Assembly: GCF_023525255.1 (NCBI RefSeq)
Contig: NZ_CP073355.1
Coordinates: 124,001 to 188,000, forward strand
DNA: 64,000 bases
DNA from: Thermospira aquatica
Lineage (GTDB): Bacteria > Spirochaetota > Brevinematia > Brevinematales > Thermospiraceae
Reading direction: 5' to 3'
In this document: in pieces, positions 1-64,000 of the stretch
Layout: each line of letters starts with the position of its first letter
Numbering within the stretch: the stretch's first letter is position 1
The notes under the pieces: generated by a model
Databases searched by the model: none
What the model saw: only the letters and a program-made list of their open reading frames with translations
What the model was told of the DNA's origin: nothing
Made by a program: the position numbers and the translations under genes

Positions 1-1
1 C

Positions 2-2161
2 TCTCAAGGTACATCGTCCTCTTCCCGTCAGGCTCCACGACAACAACAAGATCGAAGAGATACACGTTCTCGAGATAATCAACAAACCTCTACCGGTAAA
101 CGCTTCACCTTTGACAAAAACCGCAGTTCCTCTCATAAACAGGATCGTTCGTCTTCTCGACCTCAAGGACGTGATTCCCAGCAAAGTAGCCAGGATCGAA
201 GAGGACGTAGTTATGGAACCCCCCAACAACCTTTTGCCACAGGAAAAGATACCGAAAACAGAAGTAAAAGCCGCCTGGCAGATCAGAGGGCTCGAGCAAT
301 AGAACTCAAAGAACGAGAAAAAAGTAGAGACGAAAATGAAGAAATCTTTTTCTCCAAGATTCAAGACCCCAAGAAAAAAATCAAAAAAGAGTACGCTATC
401 CCTGAAAGTATAGAGATAGGTGAAGTTATTACAGTTGCTGAACTTGCAAGAAAAATGAACCTCAAAGCTTCAGAAATTATCCAGAAGCTTATGGATCTGG
501 GGGTAACCGCTACCATCAACGACAGTCTGGACTCAGATACCGCAACCCTTGTTGCTCAGGAATTTAACTGTCAGGTAACGGTACGCAGCCTCAAAAACGA
601 GGTAGAAATCCATGAAACCGAAGATAGACCCGAAGATCTCAAACCCCGCATTCCAGTTGTTACCATTATGGGACACGTGGATCATGGAAAAACCAAGCTT
701 CTTGATGCCATCCGTCATAGCAATGTAGCAGAACACGAAAGTGGTGGTATTACGCAGCATATAGGAGCCTACAAAGTAAAAACCCCTCGAGGAGAGATAA
801 CCTTCCTGGATACTCCGGGACATGAAGCGTTTACAGCAATGCGTGCAAGAGGAGCTCATGTCACAGACATTGTTGTTCTGGTGGTTTCCGCAGTGGAAGG
901 TGTCATGCCTCAAACTATCGAAGCCCTCAATCATGCTAAAGCAGCTCAGGTGCCTATCATTGTTGCCGTGAACAAAATTGATCTTCCTGAGGCATCGATA
1001 GACAGGGTAAAACAACAACTCAGTGAACAGGGACTTCTCCCCGAAGAATGGGGGGGAGATACCATGTATATCCCCGTTTCCGCTCTCAAAAAGATAGGAA
1101 TTGAAGAACTTCTCGAAGCTATTCTCCTCCAGGCAGAAATGATGGAACTCAAGGCTAACCCCAACAAACCTGGTGTGGGTTATGTTGTCGAATCCAAAAT
1201 GGACATCGGTCGTGGTGCTGTTGCCACCGTCATTGTCAAAAACGGCTCGATCCGCATTGGAGACTACTTTGTCGTGGGAACAACGATGGGAAGAGTTCGA
1301 GGCATGTTTGATGATACCGGAGCCAAGGTCTCCGTAGCCTACCCATCCTATCCTGTAGAAATCATGGGTTTTGACGCAGTACCCGAAGCCGGAGACAAGT
1401 TCCATGTTGTAGAGAGTGAAGATTTTGCCAAAGAGATTGTCGCCAAACGTCTAGAACTCAAGCGAATCGAAGAAACAAACCGCATCAAAAAAATCCAGAT
1501 GGAAAATGCCTTCCAAAGCCTCTCCATGGAAAATGTAAAAGAACTCAAAGTGATCATCAAAGCCGATGTTCAGGGTTCGGTTGAAGCTATTAAACATTCC
1601 TTGCTCAAGATTGAGAATCCCGAGGTCAAGATAAGCATCCTCCATGCGGCTGTAGGAGCTGTTCTAGAGAGTGATGTCATGCTCGCCGAGGTTTCAGCAT
1701 CCCAGGAGGGTTCTGCAGCGATTATCCTTGCCTTTCGTGTTCGTGCCGACGCCATGGCAAAAGAAAGAGCTGAACAGCAGGGTGTGACCATTAAGCGTTT
1801 CAATATCATCTATGAAATCACCGACTATATTGAAGGACTTCTCAAGAACATGCAAACTGTCGAATACAAAGAAAATGTTATCGGAACCGCTGAAATTCGA
1901 GAAGTCTACAAGATCAAAGACGTCGGCAAAGTAGCAGGCTGTTATGTCACCCAGGGCTTTATCCGTCGCGCGGAAAATGTCCGCATCTATCGAGAGGGAG
2001 CTCTCGTCTGGTCTGGCAAAATCCTTGCCCTCAAACGCTTCAAAGACGATGTCAGTGAGGTACAGGAAGGATTTGAATGCGGAATGTCGTTCGTCAACTA
2101 TGAAAACTTTAAAAAAGGTGATATTGTTGAGTGTTACACCAGAGAAGAGGTAAAGAAATAA
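2..2161 (+). CDS. infB: Translation initiation factor IF-2 (5' end outside window)
   Basis: IF-2 is the GTPase that places initiator fMet-tRNA on the 30S subunit. The frame is open to the left edge, so the start lies outside; about 719 residues are visible. The first ~120 visible residues are a low-complexity basic/Gln/Ser/Asp-rich segment, normal for the disordered N-terminus. An IF2_N domain follows (around EIGEVITVAELARKMNLK), then the G domain with GHVDHGKT (visible residues ~224-231), DTPGHEAF and NKID, then the beta-barrel and C-terminal fMet-tRNA-binding domains. An internal ATG at 455 would remove part of IF2_N and is unlikely to be the true start. rbfA follows after 12 bp, the common nusA-infB-rbfA order. 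Confidence 0.97.
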   Translation, partial: SQGTSSSSRQAPRQQQDRRDTRSRDNQQTSTGKRFTFDKNRSSSHKQDRSSSRPQGRDSQQSSQDRRGRSYGTPQQPFATGKDTENRSKSRLADQRARAIELKEREKSRDENEEIFFSKIQDPKKKIKKEYAIPESIEIGEVITVAELARKMNLKASEIIQKLMDLGVTATINDSLDSDTATLVAQEFNCQVTVRSLKNEVEIHETEDRPEDLKPRIPVVTIMGHVDHGKTKLLDAIRHSNVAEHESGGITQHIGAYKVKTPRGEITFLDTPGHEAFTAMRARGAHVTDIVVLVVSAVEGVMPQTIEALNHAKAAQVPIIVAVNKIDLPEASIDRVKQQLSEQGLLPEEWGGDTMYIPVSALKKIGIEELLEAILLQAEMMELKANPNKPGVGYVVESKMDIGRGAVATVIVKNGSIRIGDYFVVGTTMGRVRGMFDDTGAKVSVAYPSYPVEIMGFDAVPEAGDKFHVVESEDFAKEIVAKRLELKRIEETNRIKKIQMENAFQSLSMENVKELKVIIKADVQGSVEAIKHSLLKIENPEVKISILHAAVGAVLESDVMLAEVSASQEGSAAIILAFRVRADAMAKERAEQQGVTIKRFNIIYEITDYIEGLLKNMQTVEYKENVIGTAEIREVYKIKDVGKVAGCYVTQGFIRRAENVRIYREGALVWSGKILALKRFKDDVSEVQEGFECGMSFVNYENFKKGDIVECYTREEVKK

Positions 2162-2173
2162 CAGGAGTGAGCT

Positions 2174-2578
2174 ATGGCAACGCGACGCCGACTTGAACGC
2201 TTAAACAAAACCCTGATGAAAGAGATAGCCAATGTCATCATGACGGATATAAAAGACCCAAGACTCCTCAGCATGGTCTCTGTGATGGACGTTGAAATGA
2301 GTGAAGATATGCGTCATGCAAAAGTAGTTGTAAGTATTTACGGAGAAAGAAAATCTGACAACCATAAAACCTTTGAGGCTCTCGAATCCTCAGCTGGCTA
2401 CATTTCCTCTGTAGTCAGTAAGGCCCTTCGCCTCCGTTATGCCCCCACCCTTCAGTTTGAATGGTCCCATGCCATGGCTATCGCTGACGAAATGGGGAAA
2501 AAGATAAAAGATGCCATGAACTCTATCCAGAAAGAAGGCCAATCTTCTCGTGAAGAGGATCATGAGAATGAAGAATAA
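2174..2578 (+). CDS. rbfA: 30S ribosome-binding factor RbfA
   Basis: RbfA is a KH-fold maturation factor that binds the 30S subunit during late 16S processing and cold adaptation. The 134-residue product has the usual length and opening (MATRRRLERLNKTLMKEI), the family segment DIKDPRLLSMVSV, and an acidic tail. A GGAGTGA ribosome site precedes the ATG. It lies directly after infB and overlaps the next gene by 11 bases, so the three are probably translationally coupled. Confidence 0.95.
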   Translation: MATRRRLERLNKTLMKEIANVIMTDIKDPRLLSMVSVMDVEMSEDMRHAKVVVSIYGERKSDNHKTFEALESSAGYISSVVSKALRLRYAPTLQFEWSHAMAIADEMGKKIKDAMNSIQKEGQSSREEDHENEE

Positions 2579-3551
2579 CAAATTCCCACTCTCTCTTCGC
2601 TGGAAACTCAACCGTATCATCCACAAATTTCAGCGATTCATGGTACTCACCCATGTGCGTCCTGACGGAGATGCCATAGGCAGTATTCTTGCCCTCACGC
2701 TTTACCTCAAAAAACACCGCAAAGAAGTCTGGACGGTGCTTGAAGACAATCTCGAAGAAAAATACCGATTCCTCTCCTGTGCTCAAAACACATACGTATA
2801 CGATGAGAAGATCTCCGCTCCTCTCGTAGATGTCGTCTTTATCCTGGATAGTGGAGATATCTCCCGTATCGGCAAGGTCCAAAACTGGCTCTCATCCTCA
2901 TTGATCATCAATATTGATCATCATAAGGACAACACCCACTTCGGTGATATAAACTGGGTAGATCCAGCTGCCTCCTGTGTCGGGGAAATGCTTTTTCGCT
3001 GGTTTGGCAAAGAGGCAAAAGGAGAAATGACCCAGGCCCTCTTTCTCTCTCTCGCAACGGATACTGGTTTTTTCCGGTTTTCTAATGCCTCGCCAGAGGT
3101 TTACCGAATGGCTGCCTTCCTTCTGGAAAAAGGGGCATCGCAAACTGCCATTTACGAAACCCTTTACCAAAACCGACCTTTTCAATTTCTCAGATTAGTA
3201 GAAAAACTCCTCTCCCACCTAGAACTCCACAATGAAGGAAAACTCGCTATAAGCTATATTACCGAAGAAGATATGAGACTCGCTGAATGCCACGATACAG
3301 AAGGACTTCTTGAATACCTTGCCATGATCAAAGGCGTAGAAATCTTCATCCTCATCAAAGAACGAGAAAAAGAACAGATTTCCATTAGTTTCCGTACCAA
3401 AACAAACTACGATGTCAGTATACTCGCAAAAGAATTTGGGGGTGGGGGACATACCAAAGCTGCCGGCTGTTCAGTGACAGGTGATCCTCTTCAATGGAAA
3501 CAAACCATTCTTGAAAGTACTACCCGTTTCATGGAACGCTATAGCAATTAA
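2568..3551 (+). CDS. nrnA: DHH/DHHA1 phosphoesterase, NrnA type (nanoRNase / pAp phosphatase)
   Basis: Family members degrade 2-5 nt RNA and dephosphorylate 3'-phosphoadenosine-5'-phosphate, using Mn2+. Visible motifs are HVRPDGDAIGS near the N-terminus, DSGD, the signature DHH in NIDHHKDN, and the C-terminal DHHA1 motif FGGGGHTKAAG. About 327 residues, standard length. I chose the ATG at 2568 because AAGAGGA at 2553-2559 sits 8 nt upstream; a GTG at 2550 or an ATG at 2562 would add 2-6 residues. It overlaps the end of rbfA. Position after infB-rbfA is common in bacteria. Confidence 0.93.
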   Translation: MKNNKFPLSLRWKLNRIIHKFQRFMVLTHVRPDGDAIGSILALTLYLKKHRKEVWTVLEDNLEEKYRFLSCAQNTYVYDEKISAPLVDVVFILDSGDISRIGKVQNWLSSSLIINIDHHKDNTHFGDINWVDPAASCVGEMLFRWFGKEAKGEMTQALFLSLATDTGFFRFSNASPEVYRMAAFLLEKGASQTAIYETLYQNRPFQFLRLVEKLLSHLELHNEGKLAISYITEEDMRLAECHDTEGLLEYLAMIKGVEIFILIKEREKEQISISFRTKTNYDVSILAKEFGGGGHTKAAGCSVTGDPLQWKQTILESTTRFMERYSN

Positions 3552-3586
3552 ATTTTTCTCCTCAAAATATATTTTCCTTTGTTTAC

Positions 3587-3615
3587 TTGACACTAATTTT
3601 TTTTCACTATACAAT
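3587..3615 (+). promoter_or_regulatory. Sigma-70 type promoter of the DUF4912 gene
   Basis: A perfect -35 TTGACA (3587-3592) and a -10 TACAAT (3610-3615) are separated by 17 bp. The leader carries AAGGAGG at 3635-3641 before the ATG at 3646. This separates the DUF4912 gene from the infB group. Confidence 0.8.
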
Positions 3616-3645
3616 AAAAGGGATAAAATATTCTAAGGAGGGTTT

Positions 3646-4764
3646 ATGACGAAGACGGAACTTCAGAAAAAAACCAAAGCTGAACTTCTGGAACTTGCAA
3701 AAAAACAGGGAGTAAAAGTGGGGGCATCAGCCACAAAAGACGAGATTATTACACTTCTTATGGGGGAAAAAGCAAGCCAAACCGAAACTCCAAAGACAAA
3801 AAAATCCAAAAAAACCACGAATGCTCCAAAAATATCGGAAACCGTTGCTCAACCATCCCAGGAAACACTAGACCCTATCATGGCAGGAGAAAGCAAAAAA
3901 TTTGAAATAGAAGATTATCGCCAGAAAAAAGCAGCAGTCACTTTAGATCTCAGCGATATCTACGAGATTCCCGAAAGCTACAACGAAAACCGTCTCACCC
4001 TCCTTGTCCAAGATCCTTATTGGATCCATGCTTATTGGGATTTGACCGAAGATACCAAAAACAAACTCCGTGCAGAGGGTCTCACACTTGCAATCCGTCT
4101 CTTCTATGGAGAAAAGCAAACTCTCGATATTGAAGTAAACATGAACGCAAAAAACTGGTACATCAATGTTCCCATGTCCAACACAACCTACCGGGGTGAA
4201 TTGGGATACATCCAGCATGGGGTTTTTGTTTCCCTCACAGGTTCTAACCATATCACCGTTCCCAGAGACAAACCAGCAGAAAAGAAAACACCCACTCCTA
4301 AAGCAGGTGAAGAGGCTTCACCTTCTCTCCGTTCCGAGGAAACGGTGAAACTTGAGCGTCAGGAGAAACTCTTCGAGCGTTCGGGTGGGTATGTGATCCA
4401 TAAGCTTGTTGGATCAGAGGTGGTCAGTGAGTGGATTTCCGCACCCTCGGGGCTCTCTTCTGGGCAGGTTTCATCAGGAAGCGGTGGCATGGCTGTTTCG
4501 CAACCTCCTCGCAAGCGAAAATTCTGGGCAGAGCTCCACACAGAACTTATTGTTTACGGTGCCACAGAACCTACGGCAAAAGTAACACTTGGTGGCGTTC
4601 CCATTCAACTCACACCCGAGGGGACATTCTCCATCAGGTTCTACCTCAAGGATGGTTCTCACTCTGTTCCGTTCGTCGCGACCTCCGAGGATGGTGTTGA
4701 CACCATTGAGATTACACCTTTTGTGAACAAGTACACCACACGAGAAGAAAGAACCAATTTTTAA
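3646..4764 (+). CDS. DUF4912 domain protein with Rho-N-like N-terminus
   Basis: This 372-residue protein starts with a helical segment of SAP/Rho_N type (KTKAELLELAKKQGVKVG, then KDEIITLL), followed by a Lys/Thr/Pro-rich linker. Residues ~105-205 match DUF4912, recognisable from LLVQDPYWIHAYWDL and later GELGYI. After a low-complexity stretch, the C-terminus has a beta-rich part (VYGATEPTAKVTLGGVPIQL) like an Ig/big-type fold. DUF4912 has no established biochemical role; the Rho_N-like start suggests nucleic-acid contact, which is inference. It has its own promoter and strong ribosome site, so expression may be high. Confidence 0.85.
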   Translation: MTKTELQKKTKAELLELAKKQGVKVGASATKDEIITLLMGEKASQTETPKTKKSKKTTNAPKISETVAQPSQETLDPIMAGESKKFEIEDYRQKKAAVTLDLSDIYEIPESYNENRLTLLVQDPYWIHAYWDLTEDTKNKLRAEGLTLAIRLFYGEKQTLDIEVNMNAKNWYINVPMSNTTYRGELGYIQHGVFVSLTGSNHITVPRDKPAEKKTPTPKAGEEASPSLRSEETVKLERQEKLFERSGGYVIHKLVGSEVVSEWISAPSGLSSGQVSSGSGGMAVSQPPRKRKFWAELHTELIVYGATEPTAKVTLGGVPIQLTPEGTFSIRFYLKDGSHSVPFVATSEDGVDTIEITPFVNKYTTREERTNF

Positions 4765-4795
4765 GCAAACAAAGGGGGCTAGGGAGGTGGGAAGT

Positions 4796-5284
4796 GTGAC
4801 TCGTTTACTCGTTATAAGTGATTCCCATGGGAAGGTGGATCGTATCTATGATCTTGTGCGAAAGCACATTGGAGAATTTGATGTCCTCTTTCACCTCGGG
4901 GATAAGGCTTACGATATGCTTCCTTTCCTCGAAGATGGGTATTCAGTTGTCCTTATCAAAGGCAATATGGAAACTCTTGCCTCCGATGTGTCTCTCCCTG
5001 TGGATTGGGAACATCTCGCGGAGTATGATGGGGTTAAACTCCTCGCTACTCACGGACACCGATACAGTGTACACTCTACGCTCGTGTTTCTTAAAAAACA
5101 CGCTCTTCATCTTGGTGTGAGTTTGGTCTTGTTCGGGCATACGCATGAACAGGCCTGTTTTAAAGAGGATGGTATAACCTACTTTAACCCTGGCGCCCTC
5201 CAGGATGGATACTATGGCATCGTCCATCTTGATAAAAGTGCTATTACAAAAACTGAACTCTTATTTCTCCCCGATAGGTGGTAA
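4796..5284 (+). CDS. YfcE/MJ0936-type metallophosphoesterase
   Basis: This calcineurin-like fold phosphodiesterase of 162 residues has the dinuclear-metal motifs in order: SDSHG, HLGD, KGNME, ATHGHR and FGHTHE, then NPGAL. Family members hydrolyse small phosphodiesters in vitro, but the natural substrate is usually unknown. The GTG at 4796 is preferred because AGGGAGGTGG at 4781-4790 lies just upstream; an in-frame GTG at 4787 falls inside that site. It ends one base before the ybeY start region, so the two are probably co-translated. Confidence 0.9.
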   Translation: MTRLLVISDSHGKVDRIYDLVRKHIGEFDVLFHLGDKAYDMLPFLEDGYSVVLIKGNMETLASDVSLPVDWEHLAEYDGVKLLATHGHRYSVHSTLVFLKKHALHLGVSLVLFGHTHEQACFKEDGITYFNPGALQDGYYGIVHLDKSAITKTELLFLPDRW

Positions 5285-5285
5285 T

Positions 5286-5825
5286 ATGATAGAGATTCGA
5301 AACGAACAAGAGATTTTTGATAACCCACTTTTCATGGACCGTATCACCCTTCTCATGCGCAAAATCCTGAGTGACCATAAGGCGGAAAAGTATAGTGTTT
5401 CCCTTCTTTTTTGCGACAATTCCACTATTGAAAAACTCAACAGTCTTTACCGTGGAAAGAACACCCCTACTGATGTTCTTTCTTTCTCTCTTATTGAAGG
5501 TGAAACATTGGAAGATTTCTCTCAAATAGCTTTAGAGGGAGAAGATGGAGAAATCTATGAAATGTTAGGCGATGTTGTGATATCTACCGAAAAAGCTAAA
5601 ACCCAGGCCCTAGAAAATAACTTTTCCTGGGAAGAAGAAATCGCCAATCTTGTCATCCACGGTACTCTCCACCTGTTGGGATATGATCACGAACGTGGAC
5701 CAGAAGATGAAAAAATTATGTTTGAAAAACAGGACTCCTATCTTGAATGGTTTCTTAGTCAGTACCCCGAGTATCAGGCTAAGGCAAACGAATCATCACT
5801 ATCTGAATCCCCATCCAAAACATAA
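5286..5825 (+). CDS. ybeY: Endoribonuclease YbeY
   Basis: YbeY is a Zn-dependent single-strand endoribonuclease in 16S rRNA 3' maturation and ribosome quality control. The signature HGTLHLLGYDHE carries the three Zn ligands near residue 126; TDVLSFSL is also typical. 179 residues. The ATG at 5286 has AGGTGG just upstream, and the conserved domain starts soon after it. An open frame continues upstream into the previous gene but shows no family similarity. The last 47 bases overlap the 3' end of the convergent batA gene. In many bacteria ybeY lies beside phoH and pgpH; here those are in the neighbouring opposite operon. Confidence 0.94.
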   Translation: MIEIRNEQEIFDNPLFMDRITLLMRKILSDHKAEKYSVSLLFCDNSTIEKLNSLYRGKNTPTDVLSFSLIEGETLEDFSQIALEGEDGEIYEMLGDVVISTEKAKTQALENNFSWEEEIANLVIHGTLHLLGYDHERGPEDEKIMFEKQDSYLEWFLSQYPEYQAKANESSLSESPSKT

Positions 5826-6837
5826 GAGACAGCCAGAATATAAACGCAAAAGGCCAGAAATTTTCCCGCCAGAAGATCTTTCTCTGGATAGTAATACGGG
5901 ACTTTTCAAGACGATCGATATCATCATAGATCTTTTCGAGCGCCTGCCTATCGTAGGCGCGATAGTATTTTCCTCCGGTACTTTCTGCCATCCAGGATAA
6001 CAGCGCCTCATCAATCGTCTCACCCGAACGCAACACATACAAACGACCAGACCTATCCACTGGCTGAAGGACCGCCTCTGGATTCCCAAAACCTATGGTA
6101 TAGATACGTATTCCCCTCTCCTGGGCCAGCCGAGCAGAGGTTTTTGGTTCGACTAACCCAGCATTGTTCATCCCATCCGTAAGGAGAATAATAACCTTGC
6201 TCTTTGCTCTGGAGGATGAGAGCCGATTGATAGCCGTTGCCACTCCCATTCCGATGGCAGTTCGATTGTTTTCCGGTCGAAACTGGATACCTTCCACCAA
6301 GCGCCGTACCATATCAAGGTCAAAAGTAAGTGGTGTCAGAGTATAAGCGTAGGTTCCAAAAAGTACTACACCTAAACGATTTTGGGATTGTTTATCAATA
6401 TAAGACTGGATCACCTTTTTCGCTGACTCAAGACGATTATATTCTAACAATTTACCCGTAGGATCTTCGTACACCGTCTCGCCATAAAGAGATCGCCTCA
6501 CCAAAAACGACGGTATCTCATCCACAAAAAGCATCGTCTCCGACACATCTATCACAAGAACAATATCAATCCCGTAGAGATTATCCTGTGTTGTTGTCTG
6601 TCCCCCTATGGGCCGTGCAAGTGCTATAATCCCGAAAAAAAGCCCCACCATCACAAGCCCATCAAGGAGCCAATCATACCAACCACTCCAGAAAACTCGT
6701 TTCCCAAAAAGCCTCATATCTGAAACAAGGACACTTCCCTCTCCTATCTTTCCCCAAAAATTTTTTCCGTACTTCAGATAAAGATATACCGGAAGAATAA
6801 CAAGCCCAACAAGATACCAGGGATGAAGAAACCTCAC
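5779..6837 (-). CDS. batA: BatA-type von Willebrand A membrane protein
   Basis: The 352-residue protein has an N-terminal membrane segment (HPWYLVGLVILPVYLYLKYG), a second near residue 65 (VGLFFGIIALARPIG), a VWA domain from ~90 to ~285 and a C-terminal membrane helix. This is the architecture of Bacteroides aerotolerance (Bat) proteins. The metal-site motif reads DVSET where DxSxS is usual, so the fifth position is Thr; the later TDGMNNAG is intact. Bat proteins are linked to envelope stress tolerance in some bacteria, but no MoxR ATPase gene is in the window. It is last in its operon and overlaps the preceding gene by 4 bases. Confidence 0.8.
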   Translation of the reverse strand: MRFLHPWYLVGLVILPVYLYLKYGKNFWGKIGEGSVLVSDMRLFGKRVFWSGWYDWLLDGLVMVGLFFGIIALARPIGGQTTTQDNLYGIDIVLVIDVSETMLFVDEIPSFLVRRSLYGETVYEDPTGKLLEYNRLESAKKVIQSYIDKQSQNRLGVVLFGTYAYTLTPLTFDLDMVRRLVEGIQFRPENNRTAIGMGVATAINRLSSSRAKSKVIILLTDGMNNAGLVEPKTSARLAQERGIRIYTIGFGNPEAVLQPVDRSGRLYVLRSGETIDEALLSWMAESTGGKYYRAYDRQALEKIYDDIDRLEKSRITIQRKIFWRENFWPFAFIFWLSLMFWMGIQIVMIRLP

Positions 6838-7622
6838 GGTTTTTCCTCCTTAGAGAGAATCAGCTCTTTATAAATCTCTTCAAGCTGTTCTAAAATTTCT
6901 CGACGTTTCGCTTCACTTGTAATGTGTTTGGCATACTTCACACGATCACACCATTTCAGTACATCAAGGATAAGTTCTTTCAATTCCCCTGTTGCTACAA
7001 TTCTCACCCCAATTTCTCGACTTGCCATCTCACGAGCCGGAAAATCATACGCTTTTTCCAGAACACGACGCAAAAGATATGCTACCTCAGAGTAATACTC
7101 TTTCTCTCCAAGAATATCAAGAGCCTGCCTCAGGTGTTGAAATGCCTCTTCCAGGGTTTCCTCAGCGAAAGAAGAAGTCTCTTCCTGATGGGTTTTCCCA
7201 CGATTTTTCCACCACCAAACAATTCCAAAAACCAAAACAAGAATCAAAAACAACCATAGCAACCAGGTATAATCAGTAAAAAAATAAATAGGAGCCAGAT
7301 CTTGTAGCTGAGATACTCCTATATTCGTTGGAGCAACCCTGAGTACCCACCCCTCAAACCTGACAATATTCGTATCCCCTTGTGAAAACGATATCACACG
7401 AACTGGCGGAAAAACTACATTGGAGAGAGAAAAATGACGCAGAGAAAATCGCAATCCATTGGTTCGCTCCACCGACTGAAGAAGCACAAAAGGCGAAAGG
7501 TCTCCCTCAAATTCATAGGTAAGAACCTTGCCCGTCACGGGATACACCACCTCAAAAGACTCCCCTATCGGCACCTCATTGGCAGGAAAAAGAGGAAGAA
7601 GAAGCCATAGCCACCACCACAT
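6834..7622 (-). CDS. Membrane protein between pgpH and batA, BatD-like layout
   Basis: 262 residues. A Trp/Leu-rich signal segment at the start is followed by a periplasmic beta-rich part (to ~112), one membrane helix (YTWLLWLFLILVLVFGIVWW) and a helical cytoplasmic tail containing a TPR-like segment (AFQHLRQALDILGEKEYYSEVAYLLRRVLE). I do not recognise a named family from sequence alone. Its position immediately before batA and its topology resemble small BatD/DUF4381-type partners of Bat VWA proteins, so a role in that complex is inferred. It begins within 1 base of the pgpH stop and overlaps batA by 4 bases. Confidence 0.7.
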   Translation of the reverse strand: MWWWLWLLLPLFPANEVPIGESFEVVYPVTGKVLTYEFEGDLSPFVLLQSVERTNGLRFSLRHFSLSNVVFPPVRVISFSQGDTNIVRFEGWVLRVAPTNIGVSQLQDLAPIYFFTDYTWLLWLFLILVLVFGIVWWWKNRGKTHQEETSSFAEETLEEAFQHLRQALDILGEKEYYSEVAYLLRRVLEKAYDFPAREMASREIGVRIVATGELKELILDVLKWCDRVKYAKHITSEAKRREILEQLEEIYKELILSKEEKP

Positions 7623-9805
7623 TAATGTCTCCTCGAGCCCACATTTTCTTTTTCTTTGCGTTCATGATAATCTTTTCTCTTATGATACAATGCAGAAAGA
7701 TACTCTACAAAAACATCACGAATCTGTCGAATCTGTCGAAGCGTAATAGGACAATTATCAAGCTGACCGGAGGTAAGCCTCTGTTCAATAATATCATCAA
7801 CAATATCCTCAATAGTATGCAGATTGAACCGAACCTCTGGTTTTTCCATATAGGCACGGGCCGTTGCCTCAACACCATCAGCCAGCATCAGAATCGCCGT
7901 TTCCAGAGTACTTGGTTTTGGACCAGGGTACTGATAATCAGCAGGATTGATGGTTTCTTCCCCATAGAAACGAATCGCTCGGGTGTAGAAATACGATATA
8001 TGGGTAGTACCATGATGTTCTTCAATAAAAGCAATAATTTCCTCTGGCAAACGGTATTGCCTTGCAAGCTCTACCCCATACTTCACATGGGATTTTATCA
8101 CCGAGGTGGAGAGTCCCGGGGTAATCTCATCATGAGGATTCTCTCCCTCCTGATTTTCAATAAAAAACTCAGGGGTTTGAAGTTTCCCTACATCATGATA
8201 ATACGCTCCCACACGAGCCAGAAGAGCGTCCGCTCCAATCTTTTCCGCCGCCATCTCACACATTTCCCCCAACCTGAGAGAATGCATGTAGGTTCCCGGG
8301 GCTTTATCTTTAAGTTCTGAAAGCAAAACACTCGTTGAAGAGGAAGAAAGCTCCGTCAGTCGAAAATACGTTGGAATATTAAATACATACTCAAAAAATG
8401 GCAGAATACCAAACGCTATCAGGGCAGAAATCAAGCTATTTCCCAGACAAAAAAGTCCAACCACAAACCACTGATACCATGAAAAATTCATCTGATAGTG
8501 CCAGGCATAAAGAAAAGCAAAAATTACCTGGATAACAAAAATCTCCATTCCTATCACAAAGAAGTCATACCGTTTCTGAAAGCTTTTTCTCTTTTGAGAA
8601 GCGGTATACAAGGCAAAAAGTGCCAATGCCAGAAGATTTGCAAAAGTAAGCGCATCAGTTAGAGGATAAAACACCGAGTAGAGACTAAAATTAATAAGAA
8701 GCACAAAAACCACCGGCTGTTGTTGAAAAAGAATTGGAAGCGTCAATGTTATCACTGCAAAGGGAATATGGAGAAAAATAGGCAAAGAAAAACTCCTTGC
8801 TGAGACATGAGCATACCACAGGAAAACATGCACCAGGGTATAAAATATTAAACCAATCATGAAAAAAGAAGCCTTTCTCCAAAGAATTTCCTGATATTTA
8901 TAATAACGAAAGATGAAAAGCACAAAAATAATCATCATCGCTATCAAAATAGCTGGAAAACGGTAACGAAAAATTTTCCACTGATAGTCCCAGTAGGCAT
9001 GTAATCGTTGTTTTTTTTCAGGAGTAATAACCTCCCCCTCCTGAAGAATAGTTTCTCCTTTCCGAATAATTTCTCGAGGAAGCTTTTCCTCGACTTTTGC
9101 TATGACCATCCGATCCCGCGCATTTGCATCAAGCTCTGCGGTTGGTCGAAGAATATACAAAAGTACCTCTGCCATAGCCTCATACAAAAGCCCATTCCCC
9201 CTCCCGTACAGTTGCTGAAACACCCCAAGAAGCCATGATTTCTCTAGAGGAACAAGGAGTAGAGAAGAAACGGGCAATATCCTTGTTTCTCTGTCAGAGG
9301 AAAGATAAAATACTTCGGCTCCACCTGGGAAAAATCTATCAACCAGAATATAATTCTCCTGCAAATAGTCCAGAACAAACATCAATCGGTTTTCGTAACG
9401 AGCAAGAAGAAAACGATTCTCAAGAATATACTCTCTAATCCGGGGGGTATACAAAAAGTTCTGTTCCCTAAAGTAATTCTCAAATTCTTTCTCATCCCGA
9501 TAACTCGCTGCTACCGCCAACCACTCAGCCAGTTGCTTTTTATTTTTTTCTTTTGCACCATTAATCACCCGATAATAGAAAGGAGCATTTTTTTCTATTT
9601 CTTTTTTGAGTGTTTCCCGAGCCTCTATGTTTTCGTAGGTAAAGGTATACCATGATACCATCTCCCGAGGAGAAGGGGTATTGATCTGATAACTCTCCAG
9701 AGAAAAAGGCCAATAACTCATTGTCAGAAAGACAGCACTCACTAACCAAACACCTAACAAAAGAAAAACCATTATTTTGCGTGATAAGGGTTCATCCCAT
9801 TTCAT
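7622..9805 (-). CDS. pgpH: 7TM-HD family cyclic-di-AMP phosphodiesterase, PgpH type
   Basis: 727 residues: one N-terminal membrane helix, an extracytoplasmic 7TMR-HDED domain to ~residue 280, a block of seven membrane helices (~280-470) and a C-terminal HD domain. HD motifs are canonical: MHSLRLGEM, AYYHDVGKLQTPEFFIENQ, NPHDEI, SHVKYG and EEHHGT. Listeria PgpH with this architecture degrades c-di-AMP. The substrate here is inferred from family membership; no diadenylate cyclase gene is in the window. It overlaps phoH upstream by 4 bases and abuts the membrane protein downstream. Confidence 0.92.
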   Translation of the reverse strand: MKWDEPLSRKIMVFLLLGVWLVSAVFLTMSYWPFSLESYQINTPSPREMVSWYTFTYENIEARETLKKEIEKNAPFYYRVINGAKEKNKKQLAEWLAVAASYRDEKEFENYFREQNFLYTPRIREYILENRFLLARYENRLMFVLDYLQENYILVDRFFPGGAEVFYLSSDRETRILPVSSLLLVPLEKSWLLGVFQQLYGRGNGLLYEAMAEVLLYILRPTAELDANARDRMVIAKVEEKLPREIIRKGETILQEGEVITPEKKQRLHAYWDYQWKIFRYRFPAILIAMMIIFVLFIFRYYKYQEILWRKASFFMIGLIFYTLVHVFLWYAHVSARSFSLPIFLHIPFAVITLTLPILFQQQPVVFVLLINFSLYSVFYPLTDALTFANLLALALFALYTASQKRKSFQKRYDFFVIGMEIFVIQVIFAFLYAWHYQMNFSWYQWFVVGLFCLGNSLISALIAFGILPFFEYVFNIPTYFRLTELSSSSTSVLLSELKDKAPGTYMHSLRLGEMCEMAAEKIGADALLARVGAYYHDVGKLQTPEFFIENQEGENPHDEITPGLSTSVIKSHVKYGVELARQYRLPEEIIAFIEEHHGTTHISYFYTRAIRFYGEETINPADYQYPGPKPSTLETAILMLADGVEATARAYMEKPEVRFNLHTIEDIVDDIIEQRLTSGQLDNCPITLRQIRQIRDVFVEYLSALYHKRKDYHERKEKENVGSRRH

Positions 9806-10746
9806 ATTTTCCTCTGCTCATAGCGAGAAAGAATTCTGGCTACTAACGGGTGACGCACAATATCCCCTTCATCAAAATACATCACCGCAATCCCTGGAAC
9901 GTTCGTTAAAAGATGAAGCGCCTCCACAAGTCCAGAATCCTGGGCTGATGGAAGATCTATCTGGGTTACATCTCCTGTTACCACCATCTTTGTACCCTCC
10001 CCCAAACGGGTAAGAAACATCTTCATCTGCATCCGTGTGGCATTCTGTGCCTCATCGAGAATGACAAAAGCCTGCGAGAGTGTTCTTCCCCGCATATATG
10101 CAAGTGGAGCAATCTCCACTTCTCCAGACAACGAAAGTCGTTCTGCCTCCTCAGGGGAGAGAATATCCTCCAGGGCATCAAAAAGTGGTCTCAGATAGGG
10201 ATGGAGCTTTTCCTCAAAGGTTCCGGGTAAAAATCCCAAACTCTCCCCAGCTTCTACCACCGGTCGGGTGAGAATAAGTTTTTTTACTTTGCCTGAAAAA
10301 AGATAAAAAAGACCAACTGCCATGGCAAGATAGGTTTTCCCTGTACCAGCTGGTCCAACACCAAAAATAAGATCACGCTGATGCATCACCTCAATGTACT
10401 GACTTTGATGAATACTTCTGGGTTTTATCTTTTTCGCTTTTTTACTAATAACCAGGCCCTCTGCCAATAGCTTAGATGCTGAATGAGCTATCTTTCCCTC
10501 CTGTTCTATGAGGAATTTGATCTCTCCATGAGAAACTGGTGTGTTACCACGAGCAAGCTGGAACACTTCTTTCAAAACATGGGATGCTGTTGTACAACTC
10601 TCCTCTGTCCCTTCGATAATCAATATATCATTTTTTGCATGAATTTTTACCTCAAGAAGACGTTCCATCAAACGAAGATTAGAATCATGGACTCCAAGAG
10701 CAAGAACAGGATGAATGTCTCCCGGTACGGGAAACTCATACCTCAT
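9802..10746 (-). CDS. phoH: PhoH-family ATPase
   Basis: 314 residues with Walker A GPAGTGKTYLA, Walker B-like VILDEAQN and the family segment LTRPVVEAGESLGFLPGTFEEK. The N-terminal ~100 residues resemble the KH-like domain of PhoH/PhoL proteins. PhoH-like ATPases are associated with RNA metabolism and are usually neighbours of ybeY and pgpH, as here. The start lies 16 bp after the RtcB-like gene, with no promoter visible in between, so it should share that transcript. Confidence 0.94.
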   Translation of the reverse strand: MRYEFPVPGDIHPVLALGVHDSNLRLMERLLEVKIHAKNDILIIEGTEESCTTASHVLKEVFQLARGNTPVSHGEIKFLIEQEGKIAHSASKLLAEGLVISKKAKKIKPRSIHQSQYIEVMHQRDLIFGVGPAGTGKTYLAMAVGLFYLFSGKVKKLILTRPVVEAGESLGFLPGTFEEKLHPYLRPLFDALEDILSPEEAERLSLSGEVEIAPLAYMRGRTLSQAFVILDEAQNATRMQMKMFLTRLGEGTKMVVTGDVTQIDLPSAQDSGLVEALHLLTNVPGIAVMYFDEGDIVRHPLVARILSRYEQRKI

Positions 10747-10762
10747 AGATATCTCTCTCCCT

Positions 10763-12169
10763 TCACGCCAGCAAAATCCCTACAGGTTTTACAGCTGCTA
10801 TGCGGCTAACCCAGCTACTTCTCAGCCAGAAATCAACCGCTGCTCTTGGTGATTCAGTGTTTTTAGGGTGAAAACGCCAGTCTAGGATCTCATTTTGAGA
10901 ACGAAGAAAGATTCCTTGATCTTTGAGGTTTTTAAGCCATTCTTGATCTCCAACCACAGAAGGAGGAACTGTTGGTTGCACAACCTCAAGTGATCCAAAA
11001 CTTTTTTCAAGAAGAGGATCTTTACCAGAAACGATATACGAAGGTTGACCCACACCACCCCAGAGAAGGGCAGGATTGCCTACCACATGGTAGGATCGAG
11101 AAAGATCCCCTTCATCCCGAATCTGGGTACGCACGCTTCCCTTGCGATAGACATAAACCTCCTCGGGAAGTGAACCAAGGGCATGAATCTCCTTGCGGAT
11201 CGTATTTGTCGCACTATCATACATCGTGTTTGCCTCCACATCTTTGAGCAAAACATTGAGAACATGGTAGACCTGTGCCGCAATAAATTGTCGATTAGCC
11301 AGAGCGTAATTGGAAACACATTGTACAGCTTGATAAAACAACTGAGCCTCAGTAACATGTGCGGGCAAATAGACCATCGAGGAATGTGGTGGAGTGATCC
11401 CATAATGTTCCATTTTTTCTTTAAAGAGACGATAATAATACCACCACACCGCACGCCCTAAACTCGCAGATCCTGCTCTATAAGTAATGAGAAGCTGATT
11501 TTTGAAAAGACCGTAAACTCGCGCTTTTTCTACATCAAAAACTTCACTCACAATCTGAAATTCGAGAAAATGCCTAATCGTACCAAATTGCTTGCGTTCC
11601 TCTTCTAAAAGAAACTCGGGCACACTCGTAAGATTAGACACGGGAAGATCCCCATAGTCTTCGATGTACTCTAGTTCATCCTGAAACTCGGGAGACTTGT
11701 TTTCTTGTACCCAACGGGCTCCCTGACTAAAGATTTCGAGGAGATCTCTTTTGGAGAGAGATATTCTCCCTGTTGCCTTGCTTCCTACAGGTACTACACG
11801 TTGAATATCTTTGAGAATAAGTCCCATCTTCTTATCAACATCAGGGAAAATAAGGTTTGTTGTAAGCGTTCGTACACCAAGATTGATATCCCAGTTAATA
11901 CCACCGGGCATCATTATCCCATCGTGAACTCCGCTGGCGAAAACTATCCCCAAGGGTACTGCATGGGAAGGAACAGCATGTGGAAAGACCACTATGGCAT
12001 CCTTTACACCGTCAAGTGTAGACAATACTTCAACTTGCCTCAACACTTGAGGATGAAACTTTGAGAGTTGCTGCTGTGTGGCAAAAAAACGAATGGCTGC
12101 ATGGCTTTCATCTCTGCGCGGTAAAACTCTTTCAAATTCATTAACTCGTTGAAGTTCGCTAAGTTCCAT
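10763..12169 (-). CDS. RtcB-like protein lacking the ligase active site
   Basis: The 468-residue protein can be followed along the RtcB RNA-ligase fold: PGGINWDINLGVRTL aligns with the GxDIxCG segment, HFLEFQIVSEV with GNHFxEI, YRAGSASLG with HSGSRGxG, YALANRQ, YDSATNTI with the xxHN segment, VYRKGSVRT with RKGA, and GVGQPSYIVSG with GSMGxxSYIVxG. The catalytic positions are changed: metal-binding Cys is Leu, the Asn before the GNHF His is Arg, the HSGSRG His is Tyr, the HN His is Thr, and the guanylylated His of SHGAGR is replaced in SLEVVQP. Tyr or Val sits at the other key sites. An RNA-ligase activity is therefore unlikely; an RNA-binding or scaffold role is inference. GGGGAG precedes the ATG. 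First gene of the phoH-pgpH-batA operon. Confidence 0.8.
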   Translation of the reverse strand: MELSELQRVNEFERVLPRRDESHAAIRFFATQQQLSKFHPQVLRQVEVLSTLDGVKDAIVVFPHAVPSHAVPLGIVFASGVHDGIMMPGGINWDINLGVRTLTTNLIFPDVDKKMGLILKDIQRVVPVGSKATGRISLSKRDLLEIFSQGARWVQENKSPEFQDELEYIEDYGDLPVSNLTSVPEFLLEEERKQFGTIRHFLEFQIVSEVFDVEKARVYGLFKNQLLITYRAGSASLGRAVWWYYYRLFKEKMEHYGITPPHSSMVYLPAHVTEAQLFYQAVQCVSNYALANRQFIAAQVYHVLNVLLKDVEANTMYDSATNTIRKEIHALGSLPEEVYVYRKGSVRTQIRDEGDLSRSYHVVGNPALLWGGVGQPSYIVSGKDPLLEKSFGSLEVVQPTVPPSVVGDQEWLKNLKDQGIFLRSQNEILDWRFHPKNTESPRAAVDFWLRSSWVSRIAAVKPVGILLA

Positions 12170-12196
12170 CTCCCCATCCTGTTTTTAGGTAGTTAT

Positions 12197-12225
12197 ATTG
12201 TACAACGTTTTTAGAAAAAAGTAAA
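12197..12225 (-). promoter_or_regulatory. Candidate promoter of the RtcB-like/phoH/pgpH/batA operon
   Basis: On the minus strand a -10 TACAAT (12197-12202) lies 17 bp from a weak -35 TTTACT (12220-12225). The distance to the ATG at 12169 leaves a leader of about 20 nt containing GGGGAG. Confidence 0.55.
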
Positions 12226-12299
12226 TACCCTAATGAAAGTTTTTTCATGAAAGTTTTTTTTGGATAAAGAAGTTGCCGTGATAGGGGTTTGGGGTGTAA

Positions 12300-12898
12300 G
12301 CTATTACGATATCACAGTGTGGTGGGGATTTTTTTGTTAGGGGGAGCTTGCTATTCCTTTGTTGCAGTGGGCCTGTCATGCGGGCTATTACCTTGTTGCA
12401 GTGTAAAGTTGAGTCTTGGGGGCTATTACCTTGTTGCAGTCGGAAGAGGGGGGATGGGTATTCCCTTGTTGCAGTACAAAAAACGCTAGCTATTACCATT
12501 TTGCAGTAAATGTGTGGGACCTGAAGGCTGTTTCCTTGTTGCGGGGGAAAGGTTTTTGCTATTACCATGTTGCAGTCTAGAAACTGGGCTAGCTCTTACC
12601 ATATCACAGTGAGGATCCTAAGCTATTCCCTTGTTGCAGGAAAAAACTCTTGCTGTTACCTTGTCACAGTGGGAAAAATTCTAGCTATTACTTTTTCACA
12701 GTTATAAACCATCTGATGCCACTGCAAAAGGGTAAGAGCTTACGTCAAAACCCCAGCTTAAACGTTTAACCTTTATATCCCCTCTCACGCTCTCACGTGC
12801 TTTGAGATTTGCTCTTACCATGTTGTAGTAAAGAAAAAACTTTCTCTTACCCGACCTTAGGAAATCTCTTGTCCCACACACTGCAAAAAGGTAAGAGC
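12300..12898 (+). repeat. Left array of a degenerate 19-bp repeat (15 copies)
   Basis: Fifteen copies of a 19-mer with best form GCTATTACCTTGTTGCAGT occur here. Plus-strand copies start at 12300, 12350, 12384, 12422, 12457, 12489, 12527, 12558, 12592, 12622, 12652, 12684 and 12811; inverted copies start at 12721 and 12880. Spacing between starts is mostly 30-38 bp and intervening sequences are unrelated. Variation falls on fixed positions: A/C at 4 and 7, C/T at 9, and TG/CA at 14-15, while CAGT is nearly invariant. A 12-bp palindrome, TTAAACGTTTAA, lies at 12758-12769. No coding potential is seen between rtcB-like and the transposase-like gene. Confidence 0.9.
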
Positions 12899-13026
12899 AT
12901 TTTTCTCAACCCCCAAAATCTCCCCATCGATCTTACTTTTAAAATATATAAAACATCTTTTTTAACAACTATAACAAAAAATTTTCGATATATATAGTAT
13001 GAAAAAATTTCTCTAAGGAGAAAACC

Positions 13027-13827
13027 ATGGAAAAGGATTTTTTCACACTCTCAGAAAACGAGGCCTACCAGATTCTCGAAAAAGCCCTCTGGCCAGAGGG
13101 ACCTATTTGCCCAAGGTGTAAGGCAAAGGCTCACCTTCTCTCGTGCCGGCTCGTGTATCAGTGTACCAAATGCGGGAGACAATTCTCCTTAAAAAGCCAG
13201 TCCATCATGCGAAAAAGTCACCTCTCGCCAAAAATCTGGCTTTCTGCCATGTTTCTTGTCTGCCAGGATGGGGGGATAAATGCGGTGAAGCTTTCACAAC
13301 TTCTTCACATTAGCTACAAGGCAAGCTGGCTTCTTCTTCAGAAGCTACGAAGCCTTATGCGGCTTACCACTCGCCATCACACCAAATCCCTCCAGAAACT
13401 TGTAAAAACCTTTTTCTTTCTCTCTGGCATCAAACGCCGCCAAAGAAAAAACTTTTCTCCCATGCAGGTTGTCGAAATTGATGCGGATGATACCCCTTCT
13501 AAACTTCACATTCATCTTGTGGATGATGTGAGTAGCGATTGGCTTTCAGACTTTTTTGGCAAGCTTTTCCGCCACACGCCCGTAGAAAAAAGAACGCCGT
13601 GGCTTTCCCACCTTAACGATGGGTTGAAAAACCTTCTTGAAGACGTCTATCACTATGGTTGTCGAAAGCACATGCAGCGCTATCTTGATGAGTTTTGTTT
13701 TCGGTTTAATATCGAGGGGGCTTCTCAAAGGTTTGAAGAGCTTCTTAAAAGGCTTGGTAAACGTCGCCAGCTCCTCCCGTGGAAAAAGCTTGTTACCGAA
13801 GGGCTTATTCTTCCCATCCACGCGTAG
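13027..13827 (+). CDS. ISXO2/IS1595-like transposase, apparently eroded catalytic core
   Basis: 266 residues. The N-terminus is an IS1595-type zinc ribbon (CPRCKAK and CTKCGRQFSL) followed by the helix-turn-helix region (WLSAMFLVCQDGGINAVKLS). The first catalytic Asp region is visible as VVEIDADD, and the C-terminus keeps the family end motif HMQRYLDEFCFRFN. Between them the Gly-rich strand (usually ETYxGGK) and the segment that normally holds the second Asp (TDxxxxY) are missing, and the HTNxIE segment is unclear. The protein is thus shorter than the usual ~300 residues. AAGGAG precedes the ATG. It is flanked on both sides by 19-bp repeat arrays, so a role as a DNA-binding protein for these repeats is a reasonable inference. 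Confidence 0.72.
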   Translation: MEKDFFTLSENEAYQILEKALWPEGPICPRCKAKAHLLSCRLVYQCTKCGRQFSLKSQSIMRKSHLSPKIWLSAMFLVCQDGGINAVKLSQLLHISYKASWLLLQKLRSLMRLTTRHHTKSLQKLVKTFFFLSGIKRRQRKNFSPMQVVEIDADDTPSKLHIHLVDDVSSDWLSDFFGKLFRHTPVEKRTPWLSHLNDGLKNLLEDVYHYGCRKHMQRYLDEFCFRFNIEGASQRFEELLKRLGKRRQLLPWKKLVTEGLILPIHA

Positions 13828-13991
13828 GTTTTGTTTTTTCTTTCTCACAACGTTTCCTGAGTCTGTCAAATGGAAATTGAAGGTTTTGTTTCCTTTTGTT
13901 TTTTTGGAAAACTTTTCGTTTCCCTTGACGAAAAAGGCAAAAAAGTGTTTTTCTTAAAAAAGAGAAGTGGAAAAAGGGATAAAAACCCCAT

Positions 13992-14418
13992 GCTCTTCCC
14001 TTGTTGCAGTGAAAAAAACGTTCTTGCTATTCCTTTTTCACAGTTTTTCCTCTGATCCAAGACTGTAAAAGAGTAATAGCATCTTTTTTCTCAGGTGAAA
14101 CCTTTCACCAATTTCCTCCTCGTGTTTTTTTTTGAGAGTAGCTATTACCTTTTCACAGTCCCCAGAATTATAAAAACTGAAACAAGGTAAGAGCAGCGTC
14201 TATACTACCATCCCCCGACGATACTTTTGGAGAAAAAAGAAAACTCCAAAATCCCCGCTCTTTCCTTATCACAGTCACCTTATTGATAGAATCTCACTGA
14301 AACATAGTAAGAGCAAGCCCTCTCTTACTGTGACAAAGTAAGAGTAGTTCTTTCTCACTGCAACAAAGTAATAGCTACCACCCACACCCCCTGTCCCAGA
14401 CTGCAACAAAGGAAGAGC
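13992..14418 (-). repeat. Right array of the 19-bp repeat (10 copies, mostly inverted)
   Basis: Ten copies of the same 19-mer. Plus-strand copies start at 13992, 14026, 14141 and 14257; inverted copies start at 14062, 14176, 14296, 14327, 14357 and 14400. The outermost copies point toward the transposase-like gene, mirroring the left array. Three facing pairs (14026/14062, 14141/14176, 14257/14296) form palindromic units of 54-58 bp at intervals of about 115 bp. The stretch 13828-13991 between gene and array is A/T-rich and shows nothing I can name. Confidence 0.9.
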
Positions 14419-14444
14419 AAGGCCCCAAAAACTTTCCCCAATCT

Positions 14445-14479
14445 TCAAGTTCCTTATCCTCCTTTGCCGAAAATATAAT
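14445..14479 (+). promoter_or_regulatory. Candidate promoter of the chemotaxis operon
   Basis: A consensus -10 TATAAT (14474-14479) lies 25 bp before the first start codon but has no good sigma-70 -35. It is directly preceded by GCCGAAAA (14466-14473), 7 of 8 to the flagellar sigma-28 -10 GCCGATAA, with TCAAGTTC (14445-14452) resembling its -35 at a spacing 2 bp longer than usual. Either sigma factor is possible. Confidence 0.4.
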
Positions 14480-14504
14480 ACATAACCAAAAAAAGGGGGA
14501 AAGT

Positions 14505-14963
14505 ATGCGTATTCTTATAATCGATGACGATGCAGCTATTCTCGATGACATACGTGCGGCACTTCTTCCAGGTGGCTATGATGTCATTACCGAGTCCAAT
14601 CCTGTAGAAGCTCTCGCTCGTTTTGAGCAGGAACCATTTGATGTTGTCATAAGTGATATTCGAATGCCAGAAATGAGCGGCATCGATGTTCTTAAAAAAG
14701 TGCGAGAGAGTCACCCTAAACTTCCCGTCATTATCATGACCGCGTACGGTGATGTCGAAACCGCCATCGCCTGTATCAACAACCACGCTTACGGATTTCT
14801 TCCCAAACCTCTTGATTTTAACGAACTCTTAGACATGATTCACCGCATCGAAGAAGAAAACCGTGGCGAAACTCCTATCGACTACCAAAAGCTCAAAGAA
14901 GCCTACAAAGAACTTGAAAAAGCCTACCAAAACCTCTCCAAAATGGTTGACAATATAAATTAA
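14505..14963 (+). CDS. Response regulator, receiver domain plus helical tail
   Basis: 152 residues. A CheY-like receiver domain occupies ~1-120, with acidic pocket DDD, phospho-acceptor Asp in VVISDIRMPEMSGIDVL, the MTAYG Thr-type switch position, and Lys in LPKPLDF. The remaining ~30 residues form a charged coiled-coil (LKEAYKELEKAYQNL) rather than an output domain. It is the first gene of the chemotaxis operon, preceded by GGGGGA. It could be a phosphate sink or a partner of CheA's HPt domains; which one is not visible. Confidence 0.9.
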   Translation: MRILIIDDDAAILDDIRAALLPGGYDVITESNPVEALARFEQEPFDVVISDIRMPEMSGIDVLKKVRESHPKLPVIIMTAYGDVETAIACINNHAYGFLPKPLDFNELLDMIHRIEEENRGETPIDYQKLKEAYKELEKAYQNLSKMVDNIN

Positions 14964-14972
14964 AGGATTACC

Positions 14973-15047
14973 ATGGAAATTAAAGTAAAAAAAGACCTCG
15001 AAGTATCTCTACCAAGGAGGATATTATGCATTACGATCCAGAAATGA
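14973..15047 (+). other. Small ORF overlapping the cheA start (possible leader or STAS remnant)
   Basis: A 24-codon frame opens with ATG at 14973 after AAAGGATTACC and runs MEIKVKKDLEVSLPR, ending at 15047 inside cheA in another frame. It spans the cheA ribosome site (AAGGAGG, 15014-15020). The start resembles that of small STAS anti-anti-sigma proteins often found in chemotaxis loci, so it may be the stump of such a gene, or a leader coupling translation. Evidence is thin. Confidence 0.25.
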
Positions 15048-17881
15048 AAGAGATTATTGATGCTTTTGTCGCTGAAGGGTATGAGAGACTGGAAGAGGCC
15101 GAAAGTCAGCTTCCCTACATCCAGGAAGCTTATCACGAGCAGATTATTCAGACACTTTTTAGACTTTTTCATTCTCTCAAAGGTTCGGCTGGATACCTGA
15201 ATTTTGAAAACATCAAACAACTCACGCACGAAGCAGAAAATCTTCTTGATCTCTTCCGTAAAACGAAGATTAAGCCAAGCTCTGAGGATGTTGATCTGAT
15301 ATACCGGGCCATGGATTTTCTCAAGCAACTTTTAGATAATGTTGCCGCCAATCTCACTGATGAAGGTTTTGAAGGTGAAGTAGAACTCATGATCCGGGAT
15401 ATCTCCACAGAAAGACAAAAAAAACTCCAGGAAACTCCCTCCTCTGAAACTTCTTCTGTCCCACAAACACAAGAACAAGCCCCAGAAACAAGCCTTGAAA
15501 CACCGCCCTCTCAAACTGAAGCAGAGCTTGAGCCAGCGACTTCTGCTCCAGAAGCACCCTCTCCCTCAGAAACATCCTCTTGGCAAAAACCAGATTCCGT
15601 TTTCAACGAAGAAGAAATACTCATTGTAGAAGAAATTCCCGTAGAAGAAGAGGCTCTCGTAGAAGAAGTCTCTCCACAAACCCCAGAGGAGTTCAAGACA
15701 GAAGAACTCGTCGAACCATCGACACTTGAACTTTCTGTCTCTCAAGCGCCTTTATCACAACAAGAAAAAGAAGAAGAAATTTCCCACACAACAGAAGAAG
15801 AAAACCAACTTGTGCAAGAAGAAAAAGAAATCCCATCTCCTGATGAAGAACCTGCCTTCAATAATCATTCCATGGAAAGGGAAACAATGGAGGTAGAATC
15901 GCAAGAAGGAACTCTCACACCTCTCACGGAGACCATCGAAGAAGAAGTTATCGCTTTAAGCGAAGGATTCTCTGAAACATCTGAAACAAAAGAAATCCCC
16001 ATTGAAACCGAGAGTTCCTCTATGGTATTGGAAGAAGAATCCTCTTCACCCTTGCCTCAAGAAACAGAAACCACAAAAGAAGAAACCCCACCCCAAAACA
16101 TTGAACAACTTCCCTCCGAATCTGCAGAACCGTCATCTCCCTCAAAAACACCAGATTTCTCCAACTTCCGACTGGAGAATCTCGTTACGCCTGAGATGCT
16201 TGACCGATTTCATAACGAAACAAGTGAACTTCTCGACGAGGCAGAACAAACCATTCTCCAGATAGAAAATGCAGAAAACAAAACCGAGCTTATCCAGGCT
16301 GTTTTTCGATCTATCCATACGATTAAAGGAAACGCAAGCTTTCTTAACCTGGAACGCATTGCCACCCAGGCCCAAACCCTGGAAAACATCCTGGATAACC
16401 TTCGAAACAACACGATGCCCTTCTCTCCGGCGGTAACGAACATCCTCCTCAGAGGAATCGACTACATTCGCCATGATATAACCAAACTCCAAAAGGAAGA
16501 AACTGAAACCCCAGAACAGGAATACAAACCCCTCGGTGAGATTCTTGTCGAAATGGGAGCTGTCTCCAAAGAAAATGTCGAAGAAGCTCTCCTCGAAAAA
16601 GAAAAACCTCTTGGTGAAATTCTTGTTGAAAAGGGTGTCGTCAGCGAAGAAAATATCCAAACTGCTCTCAAGAAACAATCGAGTATGACAAAGAACATAT
16701 CAAGTGTGGCATCCCAAAGACGAGAGATCCGTGTTGAGGCAAGCCGTCTCGATAGACTCTTTGACCTCATGGGAGAGCTCATCAACGCCGAAGCCATGGT
16801 CCTCCATCACCCCCTCATCAAACAAATCGAAGACGACAACCTCCAGAAATCTATTACTCACCTTACAAAAATATCCAGAGAACTCCAGGAGGTTACGATG
16901 GAGGTACGAATGGTTCCTCTCGAGGGACTATTTATCAGGATGCACCGACTTGTCCGGGACCTCTCCAACAAGTTTAACAAGACCATTGATCTCCGTATCA
17001 CCGGCCAGGAAAACGAAATAGACAAAAACCTCATTGATCAACTTGCAGATCCCCTTCTCCACCTCCTGCGAAACGCTATCGACCACGGTATCGAAAACCG
17101 TGAAGAACGCCTTGCCCAGGGCAAACCCGAGAGAGGTCTCATAGAACTCTCCGCTCAATACCAGGGTAATGAGATCTGGATTTCTGTCAGAGACGACGGA
17201 CGAGGACTCAACCGAGAAAAAATTCTCTCCAAAGCAAAAGCTAATAAGCTCCTGCAAAAAAATCCTGAAGAGATGAGTGATCAGGAGGTATGGAGACTCA
17301 TTTTTCTCCCGGGATTTTCAACCAAAGACCAGGTCACAGATATCTCAGGGCGAGGCGTGGGAATGGATGTCGTCCTCAAGAACATCGAAAAACTGAGAGG
17401 CCAGGTCGATATTGCAACCGAAGAGGGAAAAGGCACAACGATTACGATGAAGATTCCTCTCACAATGGCAATTCTGGACGGAGTCATATGCCGCATCGGA
17501 CAGGCTCTTTTTATTCTCCCCATCGCCGATATCGTGGAGTTTTTCAAACCCCACACCCACCAGCTTACCCGGGGGGAGGGAAACTCTCTGCTTATCAATC
17601 TCCGTGGAGAGATCCTCCCGGTGCTTGATCTGGAAGAGATCTACTACAAAACCCAAAACCAGACACCTCTTACCCAGAGGATCCTCATTGTTGTCACCGA
17701 TCAAGGGCGCAAAATAGCCATCGCGGTCGATGAGATCCTCTCATCCCAGCAGGTCGTGGTGAAATCCTTCTCTGACTACATTGGACGGGTGGCAGGCATG
17801 ATCGGCTGTTCTATCCTGAACGAAGGACAAATCGGTTTCATCATCGACATCAAGGGGCTTTTCAAACGAATATTTGAATAG
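15026..17881 (+). CDS. cheA: Chemotaxis histidine kinase CheA with two HPt domains
   Basis: 951 residues. Two HPt domains carry phosphorylatable His: HSLKGSAG (H49) and HTIKGNAS (H431). Between them is a ~260-residue Glu/Pro/Ser-rich linker. After HPt2 comes a tandem pair of ~27-residue repeats beginning PLGEILVE, then the dimerisation helices, the ATPase domain (LLRNAIDHGIENR, DDGRGLN, DISGRGVGMDVV) and a CheW-like receptor-coupling domain. No P2 (CheY-binding) domain is evident. CheA passes phosphate to CheY/CheB under receptor control. AAGGAGG at 15014-15020 precedes the ATG. The usual CheA is ~650-750 residues; the linker and second HPt explain the excess. Confidence 0.97.
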   Translation: MHYDPEMKEIIDAFVAEGYERLEEAESQLPYIQEAYHEQIIQTLFRLFHSLKGSAGYLNFENIKQLTHEAENLLDLFRKTKIKPSSEDVDLIYRAMDFLKQLLDNVAANLTDEGFEGEVELMIRDISTERQKKLQETPSSETSSVPQTQEQAPETSLETPPSQTEAELEPATSAPEAPSPSETSSWQKPDSVFNEEEILIVEEIPVEEEALVEEVSPQTPEEFKTEELVEPSTLELSVSQAPLSQQEKEEEISHTTEEENQLVQEEKEIPSPDEEPAFNNHSMERETMEVESQEGTLTPLTETIEEEVIALSEGFSETSETKEIPIETESSSMVLEEESSSPLPQETETTKEETPPQNIEQLPSESAEPSSPSKTPDFSNFRLENLVTPEMLDRFHNETSELLDEAEQTILQIENAENKTELIQAVFRSIHTIKGNASFLNLERIATQAQTLENILDNLRNNTMPFSPAVTNILLRGIDYIRHDITKLQKEETETPEQEYKPLGEILVEMGAVSKENVEEALLEKEKPLGEILVEKGVVSEENIQTALKKQSSMTKNISSVASQRREIRVEASRLDRLFDLMGELINAEAMVLHHPLIKQIEDDNLQKSITHLTKISRELQEVTMEVRMVPLEGLFIRMHRLVRDLSNKFNKTIDLRITGQENEIDKNLIDQLADPLLHLLRNAIDHGIENREERLAQGKPERGLIELSAQYQGNEIWISVRDDGRGLNREKILSKAKANKLLQKNPEEMSDQEVWRLIFLPGFSTKDQVTDISGRGVGMDVVLKNIEKLRGQVDIATEEGKGTTITMKIPLTMAILDGVICRIGQALFILPIADIVEFFKPHTHQLTRGEGNSLLINLRGEILPVLDLEEIYYKTQNQTPLTQRILIVVTDQGRKIAIAVDEILSSQQVVVKSFSDYIGRVAGMIGCSILNEGQIGFIIDIKGLFKRIFE

Positions 17882-17899
17882 ACATTAAAGGAGGCATAT

Positions 17900-19765
17900 A
17901 TGAAAGCATCTATTAAACATAAATTCTGGTTTTTTTTAAGTGCTTATTTTATTATGACTATCATTCTCGTCGGAATCATTGGCTGGAAATACTGGGAGGA
18001 TCTCAATAAGAGCGTCAGTGAAACAAGAAAAACCCTCTACGAAAAGTATGACGAGATGATACGCTATCAGGTACAAACCGTATATAGTCTTATCGCTGCC
18101 AGATACAAACGTGTACAAGCCGGTGAAATAACCGAAGCGGAAGCAACCAATCAACTCAGAAACGTTATAAAACAAATGAAATACGGAGAAAATGGTAAGG
18201 AATACTTTTTTATCATTGACTCTGCCGGCTACATTATTAGTCATCCCAACCCAAAAGTCGAGGGAACCCACGAATCCCAGCATGTTGACACCAATGGGGT
18301 CTACTACGTAAAAGAACTCCGTCAGGCTGCCTTGAGTGGCGGTGGATATGTCAACTACGCATTTCCGAAACCTGGAGAAACCAACCCCTCTCCCAAACGC
18401 GCTTACAGTAAACTTTTCGAACCCTGGGGTTGGACAATCGGGACAGGTCTTTATATAGACGACATCGAGGCGGCTATTGCCAGAACTACCCAACATGCCA
18501 TTCAAGAAAAGAATTCTCTTTTTGTTGAGCTTTTGTTATTTGCTCTAGTGATGATTATTCTCATGATCGTTGTTCAAAAGCTTTTGAGCAACGAGATCAC
18601 CAATCCTATCGAGGGAATTGCAAATAATGCACTTATAGTGAGTCAAGGAGATTTTGCTGCCACATTTGACCAGCGCTGGAAAAAATTCGGTGGAGAGATA
18701 GAAAAACTCATCGACGCCTTCCAGAGACTTTCTACGTACGTACAAAAGCGAGAAGAAGAAATCATCGCCCTGAGTAATGCCGACTTCACCATTGACATCA
18801 ACCCTTTTACCGAAAAAGATTCTCTCGGCTTTGCATTGAAAAAACTCAAGGACAATATCGCAAATCTGATTACCGAAGTACGAAATACCGTTGAACAGTT
18901 CAATCTTGGTGCCGAACAGCTCTCCAGAGCTTCGCAGAGCCTTTCTCAAGGATCAAGTGAGCAGGCAAGCTCAATCGAAGAGATTACCTCAGCTATCACA
19001 GAAATCAATGCCCAGATAAAGCAAAACGCCGAAAAAGCAATGCAAGCTAAACAACTCTCTCAGGATGGGCTTGCGATGGCTGAAAAAAGCCAGCACAATG
19101 TGCAAAATCTCGTCGAAGTCATGGAACGACTCAACACCTCCGCTGAAGAAATCAACAATATCGTCAAAACTATCGACGATATTGCGTTTCAAATCAACCT
19201 TTTGGCTCTCAATGCCAACGTCGAAGCGGCAAGGGCAGGTAAATACGGCAAGGGATTTGCTGTCGTTGCTGACGAGGTACGAAATCTTGCGGTGAAAAGC
19301 GCGAATTCCGTCAAAGAAACCACCACCAAGGTACGGGATATCGTAAATAACATCACTGCTGTCCATGAGGTCACCAACGACGTCGCCACTCAGATAGAAC
19401 AGATGTATACCAACATGCATCAGACCATTGAGGCAAGCGAAGAGGTGGCAGCCAGCAGTCAGGAGCAACTCCTCTCTATAGGACAGATCAGTCAGGGTAT
19501 CCATCAGATCAACCAGGTTACCCAGACGACAGCAAGTAGCGCCGAAGAAACCGCCAGCGCTGCCGAAGAGCTTGCAAGCCAGGCAACCGTACTCAAGCGC
19601 CTTGTCAGTCAATTCAAGCTTTCCACTGATGCCACAGTCCACGTGTCACCAGCCACAAAGCCTGAATCCTCTCCTGTGGTAAGTACCGACCACGAAACGA
19701 CCACTCCAGCTGCCTTACCAAAGCGCACCATTCAACTCGACGACAATGATTTTGGAAAGTTTTAA
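17900..19765 (+). CDS. Methyl-accepting chemotaxis protein with single Cache domain
   Basis: 621 residues. Membrane helix at ~8-28, a periplasmic sCache_2 domain ([20 protein letters not shown], then [15 protein letters not shown]), a second membrane helix at ~206-228, HAMP region, and a cytoplasmic signalling hairpin with tip [21 protein letters not shown]. sCache_2 domains often bind small organic acids; ligand here unknown. AAGGAGG lies before the ATG. The C-terminal ~35 residues are a Thr/Pro linker ending in a short charged segment, without the NWETF-type CheR tether. Confidence 0.95.
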
Positions 19766-19790
19766 CGGAAATTTTTACAAGGAGGGCTCT

Positions 19791-21752
19791 ATGCCCACAA
19801 CACAAAAGCGTTTCTTCTCTCTAAAATGGAGACTCATAGGACTTGTGGGAAGTATAATCATTGGTATGCTTGCCATTATGGCTTTTGTCTATATTATCAT
19901 GATGGGAAGAATCTTCACCAGAAACGGCGAGCAGTATATACGATCTCGACTGGAAACAGCTGCGACCGAGATCAAAGGATGGTTTGAATCCCAGACCAAG
20001 ATTCTTACAGCCGCAGAACAGGCCCTTTCCCTCCACCCGGTAAACGATAAACAGCTCTATCTCAAATACATCTCTACACTTGCATTCTTAACCAATACAG
20101 AGGCAAGAGGCATCTATATAGGTCCACTGAAAAGTCCGAAACAAGGGGGAGTGTTCTATTCCTCTGATGGGTGGATCCCTCCCGAAGATTACGATTGGAC
20201 AAAAAGACCCTGGTTTCTTGCAGCAATAACACAAAAAGATATAAGCTTTACCGATCCTTATATAGATGCCATTCAGCATGATCTCGTCCTCTCTATAGCT
20301 AAACCTATCCAGAATGCTAAAGTGATTCCTGGGGTCATCGGGCTCGATCTCGGTATCACAACCGTTCAACACGTCATCCAGAATATGCGTGTCACAACTC
20401 ACTCAACCGTGTATCTGATAAGTGATGATGGTCTCTTTCTTACCCATCAGGACACCAACCGCATTCTCAAAGACACTATCTGGCAAGACAGGGAATTCCA
20501 ACCCTTCCAGAAACTTGGCATGGCAAAAGATTTTATCTTTCAAATTCAAAAGAATCGCTATGTCGCCCTCCTCCCCTTCCAGCTCTACAACATCAACTGG
20601 AAGATTGTTGTCATAGGAGAATCAAAGGATATTTTAGGACCTATGTATGATTCATTGAGGGTAATTCTTGCTTTTGCCGGTATCATGGCACTTTTGGTTA
20701 TTATCGCTCTTTTCATCTCAGGCAGGTGGCTTTCCCCTCTTGCCAGAATCACAAGTCTTGCTGAAGATATCGCCAGAGGCAAATTCATCACCCCTGACAT
20801 TGACTACAAATATCAGGACGAGATTGCCGTTCTCCTCCAGTCTTTTCAGGATATTGTAGCCTCCCTTCAAGCCAAGGAAAACGTCATCCTCTCCCTCAAA
20901 GAAGGAGACTTCACCAGAGAGATTCCAATTGCAAGTAACGAAGACACCGTGGGGTTTGCCCTGCGAACAATGACAGAACATCTCAATGATCTCATCCGGG
21001 CCGTCAAAGAATCTATCAAACAAAGTATGATCAGTGTAGAACAACTCAAAAAAGCCACACAGCACCTTTCCCAAGGCTCAACAGAACAAGCCGCTGCCGT
21101 TGAGGAAATCACCTCCTCCATAAAAGAGATCCAGAGCCAGGCAAAACAAAACCTCTCCTATGCCAGCCAGTCAATAGAGATCATGAAGCAGCTTTTAACA
21201 GTCGTTGAAGAAAACCAGATCCAACTCAATCACCTTCAAGAGGCAATGAAGAAAAACACTGACGCATCCGAACAAATCAAAGCTGTCGTCAAAACTATCG
21301 ACGACATTGCTTTTCAAATTAACCTCTTAGCTCTGAATGCCAACGTTGAAGCAGCCAGGGCTGGCAAATACGGCAAGGGATTCGCTGTTGTCGCCGACGA
21401 GGTACGCAACCTTGCGGTGAAAAGTGCCCAGTCAGCAAAGGACACCGCCCAGATTGTAGAACAGACTGTTCAAAACCTGCTGGAAAGTGACAATATTCTC
21501 AAACAAACCCTGGAGAAGTTTGATCATATTGAGCAGAGAAGCCACCAGATGTCTGACATGATGCAAGAGATTGGGAAGCTCAGCCAGAACCAATCTATGG
21601 GGCTTGACCAGATCTCCCAGGGGCTTTCCCAAATCAGTAGTGCCGTCCAGTCCAACGCCGCAAGTGCCGAAGAAACCGCTAGTGCCGCTAGTGAGCTTGC
21701 CAATCAGACCCAAAACCTTGAGCATATGGTACAAGTCTTCAAAACAAAATAA
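19791..21752 (+). CDS. Methyl-accepting chemotaxis protein with double Cache domain
   Basis: 653 residues from the ATG at 19791, which follows ACAAGGAGGG; an upstream in-frame ATG would extend into the previous gene and lacks a ribosome site. Membrane helix ~17-40, a dCache_1 periplasmic domain ([27 protein letters not shown]), second membrane helix ~292-315, HAMP, and a signalling hairpin whose tip is nearly identical to the preceding MCP. The two MCPs differ in sensing domain but share the cytoplasmic part, so they likely report different ligands to the same CheA array. Confidence 0.95.
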
Positions 21753-21763
21753 GGAGGTAAAAT

Positions 21764-22276
21764 ATGAGCGGAATCTACGAAGAAGAACTCGTCGACATGG
21801 GAGAAGAGGAAGACACCATAAGCAACAAATATCTCACTTTCACTCTTGGAGACAATTCGTATGGTATCCCTATAGCCCATATTCGGGACATCATCGAGAT
21901 GCAAAAAATCGCCACTATCCCAGATATGCCGCCCTATGTTCGCGGAGTCATCAATTTGCGTGGGAAAATCATTCCCGTGGTGGATATGAGGCTTCGTCTT
22001 CACATGCCCTTCAGAGAATACGATGACCGAACCTGTATCATCGTCATCGAACTTAAAAACACCCTGATAGGTCTTATTGTGGATGTGGTAGAAGAGGTCC
22101 TTGAAATCCTCCCAAACAACATCGAAGTCACTCCTCACTTCCGGGGCATTGAAGCCCAGGAACGCTATATCAAAGGTATTGGCAAGGTTGGTGATAAACT
22201 CAAAATCCTGCTAGATGTGGAAAAAGTAGTCTACGAAGACGATCTCAAAACCCTTCAGGAGGCAGGAGAGGCATGA
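21764..22276 (+). CDS. cheW: Chemotaxis coupling protein CheW
   Basis: 170 residues, one CheW domain (YLTFTLGDNSYGIPIAHIRDI, PPYVRGVINLRGKIIPVVDMR, GLIVDVVEEVLEI) that links MCP tips to CheA. The acidic N-terminal extension is short and probably disordered. AAGGAGG precedes the ATG, and the gene overlaps cheR by 4 bases. Confidence 0.96.
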   Translation: MSGIYEEELVDMGEEEDTISNKYLTFTLGDNSYGIPIAHIRDIIEMQKIATIPDMPPYVRGVINLRGKIIPVVDMRLRLHMPFREYDDRTCIIVIELKNTLIGLIVDVVEEVLEILPNNIEVTPHFRGIEAQERYIKGIGKVGDKLKILLDVEKVVYEDDLKTLQEAGEA

Positions 22277-23115
22277 CAGAGAATGAGAGCTTTTTCCAGA
22301 TCTACCGGTTAAGTGACCGGGATTTTGAGCTCATTTCCCATCTTGTCTATGACACCGTGGGTATTTATCTCCCCCCGGAAAAAAAGATCCTGGTAGAAAG
22401 CCGACTCCAACAACTCCTAAAACAAGAAAACATTCAAAGCTTTGATGAACTTTACCAGAGAATTGTTCGTGATCCCAACAGTCCCCTCCTCTCTGATCTC
22501 ATCAACCGTTTAACCACCAACCACACCTATTTTATGAGAGAAAGTGCCCATTACGACTATATGGTTCAGGTACTTTTCCCCCAATGGAAAACCATGAAAC
22601 AGCGGGATATCCGTATCTGGAGTGCAGGGTGCTCGTCGGGAGAAGAAATATACACCATCGCTATCCTCATTCGTGAACATTTTTCTCCCTTTATTCCCGA
22701 TGAATGGGGGCTTCTGGGGACCGATATCTCTCTACGTGTACTTACCCAGGCAGAGGAAGGAAAATACTTAGCCGACAGACTCGAAAACCTCGATCCTTCG
22801 CTTATCCAGCGCTATTTCATTCCTATAGATGACACATCCTACCAGCTTCTTCCTGAAATACGATCCATGGTGCTCTTTAAAAGATTCAACCTCATGAATG
22901 AAACCTACCCCTTCAAAGGCAAATTTGATATCATCTGGTGTCGTAATGTCCTCATCTACTTTGACCAGGCTCACAAGGATTTTATCATTTCTCATCTCGT
23001 AAACGTACTTAAACCCGGTGGATATCTTTTCGTCGGACACTCTGAAACTATCGAAAGAGAAAAATACCAGCTCACATTTATCCAACCTGCAATCTACCAG
23101 AAGGAGGCTCTATGA
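22273..23115 (+). CDS. cheR: Chemotaxis protein methyltransferase CheR
   Basis: 280 residues. The N-terminal helical subdomain includes LTTNHTYFMRE (matching the family's T-x-N-x-T-x-FFR motif), followed by the SAM-binding Rossmann part with WSAGCSSGEEIYTIAI and FDIIWCRNVLIYFD. CheR methylates Glu residues in MCP signalling helices. ATGA overlaps on both sides (cheW and cheB) point to translational coupling. Confidence 0.96.
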   Translation: MTENESFFQIYRLSDRDFELISHLVYDTVGIYLPPEKKILVESRLQQLLKQENIQSFDELYQRIVRDPNSPLLSDLINRLTTNHTYFMRESAHYDYMVQVLFPQWKTMKQRDIRIWSAGCSSGEEIYTIAILIREHFSPFIPDEWGLLGTDISLRVLTQAEEGKYLADRLENLDPSLIQRYFIPIDDTSYQLLPEIRSMVLFKRFNLMNETYPFKGKFDIIWCRNVLIYFDQAHKDFIISHLVNVLKPGGYLFVGHSETIEREKYQLTFIQPAIYQKEAL

Positions 23116-24146
23116 GCAAGATCCGTGTCTTTATTGTTGATGATTCTCCGATCGTTCAGGAGATTTTGCAAAAAGGACTCTCCCAGGACCCTGACATAGA
23201 AGTGGTGGGAGTGGCTTCTGATCCATACGAGGCAAGTGAAAAACTCTCCTCGATTGATGTAGATGTCATGACCCTCGATCTAGAAATGCCCAGAATGAAC
23301 GGCATTATCTTTTTAAAACAGCTTCTTCCACAGTATCCTCTTCCCGTCATTGTGGTTACCTCCCTTACAGACAGAGGTGGTGCTCTTGCATGGGCAGCAC
23401 TCCAGGCAGGAGCTGTTGAAGTTGTCCCCAAACCCAAAGCAGAGGGACAGGAGGCTCTGGTAAGCTTTCTCCAGGAACTCATCTCCAAGATTAAATGGGC
23501 ATCCCAGATCAAATTTCCTCAAGCAAAAAAAACTATTGAAAGTCACCCTACTGTTTCAGATGCAAGTGAACAGATCATTGCGATTGGCGCCTCTCTGGGA
23601 GGAACATCCGCAATTTCTACCCTCTTCCGTCAGTTTCCAGCAACCATGCCCCCTATCCTCATAGTACAGCATATGCCACCCACTTTCAGTCGCATGTTTG
23701 CTGAAAGCCTCCAAAAAGAAACTGTTATCAAAGTCAAGGAAGCCAGTGATGGCGATAAACTCGAGATAGGTCACGCCTATATCGCCCTGGGGGATTTTCA
23801 CATGGAGTTAAAACCAGACGGAACACTTGCAGTAACCCGGGGAGAACGTGTCAGTGGTCATATACCTTCCGTTGATGTGCTTTTCATGTCTGTGGCTAAA
23901 CACGCTGGCCCAAGATCAATAGGTGTCCTCCTTACCGGTATGGGTAAAGATGGTGCTCAAGGGCTTTTGCTCATGAAACAACACGGTGCCCGAACCATCG
24001 CTCAGGATGAAAGCACCAGTGTGGTTTTTGGGATGCCCTATGAAGCCTATAAAATAGGAGCTGTCGATATGTTACTTCCTCTCCACAATATCCCCCAGAT
24101 GATAATCAAGCTCGTCAAAGAATATAACCAGAGGAAAATATCATGA
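23112..24146 (+). CDS. cheB: Protein-glutamate methylesterase/deamidase CheB
   Basis: 344 residues: receiver domain (VDDSPIVQE; phospho-Asp in MTLDLEMPRMNG) linked to the methylesterase domain. The catalytic triad is visible as Ser in IGASLGGTSAI, His in VQHMPPTFS and Asp in LTGMGKDGA. CheB reverses CheR methylation when phosphorylated by CheA. It overlaps cheR and cheD by 4 bases each. Confidence 0.96.
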   Translation: MSKIRVFIVDDSPIVQEILQKGLSQDPDIEVVGVASDPYEASEKLSSIDVDVMTLDLEMPRMNGIIFLKQLLPQYPLPVIVVTSLTDRGGALAWAALQAGAVEVVPKPKAEGQEALVSFLQELISKIKWASQIKFPQAKKTIESHPTVSDASEQIIAIGASLGGTSAISTLFRQFPATMPPILIVQHMPPTFSRMFAESLQKETVIKVKEASDGDKLEIGHAYIALGDFHMELKPDGTLAVTRGERVSGHIPSVDVLFMSVAKHAGPRSIGVLLTGMGKDGAQGLLLMKQHGARTIAQDESTSVVFGMPYEAYKIGAVDMLLPLHNIPQMIIKLVKEYNQRKIS

Positions 24147-24622
24147 GTGAAAAGGTCATCGGTATTGGTGAGTGGGCTATAAGCGATAATCCTGAAGATA
24201 AAATTACCACCTATGCTCTCGGATCGTGTGTAGCTCTCATCGTGTATGCCAAAAAATACAAGATAGGAGCGATGGCTCATATCGCCCTCCCATCCTCACA
24301 CATCGATCCGGCAAGATCAGATAATCAACCAGCCTACTTTGCTGATCGCGCCGTAAAACTGATATTAGATGCCTTTACAAGTCGGAATATACCACCAAAA
24401 GAACTAGAAGTCAAACTTGTGGGCGGAGCCCAGATGCTTGATCCCAATGGCATCTTTGATATCGGCAGACGCAATGTCCTTGAAATCAAAAAACTCCTCT
24501 GGCAAAACATGCTCGCCCCCAGGGCTGAGGACGTAGGTGGGAGTTTCAGTCGAACGGTATCTCTTTTCATCGATGATGGTAAAACCATCATCTCATCCCA
24601 GAATAAGAAATACGAACTCTAA
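24143..24622 (+). CDS. cheD: Chemoreceptor glutamine deamidase CheD
   Basis: 159 residues with the catalytic Cys in YALGSCVALIVY and His in AMAHIALPSS. CheD deamidates receptor Gln residues and, in Bacillus and Thermotoga systems, binds the CheC/CheX class of CheY-P phosphatases. The presence of cheX two genes downstream fits this. Confidence 0.95.
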   Translation: MSEKVIGIGEWAISDNPEDKITTYALGSCVALIVYAKKYKIGAMAHIALPSSHIDPARSDNQPAYFADRAVKLILDAFTSRNIPPKELEVKLVGGAQMLDPNGIFDIGRRNVLEIKKLLWQNMLAPRAEDVGGSFSRTVSLFIDDGKTIISSQNKKYEL

Positions 24623-24631
24623 GGAGGCCCT

Positions 24632-25012
24632 ATGTACAAACACATTTTAATAGCCGACGATTCATCCACCTCCCGCATGATCATCCAGCGCTGTTTGCAG
24701 ATCATAGGATTTTCGGATGCTGTCTTTTTTGAGGCTGAAAACGGTATTGAAGCTCTAGATATCCTGCAACGACATCCAGAGATAGATCTTATTATCACCG
24801 ATATCAACATGCCCAAGATGGATGGTGCGAACTTCATCCGCAGACTTAAAACCGATCATTCTTTTTCGCAAAAAGATGTGGTCGTTATTTCAAGTGTTCT
24901 CTCTGGTCCACTCATCGATGCTCTCCAAGAACTCAGAGTCAAAGCCATGATAAAAAAGCCTATAAACCCCCAGGAACTCTACCAAGCCCTCAGAGAACAA
25001 AAGGAGGCATAA
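24632..25012 (+). CDS. CheY-like single-domain response regulator
   Basis: 126 residues. Acidic pair in IADDSSTSR, phospho-Asp in IITDINMPKMDG, SS at the Thr/Ser switch position (VISSVLSG) and Lys in IKKPI. Diverged from the cheY at the end of the operon, which has VDYNMPEMNG and KPF. It may be a second phosphate acceptor or a CheX/CheZ-regulated branch. AAGGAGG precedes the ATG. Confidence 0.93.
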   Translation: MYKHILIADDSSTSRMIIQRCLQIIGFSDAVFFEAENGIEALDILQRHPEIDLIITDINMPKMDGANFIRRLKTDHSFSQKDVVVISSVLSGPLIDALQELRVKAMIKKPINPQELYQALREQKEA

Positions 25013-25014
25013 AC

Positions 25015-25452
25015 ATGATAAGTTCACAAGACTTTCAAAACACTCTTTTTGAAGCCATTAAAACCACCATAGAAGAGATGGGTTTCCTCGAAGTGGAAAA
25101 ATCCCCCACCGAAGTACAAACCTCGACCCTCGAATGCGTCAGCATCCAGGTTATTAAGCCTTTCCTGGGGAGAATCTACCTTTACTTCGCTCCTGAGATG
25201 AAGTACGAAATCGTTCGAAATCTCTACGCCAAAGAGGTATCTTCTGAGAAGGAGGCTCAGGATGCCATCCTTGAGGTTCTCAATGTTATAGCCGGACGAT
25301 TTCTCACCAACCTCACAAATAATAAAGACTACGAAATGGAATTTCCTCAATGGGAATATGAAACCGCTACTTTTACCGAAACCATCGCAGACATCTCGTT
25401 GTGTGTTGATGAATACGAAGCTCGATCTTATGTTGTCAAGGGGGTTTTGTGA
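25015..25452 (+). CDS. cheX: CheX-like CheY-P phosphatase
   Basis: 145 residues matching the CheX/CheC fold. The active-site ExxN motif of this phosphatase class is seen in ILEVLNVIAGRFL (E and N four apart). CheX dephosphorylates CheY-P in spirochaetes such as Borrelia. AAGGAGG lies just before the ATG. Its TGA overlaps the GTG of the next gene (GTGA). Confidence 0.88.
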   Translation: MISSQDFQNTLFEAIKTTIEEMGFLEVEKSPTEVQTSTLECVSIQVIKPFLGRIYLYFAPEMKYEIVRNLYAKEVSSEKEAQDAILEVLNVIAGRFLTNLTNNKDYEMEFPQWEYETATFTETIADISLCVDEYEARSYVVKGVL

Positions 25453-26746
25453 ACCAGATATTCTGGAAACGGCTTATTTTCATTATCGGAATATTTGTTG
25501 CAATGATAGCTTTTTTCTCTCTTCCCTATGGCTTATGCTACCCGCTCTCATATTTATCGTGTTCGGCGGTTGGCCCAGGAAAATACAGACCATCTCTCCA
25601 CAAACATCATCTTCGTCATCCGACGAAACCTTTCTTCCTCTTCTCCATACATTTGCGGGTAAACTCATGGCCATTCTTGCCGATTTCCCTTCTCAGAATA
25701 AAGAGCAGAAAAAAAAGATTCTCGAAAGCTGGGAGAAAATAGGCTTTCCCCTCCAGGACAGAGATACCTATGAAAAACTCCTTCAAGAATCTCAAGATAT
25801 TTTCCTCTCTGACACCATCCACCTCCACTCAGAGAGTATCATCCACCTTCAAAAGGCTTTTTACAAACTCCCGTACCTTCGTATTCTGCTTCTCAACGTC
25901 ATCGAAAAAACCGAAGAAGCAACCAACACCCTCATTAGTAGCTTTATCTCTCTCTCTGAACAAAACCGTCTCACTCTCGAAGAGGTGAAAAAACGGCTCG
26001 AAGAAAATAAGGGAGACTCCCTCTCCCAGATTCTTGAACAAACATCAGCCATCAATGAAAGCTATTACCATATGCGTCAAGAATACGAAAATCTCGTCCA
26101 AAAAAATCAATCCCAGATCACCGATCTCACAAACCAGATCCATACCATTTTCGAACAGCTCAGAAGCATCAACGACATCCTCGGTCAGAACAAGATCATC
26201 GCTGTCAATCTCTCTATCGAGGAAGTGAAATTTGGTGAACAGGGTCGTGCCATTAAGGTAATTGTCAGAGAGATCCAAAAACTCAATCAAAAGATAGACC
26301 AGTTCACCGCTGAGGTAAGTCACAAACTCGAACACTTTGAAAGATTCAATAAAGAACTCTGGAACTCGTGGATTGCTCAAATGGAAAACTCCATGACCCA
26401 GTTTCAAAAGGCATCCGAAAACGCTTCCATTCTCATAGCCAAACTCCGGGATGCATCCCAGCACATGATGGACATCTCCTCTCTCTTACAAGAAAATGCC
26501 ACAAACATGCAAAAAGACCTGGATGCCATCGTCGAATCTCTCCAATTTCAGGATATCACCCGTCAACAGATAGAAAACGTCATGAGTTACCTCGGTCAGA
26601 TTCAGGATAATATCAAACAGGGAAGTGAGGTTTTTACAGCCCTCGGCATGACTTTCGACGAATGGGACATGGACAAAATGGACGAAGCCAAAAACGACTT
26701 GATCCGTGAAGCCAAGATATCCAGTGAAAGATTTTTACTTAAATAA
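25449..26746 (+). CDS. Membrane-anchored CheZ-like coiled-coil protein with apparent -1 frameshift
   Basis: A GTG at 25449, after AAGGGGG, opens MNQIFWKRLIFIIGIFVAMIAFF. That frame then runs into non-typical sequence, while the long downstream frame continues in -1 as LSSLWLMLPALIFIVFGGW. Joined at T TTT TTC (25511-25517) the product is 432 residues with a two-helix membrane hairpin, then ~390 residues of coiled-coil. Near the C-terminus SLQFQDITRQQIE contains the DxxxQ motif that is catalytic in CheZ phosphatase (QDLTGQ in E. coli). A -1 slip, an assembly indel in the six-T run, or a start at ATG 25535 (no ribosome site) are the alternatives. Position between cheX and cheY supports a CheY-P phosphatase or related role. 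Confidence 0.72.
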
Positions 26747-26766
26747 ACAAAACAAGGAGGCAGTAT

Positions 26767-27126
26767 ATGAAATTTCTCATCGTGGATGATTCCGTTACCA
26801 TGCGAAAGATTGTCGCCCTCGTTCTGCGGGAAGAAAAATACGACGTCGTCGAAGCAGAAAACGGTAAAGATGCCTTAGCGAAACTTGAAGGTAACACCTT
26901 TGATTATTTTATTGTGGATTATAACATGCCAGAGATGAATGGTATCGAGTTTATCAAGGCAATACGTCAAATGCCTCAGTACGCAAAAACCCCCATCATC
27001 ATGCTCACCACCGAAAACGAGCAAGACAAGCAAGAAGAAGGAAGACAAGCTGGTGCTAATCGCTGGATCGTAAAACCCTTTAAAAACGAGGTACTTCAGG
27101 TAACTATCCGGGAACTCCTTGGTTAG
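26767..27126 (+). CDS. cheY: Chemotaxis response regulator CheY
   Basis: 119 residues, a single receiver domain with VDDSVTMRK, phospho-Asp in FIVDYNMPEMNG, Thr in MLTTENE and Lys in VKPFK: a canonical CheY that would bind the flagellar switch. CAAGGAGG precedes the ATG. It ends the chemotaxis operon and overlaps the convergent gene by 4 bases; no terminator hairpin is visible between them. Confidence 0.95.
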   Translation: MKFLIVDDSVTMRKIVALVLREEKYDVVEAENGKDALAKLEGNTFDYFIVDYNMPEMNGIEFIKAIRQMPQYAKTPIIMLTTENEQDKQEEGRQAGANRWIVKPFKNEVLQVTIRELLG

Positions 27127-28427
27127 AACCCAAACTTGAAGCGGTAATTTACCTCCAGCGAAATATCAACAGAATCTACGCGCATAAAGCTTTTACTAGA
27201 ACCACTATCCGTACGGAAGTATTCAAAATTCCTCTGCATGTCAATCTTTTTTAACCGCAAAGCCACCCCAAGTTGTGGAAAGAAAAAATAATTCCCGTAA
27301 ATCGCTATCAAAGGAAAATTATATTGTGAAAGGTTATACGTCGTGCCCAACGTAGAAGACTCTTTCCATTGGACGTCCGGATTGATGCCAAAATCCCTCC
27401 ACCCCTGAGAGAGTGGCCAGAGTTGATACATGATCCCTACCTCCCAGTTTTTCGAAAGCACACCCCCATCCAGAAGTATCCCTCCACCTTCATTTATACG
27501 AACCTCTTCTGCTTGAGGGACAGGCGAAAAACTCCCTCCAAAGCCACCAACTCCTGCAAAGATCCAGAGATTCCTGTGTAACGGAAACACCCCACCTGCC
27601 TTCAAAAACAAAGACTGCCAGAGGACGTCGGAGAGTGTTATCCCATTCACGGAAGAAATAGGTTGGTTATAATCTCCATAAAATTCTCCTTTGTATGCCT
27701 CAAGATTATACCACGTAGGTAGCCAGGGCAGCCCTTTCATGACAAAAGCCAGCCGTAGCCACTCTATCTGCATGCTCAAAGAAATCTCGGGAGAAAAAAG
27801 AGTAGAATGCCCGCTATAAGAGCTTGTCAGATTCATGGTATCCCACCTTTCAAACCACATCTCTGTCCCTGTAGCTACCATACCAATACCAAGCCTCATT
27901 TCACGCCGGATCGTTACCTCTTTTGGCTCGTATATTTCCTTTCTCTGAGCCTGAATCCGGGCAACATCCTCTTCCGTCAATAAAACAGGAAGCGCCCGTT
28001 TAATCTCCTCACTGGCTTCTGATGCGATCTCATCCACCGTTTCAAAAATATCTCGCGAATGCACCCCTTTATAGGTTTTGGACAAACGAACCTCGTTTTC
28101 AAGGATATCATAGATCTTGACCATAACCACAAAATCTCTCCCCTCCCTGCGATAAAAACCATAGATCAGTACATCCAACCTGGCAGCTGTCCCTACAGAT
28201 CGTGCTTGAGAGAGATTGGTTATCGCATTCGAAACTATCATCACCTGAAACCTCTTGTTCCGTCGAAGAACCCCCTCCAGGGAACTCTGGAGAATCATCC
28301 CTATCACCTCATCACTCTCGGCAGAGATATCAACAAAGGCGCAGATCCCCACGCGCCAGTTTTTCTCTCCCCACAAAAAACCCCAAAAAACAAAGACCAA
28401 AATTATCCCTATCTTTTTAGAAAACAT
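27123..28427 (-). CDS. Envelope protein: periplasmic TolB-N/FlgO-like domain plus predicted barrel
   Basis: 434 residues. Signal peptide (IGIILVFVFWGFLWG), then a domain of ~130 residues that resembles proteins scanning small periplasmic alpha/beta folds (ILQSSLEGVLRRNKRFQVM, LDVLIYGFYRREG, VMVKIYDI, VDEIASEASEEI). Residues ~170-434 alternate aromatic/polar strands and end in VNYRFKFGF, as in outer-membrane beta-barrels. I do not recognise a named family. It shares layout with the gene upstream and overlaps it by 11 bases. Confidence 0.65.
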   Translation of the reverse strand: MFSKKIGIILVFVFWGFLWGEKNWRVGICAFVDISAESDEVIGMILQSSLEGVLRRNKRFQVMIVSNAITNLSQARSVGTAARLDVLIYGFYRREGRDFVVMVKIYDILENEVRLSKTYKGVHSRDIFETVDEIASEASEEIKRALPVLLTEEDVARIQAQRKEIYEPKEVTIRREMRLGIGMVATGTEMWFERWDTMNLTSSYSGHSTLFSPEISLSMQIEWLRLAFVMKGLPWLPTWYNLEAYKGEFYGDYNQPISSVNGITLSDVLWQSLFLKAGGVFPLHRNLWIFAGVGGFGGSFSPVPQAEEVRINEGGGILLDGGVLSKNWEVGIMYQLWPLSQGWRDFGINPDVQWKESSTLGTTYNLSQYNFPLIAIYGNYFFFPQLGVALRLKKIDMQRNFEYFRTDSGSSKSFMRVDSVDISLEVNYRFKFGF

Positions 28428-29565
28428 ATGCCCCTCCTATCATCACCGCTCCCAATTCATCAGAAGCTTCCTGAATACGCCATATACTATCAAGCTCATA
28501 CCCTTCTTCTTTCCATTCGAGACGACTCATCCACATACGCCAACTAAAAAAGAAGATCCAATTTTTTTGATATTTGAAAGACGCCTGAATCTTAAAAAAA
28601 GAAGTTGAAAAATTTCCTTCAAAGCTCTCGGGCATACCCTCAGCCATCAATACGGGTAAAGCAACACCGGGCAACCCTCCACCAGAAAACGTCACCCAGA
28701 ACGTCGGTTGAAAGGATATTCGAATACCAACAATAGGCCCTGTAACCAGTGTCATAAACTCTAGATTCGTCGATACCCCCTCAACTCCCGCCATCTCCCA
28801 GAAATGTTCCTGGTAGGCAAAGAATCCTCCCACAAGGGGAGATACAATCCCTCCCAGAAGCCCATACCCTGCCTGACTTTCTGCGATATAGATATTATCC
28901 TCTCCAAACGCCCCTTGAATCTGCCCCTCAACATACCACAGTCCTGTCCTCCACAAAAGATACAACGTTCCCGAAAAACCTGTGAGGGAGACATTGGTAT
29001 TATTACCCGCGGACAAATACCAACCCCTCGTTTTTAGTTTATTTCCCCAATAACCACTGGCAAAACCCAGGGCAAGTTCATGCCCCCGCACCTCATAGGG
29101 AGAGTAGGTTTTTACCACTTCGATAGTTTGAATCTCTGCTTTTGGTCTGGGAGGATAACGCCTCTGAATCTCAGAAGCCACTAACTTCGCTATCTTCGGG
29201 ATCTCTACCATCCAGTTTTTCAGAGCAAAGGTTGCAAAACTCTTGATCTCATTGGTTTTTTTTGATTCTGCAAAACGAAGATCTATTACTCCTGTCTCAT
29301 TGGTCTGATGAAAATCCACGAGAACAATCCCCGAGAGATTTTTCACCTTGAGAAGCTCAAGATCATCCTGACGCGCACTGACGATTCTTGTATTTGTTCT
29401 TTCAGAATAGCCGATAATCTCCTCCGCAAGAAACTTCCCTATCGGTTCAAAATCTCCCTTCCCAAGAGAAACTACCCCCACCTGCTGAACTACAAGATTT
29501 GTCTGCTGAGCCCACAAAAAACCCCAGCACACCAAAAGAAATCCATATATCACCCACTTTTTCAT
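28417..29565 (-). CDS. Envelope protein, paralogue-like partner of the downstream barrel protein
   Basis: 382 residues starting at the ATG at 29565, preceded by GGAGGAGAAGTT; an upstream in-frame start lacks support. Signal peptide MKKWVIYGFLLVCWGFLWAQ, a ~140-residue N-terminal domain (IGKFLAEEIIGYSERTNTRIV, FATFALKNWMVEI), then a strand-rich C-terminal half ending GGAYVF. The same two-part plan as the next gene suggests an old duplication, though identity is low. Function unknown; both likely sit in the outer membrane. Confidence 0.65.
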   Translation of the reverse strand: MKKWVIYGFLLVCWGFLWAQQTNLVVQQVGVVSLGKGDFEPIGKFLAEEIIGYSERTNTRIVSARQDDLELLKVKNLSGIVLVDFHQTNETGVIDLRFAESKKTNEIKSFATFALKNWMVEIPKIAKLVASEIQRRYPPRPKAEIQTIEVVKTYSPYEVRGHELALGFASGYWGNKLKTRGWYLSAGNNTNVSLTGFSGTLYLLWRTGLWYVEGQIQGAFGEDNIYIAESQAGYGLLGGIVSPLVGGFFAYQEHFWEMAGVEGVSTNLEFMTLVTGPIVGIRISFQPTFWVTFSGGGLPGVALPVLMAEGMPESFEGNFSTSFFKIQASFKYQKNWIFFFSWRMWMSRLEWKEEGYELDSIWRIQEASDELGAVMIGGAYVF

Positions 29566-29788
29566 AACTTCTCCTCCTGTTTTTATGGTAAGGCTAGAAA
29601 AAAAAATAATCAAGTATTTAAAAAACAGAATAAAAAGACCTAACCTGCAGTAATCATGTCCATCTTGCCATCTTTTTCAAAAAGTCTTCTCACCATCACC
29701 CTGATTCGTAATGCATGGAAGCAAAAAATATCAATCCATGCGGGTTTTCTTACAAGACTCTCTTTTGTGGACTTTTATTTTCATTGAC

Positions 29789-29817
29789 TTGCAATATTTT
29801 GTCCTTTGCTTCATAAT
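29789..29817 (+). promoter_or_regulatory. Candidate promoter of lgt-mutL-ygiQ
   Basis: TTGCAA (29789-29794) and CATAAT (29812-29817) are 17 bp apart; AAAAAGGAG follows before the ATG at 29845. The rest of 29566-29788 is A/T-rich with one 7-bp inverted repeat (29713-29719 / 29735-29741) of unclear meaning. Confidence 0.6.
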
Positions 29818-29844
29818 CATAAGAATTCTCAAAAAGGAGTCTCT

Positions 29845-30813
29845 ATGTTTGCCTATATTATCCACAACCTCAGTAATGAAATCTTCTCTATCTATGGACC
29901 CATAGTCCTCAGATGGTATGGCCTCATGTATCTCGTAGGATTTGGGGTAAACTATTATCTTCTCTCCCGATGGATCAAAACGGGGAAAATCAAATTAACT
30001 CAAGAGTTTCTCTCCGATACAGCGGTTACGATCATGATTTTCATCGTTATTGGAGCAAGAATTGGTTACATGCTTTTCTATAACTTTTCTGGTCTTATGG
30101 CAAACCCTCTGACCCTCTTTGCTGTATGGGAGGGAGGGATGTCTTTTCATGGTGGGGTGTTGTTTGGTTTTCTCTTGAGCTGGATCTATTTTACATGGAA
30201 AAAACAGAATTTCTGGGATCTTGCTGACGTTTTTATCGTAGCTATCCCACTTGCCCTCTTTTTTGGCCGTATCGGCAATTTCATAAACGGCGAACTCTGG
30301 GGAGCGGTAACGACTCTCCCATGGGGGGTTATTTTCCCTACCGTGCCCCTTTCCAGGTGGCAGCCTCTCTCTGATCCTGCTGTGCAGGAGATGGTAAAAA
30401 AGATCGCGCTCCCTATCGATGGCACTCAACCCTATATCACGATTGTTACCGAACAGATCAAAAACCATTTTCGCCTTCCGTATGAAGTGGGAGAGATCCT
30501 GGTCAATCTTCCCCGTCATCCCTCCCAGCTTTATGAAGCCTTTGGAGAAGGTATCGTTCTTTTTCTCATCCTTTATACCCTTTTCCGCAAGGGGGTAAAA
30601 ATCCGTGGTGTCTATCTCTGGACATTTTTTGTAGGGTACGGCATGATACGTTTTCTCGTTGAGTTTATCCGCCAACCTGACATTCATATCGGCTATCTCT
30701 ATGGGAACTGGTTTACCATGGGGATGCTGCTTTCTTTACCAATGATCATGGTTGGTATTGTAGGACTGGGTATCAGTATCTCTCGAAAAAAGGTTAACTC
30801 CCTATGGGGATAA
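29845..30813 (+). CDS. lgt: Prolipoprotein diacylglyceryl transferase
   Basis: Transfers diacylglycerol from phosphatidylglycerol to the lipobox Cys of prelipoproteins, an inner-membrane enzyme. 322 residues, multiple membrane helices, family signature GRIGNFINGELWG, essential His in SFHGGVLFG, and HPSQLYEA. The ATG at 29845 follows AAGGAG at good distance; a start at 29806 would add 13 polar residues before the first helix and is not favoured. It overlaps mutL by 10 bases. Confidence 0.95.
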   Translation: MFAYIIHNLSNEIFSIYGPIVLRWYGLMYLVGFGVNYYLLSRWIKTGKIKLTQEFLSDTAVTIMIFIVIGARIGYMLFYNFSGLMANPLTLFAVWEGGMSFHGGVLFGFLLSWIYFTWKKQNFWDLADVFIVAIPLALFFGRIGNFINGELWGAVTTLPWGVIFPTVPLSRWQPLSDPAVQEMVKKIALPIDGTQPYITIVTEQIKNHFRLPYEVGEILVNLPRHPSQLYEAFGEGIVLFLILYTLFRKGVKIRGVYLWTFFVGYGMIRFLVEFIRQPDIHIGYLYGNWFTMGMLLSLPMIMVGIVGLGISISRKKVNSLWG

Positions 30814-32576
30814 TCCGTCCTTTAGATGAAGCTACCACCACCAGAATTGCTGCCGGTGAGGTAATTGATCGTCCTGCGTCGGTAGTACGAGAACTCGTTG
30901 ATAACGCTCTGGATGCTCAGGCGACAGAGATCGAGGTAAGCATCATGGATGGAGGAATCTCTTCTGTAGAAGTAAGTGATAATGGCATCGGGATGAGCCG
31001 GGAGGATGTTCTTCTCTGTTATCACAACCATACCACAAGCAAAATCTCTACCTTTGAAGATCTTGAACATCTCTCAACCCTCGGGTTTCGAGGAGAAGCC
31101 CTCGCAAGTATTGCAAGCGTAGCGTTTTTAGACGTCATGTCCCGTCCCAGGGAAAGTGTCTGTGGAACACGGATCGTGGTCGAGTATGGAGAGCTCAAGG
31201 ATGTTCAGGAAATAGGCATGGGATATGGAACCGTAGTGAGGGTAAACCAGCTCTTTGAGCGCCTTCCCGCAAGAAAAAAGTTTCTCCAGAGTCCCATGCA
31301 GGAAGCAAAACTTGTCTACCGAGAACTTCTAAAAAAGATGATCGTCTTCCCTGAGTGTGGATTTCTCTACCGAAGCGAGGGACGGGAGCGTTTCCGCTCT
31401 CCTGCCAGACGAAGCACTCTTGAACGTATCGTCGATCTCTTCGGAGATATTACGGATGAACTCATACCCTTTGAGTTTGCTGTAAACGAAGGAAGAGTAC
31501 ATGGTTTTCTTGGTCGTCCCACCTACCTCAAGCCCCAGAAGAATTTTCAGTTTTTTGCTGTCAATCGTCGCGTGGTGGAATGGAAGTTGTTTTCTTTTGT
31601 ACTTTCCCAGGTCTATGGAGATCTCATCCCCCCGCAACGGCATCCGCTCGCCTTTGTTTTTGTGGAGATGGACCCTTCAGAAGTCGATGTCAATGTTCAT
31701 CCCATGAAACGGGAGGTTCGCTTCCGAAGAGAACATGACTTCCAGCAAGCGCTTGTTCACCATCTTCGACAGAGTTTGGAAAAGTCCCTTGCTCTTGGAA
31801 AAAGTGGTTTTTTCTTTTCTTCGTCTCCTGCTGCAAAAGAAGCCTTTTCTGTTCCTTTTGTCCATGAGAAGACAGAAACTCCTATCCTGCCAGATTTCCT
31901 CCTCACCGAAGACCATCCTCTTCCAAATCCCTATGAAGGGGAATCCCTTCCTGCAACTGAGACAGGTCTTTTCTCAGAGGAAAACGTCGAGGATGTGGTT
32001 TCCTCCTACCGTTTTGTGGGAGTGCTTTTTGCTACTTATCTTCTTTTTGAAAAGGGAGAAGAAATTTTCATCATTGACCAGCATGCAGCTCATGAAAGAA
32101 TTCGCTATGAAGAAATAAAAGCCCAGTACCAGACCCATTCTTCTTCCCAGGAGCTTCTGCATCCTGTTTCCCTCCATCTGGGAAGGGAAAAAACACGCGA
32201 AGTGCTCATGCATAAAACAGAACTCGAAAGATTGGGATTTGATGTAGAAGAATTTGGAAACGATTCTGTTGTCCTTCGTGCTATCCCTGCCTATCTCTCC
32301 CCTTCTCGTGCCGAGGAAGCCTTTGAGGTATGTCTGGATGCCCTAGAAAACCATACGCAGGCACATCCTTCTGAGATGATAGAAGAAACACTCAAACAAC
32401 TTGCCTGCAAAACGGCTATCAAGGCTCATGATCACATCTCCGCCCGGGAGGCATATGGTCTTCTCGAGAGACTTTCTCATACTCCCAATAGTTCGAGTTG
32501 TCCTCACGGGCGTCCTACCTTCCTTCGACTTTCGAAACAGGATCTCGAAAAACTCTTTAAAAGGACAGGATTTTAA
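30804..32576 (+). CDS. mutL: DNA mismatch repair protein MutL with endonuclease motif
   Basis: 590 residues. N-terminal GHKL ATPase: IAAGEVIDRPASVVRELVDN, DNGIGM and LGFRGEALASI. The C-terminal domain has the metal-binding endonuclease motif DQHAAHERIRYEE (DQHAx2Ex4E), plus ACKTAIKAHD and CPHGRPT, as in MutL of bacteria without MutH. It should therefore nick DNA itself. Start ATG at 30804 lies within the end of lgt; ygiQ follows after 2 bases. Confidence 0.96.
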   Translation: MGIIRPLDEATTTRIAAGEVIDRPASVVRELVDNALDAQATEIEVSIMDGGISSVEVSDNGIGMSREDVLLCYHNHTTSKISTFEDLEHLSTLGFRGEALASIASVAFLDVMSRPRESVCGTRIVVEYGELKDVQEIGMGYGTVVRVNQLFERLPARKKFLQSPMQEAKLVYRELLKKMIVFPECGFLYRSEGRERFRSPARRSTLERIVDLFGDITDELIPFEFAVNEGRVHGFLGRPTYLKPQKNFQFFAVNRRVVEWKLFSFVLSQVYGDLIPPQRHPLAFVFVEMDPSEVDVNVHPMKREVRFRREHDFQQALVHHLRQSLEKSLALGKSGFFFSSSPAAKEAFSVPFVHEKTETPILPDFLLTEDHPLPNPYEGESLPATETGLFSEENVEDVVSSYRFVGVLFATYLLFEKGEEIFIIDQHAAHERIRYEEIKAQYQTHSSSQELLHPVSLHLGREKTREVLMHKTELERLGFDVEEFGNDSVVLRAIPAYLSPSRAEEAFEVCLDALENHTQAHPSEMIEETLKQLACKTAIKAHDHISAREAYGLLERLSHTPNSSSCPHGRPTFLRLSKQDLEKLFKRTGF

Positions 32577-32578
32577 GT

Positions 32579-34300
32579 ATGTTTCTTCCCATGACCCGTG
32601 CCGAAATGGAGAAAAGGGGATGGACGGAACTGGATGTAATCCTTATTACCGGCGATGCGTATATTGATAGTCCTTTTAGCGGGGTAGCCATTATCGGGCG
32701 CGTTCTGGAAGACGCGGGGTACAGGGTAGGCATCATCGCCTGTCCCGATCCACGGGATGAGGATGCCTTCAAGGCTCTGGGAAAACCAAAACTTTTCTGG
32801 GGTATTACCGCTGGTGCCATGGATTCCATGGTGGCTAACTACACTCCCCTGGGAAAGCGTCGTTTCCAGGATGACCTTTTGCCCGAGGGGAAGCTTACCC
32901 GTCCTGACCGGGCTACCATTGTCTACACCAATACTATCCTTCGCCTTTTTGGAAGAGAGGTGCCCATTATCCTGGGGGGGATAGAGGCAAGTCTTCGTCG
33001 GATTATTCATTATGACTATTGGGATGATGATCTTCGTCGTTCAGTGCTCATGGATAGCAAGGCAGACTACCTTGTCTACGGCATGGGAGAAAAAACCATC
33101 CTCGAGATAGCCCACAAGCTTGCAAGAAACGAGGACATCCGGGATATTCGTGGCCTCTGCTATCTGAGTTCTTCACCACCACCAGAGGGCATTGAACTCC
33201 CGGGCTGGGACGAGGTCAAAAAAGATCCGCTTGCTTTTATCGAGATGTTTCACCTCTTTTATGCCAATCAGGATCCCATCACAGGAAAAAGACTCTTTCA
33301 ACGCCAGACGCCCAACGATGCACCACCACGCTACCTCATCCATAATCCTCCCGCCCTTCCTCTTACCACCGAAGAGCTCGATCACGTCTATGAGCTTCCC
33401 TATGAGCATGATGCCCATCCTTTGCACAAAAAACAGGGCCGGATTCGAGCCCTTGAGACCATCCAGTTTTCGCTTACCACCCATCGGGGGTGTTACGGGG
33501 GATGCCATTTCTGTGCAATTGGAGTCCACCAGGGGCGATGGATCATCTCCCGATCAGAAGACTCTCTTCTCCGGGAGGCAAAAAGACTCACAAAACACCC
33601 CGCCTTTAAGGGATATTTTTTTGATGTAGGAGGACCAACTGCCAACATGTGGCAGATGGATTGTGCGAAAAAGGCAAAAAGTGGGGCATGTCGAGAGAGA
33701 CACTGTCTTCTCCCTCATCCGTGTGAGAGGCTTATCCCTTCCCACGAAAGACAGATCCGACTCCTGCAAGCCATTCGCCGTCTGCCGGGGGTGAAAGGGG
33801 TTTTCGTTGCCTCAGGGATTCGCCCCGACCTCGTCTATGCTGATCCGGACGGCGAAGCCTACGTGCGCGAGATTGCCTTTTACCACACCTCAGGGCAACT
33901 CAAGCTTGCCCCCGAACATACGGAGAGCAAGATTCTCTCCCTCATGGGGAAACCTGATCTTGAAACACTCCTTCGCTTTCGCAGGGATTTTCTCCGATTT
34001 TCTCACGAAGCCGGAAAGAAACAGTTTCTTAGCTATTACTTTATTGCAGCCTATCCCGGCTGTTCACGTGAGGACATGATCAAAGCCAAACACTTCATCC
34101 AGAAGCATCTTCACCTCACTCCTGAACAGGTGCAGATCTTTACCCCTACTCCTTCGACCTATGCCTCGGTGATGTATTACACCGAAAGGGATCCCTTCCA
34201 TCCAGAGCGCAAGCTCTTTGTCGAAAAAAATCCCTCTGAAAAACAAAAACAAAAGGATATCCTGCAGACAAGCCTGGAAAAGGCCAAAAAGAAACCCTAA
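32579..34300 (+). CDS. ygiQ: YgiQ-family (UPF0313) radical SAM protein
   Basis: 573 residues. N-terminal segment (VILITGDAYIDSPFSGVAIIGR) and a radical SAM core with CYGGCHFC providing the 4Fe-4S ligands, followed by the family segments FDVGGPTANMWQM and KLAPEHTE. The reaction of YgiQ is not established. The length is at the short end of the family, lacking part of the C-terminal extension of E. coli YgiQ. Its 3' end overlaps the convergent SemiSWEET gene by 4 bases. Confidence 0.92.
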   Translation: MFLPMTRAEMEKRGWTELDVILITGDAYIDSPFSGVAIIGRVLEDAGYRVGIIACPDPRDEDAFKALGKPKLFWGITAGAMDSMVANYTPLGKRRFQDDLLPEGKLTRPDRATIVYTNTILRLFGREVPIILGGIEASLRRIIHYDYWDDDLRRSVLMDSKADYLVYGMGEKTILEIAHKLARNEDIRDIRGLCYLSSSPPPEGIELPGWDEVKKDPLAFIEMFHLFYANQDPITGKRLFQRQTPNDAPPRYLIHNPPALPLTTEELDHVYELPYEHDAHPLHKKQGRIRALETIQFSLTTHRGCYGGCHFCAIGVHQGRWIISRSEDSLLREAKRLTKHPAFKGYFFDVGGPTANMWQMDCAKKAKSGACRERHCLLPHPCERLIPSHERQIRLLQAIRRLPGVKGVFVASGIRPDLVYADPDGEAYVREIAFYHTSGQLKLAPEHTESKILSLMGKPDLETLLRFRRDFLRFSHEAGKKQFLSYYFIAAYPGCSREDMIKAKHFIQKHLHLTPEQVQIFTPTPSTYASVMYYTERDPFHPERKLFVEKNPSEKQKQKDILQTSLEKAKKKP

Positions 34301-34551
34301 GCCTCAGGTTTTTCTCGAAGTTTGTAAATAAGAACAATCAAAGAAAGGATAAACGTGATACTATTAGCCACAATAACCGATAGTGCACGTGTACTTATCC
34401 CATACAAAAGCCAGAAAAACACCCCAACCACCATCAGAACATACATCCCAAGAGCGATATCCCGTGTCTGACGCGTTTTGATGACCTTAATCACCTGAGG
34501 AACGAGAAACAGTGTCGTACAAAAACCTGCAATAAAACCTAAAATTTCCAT
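34297..34551 (-). CDS. SemiSWEET sugar transporter (PQ-loop)
   Basis: 84 residues with three membrane helices: EILGFIAGFCTTLFLVPQ, MYVLMVVGVFFWLLYGI and VIVANSITFILSLIVLI. The PQ motif (FLVPQVIKVIKTR) in helix 1 is diagnostic of SemiSWEETs, which dimerise to move small sugars. The ATG at 34551 overlaps the 3' end of purN by 13 bases and has GGGGGGAAG upstream; an ATG at 34563 would add four residues. Confidence 0.88.
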   Translation of the reverse strand: MEILGFIAGFCTTLFLVPQVIKVIKTRQTRDIALGMYVLMVVGVFFWLLYGISTRALSVIVANSITFILSLIVLIYKLREKPEA

Positions 34552-35186
34552 TCTTCCCCCCATTGGATTGGTTCAACGAGTGAATCATACGATATTTTCT
34601 TTTCAAGTAAAAGACGGATAGCATAGGGAAGGATCTTGTGTTCCTTTTCAAGCACACGAGCAGCAAGTGTCTGTGGTGTATCCCCCGGAAGAACCTGAAC
34701 GCGAGCCTGGATAATCCGCTTTCCTCCATCCACCTTTTCATTCACAAAATGCACCGTACACCCTGACTCCTTTTCTCCAGCCGCAAGAACACGCTCGTGG
34801 GTATGAAGACCAGGATACGCTGGTAAAAGCGATGGATGAATATTGATAATTTTGTTTGGAAAACTCTGGATAAAACGGGGTTTCACGACCCGCATAAAAC
34901 CGGCAAGCACAATAAGATCCGGTTTCATACGTTTGATGGTACGAATATAGACCTCTTCGGCAGGGCCTTCCAGTTTTGTCTTGTAAGGAGCCGCAGAAAG
35001 ATAGAGGGCACGTACACCATAACGACGAGCTATGGTGAGACCCTCTGCATCAGGATTGTCGCTGATGACACCCACTACCCTCGTATGGGGAATTTCCTTT
35101 TTTTTCACCGCTTCAAGAATCGCTTTCATGTTTGATCCGCGTCCGGAGATCAATATGACAAGACGATGCTTCCGTCGAAAAATCAT
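34539..35186 (-). CDS. purN: Phosphoribosylglycinamide formyltransferase
   Basis: Formylates GAR using 10-formyl-THF, the third step of purine synthesis. 215 residues with ISGRGSNMKAI, the catalytic Asn/His/Asp as INIHPSLLPAYPG and HFVNEKVDGGKRIIQ. It starts 1 base after the rseP stop. No other purine gene is in the window. Confidence 0.94.
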   Translation of the reverse strand: MIFRRKHRLVILISGRGSNMKAILEAVKKKEIPHTRVVGVISDNPDAEGLTIARRYGVRALYLSAAPYKTKLEGPAEEVYIRTIKRMKPDLIVLAGFMRVVKPRFIQSFPNKIINIHPSLLPAYPGLHTHERVLAAGEKESGCTVHFVNEKVDGGKRIIQARVQVLPGDTPQTLAARVLEKEHKILPYAIRLLLEKKISYDSLVEPIQWGEEWKF

Positions 35187-35187
35187 C

Positions 35188-36507
35188 TTAGTTTCCTCTC
35201 AAAAGATTAACAATATCATTGGACAGTACCCAGGAAGCAAGCATCAAGAGTACCAGAATTCCAAAACTCTCAATAGCCACACGGATACGATCATCCAGCC
35301 GTCTTCGCATGAGTAACTCCACCGTAGCAATCGCCACATGCCCTCCATCCAACCCGGGAATGGGTAAAAGATTCGCCAGCGCAAGTCCTAAACTAATCAC
35401 AGCAACAAACCTCATCAAAAGAGAAAAATCCCTGAGCTGTGTCACCAGAGCCGTCGTTTGCACGATACGCAGAGGACCATACAGATTCTGAGAAACAGAA
35501 ATCCTTCCACTCAAAAGGCTTTTAAACCCCCTTATGGTAAGAAGAAACTGATCCCAGAGAGCACGAGTCCCATCCGAGAGAGCCAAGAGCCACGAGGCAC
35601 TTTTCACACGGTTGGTAACCACCTCACCCTCACCAGAAAGCTGAATACCAATAACCCCCCGACCTTCCAGGGACTCGACTTTTAGAGAAACCGTATTGGT
35701 ATCCTGTCCTCGAACATACGTTAAACGAATCTCTTTCTCCTGGTTATGTTCAAGAACAGAACGCAACTCATAGTAATAGCGGATAGTTTTCCCCTCAACA
35801 GCAACAATCCTATCCCCACGTTTTAAACCCGCCTTCGCTGCGGCCCTGTTAGAAATGACTGCCCCCACCACTGCCTCATAAAGGGGGAAAACCCCTATCA
35901 CACCCAGACCTGTCTCCTGGTTAAGGATCGGTTTTACGTATGTTTTATTTGTTTGCCCATTAAGTACGTACACTGTCTCTACCTCTTGATTCACACGAAG
36001 AGCAACCTCTTCCATAATATTCTGGAAATTCTGAATCTCTTTCCCATTGAGAGAAAGAATTTCACTCCCGGGACGGAGCCCAGCCTTCCAGGCCGGGGAA
36101 ATCTCTTCGGCAATCTTTTCCATCACATCCACACGACGGGAGGGAAGCACCTCACTATATCCCACACCATAGAGAGCAATCATCACCACTACAGCCGCCA
36201 ACAGATTAGCGACAGGACCAGCCAAAAGCACGAGAATTCTCACCCAGGGTGGTTTCCCATAGAGAGAATCCGGTGCACTTTCGGAGAATTCTCCCTTGAG
36301 CTTACAGTAACCTCCAAAGGGCACCCAGCTCACCCGGTAGCGAGTTGTTCCCCGCGTCCAGCCAAAAATCTCCGGACCAAAACCAATAGAAAACACCTCA
36401 ACCGTAATACCAAAGAGTCTTGCCACTACAAAATGCCCCAATTCATGGACAAAAACCAAAAGACTCAAAACAACAAGGGCAAGCAGATACGACAACAAGG
36501 TACTCAT
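35188..36507 (-). CDS. rseP: Site-2 intramembrane metalloprotease RseP
   Basis: 439 residues. Zn motif HELGH in membrane helix 1 (FVHELGHFVVARLFG), two PDZ-like regions between helices, and the third ligand in the NLLPIPGLDGGH motif of the distal helix. RseP cleaves membrane-anchored anti-sigma factors and remnant signal peptides. It overlaps the upstream fumarase-type gene by 4 bases. Confidence 0.95.
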   Translation of the reverse strand: MSTLLSYLLALVVLSLLVFVHELGHFVVARLFGITVEVFSIGFGPEIFGWTRGTTRYRVSWVPFGGYCKLKGEFSESAPDSLYGKPPWVRILVLLAGPVANLLAAVVVMIALYGVGYSEVLPSRRVDVMEKIAEEISPAWKAGLRPGSEILSLNGKEIQNFQNIMEEVALRVNQEVETVYVLNGQTNKTYVKPILNQETGLGVIGVFPLYEAVVGAVISNRAAAKAGLKRGDRIVAVEGKTIRYYYELRSVLEHNQEKEIRLTYVRGQDTNTVSLKVESLEGRGVIGIQLSGEGEVVTNRVKSASWLLALSDGTRALWDQFLLTIRGFKSLLSGRISVSQNLYGPLRIVQTTALVTQLRDFSLLMRFVAVISLGLALANLLPIPGLDGGHVAIATVELLMRRRLDDRIRVAIESFGILVLLMLASWVLSNDIVNLLRGN

Positions 36508-37058
36508 GCGCTTTTCTCCTTCTGAAGTTCAAACCACTCACCCTCCGAAAGAACCCTCCCCCGGGCATCTATACCAACAATCGCGGGAAAATCCTCTACT
36601 ACCAGCTCATAAATAGCCTCCGCTCCCAAATCCGGATACGCCACCAAACGCTGAGAACGAATGCTGCGAGCAAGAAAAGCTCCCGCTCCCCCAAAGGTAA
36701 GAAGATACACCGCTCCATATTTTGCACACGCCTCTCGAACGGCTTCACTTCGTGGACCCTTGCCCATCGTGGCTACCACCCCGGCCTCTATCAAGCGAGG
36801 CGTAAAGGGATCCATCCGTGCCGAGGTTGTAGGTCCTGCCGAACCAAAGAGTCCATCCTCCCGGGGTGGCGTCGGACCACAATAATAAATAAGCTGCCCC
36901 TTGAGAGAAAAAGGAAGCTCTTCGCCTCTCTTGAGAGCCTCAACAAGCCGTTTATGCGCCTGGTCTCTAGCGGTATACACCGTCCCCTGAATCCTTACCA
37001 CGTCCCCACAAGAAAGCGCAGGAAGCTTTTCCACAGGAAAAGAGAGAGAAATTGCCAT
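36504..37058 (-). CDS. Fumarate hydratase / tartrate dehydratase class I beta subunit
   Basis: 184 residues corresponding to the C-terminal (beta) domain of class I fumarases: VRIQGTVYTARDQAHKRL, YYCGPTPPR, SAGPTTSARMDPFTP, MGKGPRS and LTFGGAGAFLA. The ATG at 37058 follows AAGGATA; an upstream in-frame start has no support. The 4Fe-4S alpha subunit that completes the enzyme is not adjacent, so it must be elsewhere or absent. Neighbours (rseP, purN) do not explain the substrate; fumarate is the likeliest. Confidence 0.88.
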   Translation of the reverse strand: MAISLSFPVEKLPALSCGDVVRIQGTVYTARDQAHKRLVEALKRGEELPFSLKGQLIYYCGPTPPREDGLFGSAGPTTSARMDPFTPRLIEAGVVATMGKGPRSEAVREACAKYGAVYLLTFGGAGAFLARSIRSQRLVAYPDLGAEAIYELVVEDFPAIVGIDARGRVLSEGEWFELQKEKSA

Positions 37059-37089
37059 TATTCTATCCTTCCATAGAAAGGGTATAAAT

Positions 37090-37118
37090 AGTATACAGCG
37101 TTTTTGTTTTTCTATCAA
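37090..37118 (-). promoter_or_regulatory. Promoter of the fumarase-beta/rseP/purN/SemiSWEET operon
   Basis: On the minus strand TTGATA (37113-37118) and TATACT (37090-37095) are 17 bp apart, about 30 nt before the start at 37058. Confidence 0.65.
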
Positions 37119-37270
37119 TAAAAACGCATTGTGCCCTGTCAGCACACCTCCCTCTCACAATATCCAACAAGGACAACCATTCCCTTTGCAACACTTTTTA
37201 AGTCACGTTTTCCCCATACGTAGGAGAAAAAAGCCCATGGTTAAACGTTTAACCCAAAAAAGCAAAAGAT

Positions 37271-37594
37271 GCTATTCCCCTATCACAGTTTACCCATCCA
37301 AACACCTCCATAATCCAACAAAATTTTCTTCTAAAAGAGAACATGTTTCCAAAGTCTTTGGTCTTTCACTACAAAAAAAGCTATTTCATCACCTCAAAAC
37401 AAAAAATACCATCAAGGTTTTCCCTTTCTCGAGAAACTTTTTAGATGCCCGCACCAAAACTGCAACAGGGTAAGAGCACACTCTCCCCCCTCTTTAGAAA
37501 AAACAAAACCACCATTCCCTTGAAAAACAGAAACATGCTCTTCCCTTTTTACAGTTTTTTTCCCTTGATAAAAGCACTGTAAAAAAGAAAGAGC
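37271..37594. repeat. Third cluster of the 19-bp repeat (4 copies)
   Basis: Plus-strand copies start at 37271 and 37537; inverted copies at 37459 and 37576. The last two face each other across ~20 bp to make a 58-bp palindromic unit. The palindrome TTAAACGTTTAA plus CC recurs at 37241-37254, as in the left array at 12758. There is no transposase-like gene here; 37119-37647 is otherwise non-coding, lying between the fumarase-type operon promoter and the end of the K+ transporter gene. Confidence 0.85.
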
Positions 37595-37647
37595 CATCTC
37601 AAAAAATTGTTTTACCACTTTTCCCCGAAAAAAGAAAAGGCATCAAA

Positions 37648-39393
37648 CTACGCTACCATCACATCTTCTTTCAAATATCGAACTACTATTTTTTCAGATG
37701 TAAACCCTATCCCATAAAAAAGTGTAAGAGGCCCCACACGCCCAAAAAACATCGTCAAAATAATCAAAACCTTCGAAACAGGAGAAAGCCCAGAGGTGAT
37801 CCCCGTACTCAACCCCACCGTCCCAAAAGCAGATATTACCTCAAACAAAAGCTGTTCAAAGGAAAATTTCGGTTCAAAGAAAAGTAACAACCCAAAAACA
37901 AGACTCACCCACAACATCGACATAACAAAAATAAGATATGCCTTCCTGATACTTTCAAAAGGTACTTCTCTATTCCCTACTTTCACGCGAAGCGTTTCCC
38001 TCAAGACATAATACGTATTAAGAAGCACAAGGAACGCCACCACGGTTTTGATACCACCACCTGTCGAGCCAGGCGAAGCCCCAACAAACATCAAAACCAT
38101 GGTAAGAAGAAGTGTCGGGCGGGAAACAGAACCATAATCAATCGTATTAAAACCCGCTGTTCTCGGTGTAACTGCCGCAAAAAAACTATGCAAAAGCTTC
38201 TGCCCCAAACTCATCCCTCGAAGTTCTCCATTATACTCAAGGAAAAACACCAAAATCATCCCCGTAACAATCAAAAATATTGTCATTCTCAAAACAATCT
38301 TCGTATGAAGCCGCAGATACGTGTTCTCTCGGAGTCGTTTTATCACCTCTTCATCCACATCCTGTAACTTTCCAGAGCGTATCCCATCCTTTATCCACAA
38401 GACCTTTTTCAGAAACCACCACAGATTTCTTATGACACCAAAACCCAGTCCACCAAAAATAATCAAAAACCCCACCGTAAGGATCACCAAGACATTCTCT
38501 CGCACCCCCATAAGACTCTCAGAAAAAAGAGAAAACCCCGCATTACAAAAAGCACTTATCGAGTGAAACAGGGCATAATACGCCGCCTCCCCCCAGTTTT
38601 TCCCCGGTAAAAATCCAAAAAAAAGCAAGATAGTCCCCAAGAGCTCCCATCCCAGCGTGAAAAACAAGATACTCCGAACCATTTCCCGTACTTCACGAAA
38701 GCTCGATGTTCCCAGGGCACTGGTAAGCGTCATCCCACCCTGGATGGAAAGCCCCTTCCCCAGCATAAAGGCAAACGCCCCCGCAAACACCATAAGCCCC
38801 AGTCCCCCCACTTGAATAAGCCCCAAAATCACCATCTGCCCTATCAGAGAAAAATCCTTCCCCGTATCCAGAACCGTAAGCCCCGTGACACATACAGCGG
38901 ATGTGGCGGTAAACAAAGCGTCCAGAAAAGAAAGAGGCTCATTTCCCTGCCGGGAAAAGGGAAAAAGAAGCAAAATCGTCCCTGTCCATATCAGAACAAA
39001 AAACGAAAACACAATCACCATATAGGGTTGCCAGCCTTTTCGAGAGATCCACGTCAAAAATGTAGAATTCTTCACAAGCCATATCGCCAGAAAAGAAAGC
39101 GTCAGCGTAGCATTCAAAACATACATATCCTGAGAAAGAAAAAGTACCCTCTCAATTCCCCCAAAAAAATGCTTCCCATAAATTGTATAAAAAAAGAATG
39201 TCCAGAGAAGTATCAAAATAGAAGAAAAAGAAAGATATCGCTCCCGCAGGAAAATCACAACCTCAGCCACAACCAATCCCCACACAAGTGTCTGCCAGAA
39301 CAGATGAATCCAGAAAAGACTCCTCGTCCAGAATCCCCAAACCAACAGGACTGTCCCCGAAAAAACCCACAACCAACGAAAAAGTTTTATCAT
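37648..39393 (-). CDS. TrkH/KtrB-family potassium transporter subunit
   Basis: 581 residues, ten or more membrane helices. The four selectivity-filter loops are seen as AVCVTGLTVLDTG, SAFCNAGFSLF, TPRTAGFNTIDYG and SAFGTVGLSTG, so this is the ion-conducting subunit for K+ (or Na+/K+) uptake. The cytoplasmic RCK partner (TrkA/KtrA) is not in the window. It follows the barrel-like gene by 3 bases and is probably the last gene of the alaS transcript. Confidence 0.92.
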   Translation of the reverse strand: MIKLFRWLWVFSGTVLLVWGFWTRSLFWIHLFWQTLVWGLVVAEVVIFLRERYLSFSSILILLWTFFFYTIYGKHFFGGIERVLFLSQDMYVLNATLTLSFLAIWLVKNSTFLTWISRKGWQPYMVIVFSFFVLIWTGTILLLFPFSRQGNEPLSFLDALFTATSAVCVTGLTVLDTGKDFSLIGQMVILGLIQVGGLGLMVFAGAFAFMLGKGLSIQGGMTLTSALGTSSFREVREMVRSILFFTLGWELLGTILLFFGFLPGKNWGEAAYYALFHSISAFCNAGFSLFSESLMGVRENVLVILTVGFLIIFGGLGFGVIRNLWWFLKKVLWIKDGIRSGKLQDVDEEVIKRLRENTYLRLHTKIVLRMTIFLIVTGMILVFFLEYNGELRGMSLGQKLLHSFFAAVTPRTAGFNTIDYGSVSRPTLLLTMVLMFVGASPGSTGGGIKTVVAFLVLLNTYYVLRETLRVKVGNREVPFESIRKAYLIFVMSMLWVSLVFGLLLFFEPKFSFEQLLFEVISAFGTVGLSTGITSGLSPVSKVLIILTMFFGRVGPLTLFYGIGFTSEKIVVRYLKEDVMVA

Positions 39394-39396
39394 ACC

Positions 39397-40194
39397 CTAA
39401 AACCTGGCTTTATAGCCTAAAGACAACGATCGGTGAAAAGCCTTCTCTTCAGTAAGATACTGAAATAACACCTGGAGTTCAAAATTTTCCGAGGGAACAA
39501 AACCAGCTATCAACGACGGAAGAAAACGATTCTGGTACTTCTCAGAAAAGTAGAGATGTTCCAGGGTTCCCGAAACAAAAAAATACGGTCCAAGATGGAT
39601 ACTTATTCCCCCCATCAAAGAGAGAGCCTCCAACGCACGCATTTCTGCTGGCAAAAGAGGAAATCTCACCCCAAAGAGAAGATAATCCTGACTCCCCCAT
39701 CCTTGAAACTTCCATCCAGCAACACTATAGAACCCATAAAGCATGTCCTCGGTACCGTTCTCACGTTTAAAAAGCGTCCGCCGTCCATAGCCAAAGGTAT
39801 CAAAACCTACCGCCCACGAAAAACCAGAAAGGTTCTTAATAATCTGAAGCTTTACATAAGCGCCAGGAATAAAAAACTGAGGATTTCCCACACCGATAAG
39901 GTTTTCAATCCCCTCCGATATCCCTATATCCACAACATCAAAAATCCCTACCTGAAACCGGAGTCCAAAACCACCATTCTCATACAAGAAAATTTTTCCC
40001 CCAAAGACAGCCCTTCCCAGAGCATCAAAGGTATTTACGCTTCCCAGCATATCAAGAGAAACTCCTCTTGCCCCTCCTCCAAAAACAGGACGACTCACAG
40101 GAGCTTGATTTTGCGCTCCCGGTTCATCAATCACAAATTTCCCCCACATATTCCCCATCACAAGAAGAAAACAAACCAGTTTTCCAAAACGCAT
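39397..40194 (-). CDS. Predicted outer-membrane beta-barrel protein
   Basis: 265 residues with signal peptide (KLVCFLLVMGNMWG), then Gly/aromatic-rich alternating strands throughout and a terminal LGYKARF, the usual Phe-ended last strand of an outer-membrane barrel. No family recognised. It lies 1 base after the preceding gene. Confidence 0.65.
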   Translation of the reverse strand: MRFGKLVCFLLVMGNMWGKFVIDEPGAQNQAPVSRPVFGGGARGVSLDMLGSVNTFDALGRAVFGGKIFLYENGGFGLRFQVGIFDVVDIGISEGIENLIGVGNPQFFIPGAYVKLQIIKNLSGFSWAVGFDTFGYGRRTLFKRENGTEDMLYGFYSVAGWKFQGWGSQDYLLFGVRFPLLPAEMRALEALSLMGGISIHLGPYFFVSGTLEHLYFSEKYQNRFLPSLIAGFVPSENFELQVLFQYLTEEKAFHRSLSLGYKARF

Positions 40195-40195
40195 A

Positions 40196-40843
40196 TTACT
40201 CTCCCCATCGTCGTTTTATCTCAGCACGATTTCGTTCAATCCGATACATGAGATTATCAATCACCTTATAATAGTTTAAGTCTCCATCCCGTATACGGTA
40301 CACCATATCTTCCATATACAGAAGATCTGTCTTATAGAAGCGAGTTTCATAAGCCATTTTTGCATGCTGGATAGTTTCATCCCAGTACTGCCTCGCCTTG
40401 GTAAAATAAAATTCCGATATATCATATCCTTGAAGATAGTTTGTCTTAAATTCTTCATTAAAAAAGTAGATATGCTCTTTCATATACATATATCCATAAT
40501 CAATATACGACTGAGTAAGGAGCTGGCAAATCTGCATCATCAAAAGATACTGATAGTGCAGGTACTGCATCTCATTAGTAATAGGTGTCAGCGCCTTAAT
40601 AGGATGATCATACGGCATCACATACGCCAGTTCAAGAAAAAAGATATTGCGACTCACCGAATCCATATCCTGGTATAACCACTGGTTAAAAAGCCGAAAA
40701 TAATCCTCTTTGGTTCGTATTTTGTTTCTGAGAGGCTTAAAACCGAAATCACTACTCTCAGCCCAGACAGTGACCATCACCGTAAGGGAGAGTAACAAAC
40801 TCCACAACCGATACTTCACTACCTTCCTCCCAAAGAGTCTCAT
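40196..40843 (-). CDS. Exported helical protein of unknown function
   Basis: 215 residues. Signal peptide RLWSLLLSLTVMVTVWA is followed by an almost entirely helical, Tyr/Met-rich mature part (YLHYQYLLMMQICQLL; YDISEFYFTKARQYW). No motif recognised. Placed between alaS and the barrel gene, it may be a periplasmic partner of the latter. Confidence 0.7.
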   Translation of the reverse strand: MRLFGRKVVKYRLWSLLLSLTVMVTVWAESSDFGFKPLRNKIRTKEDYFRLFNQWLYQDMDSVSRNIFFLELAYVMPYDHPIKALTPITNEMQYLHYQYLLMMQICQLLTQSYIDYGYMYMKEHIYFFNEEFKTNYLQGYDISEFYFTKARQYWDETIQHAKMAYETRFYKTDLLYMEDMVYRIRDGDLNYYKVIDNLMYRIERNRAEIKRRWGE

Positions 40844-40871
40844 CGTAAAGTATCGGCATTCCCCGCGTTTT

Positions 40872-43493
40872 CTATACTCCCAGAAGAGTTCGGATCTCGT
40901 TTGCCATGGCTTCCATTACCTCGCCAAGCCTTGAGACATCCTTTCCACCCGCTTGAGCCATATCAGGGCGCCCGCCCCCCCCACCACCAAGTTGGGAAGC
41001 AGCCTTTTTCACCACCTCGTTCGCCTTGAGTCTCGTCGTGAGGTTCGGTGTCACACCACAGACAATCTGAATTTTCGAATCATCAGAAACACGAAAGAGA
41101 AGAATCACCCCCTCTTTCACCTTGGCTTTAAAGGTATCAACCACACCAAGGAGTGCTTCCTGATCGATATCCATCCTCTTCATGATAAAGACTGGTTTCC
41201 CTGCCGGTTGGTTAGCCAGTTCCTCTTCTATCTGAAACCAGGCGAGATTTTTCTTGTTTTCAAGGATAGCTTTTTCCTGATCTTTTAACTGCTGCTGAAG
41301 CTCTTTGACACGATCAATGATACGATCTTCTTCAGCGGTCAGTATCATCGCCAATTCCTTCGAGCGATAGAAAAGCGTCTGGAAAAGTTCGAGTGAACGC
41401 ATCCCGGCCACAGCTTCAATACGACGGGTACCAGCAGAAACCGAACTCTCAGAAATAATCTTCACCAGTCCTATATCTCCCGTTCGATACACGTGGGTAC
41501 CACCACACAACTCTCGAGAGAATCCTTCCACCTCAATAACCCGAACAACTTCCCCATACTTCTCCTCAAAAATAGCCATCGCATCCATCTTAAGAGCCTC
41601 TTCACGGCTCATGATATGGCGATGAACAGGACGGTTTTCAAGAATGATGCGATTCACTTCTGCTTCCACACGTTCAATCTCTTCTTTTGTCAGGGCCTGA
41701 GGATGGGTAAAATCAAACCGCAACGAGACAGGAGAAACATATGATCCGGCCTGGCGAACATGGTCCCCAAAAAAAAGACGCAGTGCCTTGTGAATCAGGT
41801 GTGTCGCGGTATGATGACGGGCAGTCGCCTGTTTTTTCTCCACATCCACACGTAAAAGACACGTATCCCCCACCTCAAGTGTTCCATTGAGGACCCGACC
41901 ATAATGAAGAATAGTCTTTTCATACACCTTGGTATCCTGAATCACCACCCGAGAACCACGATGTTCAAACACACCCTGATCCCCCACCTGTCCACCCTTT
42001 TCCCCATAAAAGGGAGTCCTGTCAGTGATGACAATAATATCATCGTTCTCAGAAACACTTTCCACAAGCTGACCGTTTTTGATAAGTTTGGTAACTTTTG
42101 CCTCACATTCGTAGAGATCTTCTCCAACGTACTCGGTTTCCTGAACAATACCCTGCAAAATCCTAAAATCGAATCCCTCTCCCTTCCAGTTCGCACGGGC
42201 TCGTTTTTTCTGTTCTTCCATACGCTGTTGAAAGCCCTCCATGTCGAGCCCAAAACCCTCATCAACAGCCACTTCCTGCACAAAATCCAGGGGAAACCCC
42301 AGCGAATCATACAACATAAAGATTTTCTCACCCGAGAGTGTGGCCTGCCCAGCTTCTCGCATCTCTTGAATAAAATCTTGAAGTTTTTCAAGACCACGAT
42401 TCAACGTTTTGAAAAATGCCTCCTCCTCAGAGTAGATCACCTTTTCTGCCATAGCGGCATGTTCTTTAATCTCGGGATAGAAATCCCCCATAGCCTCAAC
42501 CACAGGCTCTACCATCTGATAGAAAAACGGCTTATCAAGCCCCATCATTTTTCCGTAGCGGATAGCCCTCCGGAGGATATGACGAAGCACATACCCTCGC
42601 CCCTCATTGGTGGGAAACACTCCCTCAGAAAGAACAAACGTCACAGCTCGCGCATGGTCAGCAATCACATTGATAGGCACACGATTTTTGCCCTCATATT
42701 TTAAACCGGAAATCTTGAGAGCTTTTTTGATGATGGGTTCAAAGATATCCGTCTCGTAGACACTTTTCTTGCCCTGAAGGATCATGGTAAGTCGCTCCAG
42801 TCCCATCCCCGTATCGATACCTGTATACTCGAGAGGATGAAGCTGACCGGAGAGATCCTGATTGTACTGGTTGAACACCAGATTCCAGAATTCAAGAAAA
42901 CCATCACATGGGCCAGGCTTTTCCTCATCACAAGGAGGGTACTCGATCACGTCCCTGAGATCGATATAAATCTCCGAACATGGTCCACAAGCCCCCTCAT
43001 CACCAGCTGGTCCCCACCAGTTGTCTTTTTTCCCCAGGCGAACAATCCTCTCAGGGGAAAATCCTCCTATTTTTTGCCACAGCTCATAGGCTTCATCATC
43101 ATTCTCGTACACCGAAACCCAGAGTTTTTCCTGAGGGATTTTCACCACCTTCGTAACAAACTCATACGCGTATTCTATGGCTTCTTTTTTGAAGTAATCA
43201 CCAAAGGAAAAATTTCCAAGCATCTCAAAGAAGGTATGATGACGTGGGGTTTTCCCTACGTTTTCGAGGTCACTACTCTTGCCTCCCGCACGAAGACATT
43301 TCTGGACAGTGGCAGCACAGGGAAAAGGTGGCTCCACCACACGGGAATAAAATTGTTTGAACTGTACCATCCCCGCTGTGGTAAATAAAAGGGTGGGGTC
43401 ATTCTCCGGTATGAGAGAACTTGATGGTACAATCGTATGATTTTTAGAACGAAAATATTCCAAAAAAGCTTTTCGGATTTCTCTGGATGTCAT
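40872..43493 (-). CDS. alaS: Alanyl-tRNA synthetase
   Basis: 873 residues, standard length. Class II catalytic domain (FLEYFRSKNHTIVPSSSL, GMVQFKQ, GNFSFGDYFKKEAI), tRNA-recognition region, editing domain with HHTATHLIHKALR and CGGTH, and a C-terminal DHHA1-type domain with the Gly run GGGGGGRPDMAQAGG. A clear promoter precedes it and three genes follow closely on the same strand. Confidence 0.98.
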   Translation of the reverse strand: MTSREIRKAFLEYFRSKNHTIVPSSSLIPENDPTLLFTTAGMVQFKQFYSRVVEPPFPCAATVQKCLRAGGKSSDLENVGKTPRHHTFFEMLGNFSFGDYFKKEAIEYAYEFVTKVVKIPQEKLWVSVYENDDEAYELWQKIGGFSPERIVRLGKKDNWWGPAGDEGACGPCSEIYIDLRDVIEYPPCDEEKPGPCDGFLEFWNLVFNQYNQDLSGQLHPLEYTGIDTGMGLERLTMILQGKKSVYETDIFEPIIKKALKISGLKYEGKNRVPINVIADHARAVTFVLSEGVFPTNEGRGYVLRHILRRAIRYGKMMGLDKPFFYQMVEPVVEAMGDFYPEIKEHAAMAEKVIYSEEEAFFKTLNRGLEKLQDFIQEMREAGQATLSGEKIFMLYDSLGFPLDFVQEVAVDEGFGLDMEGFQQRMEEQKKRARANWKGEGFDFRILQGIVQETEYVGEDLYECEAKVTKLIKNGQLVESVSENDDIIVITDRTPFYGEKGGQVGDQGVFEHRGSRVVIQDTKVYEKTILHYGRVLNGTLEVGDTCLLRVDVEKKQATARHHTATHLIHKALRLFFGDHVRQAGSYVSPVSLRFDFTHPQALTKEEIERVEAEVNRIILENRPVHRHIMSREEALKMDAMAIFEEKYGEVVRVIEVEGFSRELCGGTHVYRTGDIGLVKIISESSVSAGTRRIEAVAGMRSLELFQTLFYRSKELAMILTAEEDRIIDRVKELQQQLKDQEKAILENKKNLAWFQIEEELANQPAGKPVFIMKRMDIDQEALLGVVDTFKAKVKEGVILLFRVSDDSKIQIVCGVTPNLTTRLKANEVVKKAASQLGGGGGGRPDMAQAGGKDVSRLGEVMEAMANEIRTLLGV

Positions 43494-43530
43494 AAGAGAC
43501 TCCCTTCTTTACTGGTATATGTAACAGCAT

Positions 43531-43559
43531 ATTGTACAAGAAAAAAAATTTTTTCTCAA
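43531..43559 (-). promoter_or_regulatory. alaS promoter
   Basis: Minus strand TTGAGA (43554-43559), 17 bp, TACAAT (43531-43536), about 35 nt before the alaS ATG at 43493. The nested insertion sequences begin at 43565, only 5 bp beyond the -35. Confidence 0.75.
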
Positions 43560-43576
43560 CTTTTCGAATTGCTTCA

Positions 43577-43585
43577 TAATAAAAG
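43577..43585. repeat. 9-bp target duplication of the IS256-type element (left copy)
   Basis: TAATAAAAG at 43577-43585 is repeated at 46265-46273, immediately outside the IS256-type element. Its position inside the left end of copy B shows copy B was there first. Confidence 0.8.
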
Positions 43586-43624
43586 GCAGTGTATACTTAA
43601 TTGTGTCTGGTAGGAAAAAGATAA

Positions 43625-43661
43625 CCTCCTGTGATAATATAAATAAAACTATCACAGGAGG
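43625..43661 (+). promoter_or_regulatory. Hairpin covering the ribosome site of the IS256-type transposase
   Basis: A perfect 12-bp inverted repeat (CCTCCTGTGATA at 43625-43636, its complement at 43650-43661) with a 13-nt loop. The right arm contains the AGGAGG that serves the ATG at 43668. Read-through transcripts would hide the ribosome site, a known way for insertion sequences to limit transposase made from outside promoters. Confidence 0.7.
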
Positions 43662-43714
43662 CCAGATATGATTGAGACGAAGAATATTTTAGAGCTATTC
43701 AAACCAATTGTCAA

Positions 43715-43719
43715 GGAAG
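43715..43719. repeat. 5-bp target duplication of copy A (left copy)
   Basis: GGAAG at 43715-43719 is repeated at 45127-45131. Removing copy A and one GGAAG restores the IS256-type reading frame exactly, which confirms both element ends. Confidence 0.88.
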
Positions 43720-43800
43720 CGAATTGCTTCATAATAAAAGTACTCGAAAAGGGAACGTTGCTTCAAAATAAAAAAGTACTTTAAATTTGTGTAAAATAAT

Positions 43801-43817
43801 CCAGTTCAAAGAACTGG
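43801..43817 (+). promoter_or_regulatory. Short hairpin before the IS1202-like transposase start
   Basis: CCAGTTC-AAA-GAACTGG is a perfect 7-bp stem whose right arm overlaps CTGGAGG (43814-43820), the ribosome site for the GTG at 43827. The same structure occurs before the transposase in copies B (46332-46348) and C (56621-56637), so it is conserved in the element and may limit translation. Confidence 0.6.
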
Positions 43818-43826
43818 AGGTACAAG

Positions 43827-45065
43827 GTGGAGTTAGCGATGTTTGAAAGGAGACCTATTTACAGGGAAACGGCAAAACAATATCAAAAAGCCAGCAAAAA
43901 GGAAAAAATGGAGATACTGGATTATTTTGTGAGGATAACAGGCCTAAAAAATCGAAACTATGCCGCCAGGCTCTTGAGGCAGCACGGAAAAACCATCTAT
44001 GTAGGCAAGAAAAATTACCTTAAAGCCGACATAGCCAAGAAGGGCAAAAGACCTGGCAGAAAGAAAAAATTCGGCGAAGAGGAACTAAAAATGCTAAAAC
44101 AGGTCTGGGAAATTGAAAACTACATGTGTGGCAAACGTTTAAAGCCAATTTTAAATGAAGTTTTAGATAATCTCTTAGCAAACGGACATCTCCACGGTTC
44201 TCCACAGGCTATAGAAAACTTGCGCCATATAAGTGCTTCAAGTATTGACCGACTTTTGAAACATGAGCGTAAAAAGCTTGAGATAAAAGGACGAAAAGGT
44301 ACAAAGCCTGGAACGTTGTTAAAGCAACAAATAGCTATACGCACGTGGGCAGAGTGGGATGAAAATTGCCCTGGGTTCATGGAGATTGATCTGGTAGCCC
44401 ATGAGGGAGGAAATAGCCGGGGAGATTTTGCTCAAACATTAAATATGGTGGATGTTTGGAGCGGTTGGACAGAACTTGTGGCAATCAAAAACAAAGCTTC
44501 AAAATGGGTAAGAGAAGCCATAGAAAAAGTCCAAAGAAGACTTCCTTTTGAGTTACGGGGAATTGATTCTGATACCGGCGCTGAATTTATTAATCATCCT
44601 CTGCGTGATTGGTGTGAGAAGAACCAGATAAAATTTACAAGGGGAAGAAGCTCCCGTTCCAATGATAACTGCTACGTCGAGCAGAAAAACTATTCCATAG
44701 TCCGCCAGAATGTTGGATACTTCCGCTACGATACCGAGGAAGAAGTCTACTACTTGAACCGACTCTATGCGTATCTCAGGCTTTATGCCAACTTTTTTCA
44801 ACCGGTTATGAAAATGACAGAGAAAAAGAGAATCGGAAGCAAGGTGCAAAAGAAGCATGATGATATTAAAACTCCCTACCAGCGGCTTTTAGAAAGCTCT
44901 TATGTAAGTGAGGCACAAAAGAAATACCTCACAAGGCTTTATAAGGCTCTCGATTTGTTTCACCTAAGACAAAAAATTACGGCTTGCCAGAGAAAACTTT
45001 ACAGCCTTCAAAAGAAAAAGAATGTAAAAAACAAAAATTTGGAGGAAACTGTATGGAATTTTTGA
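43827..45065 (+). CDS. IS1202-like transposase, copy A
   Basis: 412 residues. N-terminal helical DNA-binding part, then an rve-type DDE core: Asp in FMEIDLVAHEGGN, Asp in RGIDSDTGAEF and Glu in SNDNCYVEQKN. The start is GTG (43827) after CTGGAGG; an ATG four codons on is possible. Compared with copy B, three single-base insertions change a stretch of ~14 residues (FFQPVMKMTEKKRIG versus FFNRYENDREKENG) without losing the frame, so activity may be affected. The element is inserted in an IS256-type transposase gene. Confidence 0.88.
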   Translation: MELAMFERRPIYRETAKQYQKASKKEKMEILDYFVRITGLKNRNYAARLLRQHGKTIYVGKKNYLKADIAKKGKRPGRKKKFGEEELKMLKQVWEIENYMCGKRLKPILNEVLDNLLANGHLHGSPQAIENLRHISASSIDRLLKHERKKLEIKGRKGTKPGTLLKQQIAIRTWAEWDENCPGFMEIDLVAHEGGNSRGDFAQTLNMVDVWSGWTELVAIKNKASKWVREAIEKVQRRLPFELRGIDSDTGAEFINHPLRDWCEKNQIKFTRGRSSRSNDNCYVEQKNYSIVRQNVGYFRYDTEEEVYYLNRLYAYLRLYANFFQPVMKMTEKKRIGSKVQKKHDDIKTPYQRLLESSYVSEAQKKYLTRLYKALDLFHLRQKITACQRKLYSLQKKKNVKNKNLEETVWNF

Positions 45066-46357
45066 GTACTTTTTTTTATGAGGCAATGATTCGAATTTCG
45101 AGTACTTTTTTATTTGACGCAACGGGGGAAGTATTAGAGAGTATGTTAAAAGAGGAAAGAGAGATTTACCTGGAAAACAATCCTCCCACAAAAGGCAATG
45201 GCTTTTACGAAAGGGATTTAAAGACAGCTTTTGGCGAGCTTACAGCCATACGTGTTCCAAGAACAAGGGATAATGGATTTAAAAGTGCCCTTCTTCCCTA
45301 TCGCAAACGCATCACAGAAGACTTAGATGCATTAATCAGGGCTATGTTGATATCAGGAATGTCAACAAGGAAGATAGCAGAAGTTTTAAAAGAGCTTTAT
45401 GAAATAAAGATTTCTTATGCTAACATCTCAAGGATAAGCCAGGTAGGCATAGAAGAGATTCAGAAGTGGCGTAGTCGCCCTCTCATGGAAGAATATGCCG
45501 TGGTATTTCTGGATGCTATGGTGTTTCCTATCAAGAGAGATAGGTAGAAAATGAATCAATATATGTAGCTATAGGCATTACACCTGAGGGAAGACGGGAG
45601 ATTTTAGGATACTACCTGCCAGGAGGCATGGAAAGTGCTTATAACTGGCGGGAAATTTTGGTGATATAAGAGAAAGAGGTGTCAAACAGATTCATTTTAT
45701 TGTCTCTGATGGCTTAAGTGGTATGAAAAACGTCATAACAGAGATATATCCCCACGCAAAGTATCAGCCCTGTGTAGTCCATGTCATGAGAAACATACTG
45801 GCTAAAGTGAGAGTTCAACACAGAAATATCATTGCCACTGAAATAAAAGAGGTATTTCATGCCAAAGACAAACAGGAGGCAGAACAATTGTTTATGAAAT
45901 TTACACAAAATGGAAAAATATCTATCCCAACTTAATGAATAACCTCTTGACAATAAGAGAATATATTCACTTACATGGAATTACCTGAAGGAATACGAAG
46001 CATGGTGTATACAAACAATGCCCTGGAAAGACTCTTTAAAGAACTTAAAAGGAGATTAAAAACAATGGAAATGTGTCAAAGCGAGGCTTCAGCTGAGAAA
46101 TATCTTTACCTGTTATTAAGATACCAAAATGAGAAGTTCTTAAAAAGAAAGTTAAAAAATTGGGAGTATTACTTTCAACTCTATCGTGAGCAACACTCAT
46201 ACACCAAAGAAAATATTCACAGCGAGGTTATCCTATGACTAGACACAATTTTCTTGACACAATGTAATAAAAGTACTCGAAAAGGGAACGTTGCTTCAAA
46301 ATAAAAAGTACTTTAAATTTAGTAAAATAATCCAGTTCAAAGAACTGGAGGTAAAAG

Positions 46358-47593
46358 GTGGAGTTAGCGATGTTTGAAAGGAGACCTATTTACAGGGAAA
46401 CGGCGAAAGAGTATCAAAAAGCCAGCAAAAAGGAAAAAATGGAGATACTGGATTATTTTGTGAGGATAACAGGTTTAAAAAACCGAAACTATGCCGCCAG
46501 GCTCTTGAGGCAGCACGGAAAAACCATCTATGTAGGCAAAAAAAATTACCTTAAAGCCGACATAGCCAAGAAGGGCAAAAGACCTGGCAGAAAGAAAAAA
46601 TTCGGCGAAGAGGAACTAAAACTTCTAAAAAAGGTCTGGGAAATTGAAAACTACATGTGTGGCAAACGTTTAAAGCCAATTTTAAATGAAGTTTTAGATA
46701 ATCTCTTAGCAAACGGACATCTCCACGGTTCTCCACAGGCTATAGAAAACTTGCGCCATATAAGTGCTTCAAGTATTGACCGACTTTTGAAACATGAGCG
46801 TAAAAAGCTTGAGATAAAAGGACGAAAAGGTACAAAACCTGGAACGCTATTAAAGCAACAAATAGCTATACGCACGTGGGCAGAGTGGGATGAAAATTGC
46901 CCTGGGTTCATGGAGATTGATCTGGTAGCCCATGAGGGAGGAAATAGCCGGGGAGACTTTGCTCAAACATTAAATATGGTGGATGTTTGGAGCGGTTGGA
47001 CAGAGCTTGTGGCAATCAAAAACAAGGCTTCAAAATGGGTAAGAGAAGCCATAGAAAAAGTCAAAGGAAGACTTCCTTTTGAGTTACGGGGAATTGATTC
47101 TGATACCGGTGCTGAATTTATTAATCATCCTCTACGCGATTGGTGTGAGAAGCACCAGATAAAATTTACAAGGGGAAGAAGCTCCCGTTCCAATGATAAC
47201 TGCTACGTTGAGCAGAAAAACTATTCCATAGTCCGCCAGAATGTTGGATACTTCCGCTACGATACCGAGGAAGAAGTCTACTACTTGAACCGACTCTATG
47301 CGTATCTCAGGCTTTATGCCAACTTTTTCAACCGTTATGAAAATGACAGAGAAAAAGAGAACGGAAGCAAGGTGCAAAAGAAGCATGATGATATTAAAAC
47401 TCCCTACCAGCGGCTTTTAGAAAGCTCTTATGTAAGTGAGGCACAAAAGGAACGCCTAACAAGGCTTTATAAGGCTCTCGATTTGTTTCACCTAAGACAA
47501 AAAATTACAGCTTGCCAGAGAAAACTTTTCAGCCTTCAAAAGAAAAAGAATGTAAAAAACAAAAATTTGGAGGAAACTGTATGGAATTTTTGA
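46358..47593 (+). CDS. IS1202-like transposase, copy B
   Basis: 411 residues, nearly identical to copy A, with the same DDE residues and GTG start after CTGGAGG. The region around residue 325 reads FFNRYENDREKENG and is probably the ancestral form. Although the gene is intact, the left end of this element is separated by the IS256-type insertion, so copy B may no longer move unless the transposase acts on other copies. Confidence 0.88.
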   Translation: MELAMFERRPIYRETAKEYQKASKKEKMEILDYFVRITGLKNRNYAARLLRQHGKTIYVGKKNYLKADIAKKGKRPGRKKKFGEEELKLLKKVWEIENYMCGKRLKPILNEVLDNLLANGHLHGSPQAIENLRHISASSIDRLLKHERKKLEIKGRKGTKPGTLLKQQIAIRTWAEWDENCPGFMEIDLVAHEGGNSRGDFAQTLNMVDVWSGWTELVAIKNKASKWVREAIEKVKGRLPFELRGIDSDTGAEFINHPLRDWCEKHQIKFTRGRSSRSNDNCYVEQKNYSIVRQNVGYFRYDTEEEVYYLNRLYAYLRLYANFFNRYENDREKENGSKVQKKHDDIKTPYQRLLESSYVSEAQKERLTRLYKALDLFHLRQKITACQRKLFSLQKKKNVKNKNLEETVWNF

Positions 47594-47683
47594 GTACTTT
47601 TTTTTATGAGGCAATGATTCGAATTTCGAGTACTTTTTTATTTGACGCAACGGGGTATTTTGCACGTGAAAGGAGCAAAAAGC

Positions 47684-48754
47684 TTATTTCTTGTTAAGAG
47701 AAACAACAGAAGTAAACAGATAGGCAAAAAAAACATCCGGGGGCATATCAGCAAAAAGTTTTTCCTGTAATACCTGATAGAGTTCCTCTCTATCCCCAAC
47801 CCCCAGCTTGTTGTAAAGTTGATTGATGTGGTATTTGACCGTAGGAAGAGAAATAAAATTTTCATTTGCAATTGTCTGGATACGTTTCCCCTGGAGAATC
47901 CCCCGCAGAATATCGATCTCCCGAGAGGTGAGTTTAAACTGCTCCCATAACTGCTCCCGAGGAAGAAGAAGATGATCCAACCACTCCTGAAGCGGAAGAG
48001 CAAGAAAACGAACTCCCTGTGAAACCTTCTCACCCGGAAGTTCTATGGGATACCAGAACGAAAGAAACCAACAGGCTTTATTTTCCCCTTTCGCACAGGA
48101 AATAAGCTTATAGAGTTGCGATTTGCCCGCCCTGGTTTGGTCGTAATAACGGCGAATAGCCTCATTCTCACCAAAAAGCTCCCACAATTTGGGCTTTGTC
48201 TCTTCCGATAAATTAAGTTTCTCCCTGGCCAGAGCATTGGCATAGAATACCTGCCCCTCCTCCGTAAAATCAATCAAAAAAAAGGGAAGGCTATCAGCCA
48301 GAACACGAAAATAATTATCCAGTTTCTTGATGAGAGCGTCTTTTTTCTCTCGCTCAAGCGAAAGAACACGAGCCCTTTCTGTTTCATTCAGTGCCAGTTG
48401 AAGCATCACCATAAGCTCTCTCTCTTCAAACGGTTTAAGAAGATACCCGAAGATATTAAGCTCCATGAGACGCTCGATGTAAGCGCCAGTTGAGTAGGCA
48501 GAGAGACAGATGATGGGGACGTACCGCTCTCTCAGGATCTCTTGCGCCAGGTCAATCCCGCTTTTTTCTCCCTGGAGAACAATATCCATAATAATCACAT
48601 CCGGCAAGTGCCTCTGGAAAGCTCTTATGGCTTCATCAAAACTCCTTGCTATCTCACAGACCTTGTAGGAGTTCTTTTCCACCAGGCGGGCAATGTTCCA
48701 GGCAATGATACTCTCATCCTCAACGATAAGGATTTTTTTACTTTCTTCCTGCAT
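47684..48754 (-). CDS. Response regulator REC-PAS-LuxR (helix-turn-helix)
   Basis: 356 residues. Receiver domain ~8-125 (IVEDESIIAWN; phospho-Asp in VIIMDIVLQG; YLLKPFEE), a coiled linker, a PAS-like domain ~140-265 (LADSLPFFLIDFTEEGQVFYAN) and a C-terminal LuxR/GerE-type HTH ~280-345 (LTSREIDILRGILQGKRIQTIANE, TVKYHINQLYNKLGV). A DNA-binding regulator with an extra sensor domain. No cognate kinase is adjacent. There is no ribosome site: TATAAT at 48763-48768 is so close to the ATG that the mRNA may be leaderless. Its 3' end lies 29 bp from IS copy B. Confidence 0.88.
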   Translation of the reverse strand: MQEESKKILIVEDESIIAWNIARLVEKNSYKVCEIARSFDEAIRAFQRHLPDVIIMDIVLQGEKSGIDLAQEILRERYVPIICLSAYSTGAYIERLMELNIFGYLLKPFEERELMVMLQLALNETERARVLSLEREKKDALIKKLDNYFRVLADSLPFFLIDFTEEGQVFYANALAREKLNLSEETKPKLWELFGENEAIRRYYDQTRAGKSQLYKLISCAKGENKACWFLSFWYPIELPGEKVSQGVRFLALPLQEWLDHLLLPREQLWEQFKLTSREIDILRGILQGKRIQTIANENFISLPTVKYHINQLYNKLGVGDREELYQVLQEKLFADMPPDVFFAYLFTSVVSLNKK

Positions 48755-48762
48755 ACATTCGT

Positions 48763-48768
48763 ATTATA
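48763..48768 (-). promoter_or_regulatory. -10 box directly before the REC-PAS-LuxR start
   Basis: TATAAT on the minus strand, ending 8 bases before the ATG at 48754. Transcription would start within 1-3 nt of the start codon. No good -35 is visible at 16-18 bp. Confidence 0.5.
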
Positions 48769-48867
48769 CAATAAAATAAAGAAAAAACACCTATACTAAA
48801 GGTATAGTTTTTTGTAGAATATTTAAAAAAGATTGATTTTCACCAGAAAATACAATACATTTTTTGA

Positions 48868-50031
48868 TTAAGCTAAAAAATGCTGAAAAAGATACGTGGC
48901 TATAGATCGTGCTCCCCCTGCTTCACCCATATGTTCTTTTCCGATGGCTCCCCGTCTGAGACGCTCCTCTTCGTGATTGAACAAAAACACAATCTCCTTG
49001 ACTACTCCCTCAGGATAATCAGGACAAAAGGTAAGAGCATCCCCCAAAAGACGATGTTGCTCTCGAAAACGCCGTGCTGTTGTCTGAGGACCGCTCCCTT
49101 TAAAAGCAACCACCGGTTTTCCCAGTCCTGCTGCCTGTTCATTTGCTGTCCCTGCCAATCCCAGCACAACGGTGGCTCGATGAAGCACCTCAGCAAAAAC
49201 ACCACGGGTAAGAAGGATCGTGCACTCCCCTTTGCGAAGCAGAGGAAATGAATCCCCTCTCTGATACTCCCAGCCCTGGAGAGAAGCCAACAAAGCTATC
49301 TTTTCATCGGTGAGTGTTGTTGGCAATGCCGTTACCACATGACACGGTGATGTACGATACACACCCTCTACCACGGGAAGCATCATGAGAAAATTTTCAT
49401 AAGCCTCTTCACGACTGCCGGGCAAAAGGGCAAGCACGGGTTTCTCCGACGAGAGATCTAAAACCGAAGTCGGTTCCAGCTCATCCATGATAGGATTTCC
49501 CAAAAAAAGAGCCGCAATACCCTTTTTCTGCAGACAACTCGCCGTATACGCATCACGGGTAAGAAAAGCCTCCGTATGACGGAGAATATACCATTCCTCA
49601 ATAGCATAGTGAGGCTGGATATAGTTGGATTTGGGCAGGGATAGAAAAACCGTAGGCACATGGGGAAGCGCCTGTCTGGTAAGAAACAGCAGGGCTACAT
49701 CCCCCACCACAACTGACAGAGAAACACTATCACGATACTTTTGAAGATTCTTGATAAAACGAAAAACACTTCCTATACTTCCCGAGAAAAGATCTGCAAG
49801 AAACCCCCTCACGCTATGGGTAGGAAAACCACCAGAGGGTGGAACATACGAAGATGAAATGACTTCTATACCCCGAGAGATATAATCCTTTCCCTCGCTA
49901 ATGAGAGAAGCCCCCACCACCCGGTAACTTCTCTCGTTATTCTTGAGAAGAAAAGCAAGTTCTCGGGCAATGAGGGCTGCGCTTCTATCCTCTCCAAAAC
50001 AATTGCTTGTAAAGAGAACACTTTTCTCCAT
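48868..50031 (-). CDS. Lipid-A-disaccharide-synthase-related glycosyltransferase
   Basis: 387 residues, GT-B fold like LpxB/MurG: N-terminal FTSNCFGEDRSAALIARELA, central VVVGDVALLFL, C-terminal LALLPGSREEAYENF, VLGLAGTANEQAAGLGKPVVAF. These match the LpxB-related family (known from cyanobacteria and Deinococcus-like groups) rather than true LpxB. Substrate unknown; sugar transfer to an envelope lipid is plausible. It follows yebC by 2 bases, so it is likely co-transcribed with it. Confidence 0.78.
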   Translation of the reverse strand: MEKSVLFTSNCFGEDRSAALIARELAFLLKNNERSYRVVGASLISEGKDYISRGIEVISSSYVPPSGGFPTHSVRGFLADLFSGSIGSVFRFIKNLQKYRDSVSLSVVVGDVALLFLTRQALPHVPTVFLSLPKSNYIQPHYAIEEWYILRHTEAFLTRDAYTASCLQKKGIAALFLGNPIMDELEPTSVLDLSSEKPVLALLPGSREEAYENFLMMLPVVEGVYRTSPCHVVTALPTTLTDEKIALLASLQGWEYQRGDSFPLLRKGECTILLTRGVFAEVLHRATVVLGLAGTANEQAAGLGKPVVAFKGSGPQTTARRFREQHRLLGDALTFCPDYPEGVVKEIVFLFNHEEERLRRGAIGKEHMGEAGGARSIATYLFQHFLA

Positions 50032-50033
50032 GA

Positions 50034-50780
50034 TTAGCTATTCGCAAACTCTTCCAGTACGCTGTCCTCAATATCAGCATTTGAAGCCACATTCTGAACA
50101 TCATCGTGGTTTTCAAGTTCATCCATAAGCTTGAGAAGTTTCAACGCCTCTTCCTTTTCAAGTTTCATCGTGTTTTTCGGGAAGCGCCCTATCTCAGAAG
50201 AAGAGACCGTGTATTTCTTTTTCAATCCTTCAAGAACCTGGGTATAATTCTCCACAGGGGTATAGATCTCATACACATCCCCTTCGAGCTTTACATCATC
50301 GGCTCCCAGTTCAAGCGCTACTTCCATGATCTCGTCTTCACCTACTCCCTGCGCCTGAACAGCGATAAAACCCTTCTTATCAAACATCCAGGCAACACAA
50401 CCACTTTCTCCCAGGTTTCCGTTGTGCTTAGAAAAGATCTTGCGAATCTCAGCTGCGGTACGATTCTTGTTATCCGTCGTAATATCCATGATAACTGCTA
50501 CTCCACCAGGGCCATATCCCTCGTAAACAAGTTCTTCGTAGGTTGCTCCCTCGATCTCTCCTGTTCCTCGTTTGATGGCTTTCTCGATATTGTCTTTAGG
50601 CATATTGGCATCACGGGCTTTATCAATGGCAACACGAAGTTTTGGGTTGGTATCAGGATTGCCTCCGGCACGAGCCGCAATAATGATCTCTTTTACCAGC
50701 TTGGAGAAGAGATTACTTCTCTTGGCATCCTGGGCGCCCTTTCTCTGCTTAATATTGGCCCATTTATTATGACCTGACAT
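50034..50780 (-). CDS. yebC: YebC/TACO1-family protein
   Basis: 248 residues from the ATG at 50780 (GAGGAGG upstream), opening MSGHNKWANIKQRKGAQDAKR. YebC-type proteins were first called transcriptional regulators, but TACO1/YebC act in translation of polyproline stretches. Family segments YEGYGPGGVAVI and FSKHNGNLGESGCVAWMF are present. A strong promoter is upstream. Confidence 0.95.
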   Translation of the reverse strand: MSGHNKWANIKQRKGAQDAKRSNLFSKLVKEIIIAARAGGNPDTNPKLRVAIDKARDANMPKDNIEKAIKRGTGEIEGATYEELVYEGYGPGGVAVIMDITTDNKNRTAAEIRKIFSKHNGNLGESGCVAWMFDKKGFIAVQAQGVGEDEIMEVALELGADDVKLEGDVYEIYTPVENYTQVLEGLKKKYTVSSSEIGRFPKNTMKLEKEEALKLLKLMDELENHDDVQNVASNADIEDSVLEEFANS

Positions 50781-50807
50781 GGATATCCTCCTCGATAGAA
50801 TGGGTAT

Positions 50808-50836
50808 ATTATAGAGAAAAAATTTTTTTCTTGCAA
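50808..50836 (-). promoter_or_regulatory. yebC promoter
   Basis: Minus strand TTGCAA (50831-50836), 17 bp, TATAAT (50808-50813), followed by GAGGAGG and the yebC ATG at 50780. Confidence 0.75.
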
Positions 50837-50867
50837 TTTTTTGACCACTGGATCGCAAAAAATACCT

Positions 50868-52415
50868 TTACTTATTTGACCCTGAAGAAAAAGTATTAGT
50901 TTGGGAGAGGAGACGAATCTGTTCCTCATAATATCGGATACGCCTTTCCAGCTCTCCCATACTCTCTTGAGAGATACGATCACTATTGCGGTAGATACTA
51001 AGCCAGAGAGCATACTCTCTCGTCAACTCCTCAATCAGACGGCTAATCGTCTGGATTTCATGTATTTTCTGGAGAACATGAGGAGGATACGTCTGAATCG
51101 TGAGATTGGTAATATGATTGGTGATATGAATCGTATTCGTCAAGAAAATAGCATTGGTCGCAGGAATTGGGGTGGAAAGAGTAGGCACAATGGGGACATT
51201 GGTTTCTCTCTGATTAGTTGAGGTCTCGGGAATGGGAATATTAGTCTCCACAATGAGAGAACTCACTTCTCGATAGTTAATAAAAAAGTTTTTTGTCCCT
51301 GTGATGGTGTTAGTAGTACCGTCAGCAAGCGCGGTAACGGTAACTTTGACAGGGAAATTTCCTACAATAGTGCCACTACGCTGAAGGTTCCAGTAGGCTT
51401 TGCGACTTTCTCCGGGTAATACCTTGAGATAGGCAATGGTATTGGTGTCACCTTCAGCAAGCGTAAAACCTTTCGGAAGAGTAAGCGTAAAATGAAGACT
51501 GTCGAGGGGCACAGCACCTGTGTAGGTGAGGTCTGCCGAAACCTGAACAGGGGGAGCTTTCACCTCTTCCGGGAGAACAAGGGAGAGAAGAAGATTATTG
51601 GTTGTAAAACTCTCCTCCGTGTGAATACCATAAAGGCTATGGATAAGCATGCTTTGCCCTGGTCCAAGGGTTACGGGATTATAGTAAAGGGCCACAGCAC
51701 CACTGTACTGAGAGGAAGGCTTGAGATTTTGTGAGGTATTTAAGGGAACGTCCCAGAGATTGTCGTAGAGCTTATTCCAGCTGGCAAAGATCACCTGAGA
51801 GGGTAAGGTAAGTTCCAATCCCTTGAGACTACCCCGCACCTTGAGAGCATTGTCAGCAGAAACAGCATACCAGTAATCAGGGATACTTTCCTGATAGAAG
51901 GCCGTCTCCCGCGAAACCCATCCCTTTCCAGGAATACCAAAGCTTGAAACACCGCTTTCCTTGAGATAAACATCAAGAAGAAGCCGTAATCCTACTGAAA
52001 ACTTTTGTTTTGTGTTGTTTTTCAGACGGTAGGAGATTCGCACATGGTTCGAAAGGCCTGTCACAGGATTGGGAGCAAAAGAGAGTATCTGCTCAATGGC
52101 AACCCCTTTTACCGCCCAGAGAGTGATAATGGCATTACTCATGATTTTCGGCCGTTGTTCATAGTTGCCTTGATCAGAACCAAAGATAATGTTTTCATTG
52201 TTCATTCTAATCGTGGCTATCGTTGTCGGAGGAAATTTGTTGTACAAAAGATAGGCATTGTTATCAGCAGGAGAGCGTGGATCTCCCTCGATAGTTTTGA
52301 TGTAAAAAGCTGCCTTGCTTTCATCATGATAAATAGCCAGATACTCATTAGAAAGCACAAGGAGAGCCCACATACTATAGGGAAGAAGAAAAAAAAGCAT
52401 CAACACCTTTTTCAT
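50868..52415 (-). CDS. Exported protein of unknown function
   Basis: 515 residues. Signal peptide KKVLMLFFLLPYSMWALLVL, followed by beta-rich domains (VSADLTYTGAVPLDSLHFTLTLP resembles an Ig-like adhesion or CARDB-type strand pattern), a Thr/Pro/Asn-rich linker (ETNIPIPETSTNQRETNVPI) and a C-terminal coiled coil (MGELERRIRYYEEQIRLL). Family not recognised. It overlaps the upstream TPR gene by 4 bases, suggesting the two work together in the periplasm. Confidence 0.72.
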   Translation of the reverse strand: MKKVLMLFFLLPYSMWALLVLSNEYLAIYHDESKAAFYIKTIEGDPRSPADNNAYLLYNKFPPTTIATIRMNNENIIFGSDQGNYEQRPKIMSNAIITLWAVKGVAIEQILSFAPNPVTGLSNHVRISYRLKNNTKQKFSVGLRLLLDVYLKESGVSSFGIPGKGWVSRETAFYQESIPDYWYAVSADNALKVRGSLKGLELTLPSQVIFASWNKLYDNLWDVPLNTSQNLKPSSQYSGAVALYYNPVTLGPGQSMLIHSLYGIHTEESFTTNNLLLSLVLPEEVKAPPVQVSADLTYTGAVPLDSLHFTLTLPKGFTLAEGDTNTIAYLKVLPGESRKAYWNLQRSGTIVGNFPVKVTVTALADGTTNTITGTKNFFINYREVSSLIVETNIPIPETSTNQRETNVPIVPTLSTPIPATNAIFLTNTIHITNHITNLTIQTYPPHVLQKIHEIQTISRLIEELTREYALWLSIYRNSDRISQESMGELERRIRYYEEQIRLLSQTNTFSSGSNK

Positions 52416-53128
52416 AATCCCTCCTTCCCGAGAAGAGCTTTTAGCTCATCAATCTTTTGTTTTTTTAAATCAAGAAGCTGATTTTGAAGCTCAAGAAGTC
52501 GAGCAAGCATCTTGAGATACTGCGTTTGATCGGCGGAAATCTTTTGGAGATCTGATTCGGTTGTCCTGGTGCTCTGGAGACTGGACTCTATCGTTTGTAT
52601 CAGTTGTCGGGTATGATACGCATACGCTGATGATGGAAACCTCTTTAACAGTTCCCGATACAATCCAAGTGCCCGGTAGTACTCCCCACGAGCAGAAAAT
52701 GCTCTACCAAGCCAGTAGAGTGCCCCGTCCTCATTGGCATCTTCTAAAGCATATCGATTAAGATAATCTGAAAGAAGCGCCACACCGGCTTCATGATCTC
52801 CCATTATAACATACATACGAGCCATATTGTACAGAGCTCTTGGATATACTGCTGTGTCACTATAGGATTCCAGAACACGACGATAGTATTTCTGCGCCGT
52901 TTGATAAGATTGATTTACCAGTGCAATATCCCCAAGGTAATTGTAGGCTCGTGCCTGGTACTCTTTTGGCATAAGCGGATCTTGAAGGCTTTGCTGCAAA
53001 AGACTCTGAGCAAGCGTGTAGTTTTGGCTGGCGATCGCGTCAAGAGCCTGAAGATACGTCTTCGGGGGCTGGTTTGCCCAAAAAAGACACCCCCATCCCA
53101 GAAAAACAAGAACATACACCTTACGCAT
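52412..53128 (-). CDS. Exported TPR-repeat protein
   Basis: 238 residues. Signal peptide VYVLVFLGWGCLFWA, then at least four tetratricopeptide-like repeats (ARAYNYLGDIALVNQSYQTA, ALYNMARMYVIMGDHEAGVAL, ALYWLGRAFSARGEYYRALG) and a C-terminal coiled coil. YbgF/CpoB-like layout but with repeats first. It overlaps aroQ by 8 bases and the next gene by 4. Confidence 0.8.
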   Translation of the reverse strand: MRKVYVLVFLGWGCLFWANQPPKTYLQALDAIASQNYTLAQSLLQQSLQDPLMPKEYQARAYNYLGDIALVNQSYQTAQKYYRRVLESYSDTAVYPRALYNMARMYVIMGDHEAGVALLSDYLNRYALEDANEDGALYWLGRAFSARGEYYRALGLYRELLKRFPSSAYAYHTRQLIQTIESSLQSTRTTESDLQKISADQTQYLKMLARLLELQNQLLDLKKQKIDELKALLGKEGL

Positions 53129-53570
53129 GAGATTTCTCCCTAAGGAAGTGGATCAACGCCAGCAGACCGAGATCATACGAGTAATCCCCAAATCCCGTAA
53201 TGACCCCTAACGCCTTATCTGCCAGAAACGAATGATGACGAAACGCTTCTCTGGCATAAATATTTGAAAGATGAATCTCAATAAAAGGTAAATTGACTGC
53301 AAGTAAAGCATCGCGAAGGGCAATCGATGTATGCGTATAAGCCCCTGCATTGACAAGAGCCCCCCGTGCTGAAAGCCCATTATGATGAATAAAAGACACA
53401 ATATCCCCTTCACTGTTTGATTGAAAAGCCAAAAGCTTGTATCCCTCCTGAGAGGCTTGTTGGGTCAATCGCTCAACAATCGCCTGCAGAGTGGTTTTTC
53501 CATATTTTTCTGGTTCTCGGATTCCCAGCATATTGAGATTTGGGCCATTAATAAGAAGCAACGTCTCCAT
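53121..53570 (-). CDS. aroQ: Type II 3-dehydroquinate dehydratase
   Basis: Third enzyme of the shikimate pathway. 149 residues with NGPNLNMLGIREPEKYG (catalytic Tyr in KYG), NSEGDIVSFIH, NAGAYTHTSIALRDAL and IEIHLSNIYAREAFR (catalytic His). No other shikimate gene is nearby; it sits between envelope genes in a run of overlapping genes. Confidence 0.95.
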   Translation of the reverse strand: METLLLINGPNLNMLGIREPEKYGKTTLQAIVERLTQQASQEGYKLLAFQSNSEGDIVSFIHHNGLSARGALVNAGAYTHTSIALRDALLAVNLPFIEIHLSNIYAREAFRHHSFLADKALGVITGFGDYSYDLGLLALIHFLREKSHA

Positions 53571-53577
53571 ACTTACC

Positions 53578-54423
53578 TCACTTTTTGTAAGAGTACAACA
53601 TCTTTACAGGTTTGATAGAGAGATCTATAATCAGACTTTCTGTCTCGGCGGTAAAAGGGATAAGATGAGCTACTTTGTCATAAAGCTGAAGTTTTTCCCA
53701 TTCTTTCTCAGAAAAATCCTGTGCTATAATAAAGTTTTCATCCTCTTCTTTTTGTGAAAGATAGAGATACAGAGACTCTCGCGGCATGGTATTTTTTAAA
53801 AGGATCACAATAGCTCTCCCATACGAAAACCAGTACCACGAATCAGAAGTTCCAAATATTCTCTCGGAAAATCGTACAGAAAAGGTAGGACAGAGAATCG
53901 AAAAATGAGAGAGAATGTGATTTTGGATACAAAAACCCCGAAACTCCTCCTCGGTAACCTCAGCCCTTGTATCCACAAGAACAGTAAAAGCCGGTCGTGC
54001 ACTATGAGTCCAGACACTTCCCATTCTGACTATAGCAAACGAAAAATTCTTCTTCTTATCAAAAGGAGGGGTCACAACTGTAGTCATAGCATTCGAAGGA
54101 AAAAAACGAGGAAGAAAGGTATAACTTGCTTCTTCCTCAACATCCTCGAAAATCACATGATGAAAAGTATTGGAAAATGGACGTTCCAGATACCAATCGA
54201 TATCCCCTGTCATGGTAAAATTAAGATACGTTGTCTGAGGTAAAAGAGTTTTATAAACTACTGAAAGAGAACGAAAAAACCGATCTTCCGTCATAACCAC
54301 AGGACCAAAAACCGAGGAAGAAATCGTATTCCCATTCACTTTTATTATATTCTCTTTTGTAAGTCTTTGACAAGCCCCCAACACACTCAAAGCAAAGAAA
54401 GAAAACCATATCATCCTTTTCAT
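53578..54423 (-). CDS. Predicted lipoprotein of unknown function
   Basis: 281 residues. The signal peptide ends in a lipobox (ALSVLGAC), so Lgt/Lsp would process it to a lipid-anchored protein with Cys at ~18. The mature part has no motif I recognise. The ATG at 54423 lacks a ribosome site; the upstream bases include GCCGATAG, close to a sigma-28 -10, and transcription may begin within a few bases of the start. A GTG at 54435 would add four residues. Confidence 0.72.
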   Translation of the reverse strand: MKRMIWFSFFALSVLGACQRLTKENIIKVNGNTISSSVFGPVVMTEDRFFRSLSVVYKTLLPQTTYLNFTMTGDIDWYLERPFSNTFHHVIFEDVEEEASYTFLPRFFPSNAMTTVVTPPFDKKKNFSFAIVRMGSVWTHSARPAFTVLVDTRAEVTEEEFRGFCIQNHILSHFSILCPTFSVRFSERIFGTSDSWYWFSYGRAIVILLKNTMPRESLYLYLSQKEEDENFIIAQDFSEKEWEKLQLYDKVAHLIPFTAETESLIIDLSIKPVKMLYSYKK

Positions 54424-54470
54424 AGATATATACACTATCGGCAGAAAAACAAGAGAGTTAAATAGAAAAA

Positions 54471-56480
54471 CTACTTGCTTCGAAAAGCAGTATATTGTAG
54501 AAAAAGAGGAACTATAGCCTTAAAAAGGAGAAGCTGGGTTTCATCCCACACCCGATCAGGGTTGTTGAGATCATGAACCCCCAGAAGCCCCCACAACTCC
54601 TGGTCATTCATGAGTGGCAAAAACAAAAGAGACCCAAGCCCTGTTTTTTCAAAAAGTTTTTTCTCATACGCATTCAGAGGCGTCTCTCGTGTAAGAACAA
54701 GGTAACGTTGATGGAGAAGTTCCCCTATCCAATCTTGAGAAAACCTTCCAACTTCCAATACAGGTGACTCTGGAGCATCCTTTGCCTCATGCCAGAGATA
54801 CACCGGCTCACACACTCCCTTATGAGGGTGCCACTGGTAAACAAAAAGTCTCTGGACATCGAGAAATTTTGATATTTTTTGACACACCTCAGGTAGAGCC
54901 TCATGGTTTTTCCTGAGAAGCAAAAGAATCTCTTCGATCAACTGAAGACTTGTCTGTTGTTTATATAATAAATACATATGATTCATCCGTTCCGTTATAT
55001 CATTCAGGATGAAGATATAATTCGTTTCCCGAGAAGTCTTCACTCTACTGGCACTGAATTCAACACTGTGACGTTTTCCCTCTTTATCAAAAAGCGTAAA
55101 AATATGATTTTTAAGTTTCATACCATGAGACAGCCCCTCCAACTCTTTCTGAAGGAGTGCCTCCTCATCCGAAGCAAAAAAACTCCAGAATACCTTGTGT
55201 GAAATATGACGTTCCTCTAGACCAAGGAGTTGTTCAAACTCCTCATTGGCATGAACAATCCTCCCCTCTTTATCAGTAATGAAAATCGGATTAGGAGAAG
55301 ATTCAAGAAACTCTCGCATCAGTTGATTCTCTGCAATAAGATTTTGTTCTCGTGTTTTATAATGACTCACATTAGTGATAATAAGAACAAAACCATCATT
55401 ACGATAATATCCATCTCTATCAAGAATAGGAGAAAGTTTATACTCAATGGGTATCTCCATCCCCTGACTATTCACAAGAAGACGATCCTTCTGGAGAAGG
55501 GAAATAATCCCTTTACTTTTTAAGAGAGCAAAAGGATCTTCGATCTGGTTTTCTTCCGGATTGCGGATAAAGACGATATCTTGAAGAGGTCGCCCTATAG
55601 CACGAACCTGCGAAATACCAAGATAGGTTTCAGCTATAGGATTTAACGAAGAAATACAACCTTCATCGTCCAGAGTTATCACCGCTTCTCCTATACTCCG
55701 AAGGGTAGTTTCCAGCCATTCTTGTTTGGATTTGAGTTGACGTTCTACCTCTTTTCTCTCATTGATATTGAGAGAAAATCCCGCTATACCAAGAATCTGA
55801 TCTTGCACGCTGATAATTGGAAGCTTGTGCGTTTCAAACCAGAGTTCTTGATCATTTTTTTGAAAACTTTCTTCTTTGTGGATGGTAGCTCTGGAGTAGA
55901 CAACAGAATGATCCTCCTGGGAGGAGGCAAGAGCATATGCTTCGGGGAAAAGATCAAAATCCGTTTTTCCGATTACCTCTTCTCTGCGTAACCCATGAAG
56001 CCTCAAAAAATTTTCATTTACCTCACTATAACGCCCATGAGTATCCTTGATCCAGAGGACCAGGGGAATGTTATGAAAAAGAGACTGCCAGACAGCGCTC
56101 TGATACGTTGTCTGAAGAGAAGCTGTAATATTCTTGATAAGAACAAGATAAAGAGGATTGTCTCCTATGTGCCCCGGGAGAAGGAAGCCATGAATATCAC
56201 CGTAAAAGATCTCCCCATTTTTTCGGATAAATCCAACACGCTCCATAAGCACTCTGGCACCCTGACACGACTCTTTGCGAAAAGAAGGGTCGGCAAAAAG
56301 CTCGAAAAAAGTCCGACGGGTAAGATCTGTATGGTGAATATACCCGTAGATTTCAAGAGCAGCCTCATTGGTCTTCACAATACGGTAGGTCCCACATTCA
56401 ATCAGAAAAGCCGGATCCTGCAGCACATGGACCATCTGTTGGAAGATCTCTACTTCTGGGAGAAAAGTGTGTTTTTCCAT
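54471..56480 (-). CDS. Multi-PAS/GAF sensor protein without kinase or cyclase domain
   Basis: 669 residues: four PAS domains (around FLIECGTYRIVKTNEAALEIYG; LWIKDTHGRYSEVNENFLRLHG; AVITLDDEGCISSLNPIAETYLG; IFITDKEGRIVHANEEFEQLLG) and a C-terminal GAF domain (FLDVQRLFVYQWHP, LLFLPLMNDQELWGLLGVHD). The protein ends there; no HisKA, HATPase, GGDEF or HTH follows. Such proteins may have lost their output or signal through a partner. GAGAGGAAAA precedes the ATG. Confidence 0.87.
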   Translation of the reverse strand: MEKHTFLPEVEIFQQMVHVLQDPAFLIECGTYRIVKTNEAALEIYGYIHHTDLTRRTFFELFADPSFRKESCQGARVLMERVGFIRKNGEIFYGDIHGFLLPGHIGDNPLYLVLIKNITASLQTTYQSAVWQSLFHNIPLVLWIKDTHGRYSEVNENFLRLHGLRREEVIGKTDFDLFPEAYALASSQEDHSVVYSRATIHKEESFQKNDQELWFETHKLPIISVQDQILGIAGFSLNINERKEVERQLKSKQEWLETTLRSIGEAVITLDDEGCISSLNPIAETYLGISQVRAIGRPLQDIVFIRNPEENQIEDPFALLKSKGIISLLQKDRLLVNSQGMEIPIEYKLSPILDRDGYYRNDGFVLIITNVSHYKTREQNLIAENQLMREFLESSPNPIFITDKEGRIVHANEEFEQLLGLEERHISHKVFWSFFASDEEALLQKELEGLSHGMKLKNHIFTLFDKEGKRHSVEFSASRVKTSRETNYIFILNDITERMNHMYLLYKQQTSLQLIEEILLLLRKNHEALPEVCQKISKFLDVQRLFVYQWHPHKGVCEPVYLWHEAKDAPESPVLEVGRFSQDWIGELLHQRYLVLTRETPLNAYEKKLFEKTGLGSLLFLPLMNDQELWGLLGVHDLNNPDRVWDETQLLLFKAIVPLFLQYTAFRSK

Positions 56481-56506
56481 TTATTTTCCTCTCGTTTATA
56501 AAATTT

Positions 56507-56534
56507 ATTATAACACAACGAAAAAATATGTCAA
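56507..56534 (-). promoter_or_regulatory. Promoter of the PAS/GAF gene
   Basis: Minus strand TTGACA (56529-56534), 16 bp, TATAAT (56507-56512). IS copy C with its GTATT duplication begins at 56535, touching the -35 box but leaving it intact. Confidence 0.8.
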
Positions 56535-56539
56535 GTATT

Positions 56540-57916
56540 CGAATTGCTTCATAATAAAAGTACTCGAAAAGGGAACGTTGCTTCAAAATAAAAAAGTACT
56601 TTAAATTTGTGTAAAATAATCCAGTTCAAAGAACTGGAGGTAAAAGGTGGAATTAGCGATGTTTGAAAGGAGACCTATTTACAGGGAAACGGCGAAAGAG
56701 TATCAAAAAGCCAGCAAAAAGGAGAAAAAGGAGATACTGGATTACTTTGTGAGGATAACAGGTTTAAAAAACCGAAACTATGCCGCCAGGCTCTTGAGGC
56801 AGCACGGAAAACCATCTATGTAGGCAAGAAAATTACCTTTAAAGCCGACATAGCCAAGAAGGGCAAAAGACCTGGCAGAAAGAAAAAATTCGGCGAAGAG
56901 GAACTAAAACTTCTAAAAAAGGTCTGGGAAATTGAAAACTACATGTGTGGCAAACGTTTAAAGCCAATTTTAAATGAAGTTTTAGATAATCTCTTAGCAA
57001 ACGGACATCTCCACGGTTCTCCACAGGCTATAGAAAACTTGCGCCATATAAGTGCTTCAAGTATTGACCGACTTTTGAAACATGAGCGTAAAAAGCTTGA
57101 GATAAAAGGACGAAAAGGTACAAAGCCTGGAACGCTATTAAAGCAACAAATAGCTATACGCACGTGGGCAGAGTGGGATGAAAATTGCCCTGGGTTCATG
57201 GAGATTGATCTGGTTGCCCATGAGGGAGGAAATAGCCGGGGAGATTTTGCTCAAACATTAAATATGGTGGATGTTTGGAGCGGTTGGACAGAGCTTGTGG
57301 CAATCAAAAACAAGGCTTCAAAATGGGTAAGAGAAGCCATAGAAAAAGTCCAAAGAAGACTTTTGATTTACGGGGAATTGATTCTGATACCGTTGAATTT
57401 ATTAATCATCCCTCTGCGCGATTGGTGTGAGAAGAACCAGATAAAAATTTACAAGGGGAAGAAGGCTCCCGTTCCAATGATAACTGCTACGTTGAGCAGA
57501 AAACTATTCCATAGTCCGCCAGAATGTTGGATACTTCCGCTACGATACCGAGGAAGAAGTCTACTACTTGAACCGACTCTATGCGTATCTCAGGCTTTAT
57601 GCCAACTTTTTTCAACCGGTTATGAAAATGACAGAGAAAAAGAATCGGAGCAAGGTGCAAAGAAGCATGATGATATTAAAACTCCTACCAACGGCTTTTA
57701 GAAAGCTCTTATGTAAGTGAGGCACAAAAGGAACGCCTAACAAGGCTTTATAAGGCTCCCGATTTGTTTCACCTAAGACAAAAAATTACAGTTTCAGCCT
57801 TCAAAAGAAAAGAATGCAAAACTTTTATTTGGAGGAAACTGTATGGAATTTTTGAGTACTTTTTTTTATGAGGCAATGATTCGAATTTCGAGTACTTTTT
57901 TATTTGACGCAACGGG
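56540..57916 (+). mobile_element. IS1202-like element copy C, decayed
   Basis: 1377 bp from CGAATTGCTTC to GCAACGGG, flanked by a 5-bp GTATT duplication (56535-56539 and 57917-57921). The ends match copies A and B, while the transposase is broken. It lies upstream of the PAS/GAF gene on one side and 190 bp before the barrel gene at 58108 on the other. Confidence 0.87.
56647..57855 (+). pseudogene. IS1202-like transposase, copy C (multiple frameshifts)
   Basis: The same GTG start and opening residues as copies A and B are present, but a lost A near 56810, several indels from 57355 on, and a ~10-bp loss near 57790 break the frame repeatedly. The longest remaining frame is 56943-57701. It shares the extra T and G near 57607-57618 with copy A, so copies A and C may be closer to each other than to B there. 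Confidence 0.88.
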
Positions 57917-58050
57917 GTATTTTTCTTTTTAAAATACCCATCAATGAGTATACTTTTATGGTATAAAAACTATCAATGGCTTCTTTAGAGAGAAAAAAGG
58001 CTTTTATTACATCTATCCTTGAAGTTGAATCACTATGTGAGTTTTAAAAT

Positions 58051-58079
58051 TTGCTTTTTTATTGGAGTTTTCATATAAT
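58051..58079 (+). promoter_or_regulatory. Promoter of the barrel-protein gene
   Basis: TTGCTT (58051-58056), 17 bp, TATAAT (58074-58079); GAGGAGG at 58096-58102 precedes the ATG at 58108. Confidence 0.7.
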
Positions 58080-58107
58080 AAAACTGTTATTATACGAGGA
58101 GGTGGCT

Positions 58108-59568
58108 ATGATTTATAAAGTATTTTCCACCGTCTTTATTTTTTGCCTGGTAGTTTCTGGTTTTGCCGTCAATCAGATCCTTTATCTTGCTCCCCCTGTA
58201 CCTGGAGCAACCGCCACCAACTATCCACAAACCGAATCCACAGGGTATTTTCTCCAGATGATCATGCGAGACCATCTTTCAGCACTGGCTGAGTGGGAAG
58301 TGGTAACCGAACCACCAACCAACACCAACAATGCCCTCGTTTATCGTCTCGAGACCTCCTATACTCTTTCGGGACCTATCCCACGCCCTGACTGTAATTA
58401 TATATTCAGCTTTTACAACGAAAGCAATAAACTCCTCTTTCAGACAAATATTGTCGCGGATATCAAGTATGGACTTTTTGATGCTTCGGATGTAGCCGTT
58501 TTCGCCACAGGAAGAGTACTGGGAGAGGACTTGTCCAGGTACGGTTTTCTCTCTGTTGTGGTACCGGGAATGGCTTCTATCGAATATGAACTCTACCTCA
58601 ATAAATCTCGTGTCTTTATCCTCACTAACACTGAACCTCAAAAGCTTGAGTACCGTTTGAGCTCCTCTAAAACCAATACAATTACCCTCAAAGAGCGTCC
58701 CTCTCTTAAAAACCTTTACCTGGGCTCCCTTCTCTGGCAAACCAATCTCGTGCTTCCCCAGGGAAAATCAGAGACGATTACTGTCAACCCTCTCACCAAA
58801 GTTTCCTTTGATTCGGTACGCACTGAACTCTTGTTCCCCCCTGTTTACGCCTATACTCTCATGATACGTCGTACAAACGAACAAAATCCTTTCACCAATG
58901 TCACGCTCAACACCCGCCTTGAAACCAATATCACCCTTCCTCTTGGGCAACAATATAGCTTTGAACTAATCTACACCCCAAAAAATCTCCTCGTCAGTTC
59001 AAACACCGTTTTCCTTCAACGACCAAGATACACCTATAAGCCCATAGACAAAAAACAACCCCGTCCTCTCTATGGAGCTTTAACTGGAGGTTTTTACATT
59101 CTTCCCAGTATGCAGGTTGGTTTACCTCCTTTTAGGCGAGGGGCTCTCACTCTCTACTACTATCCTACGATGAATTTACGTATCGGACTTACCGGGACAA
59201 AAGATGAAATGATAGATGTGCTCTCAAACGCTACCCTCAACTTGAACAACATCTCCGGTTTTTCCCTTCGTTTCGGCTGGTATCCTTTCACCTACCGGTA
59301 TCAACCCTTACGATTAGTCATAGAGGGTTCTGCCGGTTTCCAGTCTGCTCGTATATCCATAGACACAGACAGACCAGATGTTGAGAAACAATTGATAAGC
59401 GAGGCTTTATCTACCTTAATGACGGGATGGCTTTTTGAAGCCTCTGTAGACGTCGAGTTCTATTTTCTCTTAGGAGGAATTGGGGTATGGTTAGCCCCCC
59501 GCCAAAACCCGGTGGTTGGAACCATCAATGCCTGGGGAATAAATCTTTTTCTTGGGATTACTCTCTAA
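58108..59568 (+). CDS. Exported protein with predicted C-terminal beta-barrel
   Basis: 486 residues from the ATG at 58108. Signal peptide VFSTVFIFCLVVSGFAVNQ. The N-terminal ~330 residues look like periplasmic beta domains, one with TFLYN/PEGA-like strands. The last ~160 (LYGALTGGFYILPSMQVGL, LRFGWYPFTYRY, LLGGIGVWLAP, INLFLGITL) have the alternating aromatic pattern of a barrel. No family recognised. Its 3' end overlaps the convergent propeller gene by 11 bases. Confidence 0.7.
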   Translation: MIYKVFSTVFIFCLVVSGFAVNQILYLAPPVPGATATNYPQTESTGYFLQMIMRDHLSALAEWEVVTEPPTNTNNALVYRLETSYTLSGPIPRPDCNYIFSFYNESNKLLFQTNIVADIKYGLFDASDVAVFATGRVLGEDLSRYGFLSVVVPGMASIEYELYLNKSRVFILTNTEPQKLEYRLSSSKTNTITLKERPSLKNLYLGSLLWQTNLVLPQGKSETITVNPLTKVSFDSVRTELLFPPVYAYTLMIRRTNEQNPFTNVTLNTRLETNITLPLGQQYSFELIYTPKNLLVSSNTVFLQRPRYTYKPIDKKQPRPLYGALTGGFYILPSMQVGLPPFRRGALTLYYYPTMNLRIGLTGTKDEMIDVLSNATLNLNNISGFSLRFGWYPFTYRYQPLRLVIEGSAGFQSARISIDTDRPDVEKQLISEALSTLMTGWLFEASVDVEFYFLLGGIGVWLAPRQNPVVGTINAWGINLFLGITL

Positions 59569-60784
59569 GACTCTCGTTAGTGTAAATCTCGACCGTATCA
59601 TCCATGAAATTACAGATAGCTAAAAGACGATGATCGCTAGAGATGGCTATGCCGATAGGTTGATTTCCCACTTCAAACTCTTCAACAAGCCTGTAATCCT
59701 TATAACTATCGAAAACCTGAATACGCCCATTTTTTGGACTGCGAAGAAGATATCCTTTGGGGTTATCCGGTCCCCTCGTGCTGATATAAATGTATCGATT
59801 TTGGGGGGAGAGTTTAAGGTTATTGGGATGAACCCAGGTCTGAACCCGCTTTACAATAGTATCGTTTTTTAAATCATACACGACAAAATGATTTCTCCTG
59901 AGGTTATTGATAAAAGCAATGCCCCTCACATAATCAGGCCGAAACCTCCCATTAGATCCTCCCCCATTATAGAGAAAAACCACCTCTTTATGGTTATTGA
60001 AACGATCATATTTGGCAATATGGCCAGATTCATAAAATACCACATACAGATAGCGGCCATCAAGAGAAAACCCCACTCCCCGAGGAGAAACCCCACGGGT
60101 TTTGACTCTGCCAAGGTAGGCATAGTTGCTCACCGCGAAGTATGTCACATCATGACTGAGCCAGTGACTAACATAATACACACTCCCATCCGGCGTGAAC
60201 TCCCCTACCTTTGTCCAGTTTCCATGAGAGGCAAAGTTGGTTTTAATCTGAAAACTTTTCGTATCCAAGACAAAAATTCTCCCATCCGTATGCATCTGGG
60301 TAAACCAATACTCACTCCCATCCGGTGTAAACACCCCTTCTACCAGACCACGGTAGGGCCTCCGCTCCTCAGGGATAAAAACATCACGCAAATCCCCATT
60401 CTGACAGTCATATATCTGAATTTTGGGAGCGTCAAGAAGAGAAACATACAGATACCGATCATCAGGAGAAAAGATGACATCCTTTGGTTGATGGCCTGTA
60501 GCAAACCGTTTCACAAAACAAAAATGCGAGTTTGTCGAAAGAAGCCGTGCCCACACCTTCCCGGGGACAGAGATTTCTGTGATATAGGTTTTATAACCAG
60601 ATTTTTCCAGAGAGACAGTATACGTTCCCGGTAACAGATTAGTAACAAAAGGGGTTGTTCCCACCTTTTTTTCTCCAAGATACACCACGGCTTTTTCTGG
60701 CACACTTTCTACACGTAGCGGTAACGCCAATGCTATCCCTTTCAAAACAAAAACAAGCCACCACCCCAGACGCCAGATATTCAT
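59558..60784 (-). CDS. PEGA domain plus YVTN-type beta-propeller, exported
   Basis: 408 residues. Signal peptide (WWLVFVLKGIALA), a PEGA domain at ~28-75 (AVVYLGEKKVGTTPFVTNLLPGTY), then a seven-bladed-like propeller with repeated FSPDDRYLYVS, FTPDGSVYYVS, FSLDGRYLYVV, LSPQNRYIYIS and ISSDHRLLAIC. Such proteins usually bind partners in the periplasm or on the surface. Its ATG overlaps the stop of the Crp-type gene by one base. Confidence 0.83.
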   Translation of the reverse strand: MNIWRLGWWLVFVLKGIALALPLRVESVPEKAVVYLGEKKVGTTPFVTNLLPGTYTVSLEKSGYKTYITEISVPGKVWARLLSTNSHFCFVKRFATGHQPKDVIFSPDDRYLYVSLLDAPKIQIYDCQNGDLRDVFIPEERRPYRGLVEGVFTPDGSEYWFTQMHTDGRIFVLDTKSFQIKTNFASHGNWTKVGEFTPDGSVYYVSHWLSHDVTYFAVSNYAYLGRVKTRGVSPRGVGFSLDGRYLYVVFYESGHIAKYDRFNNHKEVVFLYNGGGSNGRFRPDYVRGIAFINNLRRNHFVVYDLKNDTIVKRVQTWVHPNNLKLSPQNRYIYISTRGPDNPKGYLLRSPKNGRIQVFDSYKDYRLVEEFEVGNQPIGIAISSDHRLLAICNFMDDTVEIYTNESLRE

Positions 60785-61437
60785 CAGCTTTCCTTTTCCT
60801 GAAGTTTGCGCTTGTTTTTTACCAACCGATAGATATCAGGAAGATTCTTGATGATAATCTGATCCCCACGGCGTTCAATTCTTCCCATATTGTGATACCG
60901 AACAATATATTTTTCACATTCTCTCACATCAATACCACACCAATGAGCTACATCTTCTACCGTAACCCCCTCCAGAGCAATGGGATCTGTCTTATCATAC
61001 GTAGCAGGAATAATCCCTTTTGTCTCACAAAGCATGAGAAGGGTGTCCAGCACCTTGGCTTCATCATCCTTGAGAGAGAGAATCTCAAGCTTACGGGTTG
61101 CATCAAAAATACGCTTACTAAAAATCTTGATGAGAGAAAGAGCCCATTTTGGATTACTGACCATAAGTTCATAGAAATTCTGTTTCTGAAGCGCTACAAG
61201 ACGAACCGGTGTTTCTGCAATGGCTGTGGCGTTTCTTGGGGCATTATCAATGATAGCCATTTCGCCAAAAATTGCGGGGGGCTCAATAATATCAAGGGTC
61301 TTTTCCCGGTTATCCTGGATTTTGGTGAGACGAATTTTACCCTCTTTTATAATATAAAACTCATCTCCTGGTTCGTACTCACAAAAAATAATCTCTCCCG
61401 CATTGTAGCTACGTTCGAATTTATCAAGTGCATCCAT
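60784..61437 (-). CDS. Crp/Fnr-type transcriptional regulator
   Basis: 217 residues from the ATG at 61437. Cyclic-nucleotide-binding fold ~15-120 (AGEIIFCEYEPGDEFYIIKEG, IFGEMAIIDNAPRNATAIA) and a C-terminal winged HTH (VTVEDVAHWCGIDVRECEKYI). The phosphate-binding segment reads GEMAIIDNAPRNATA, with Arg kept, so a cyclic nucleotide is possible; no Fe-S cysteine set as in Fnr. Start overlaps the end of the upstream gene region. Confidence 0.88.
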   Translation of the reverse strand: MDALDKFERSYNAGEIIFCEYEPGDEFYIIKEGKIRLTKIQDNREKTLDIIEPPAIFGEMAIIDNAPRNATAIAETPVRLVALQKQNFYELMVSNPKWALSLIKIFSKRIFDATRKLEILSLKDDEAKVLDTLLMLCETKGIIPATYDKTDPIALEGVTVEDVAHWCGIDVRECEKYIVRYHNMGRIERRGDQIIIKNLPDIYRLVKNKRKLQEKES

Positions 61438-61441
61438 ACGC

Positions 61442-62482
61442 CTACAGTCCCTCCATACGTTTCTTTGCCGCACGAGAAAAATCGTCTATCGGTGCAAGCA
61501 TGACAATCTTTTGAAGAATTGTCTTCTCATTAGAAGATTGCCCGAGTTCTTTGTAAATATCCGCCAGAACAAAAAGCATCTGTTTCACCGTAGGCGGATC
61601 CTTTATCTCCTTGAGAAATTCATTCACACTCTGAGCACACTCGTTAAACTTTCTTTGTTTGAAAAGAGCTGTCACAAGCAAAAGCTTTCCCTGCAAAACC
61701 ATAGCTGGAGCCACATTGGTAAGGTTTTTCTCCAGAAAAGCGCGAAGTGTTTTCTCTGCATTTGCATAATCCTTACCTTCACAAAAAGACTTTCCCTTGT
61801 AAAAAAGATCCATCGCCTCTTTCGTTCCAAGAACAGAATGGGTATTTTCAAGAGTGGTTTGTGTATCCTGAATACTCACATTGACACTATCCACCGTTGT
61901 CGTCTCCATAATCTTTTCGAGAGGTTGGTAACTCTTGAGAAACCCTGTTTTCATCGCGTCCTGACAGATCTGAATTCGGTATTCTGCTTCTTTCGCCAGG
62001 TTGGTATTTCCATAATGTTTCAAATACCTCTGGTAAACCTGAATCGCCTGGGGATACTTTTTTTGATTGAGATAGTACTCTCCTATCTTAAAAAGCCCAA
62101 TGTTTGGTGCGTAGAGCACATTATTACCCAGATAGTTATTCACCTTTATGCCGAGATTACGGAGTTGTCCGGAAAACACTCGCAGCAGCCGTTTCATGAG
62201 TTCCACATTGGTAGCCACATAGGTTTCAAATTCACTCGCCCGAAACTCGATGGTCACGCTGTCGGTAATCGCCTCAGCTACTTCACCACGCGTATGTCCG
62301 ATAATAGCCGACTTGAGACCAAAAAACTCTCCAATCTGGACAGGTTTGTGAATTTTCTCCCCCGTTTCCGGTTCCGTAAAAGAAAGCTCTACTTCCCCTG
62401 CTTTCAGAATATACAGGGTATCCCCAACCTCATGATCAAAGTAAATCACCGAGCCAGCACGGAACCGCTTTTCTACTGGCAT
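61442..62482 (-). CDS. Cyclic-nucleotide-binding domain fused to TPR repeats
   Basis: 346 residues. An N-terminal Crp-like sensory fold (RAGSVIYFDHEVGDTLYILKAG, IGEFFGLKSAIIGHTRGEVAEA) is followed by TPR-like repeats (IGLFKIGEYYLNQKKYPQAIQVYQRYL; DLFYKGKSFCEGKDYANAE) and no DNA-binding domain. It is therefore a sensor or scaffold paired with the following Crp-type regulator. It overlaps the upstream amidohydrolase gene by 10 bases. Confidence 0.82.
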   Translation of the reverse strand: MPVEKRFRAGSVIYFDHEVGDTLYILKAGEVELSFTEPETGEKIHKPVQIGEFFGLKSAIIGHTRGEVAEAITDSVTIEFRASEFETYVATNVELMKRLLRVFSGQLRNLGIKVNNYLGNNVLYAPNIGLFKIGEYYLNQKKYPQAIQVYQRYLKHYGNTNLAKEAEYRIQICQDAMKTGFLKSYQPLEKIMETTTVDSVNVSIQDTQTTLENTHSVLGTKEAMDLFYKGKSFCEGKDYANAEKTLRAFLEKNLTNVAPAMVLQGKLLLVTALFKQRKFNECAQSVNEFLKEIKDPPTVKQMLFVLADIYKELGQSSNEKTILQKIVMLAPIDDFSRAAKKRMEGL

Positions 62483-63729
62483 GATGACATTTCCTCCACC
62501 AGCGTAATAGGAAAGAAGGGAAGCTTTTTCTGGAAACCCAGTTTACAACATATTTGCTGATAAAAATGAATAGGACGACCAACCAATATACGATCCTGCC
62601 CCAGTATAGTAACCTGTTGGTAATGTTTTTTAAATGCACTGAAAAAGTCTAAAAATCTCCTCTCTCCATACAAAGGAACGCCGTCTCGTATCACCAGTCG
62701 AACATCCCCGAGATCAGCATGGACAAGGGATTCGTACACATTGTGAGTACGTGAAGCCTTGATAACTGTAAACTGCGCCCTGTACCCCTCAGCAATCTGA
62801 CCCTGATCAAAGAGACGAAGAACCCTGGCTGCGTTTACCGTTACCATCCTCACAAGAACAGCCGGATCAAGTTTCTCCCCATAGAGTTTCTCATACAGAC
62901 TGGAAGCAAACTGCATCTCATCGAGAAGATGGAGCCCACCCGACATCGGTGAATCCGTGCCAAGCGTCACAGTGACACCCGCCTCAAGAAGCTTTTTGAC
63001 AGGGGCAGTGGTTTGAAACATGTAGTAGTTTGATGATGGACACCACACCAGATTTGCCTTTTGTCTCGCCAGGATCTGGACATCCTCATCGCTCAAAGAG
63101 ATCCCGTGAATCAGAACAGTGTACTCATCAAGAGCCCCCATTTCCATCAAAATATCTACCCCAAGCGTTGCCTCTTCATCGAAGCCTTCCTCAAGATGGG
63201 TAATAAAGGGGATATTTTTTTGTTTTGCTTCCGTATGTTCCACAGTAATTCCCCTTCCCCACCTGAGATCGTAGCTTGAGCACTCATGCTCCAGGGAATA
63301 CTGAGAAAGAACAAAAACCGGGAGGTTTTTGATAAGATCCTGATTCACCGCGTGAGGCATATGATCTGAGACAGATACGACGCCAGAGAGAAGATTTCTA
63401 TAAGCTCCTAAAATATAGAGGTCTTTATTGGAAAGCCGACTTCTCTCCTCATAAAGGGGATGACTCTTGAGATCATTATCCCAGGGATACCAATTGAGGT
63501 ACGGTCCCTTGCCTACCCTCGGGTAGTACGTGCCAAGAAGATGATCATGGGCATTAATAAGCCCGGGGAAAACAATATCCTCCTCCCCAAGCCGAAGAAC
63601 CATATCAACAGGCAATCTCTCTTTGCCCATATGGATAATCTTTTTGGTCTCGGTGTCGACAACAACCGCCACATCGTGCAGAATAAAATCAGGGGTAACA
63701 ATTGTCCCCCCTTCTATGGCATATTTCAT
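62473..63729 (-). CDS. Amidohydrolase-superfamily metal-dependent hydrolase
   Basis: 418 residues from the ATG at 63729 (AAGAGGAG upstream); the open frame extends further upstream but without similarity. TIM-barrel metal motif INAHDHLLG (HxH), THLEEGFDE, IHGISLSD and LGTDSPMSG match the cytosine/adenosine deaminase and guanine deaminase-like branch (TrzN/SsnA/MtaD type). The substrate is not clear. It heads the operon with the cNMP/TPR and Crp genes. Confidence 0.85.
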   Translation of the reverse strand: MKYAIEGGTIVTPDFILHDVAVVVDTETKKIIHMGKERLPVDMVLRLGEEDIVFPGLINAHDHLLGTYYPRVGKGPYLNWYPWDNDLKSHPLYEERSRLSNKDLYILGAYRNLLSGVVSVSDHMPHAVNQDLIKNLPVFVLSQYSLEHECSSYDLRWGRGITVEHTEAKQKNIPFITHLEEGFDEEATLGVDILMEMGALDEYTVLIHGISLSDEDVQILARQKANLVWCPSSNYYMFQTTAPVKKLLEAGVTVTLGTDSPMSGGLHLLDEMQFASSLYEKLYGEKLDPAVLVRMVTVNAARVLRLFDQGQIAEGYRAQFTVIKASRTHNVYESLVHADLGDVRLVIRDGVPLYGERRFLDFFSAFKKHYQQVTILGQDRILVGRPIHFYQQICCKLGFQKKLPFFPITLVEEMSSCQ

Positions 63730-63897
63730 GAACTCCTCTTCGTTTTCTTCTACCATATTTTCGGAAAAAAAAGAGTATAACTTGAAATCTTCTTTATAAA
63801 AAGCATCAAAAGATTCTCTAAAAAAGATATTTCTTAACTTGAGTTTTTCTGTAGCATTTTCCGAAAATAATGATACCGCTCCCACAAAGGAGAAAAA

Positions 63898-64000
63898 ATG
63901 AAAAGATTTTTCTTCGTCTGGATATTTCTCCCCCTTCTTATCTACGCCACACCCTCCATACACGTGATCACCAACGCCGTCTTTCGAGTCACAAAGGGAA
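63898..64000 (+). CDS. Start of an exported protein, cut by the window end
   Basis: AAAGGAG then ATG at 63898 opens KRFFFVWIFLPLLIYATPS, a signal peptide with cleavage near ATPS, followed by IHVITNAVFRVTKG at the edge. Divergent from the amidohydrolase operon. Nothing more can be said. Confidence 0.6.
   Translation, partial: MKRFFFVWIFLPLLIYATPSIHVITNAVFRVTKG

Follow-up and report, generated by a model that had tools for sequence, protein, structure and literature searches.

The locus

The window analysed here is a 64,000-nucleotide stretch (positions 124,001 to 188,000 of contig NZ_CP073355.1) of the Thermospira aquatica genome, which consists of one contig of 2.5 Mb. On its reverse strand an RtcB-family gene, called pseudo-RtcB below, is followed by phoH, pgpH and further genes:

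12197-12225, reverse strand: probable operon promoter, TTTACT-17-TACAAT, within a block conserved in three genus members
10763-12169, reverse strand: pseudo-RtcB gene, 468 aa, a long-type RtcB (vertical orthologue) with a dismantled active site
9802-10746, reverse strand: phoH, PhoH-like ATPase, starting 16 nt past the pseudo-RtcB stop codon
7622-9805, reverse strand: pgpH-type 7TM-HD phosphohydrolase
6834-7622, reverse strand: uncharacterised operon gene with a weak DUF4381 match
5779-6837, reverse strand: batA-like VWA protein, the last operon gene

We compared the window genome (G000) with two others of its genus (G001 and G002); the same-genus relatives include the Brevinematales MAGs SKW221 and Ch60. 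The gene order RtcB-phoH (16-18 nt apart)-pgpH-small gene-batA-like is found in all three. PgpH, from what is known of its family, is presumably a c-di-AMP phosphodiesterase. In families f2 and f3 (f1 being the family of the window), phoH and pgpH are neighbours with no RtcB gene next to them; RtcB is found at other places, among unrelated genes. This rules out an ancient RtcB-phoH operon and indicates that the linkage arose in the window's genus. The operon proposed in the earlier note thus stands as far as phoH, pgpH and batA follow RtcB, but the RtcB-phoH adjacency does not extend beyond the genus and, being confined to three genomes, could be incidental.

The TTTACT/TACAAT pair on its own is at chance level; it is contained in an upstream block, GGTATTTACTTTTT...GTACAATATA...AGGA..GGGAG-ATG, that is common to the three genus genomes. 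The block is conserved despite differing neighbours, which are rsfS in G001, a similar-sized gene in G002, and repeats with an IS1595-type transposase in the window. At 12299-12913, flanked by the operon promoter and the transposase gene, the repeats form a diverged array of GCTATTACCTTGTTGCAGT with a period of about 32-38 bp. At up to 3 mismatches, GCTATTACCTTGTTGCAGT has 467 sites genome-wide versus 0 in a reversed control. The transposase (13027-13827) has Zn-ribbon and DDE domains and is missing from this position in the two relatives. An Rfam search of the window gave zero matches.

Family membership and predicted structure

RtcB is a ligase known for its strong conservation. Pseudo-RtcB matched the Pfam RtcB profile (PF01139) with 216 bits (E = 1.4e-63), exceeding the curated cut-off of 27, and the P. 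horikoshii RtcB matched it at E = 4e-51. The PF01139 match ends at profile position 346 of 426; in a comparison of 198 genomes from the phylum, no other long RtcB stops there. An AlphaFold2 model built from 19 relatives (pLDDT 88, pTM 0.91) was overlaid on the GMP- and Mn-bound P. horikoshii RtcB (4dwq); 464 residues were superimposed at 2.2 A with a TM of 0.92, a Z of 50.7 and 27% identity. In this predicted model the RtcB fold is kept over the entire chain, as in the long archaeal/metazoan-like RtcBs of P. horikoshii (PH1602, 1uc2/4dwq) and Thermus (TTHA1785, 2epg). Profile, alignment and predicted structure therefore confirm the open reading frame, its 468-residue length and the end-to-end RtcB homology that had been read from the sequence. 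The model has pLDDT values below 50 only at residues 399-405, by the former nucleophile, and at 436-438, in part of the guanine lid; an intact f3 orthologue modelled from the same 19 sequences as a control had no such residue. Pseudo-RtcB is a homologous member of the RtcB family and lies outside the ligase enzyme class.

Loss of the active site

The losses are numbered here as in P. horikoshii RtcB. Alignment located the following sites:

11978-11980, reverse strand: His64 replaces D65 (the three genus members agree in His; family f2 has Asn)
11879-11881, reverse strand: Leu97 replaces metal-bridging C98 (DINLGVR)
11573-11575, reverse strand: Arg199 replaces N202
11570-11572, reverse strand: His200, equivalent to H203, a metal ligand that is kept
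11477-11479, reverse strand: Arg231 replaces metal ligand H234 (Gln in f2)
11465-11467, reverse strand: Ala235 replaces the RNA-contact Arg R238 (Gly in G002)
11207-11209, reverse strand: Thr321 replaces metal ligand H329
10985-10990, reverse strand: five-residue deletion between residues 394 and 395; most of HGAGR and the H404 nucleophile are gone
10769-10771, reverse strand: Leu467 replaces guanine-contact K480

All three genus members share the changes D65H, H67V, C98L, R190E, N202R, H234R, R238A/G, H329T, R408E, R412P and K480L and the deletion of most of HGAGR including H404, and all three have D95, H203 and E206 fixed. The replacements of C98, N202 and H329 are those recognized in the earlier note, which did not list the changes at D65, H67, R190, R238, R408, R412 and K480 or the retention of D95, H203 and E206. 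Two other losses named there were real but differ in detail. The His of HSGSRG (H234) had been taken as Tyr, but in every alignment it corresponds to Arg231 of ITYRAGSASLG, and the Tyr precedes it. H404 was lost by the five-residue deletion instead of by substitution; the deletion site adjoins the least confident part of the model, at 399-405.

The Mn1 site of RtcB consists of C98, H234 and H329 (PMC10630183), and it is absent, with Leu, Arg and Thr at these positions in all three genus members. The Mn2 site (D95, C98 and H203) keeps two of its three ligands and has lost C98, so that two of the five metal ligands remain overall. The sole cysteine of pseudo-RtcB, Cys284, was rejected as an alternative ligand since it is in a helix (273-308) and replaces an Ala of the intact relatives, so that it is no shifted metal ligand. 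R199, R231 and K131 are new basic residues. Of the 88 positions that are invariant (at least 95%) across 31 intact relatives, pseudo-RtcB keeps 43; a further 27 carry another residue fixed in the genus, 6 are deleted and 12 are variable.

In the P. horikoshii enzyme, D65A, D95A, N202A, H203A, F204A, E206A, H404A and K480A each alone abolish activity; archease rescues K480A and fails to rescue D65A, N202A and H404A (PMC3973293). The inactive D65A mutant reflects the need for D65 in forming the histidine-GMP bond (PMC3973293). Compared with PH1602-type RtcB, pseudo-RtcB lacks C98, H234, H329, N202, D65, H404, R238 and K480, and its genome lacks archease. No archease was found in the genomes of the window's genus or of family f2, and no RtcA in the genus or its order. 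The loss of catalytic residues in a genus without archease makes ligase activity very unlikely, and on its sequence pseudo-RtcB is almost certainly devoid of it. With D95, H203 and E206 still in place, residual metal or ligand chemistry is conceivable.

Conservation and selection within the genus

The three genus orthologues are each exactly 468 residues long, 74-89% identical, and free of stops and frameshifts. Every loss in the window's copy recurs in both other genomes, whose copies are 75% identical to it, and sequencing error or chance is ruled out because three independent assemblies carry the same changes. Between G001 and G002, the closest pair, dN/dS was 0.065 for pseudo-RtcB, 0.041 for the canonical RtcB that is also encoded in these genomes and 0.042 for phoH, and the corresponding dN values were 0.080, 0.079 and 0.046; in the more distant genus pairs synonymous sites are saturated or nearly so. 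A decaying pseudogene whose reading frame happens still to be open would explain why nearly all catalytic residues are lost and why a half-way stage exists in family f2. However, an unchanged length, with neither stops nor frameshifts in any of the three genomes, and the conserved promoter block speak against it, and a dN/dS of 0.065 with a dN equal to that of the canonical paralogue excludes active decay, so that we regard this reading as extremely improbable. The two marks of a pseudoenzyme were both found, namely loss of catalytic residues in all three orthologues of the clade and purifying selection after the loss. With the conserved promoter, they lend good support to the conserved non-catalytic role that the earlier note had suggested.

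On the tree, the genus stem has 2.06 changes per column and is followed by a short, slow crown. The stem/crown ratio of pseudo-RtcB is 4.9, as against 1.8 (InfB) and 1.9 (short RtcB). Rapid change that gives way to renewed constraint is what one would expect when a protein takes on a new function. Within the genus, residues 157-234 and 287-364 are the best conserved and residues 27-52 and 391-442 the least; the last of these segments comprises the old nucleophile loop and the guanine lid.

A changed enzyme, in which D95, H203 and E206 together with the new R199, R231 and H64 make up another active site with a chemistry of its own, is rather improbable. None of these six residues varies among the three genus members. 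Against this reading, conservation and order are at their lowest in the H404 loop and guanine lid (391-442), three metal ligands out of five have been lost, and the sequence gives no sign of a new motif.

Vertical descent and the half-decayed relatives in f2

In the RtcB tree, f1, f2 and f3 form a clade with support of 100/100, which rules out a horizontal origin of the long copy. Pseudo-RtcB is a vertical orthologue of the intact long RtcBs of its order (f3) and class (f5). Families f1 and f2 group with support of 99/96-97, and the branch of f1 is long. AU tests gave p = 0.042 against grouping f2 with f3 and p = 0.073 against grouping f1 with f3; the inner order of the three families is thus likely, yet uncertain.

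The long RtcBs of f2 (L008:1492-2922, L010:1501-2931 and L009:1483-2754) carry D65N, R190N, H234Q and K480R, have lost H67, and have HNTGR or HCTGR in place of HGAGR. Unlike pseudo-RtcB, they keep C98, N202, R238, H329 and H404 and are not located beside phoH. Of 22 sites lost in f2, 21 are also lost in pseudo-RtcB (hypergeometric 5e-7). Judged by these replacements, the f2 copies are probably inactive too. The f2 copy of G011 looks broken only because its contig has a stretch of N there. Across the 198 phylum genomes, long RtcBs of f1 scored 216-233 bits and those of f2 341-398, and all other full-length ones at least 510; no long RtcB outside f1 and f2 looks decayed when judged by its score and its coverage of the profile.

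A second RtcB in the same genome

The search of the window genome for a canonical RtcB, proposed in the earlier note, found one:

G000:C1:2392982-2394019 (L084:6971-8119), reverse strand: short canonical RtcB (L002), 382 aa, motifs DIGCG, GGNHF, HSGSR and HGAGR

It is of E. coli-like length and belongs to the same Pfam family as pseudo-RtcB but, unlike it, has every catalytic motif intact. The gene sits between trpE and trpGD as part of the trp operon; in the other two genus members (L085 and L086) genes of similar size surround it in the same order. Within the class, the short RtcB occurs only in f1 and f2, so that the f2 genomes with a decayed long copy (L008, L009 and L010) resemble the window genome in holding both kinds, whereas in f3 and f5 the intact long copy is the only RtcB. 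In family f4 (G005, G008, G010 and G012; assemblies of 1.5-2.0 Mb) neither kind was found. The tree of short RtcBs is compatible with one as well as with two acquisitions by f1 and f2. Because the short RtcB is present in both decayed families and in no intact one, ligation was probably handed over to it.

Possible functions

The best explanation, which we consider moderately likely as a whole, is that pseudo-RtcB is an exapted, non-catalytic RtcB-fold pseudoenzyme co-expressed with PhoH and PgpH. The long RtcB of the Brevinematales would have been inherited vertically and freed from ligation as the short canonical RtcB took over. D65, H67, R190, H234 and K480 would have been lost in the common ancestor with f2, and C98, N202, R238, H329 and the H404 loop later, on the genus stem. 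Purifying selection would then have kept a stable fold without ligase chemistry, and the gene may have been relocated in front of phoH-pgpH as the first gene of the operon, to be transcribed together with them from the conserved promoter. Most likely, the protein would have no catalytic part and would act as a binding partner or adaptor of PhoH, an RNA-decay ATPase, and/or of PgpH, contacting its partner through the conserved core (about 157-234 and 287-364) and not through the abandoned GTP lid (391-442). The partnership with PhoH/PgpH itself is put forward tentatively and is somewhat doubtful.

The earlier note had tentatively linked the gene to RNA binding in PhoH/YbeY quality control. In such a reading, the dead ligase still binds RNA ends and guards damaged RNA or presents it to PhoH/YbeY. 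Gene order with phoH, the retained fold, H203 and E206, and the new basic residues R199, R231 and K131 are consistent with it, as is the finding that Thermus phoH and ybeY disruptants affect overlapping mRNAs (PMC4229858). Against this, R190 and R408 have become Glu, R412 Pro, and R238 Ala or Gly. The equivalent of R238 is essential in zebrafish RTCB, of which the R263A mutant is inactive (PMC12135372). Net charge is also -4 to 0 as compared with +2 to +4 in the intact f3 orthologues. The loss of R190, the RNA contact R238, R408 and R412, with a phoH link specific to the genus, weakens the proposal, and we consider it unlikely; RNA binding through a new surface is possible.

There is also a slim chance that pseudo-RtcB serves the short canonical RtcB of its genome as a subunit or regulator. 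Both decayed families have both genes, but these are in separate operons, the short one inside trp, and we know of no heteromeric RtcB. The RtcR-RtcAB complex offers a precedent, here as for the adaptor reading, for protein binding by RtcB that does not need its activity (PMC9650030); RtcB there is an intact enzyme, and RtcA is absent from the window's order.

Within the favoured reading of an exapted pseudoenzyme, one quite unlikely version has the pocket refitted with R199, R231 and H64 at the former Mn sites, giving a metal-free anion or nucleotide sensor that would control PhoH and PgpH and might be the first RtcB-family pseudoenzyme described. No paper in the literature searched, which omits most subscription journals, pairs "RtcB" with "pseudoenzyme"; inactive RtcB paralogues may already have been reported in Myxococcus.

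Intact, half-lost and fully lost stages of RtcB survive in one bacterial order, and the genomes in which the first RtcB has decayed are precisely those that carry a second one. The path from enzyme to pseudoenzyme is therefore traceable here and testable. For pseudo-RtcB genes the annotation as PF01139 or "tRNA-splicing ligase RtcB" is misleading, and an RtcB annotation would mislead for the long copies of f2 as well.
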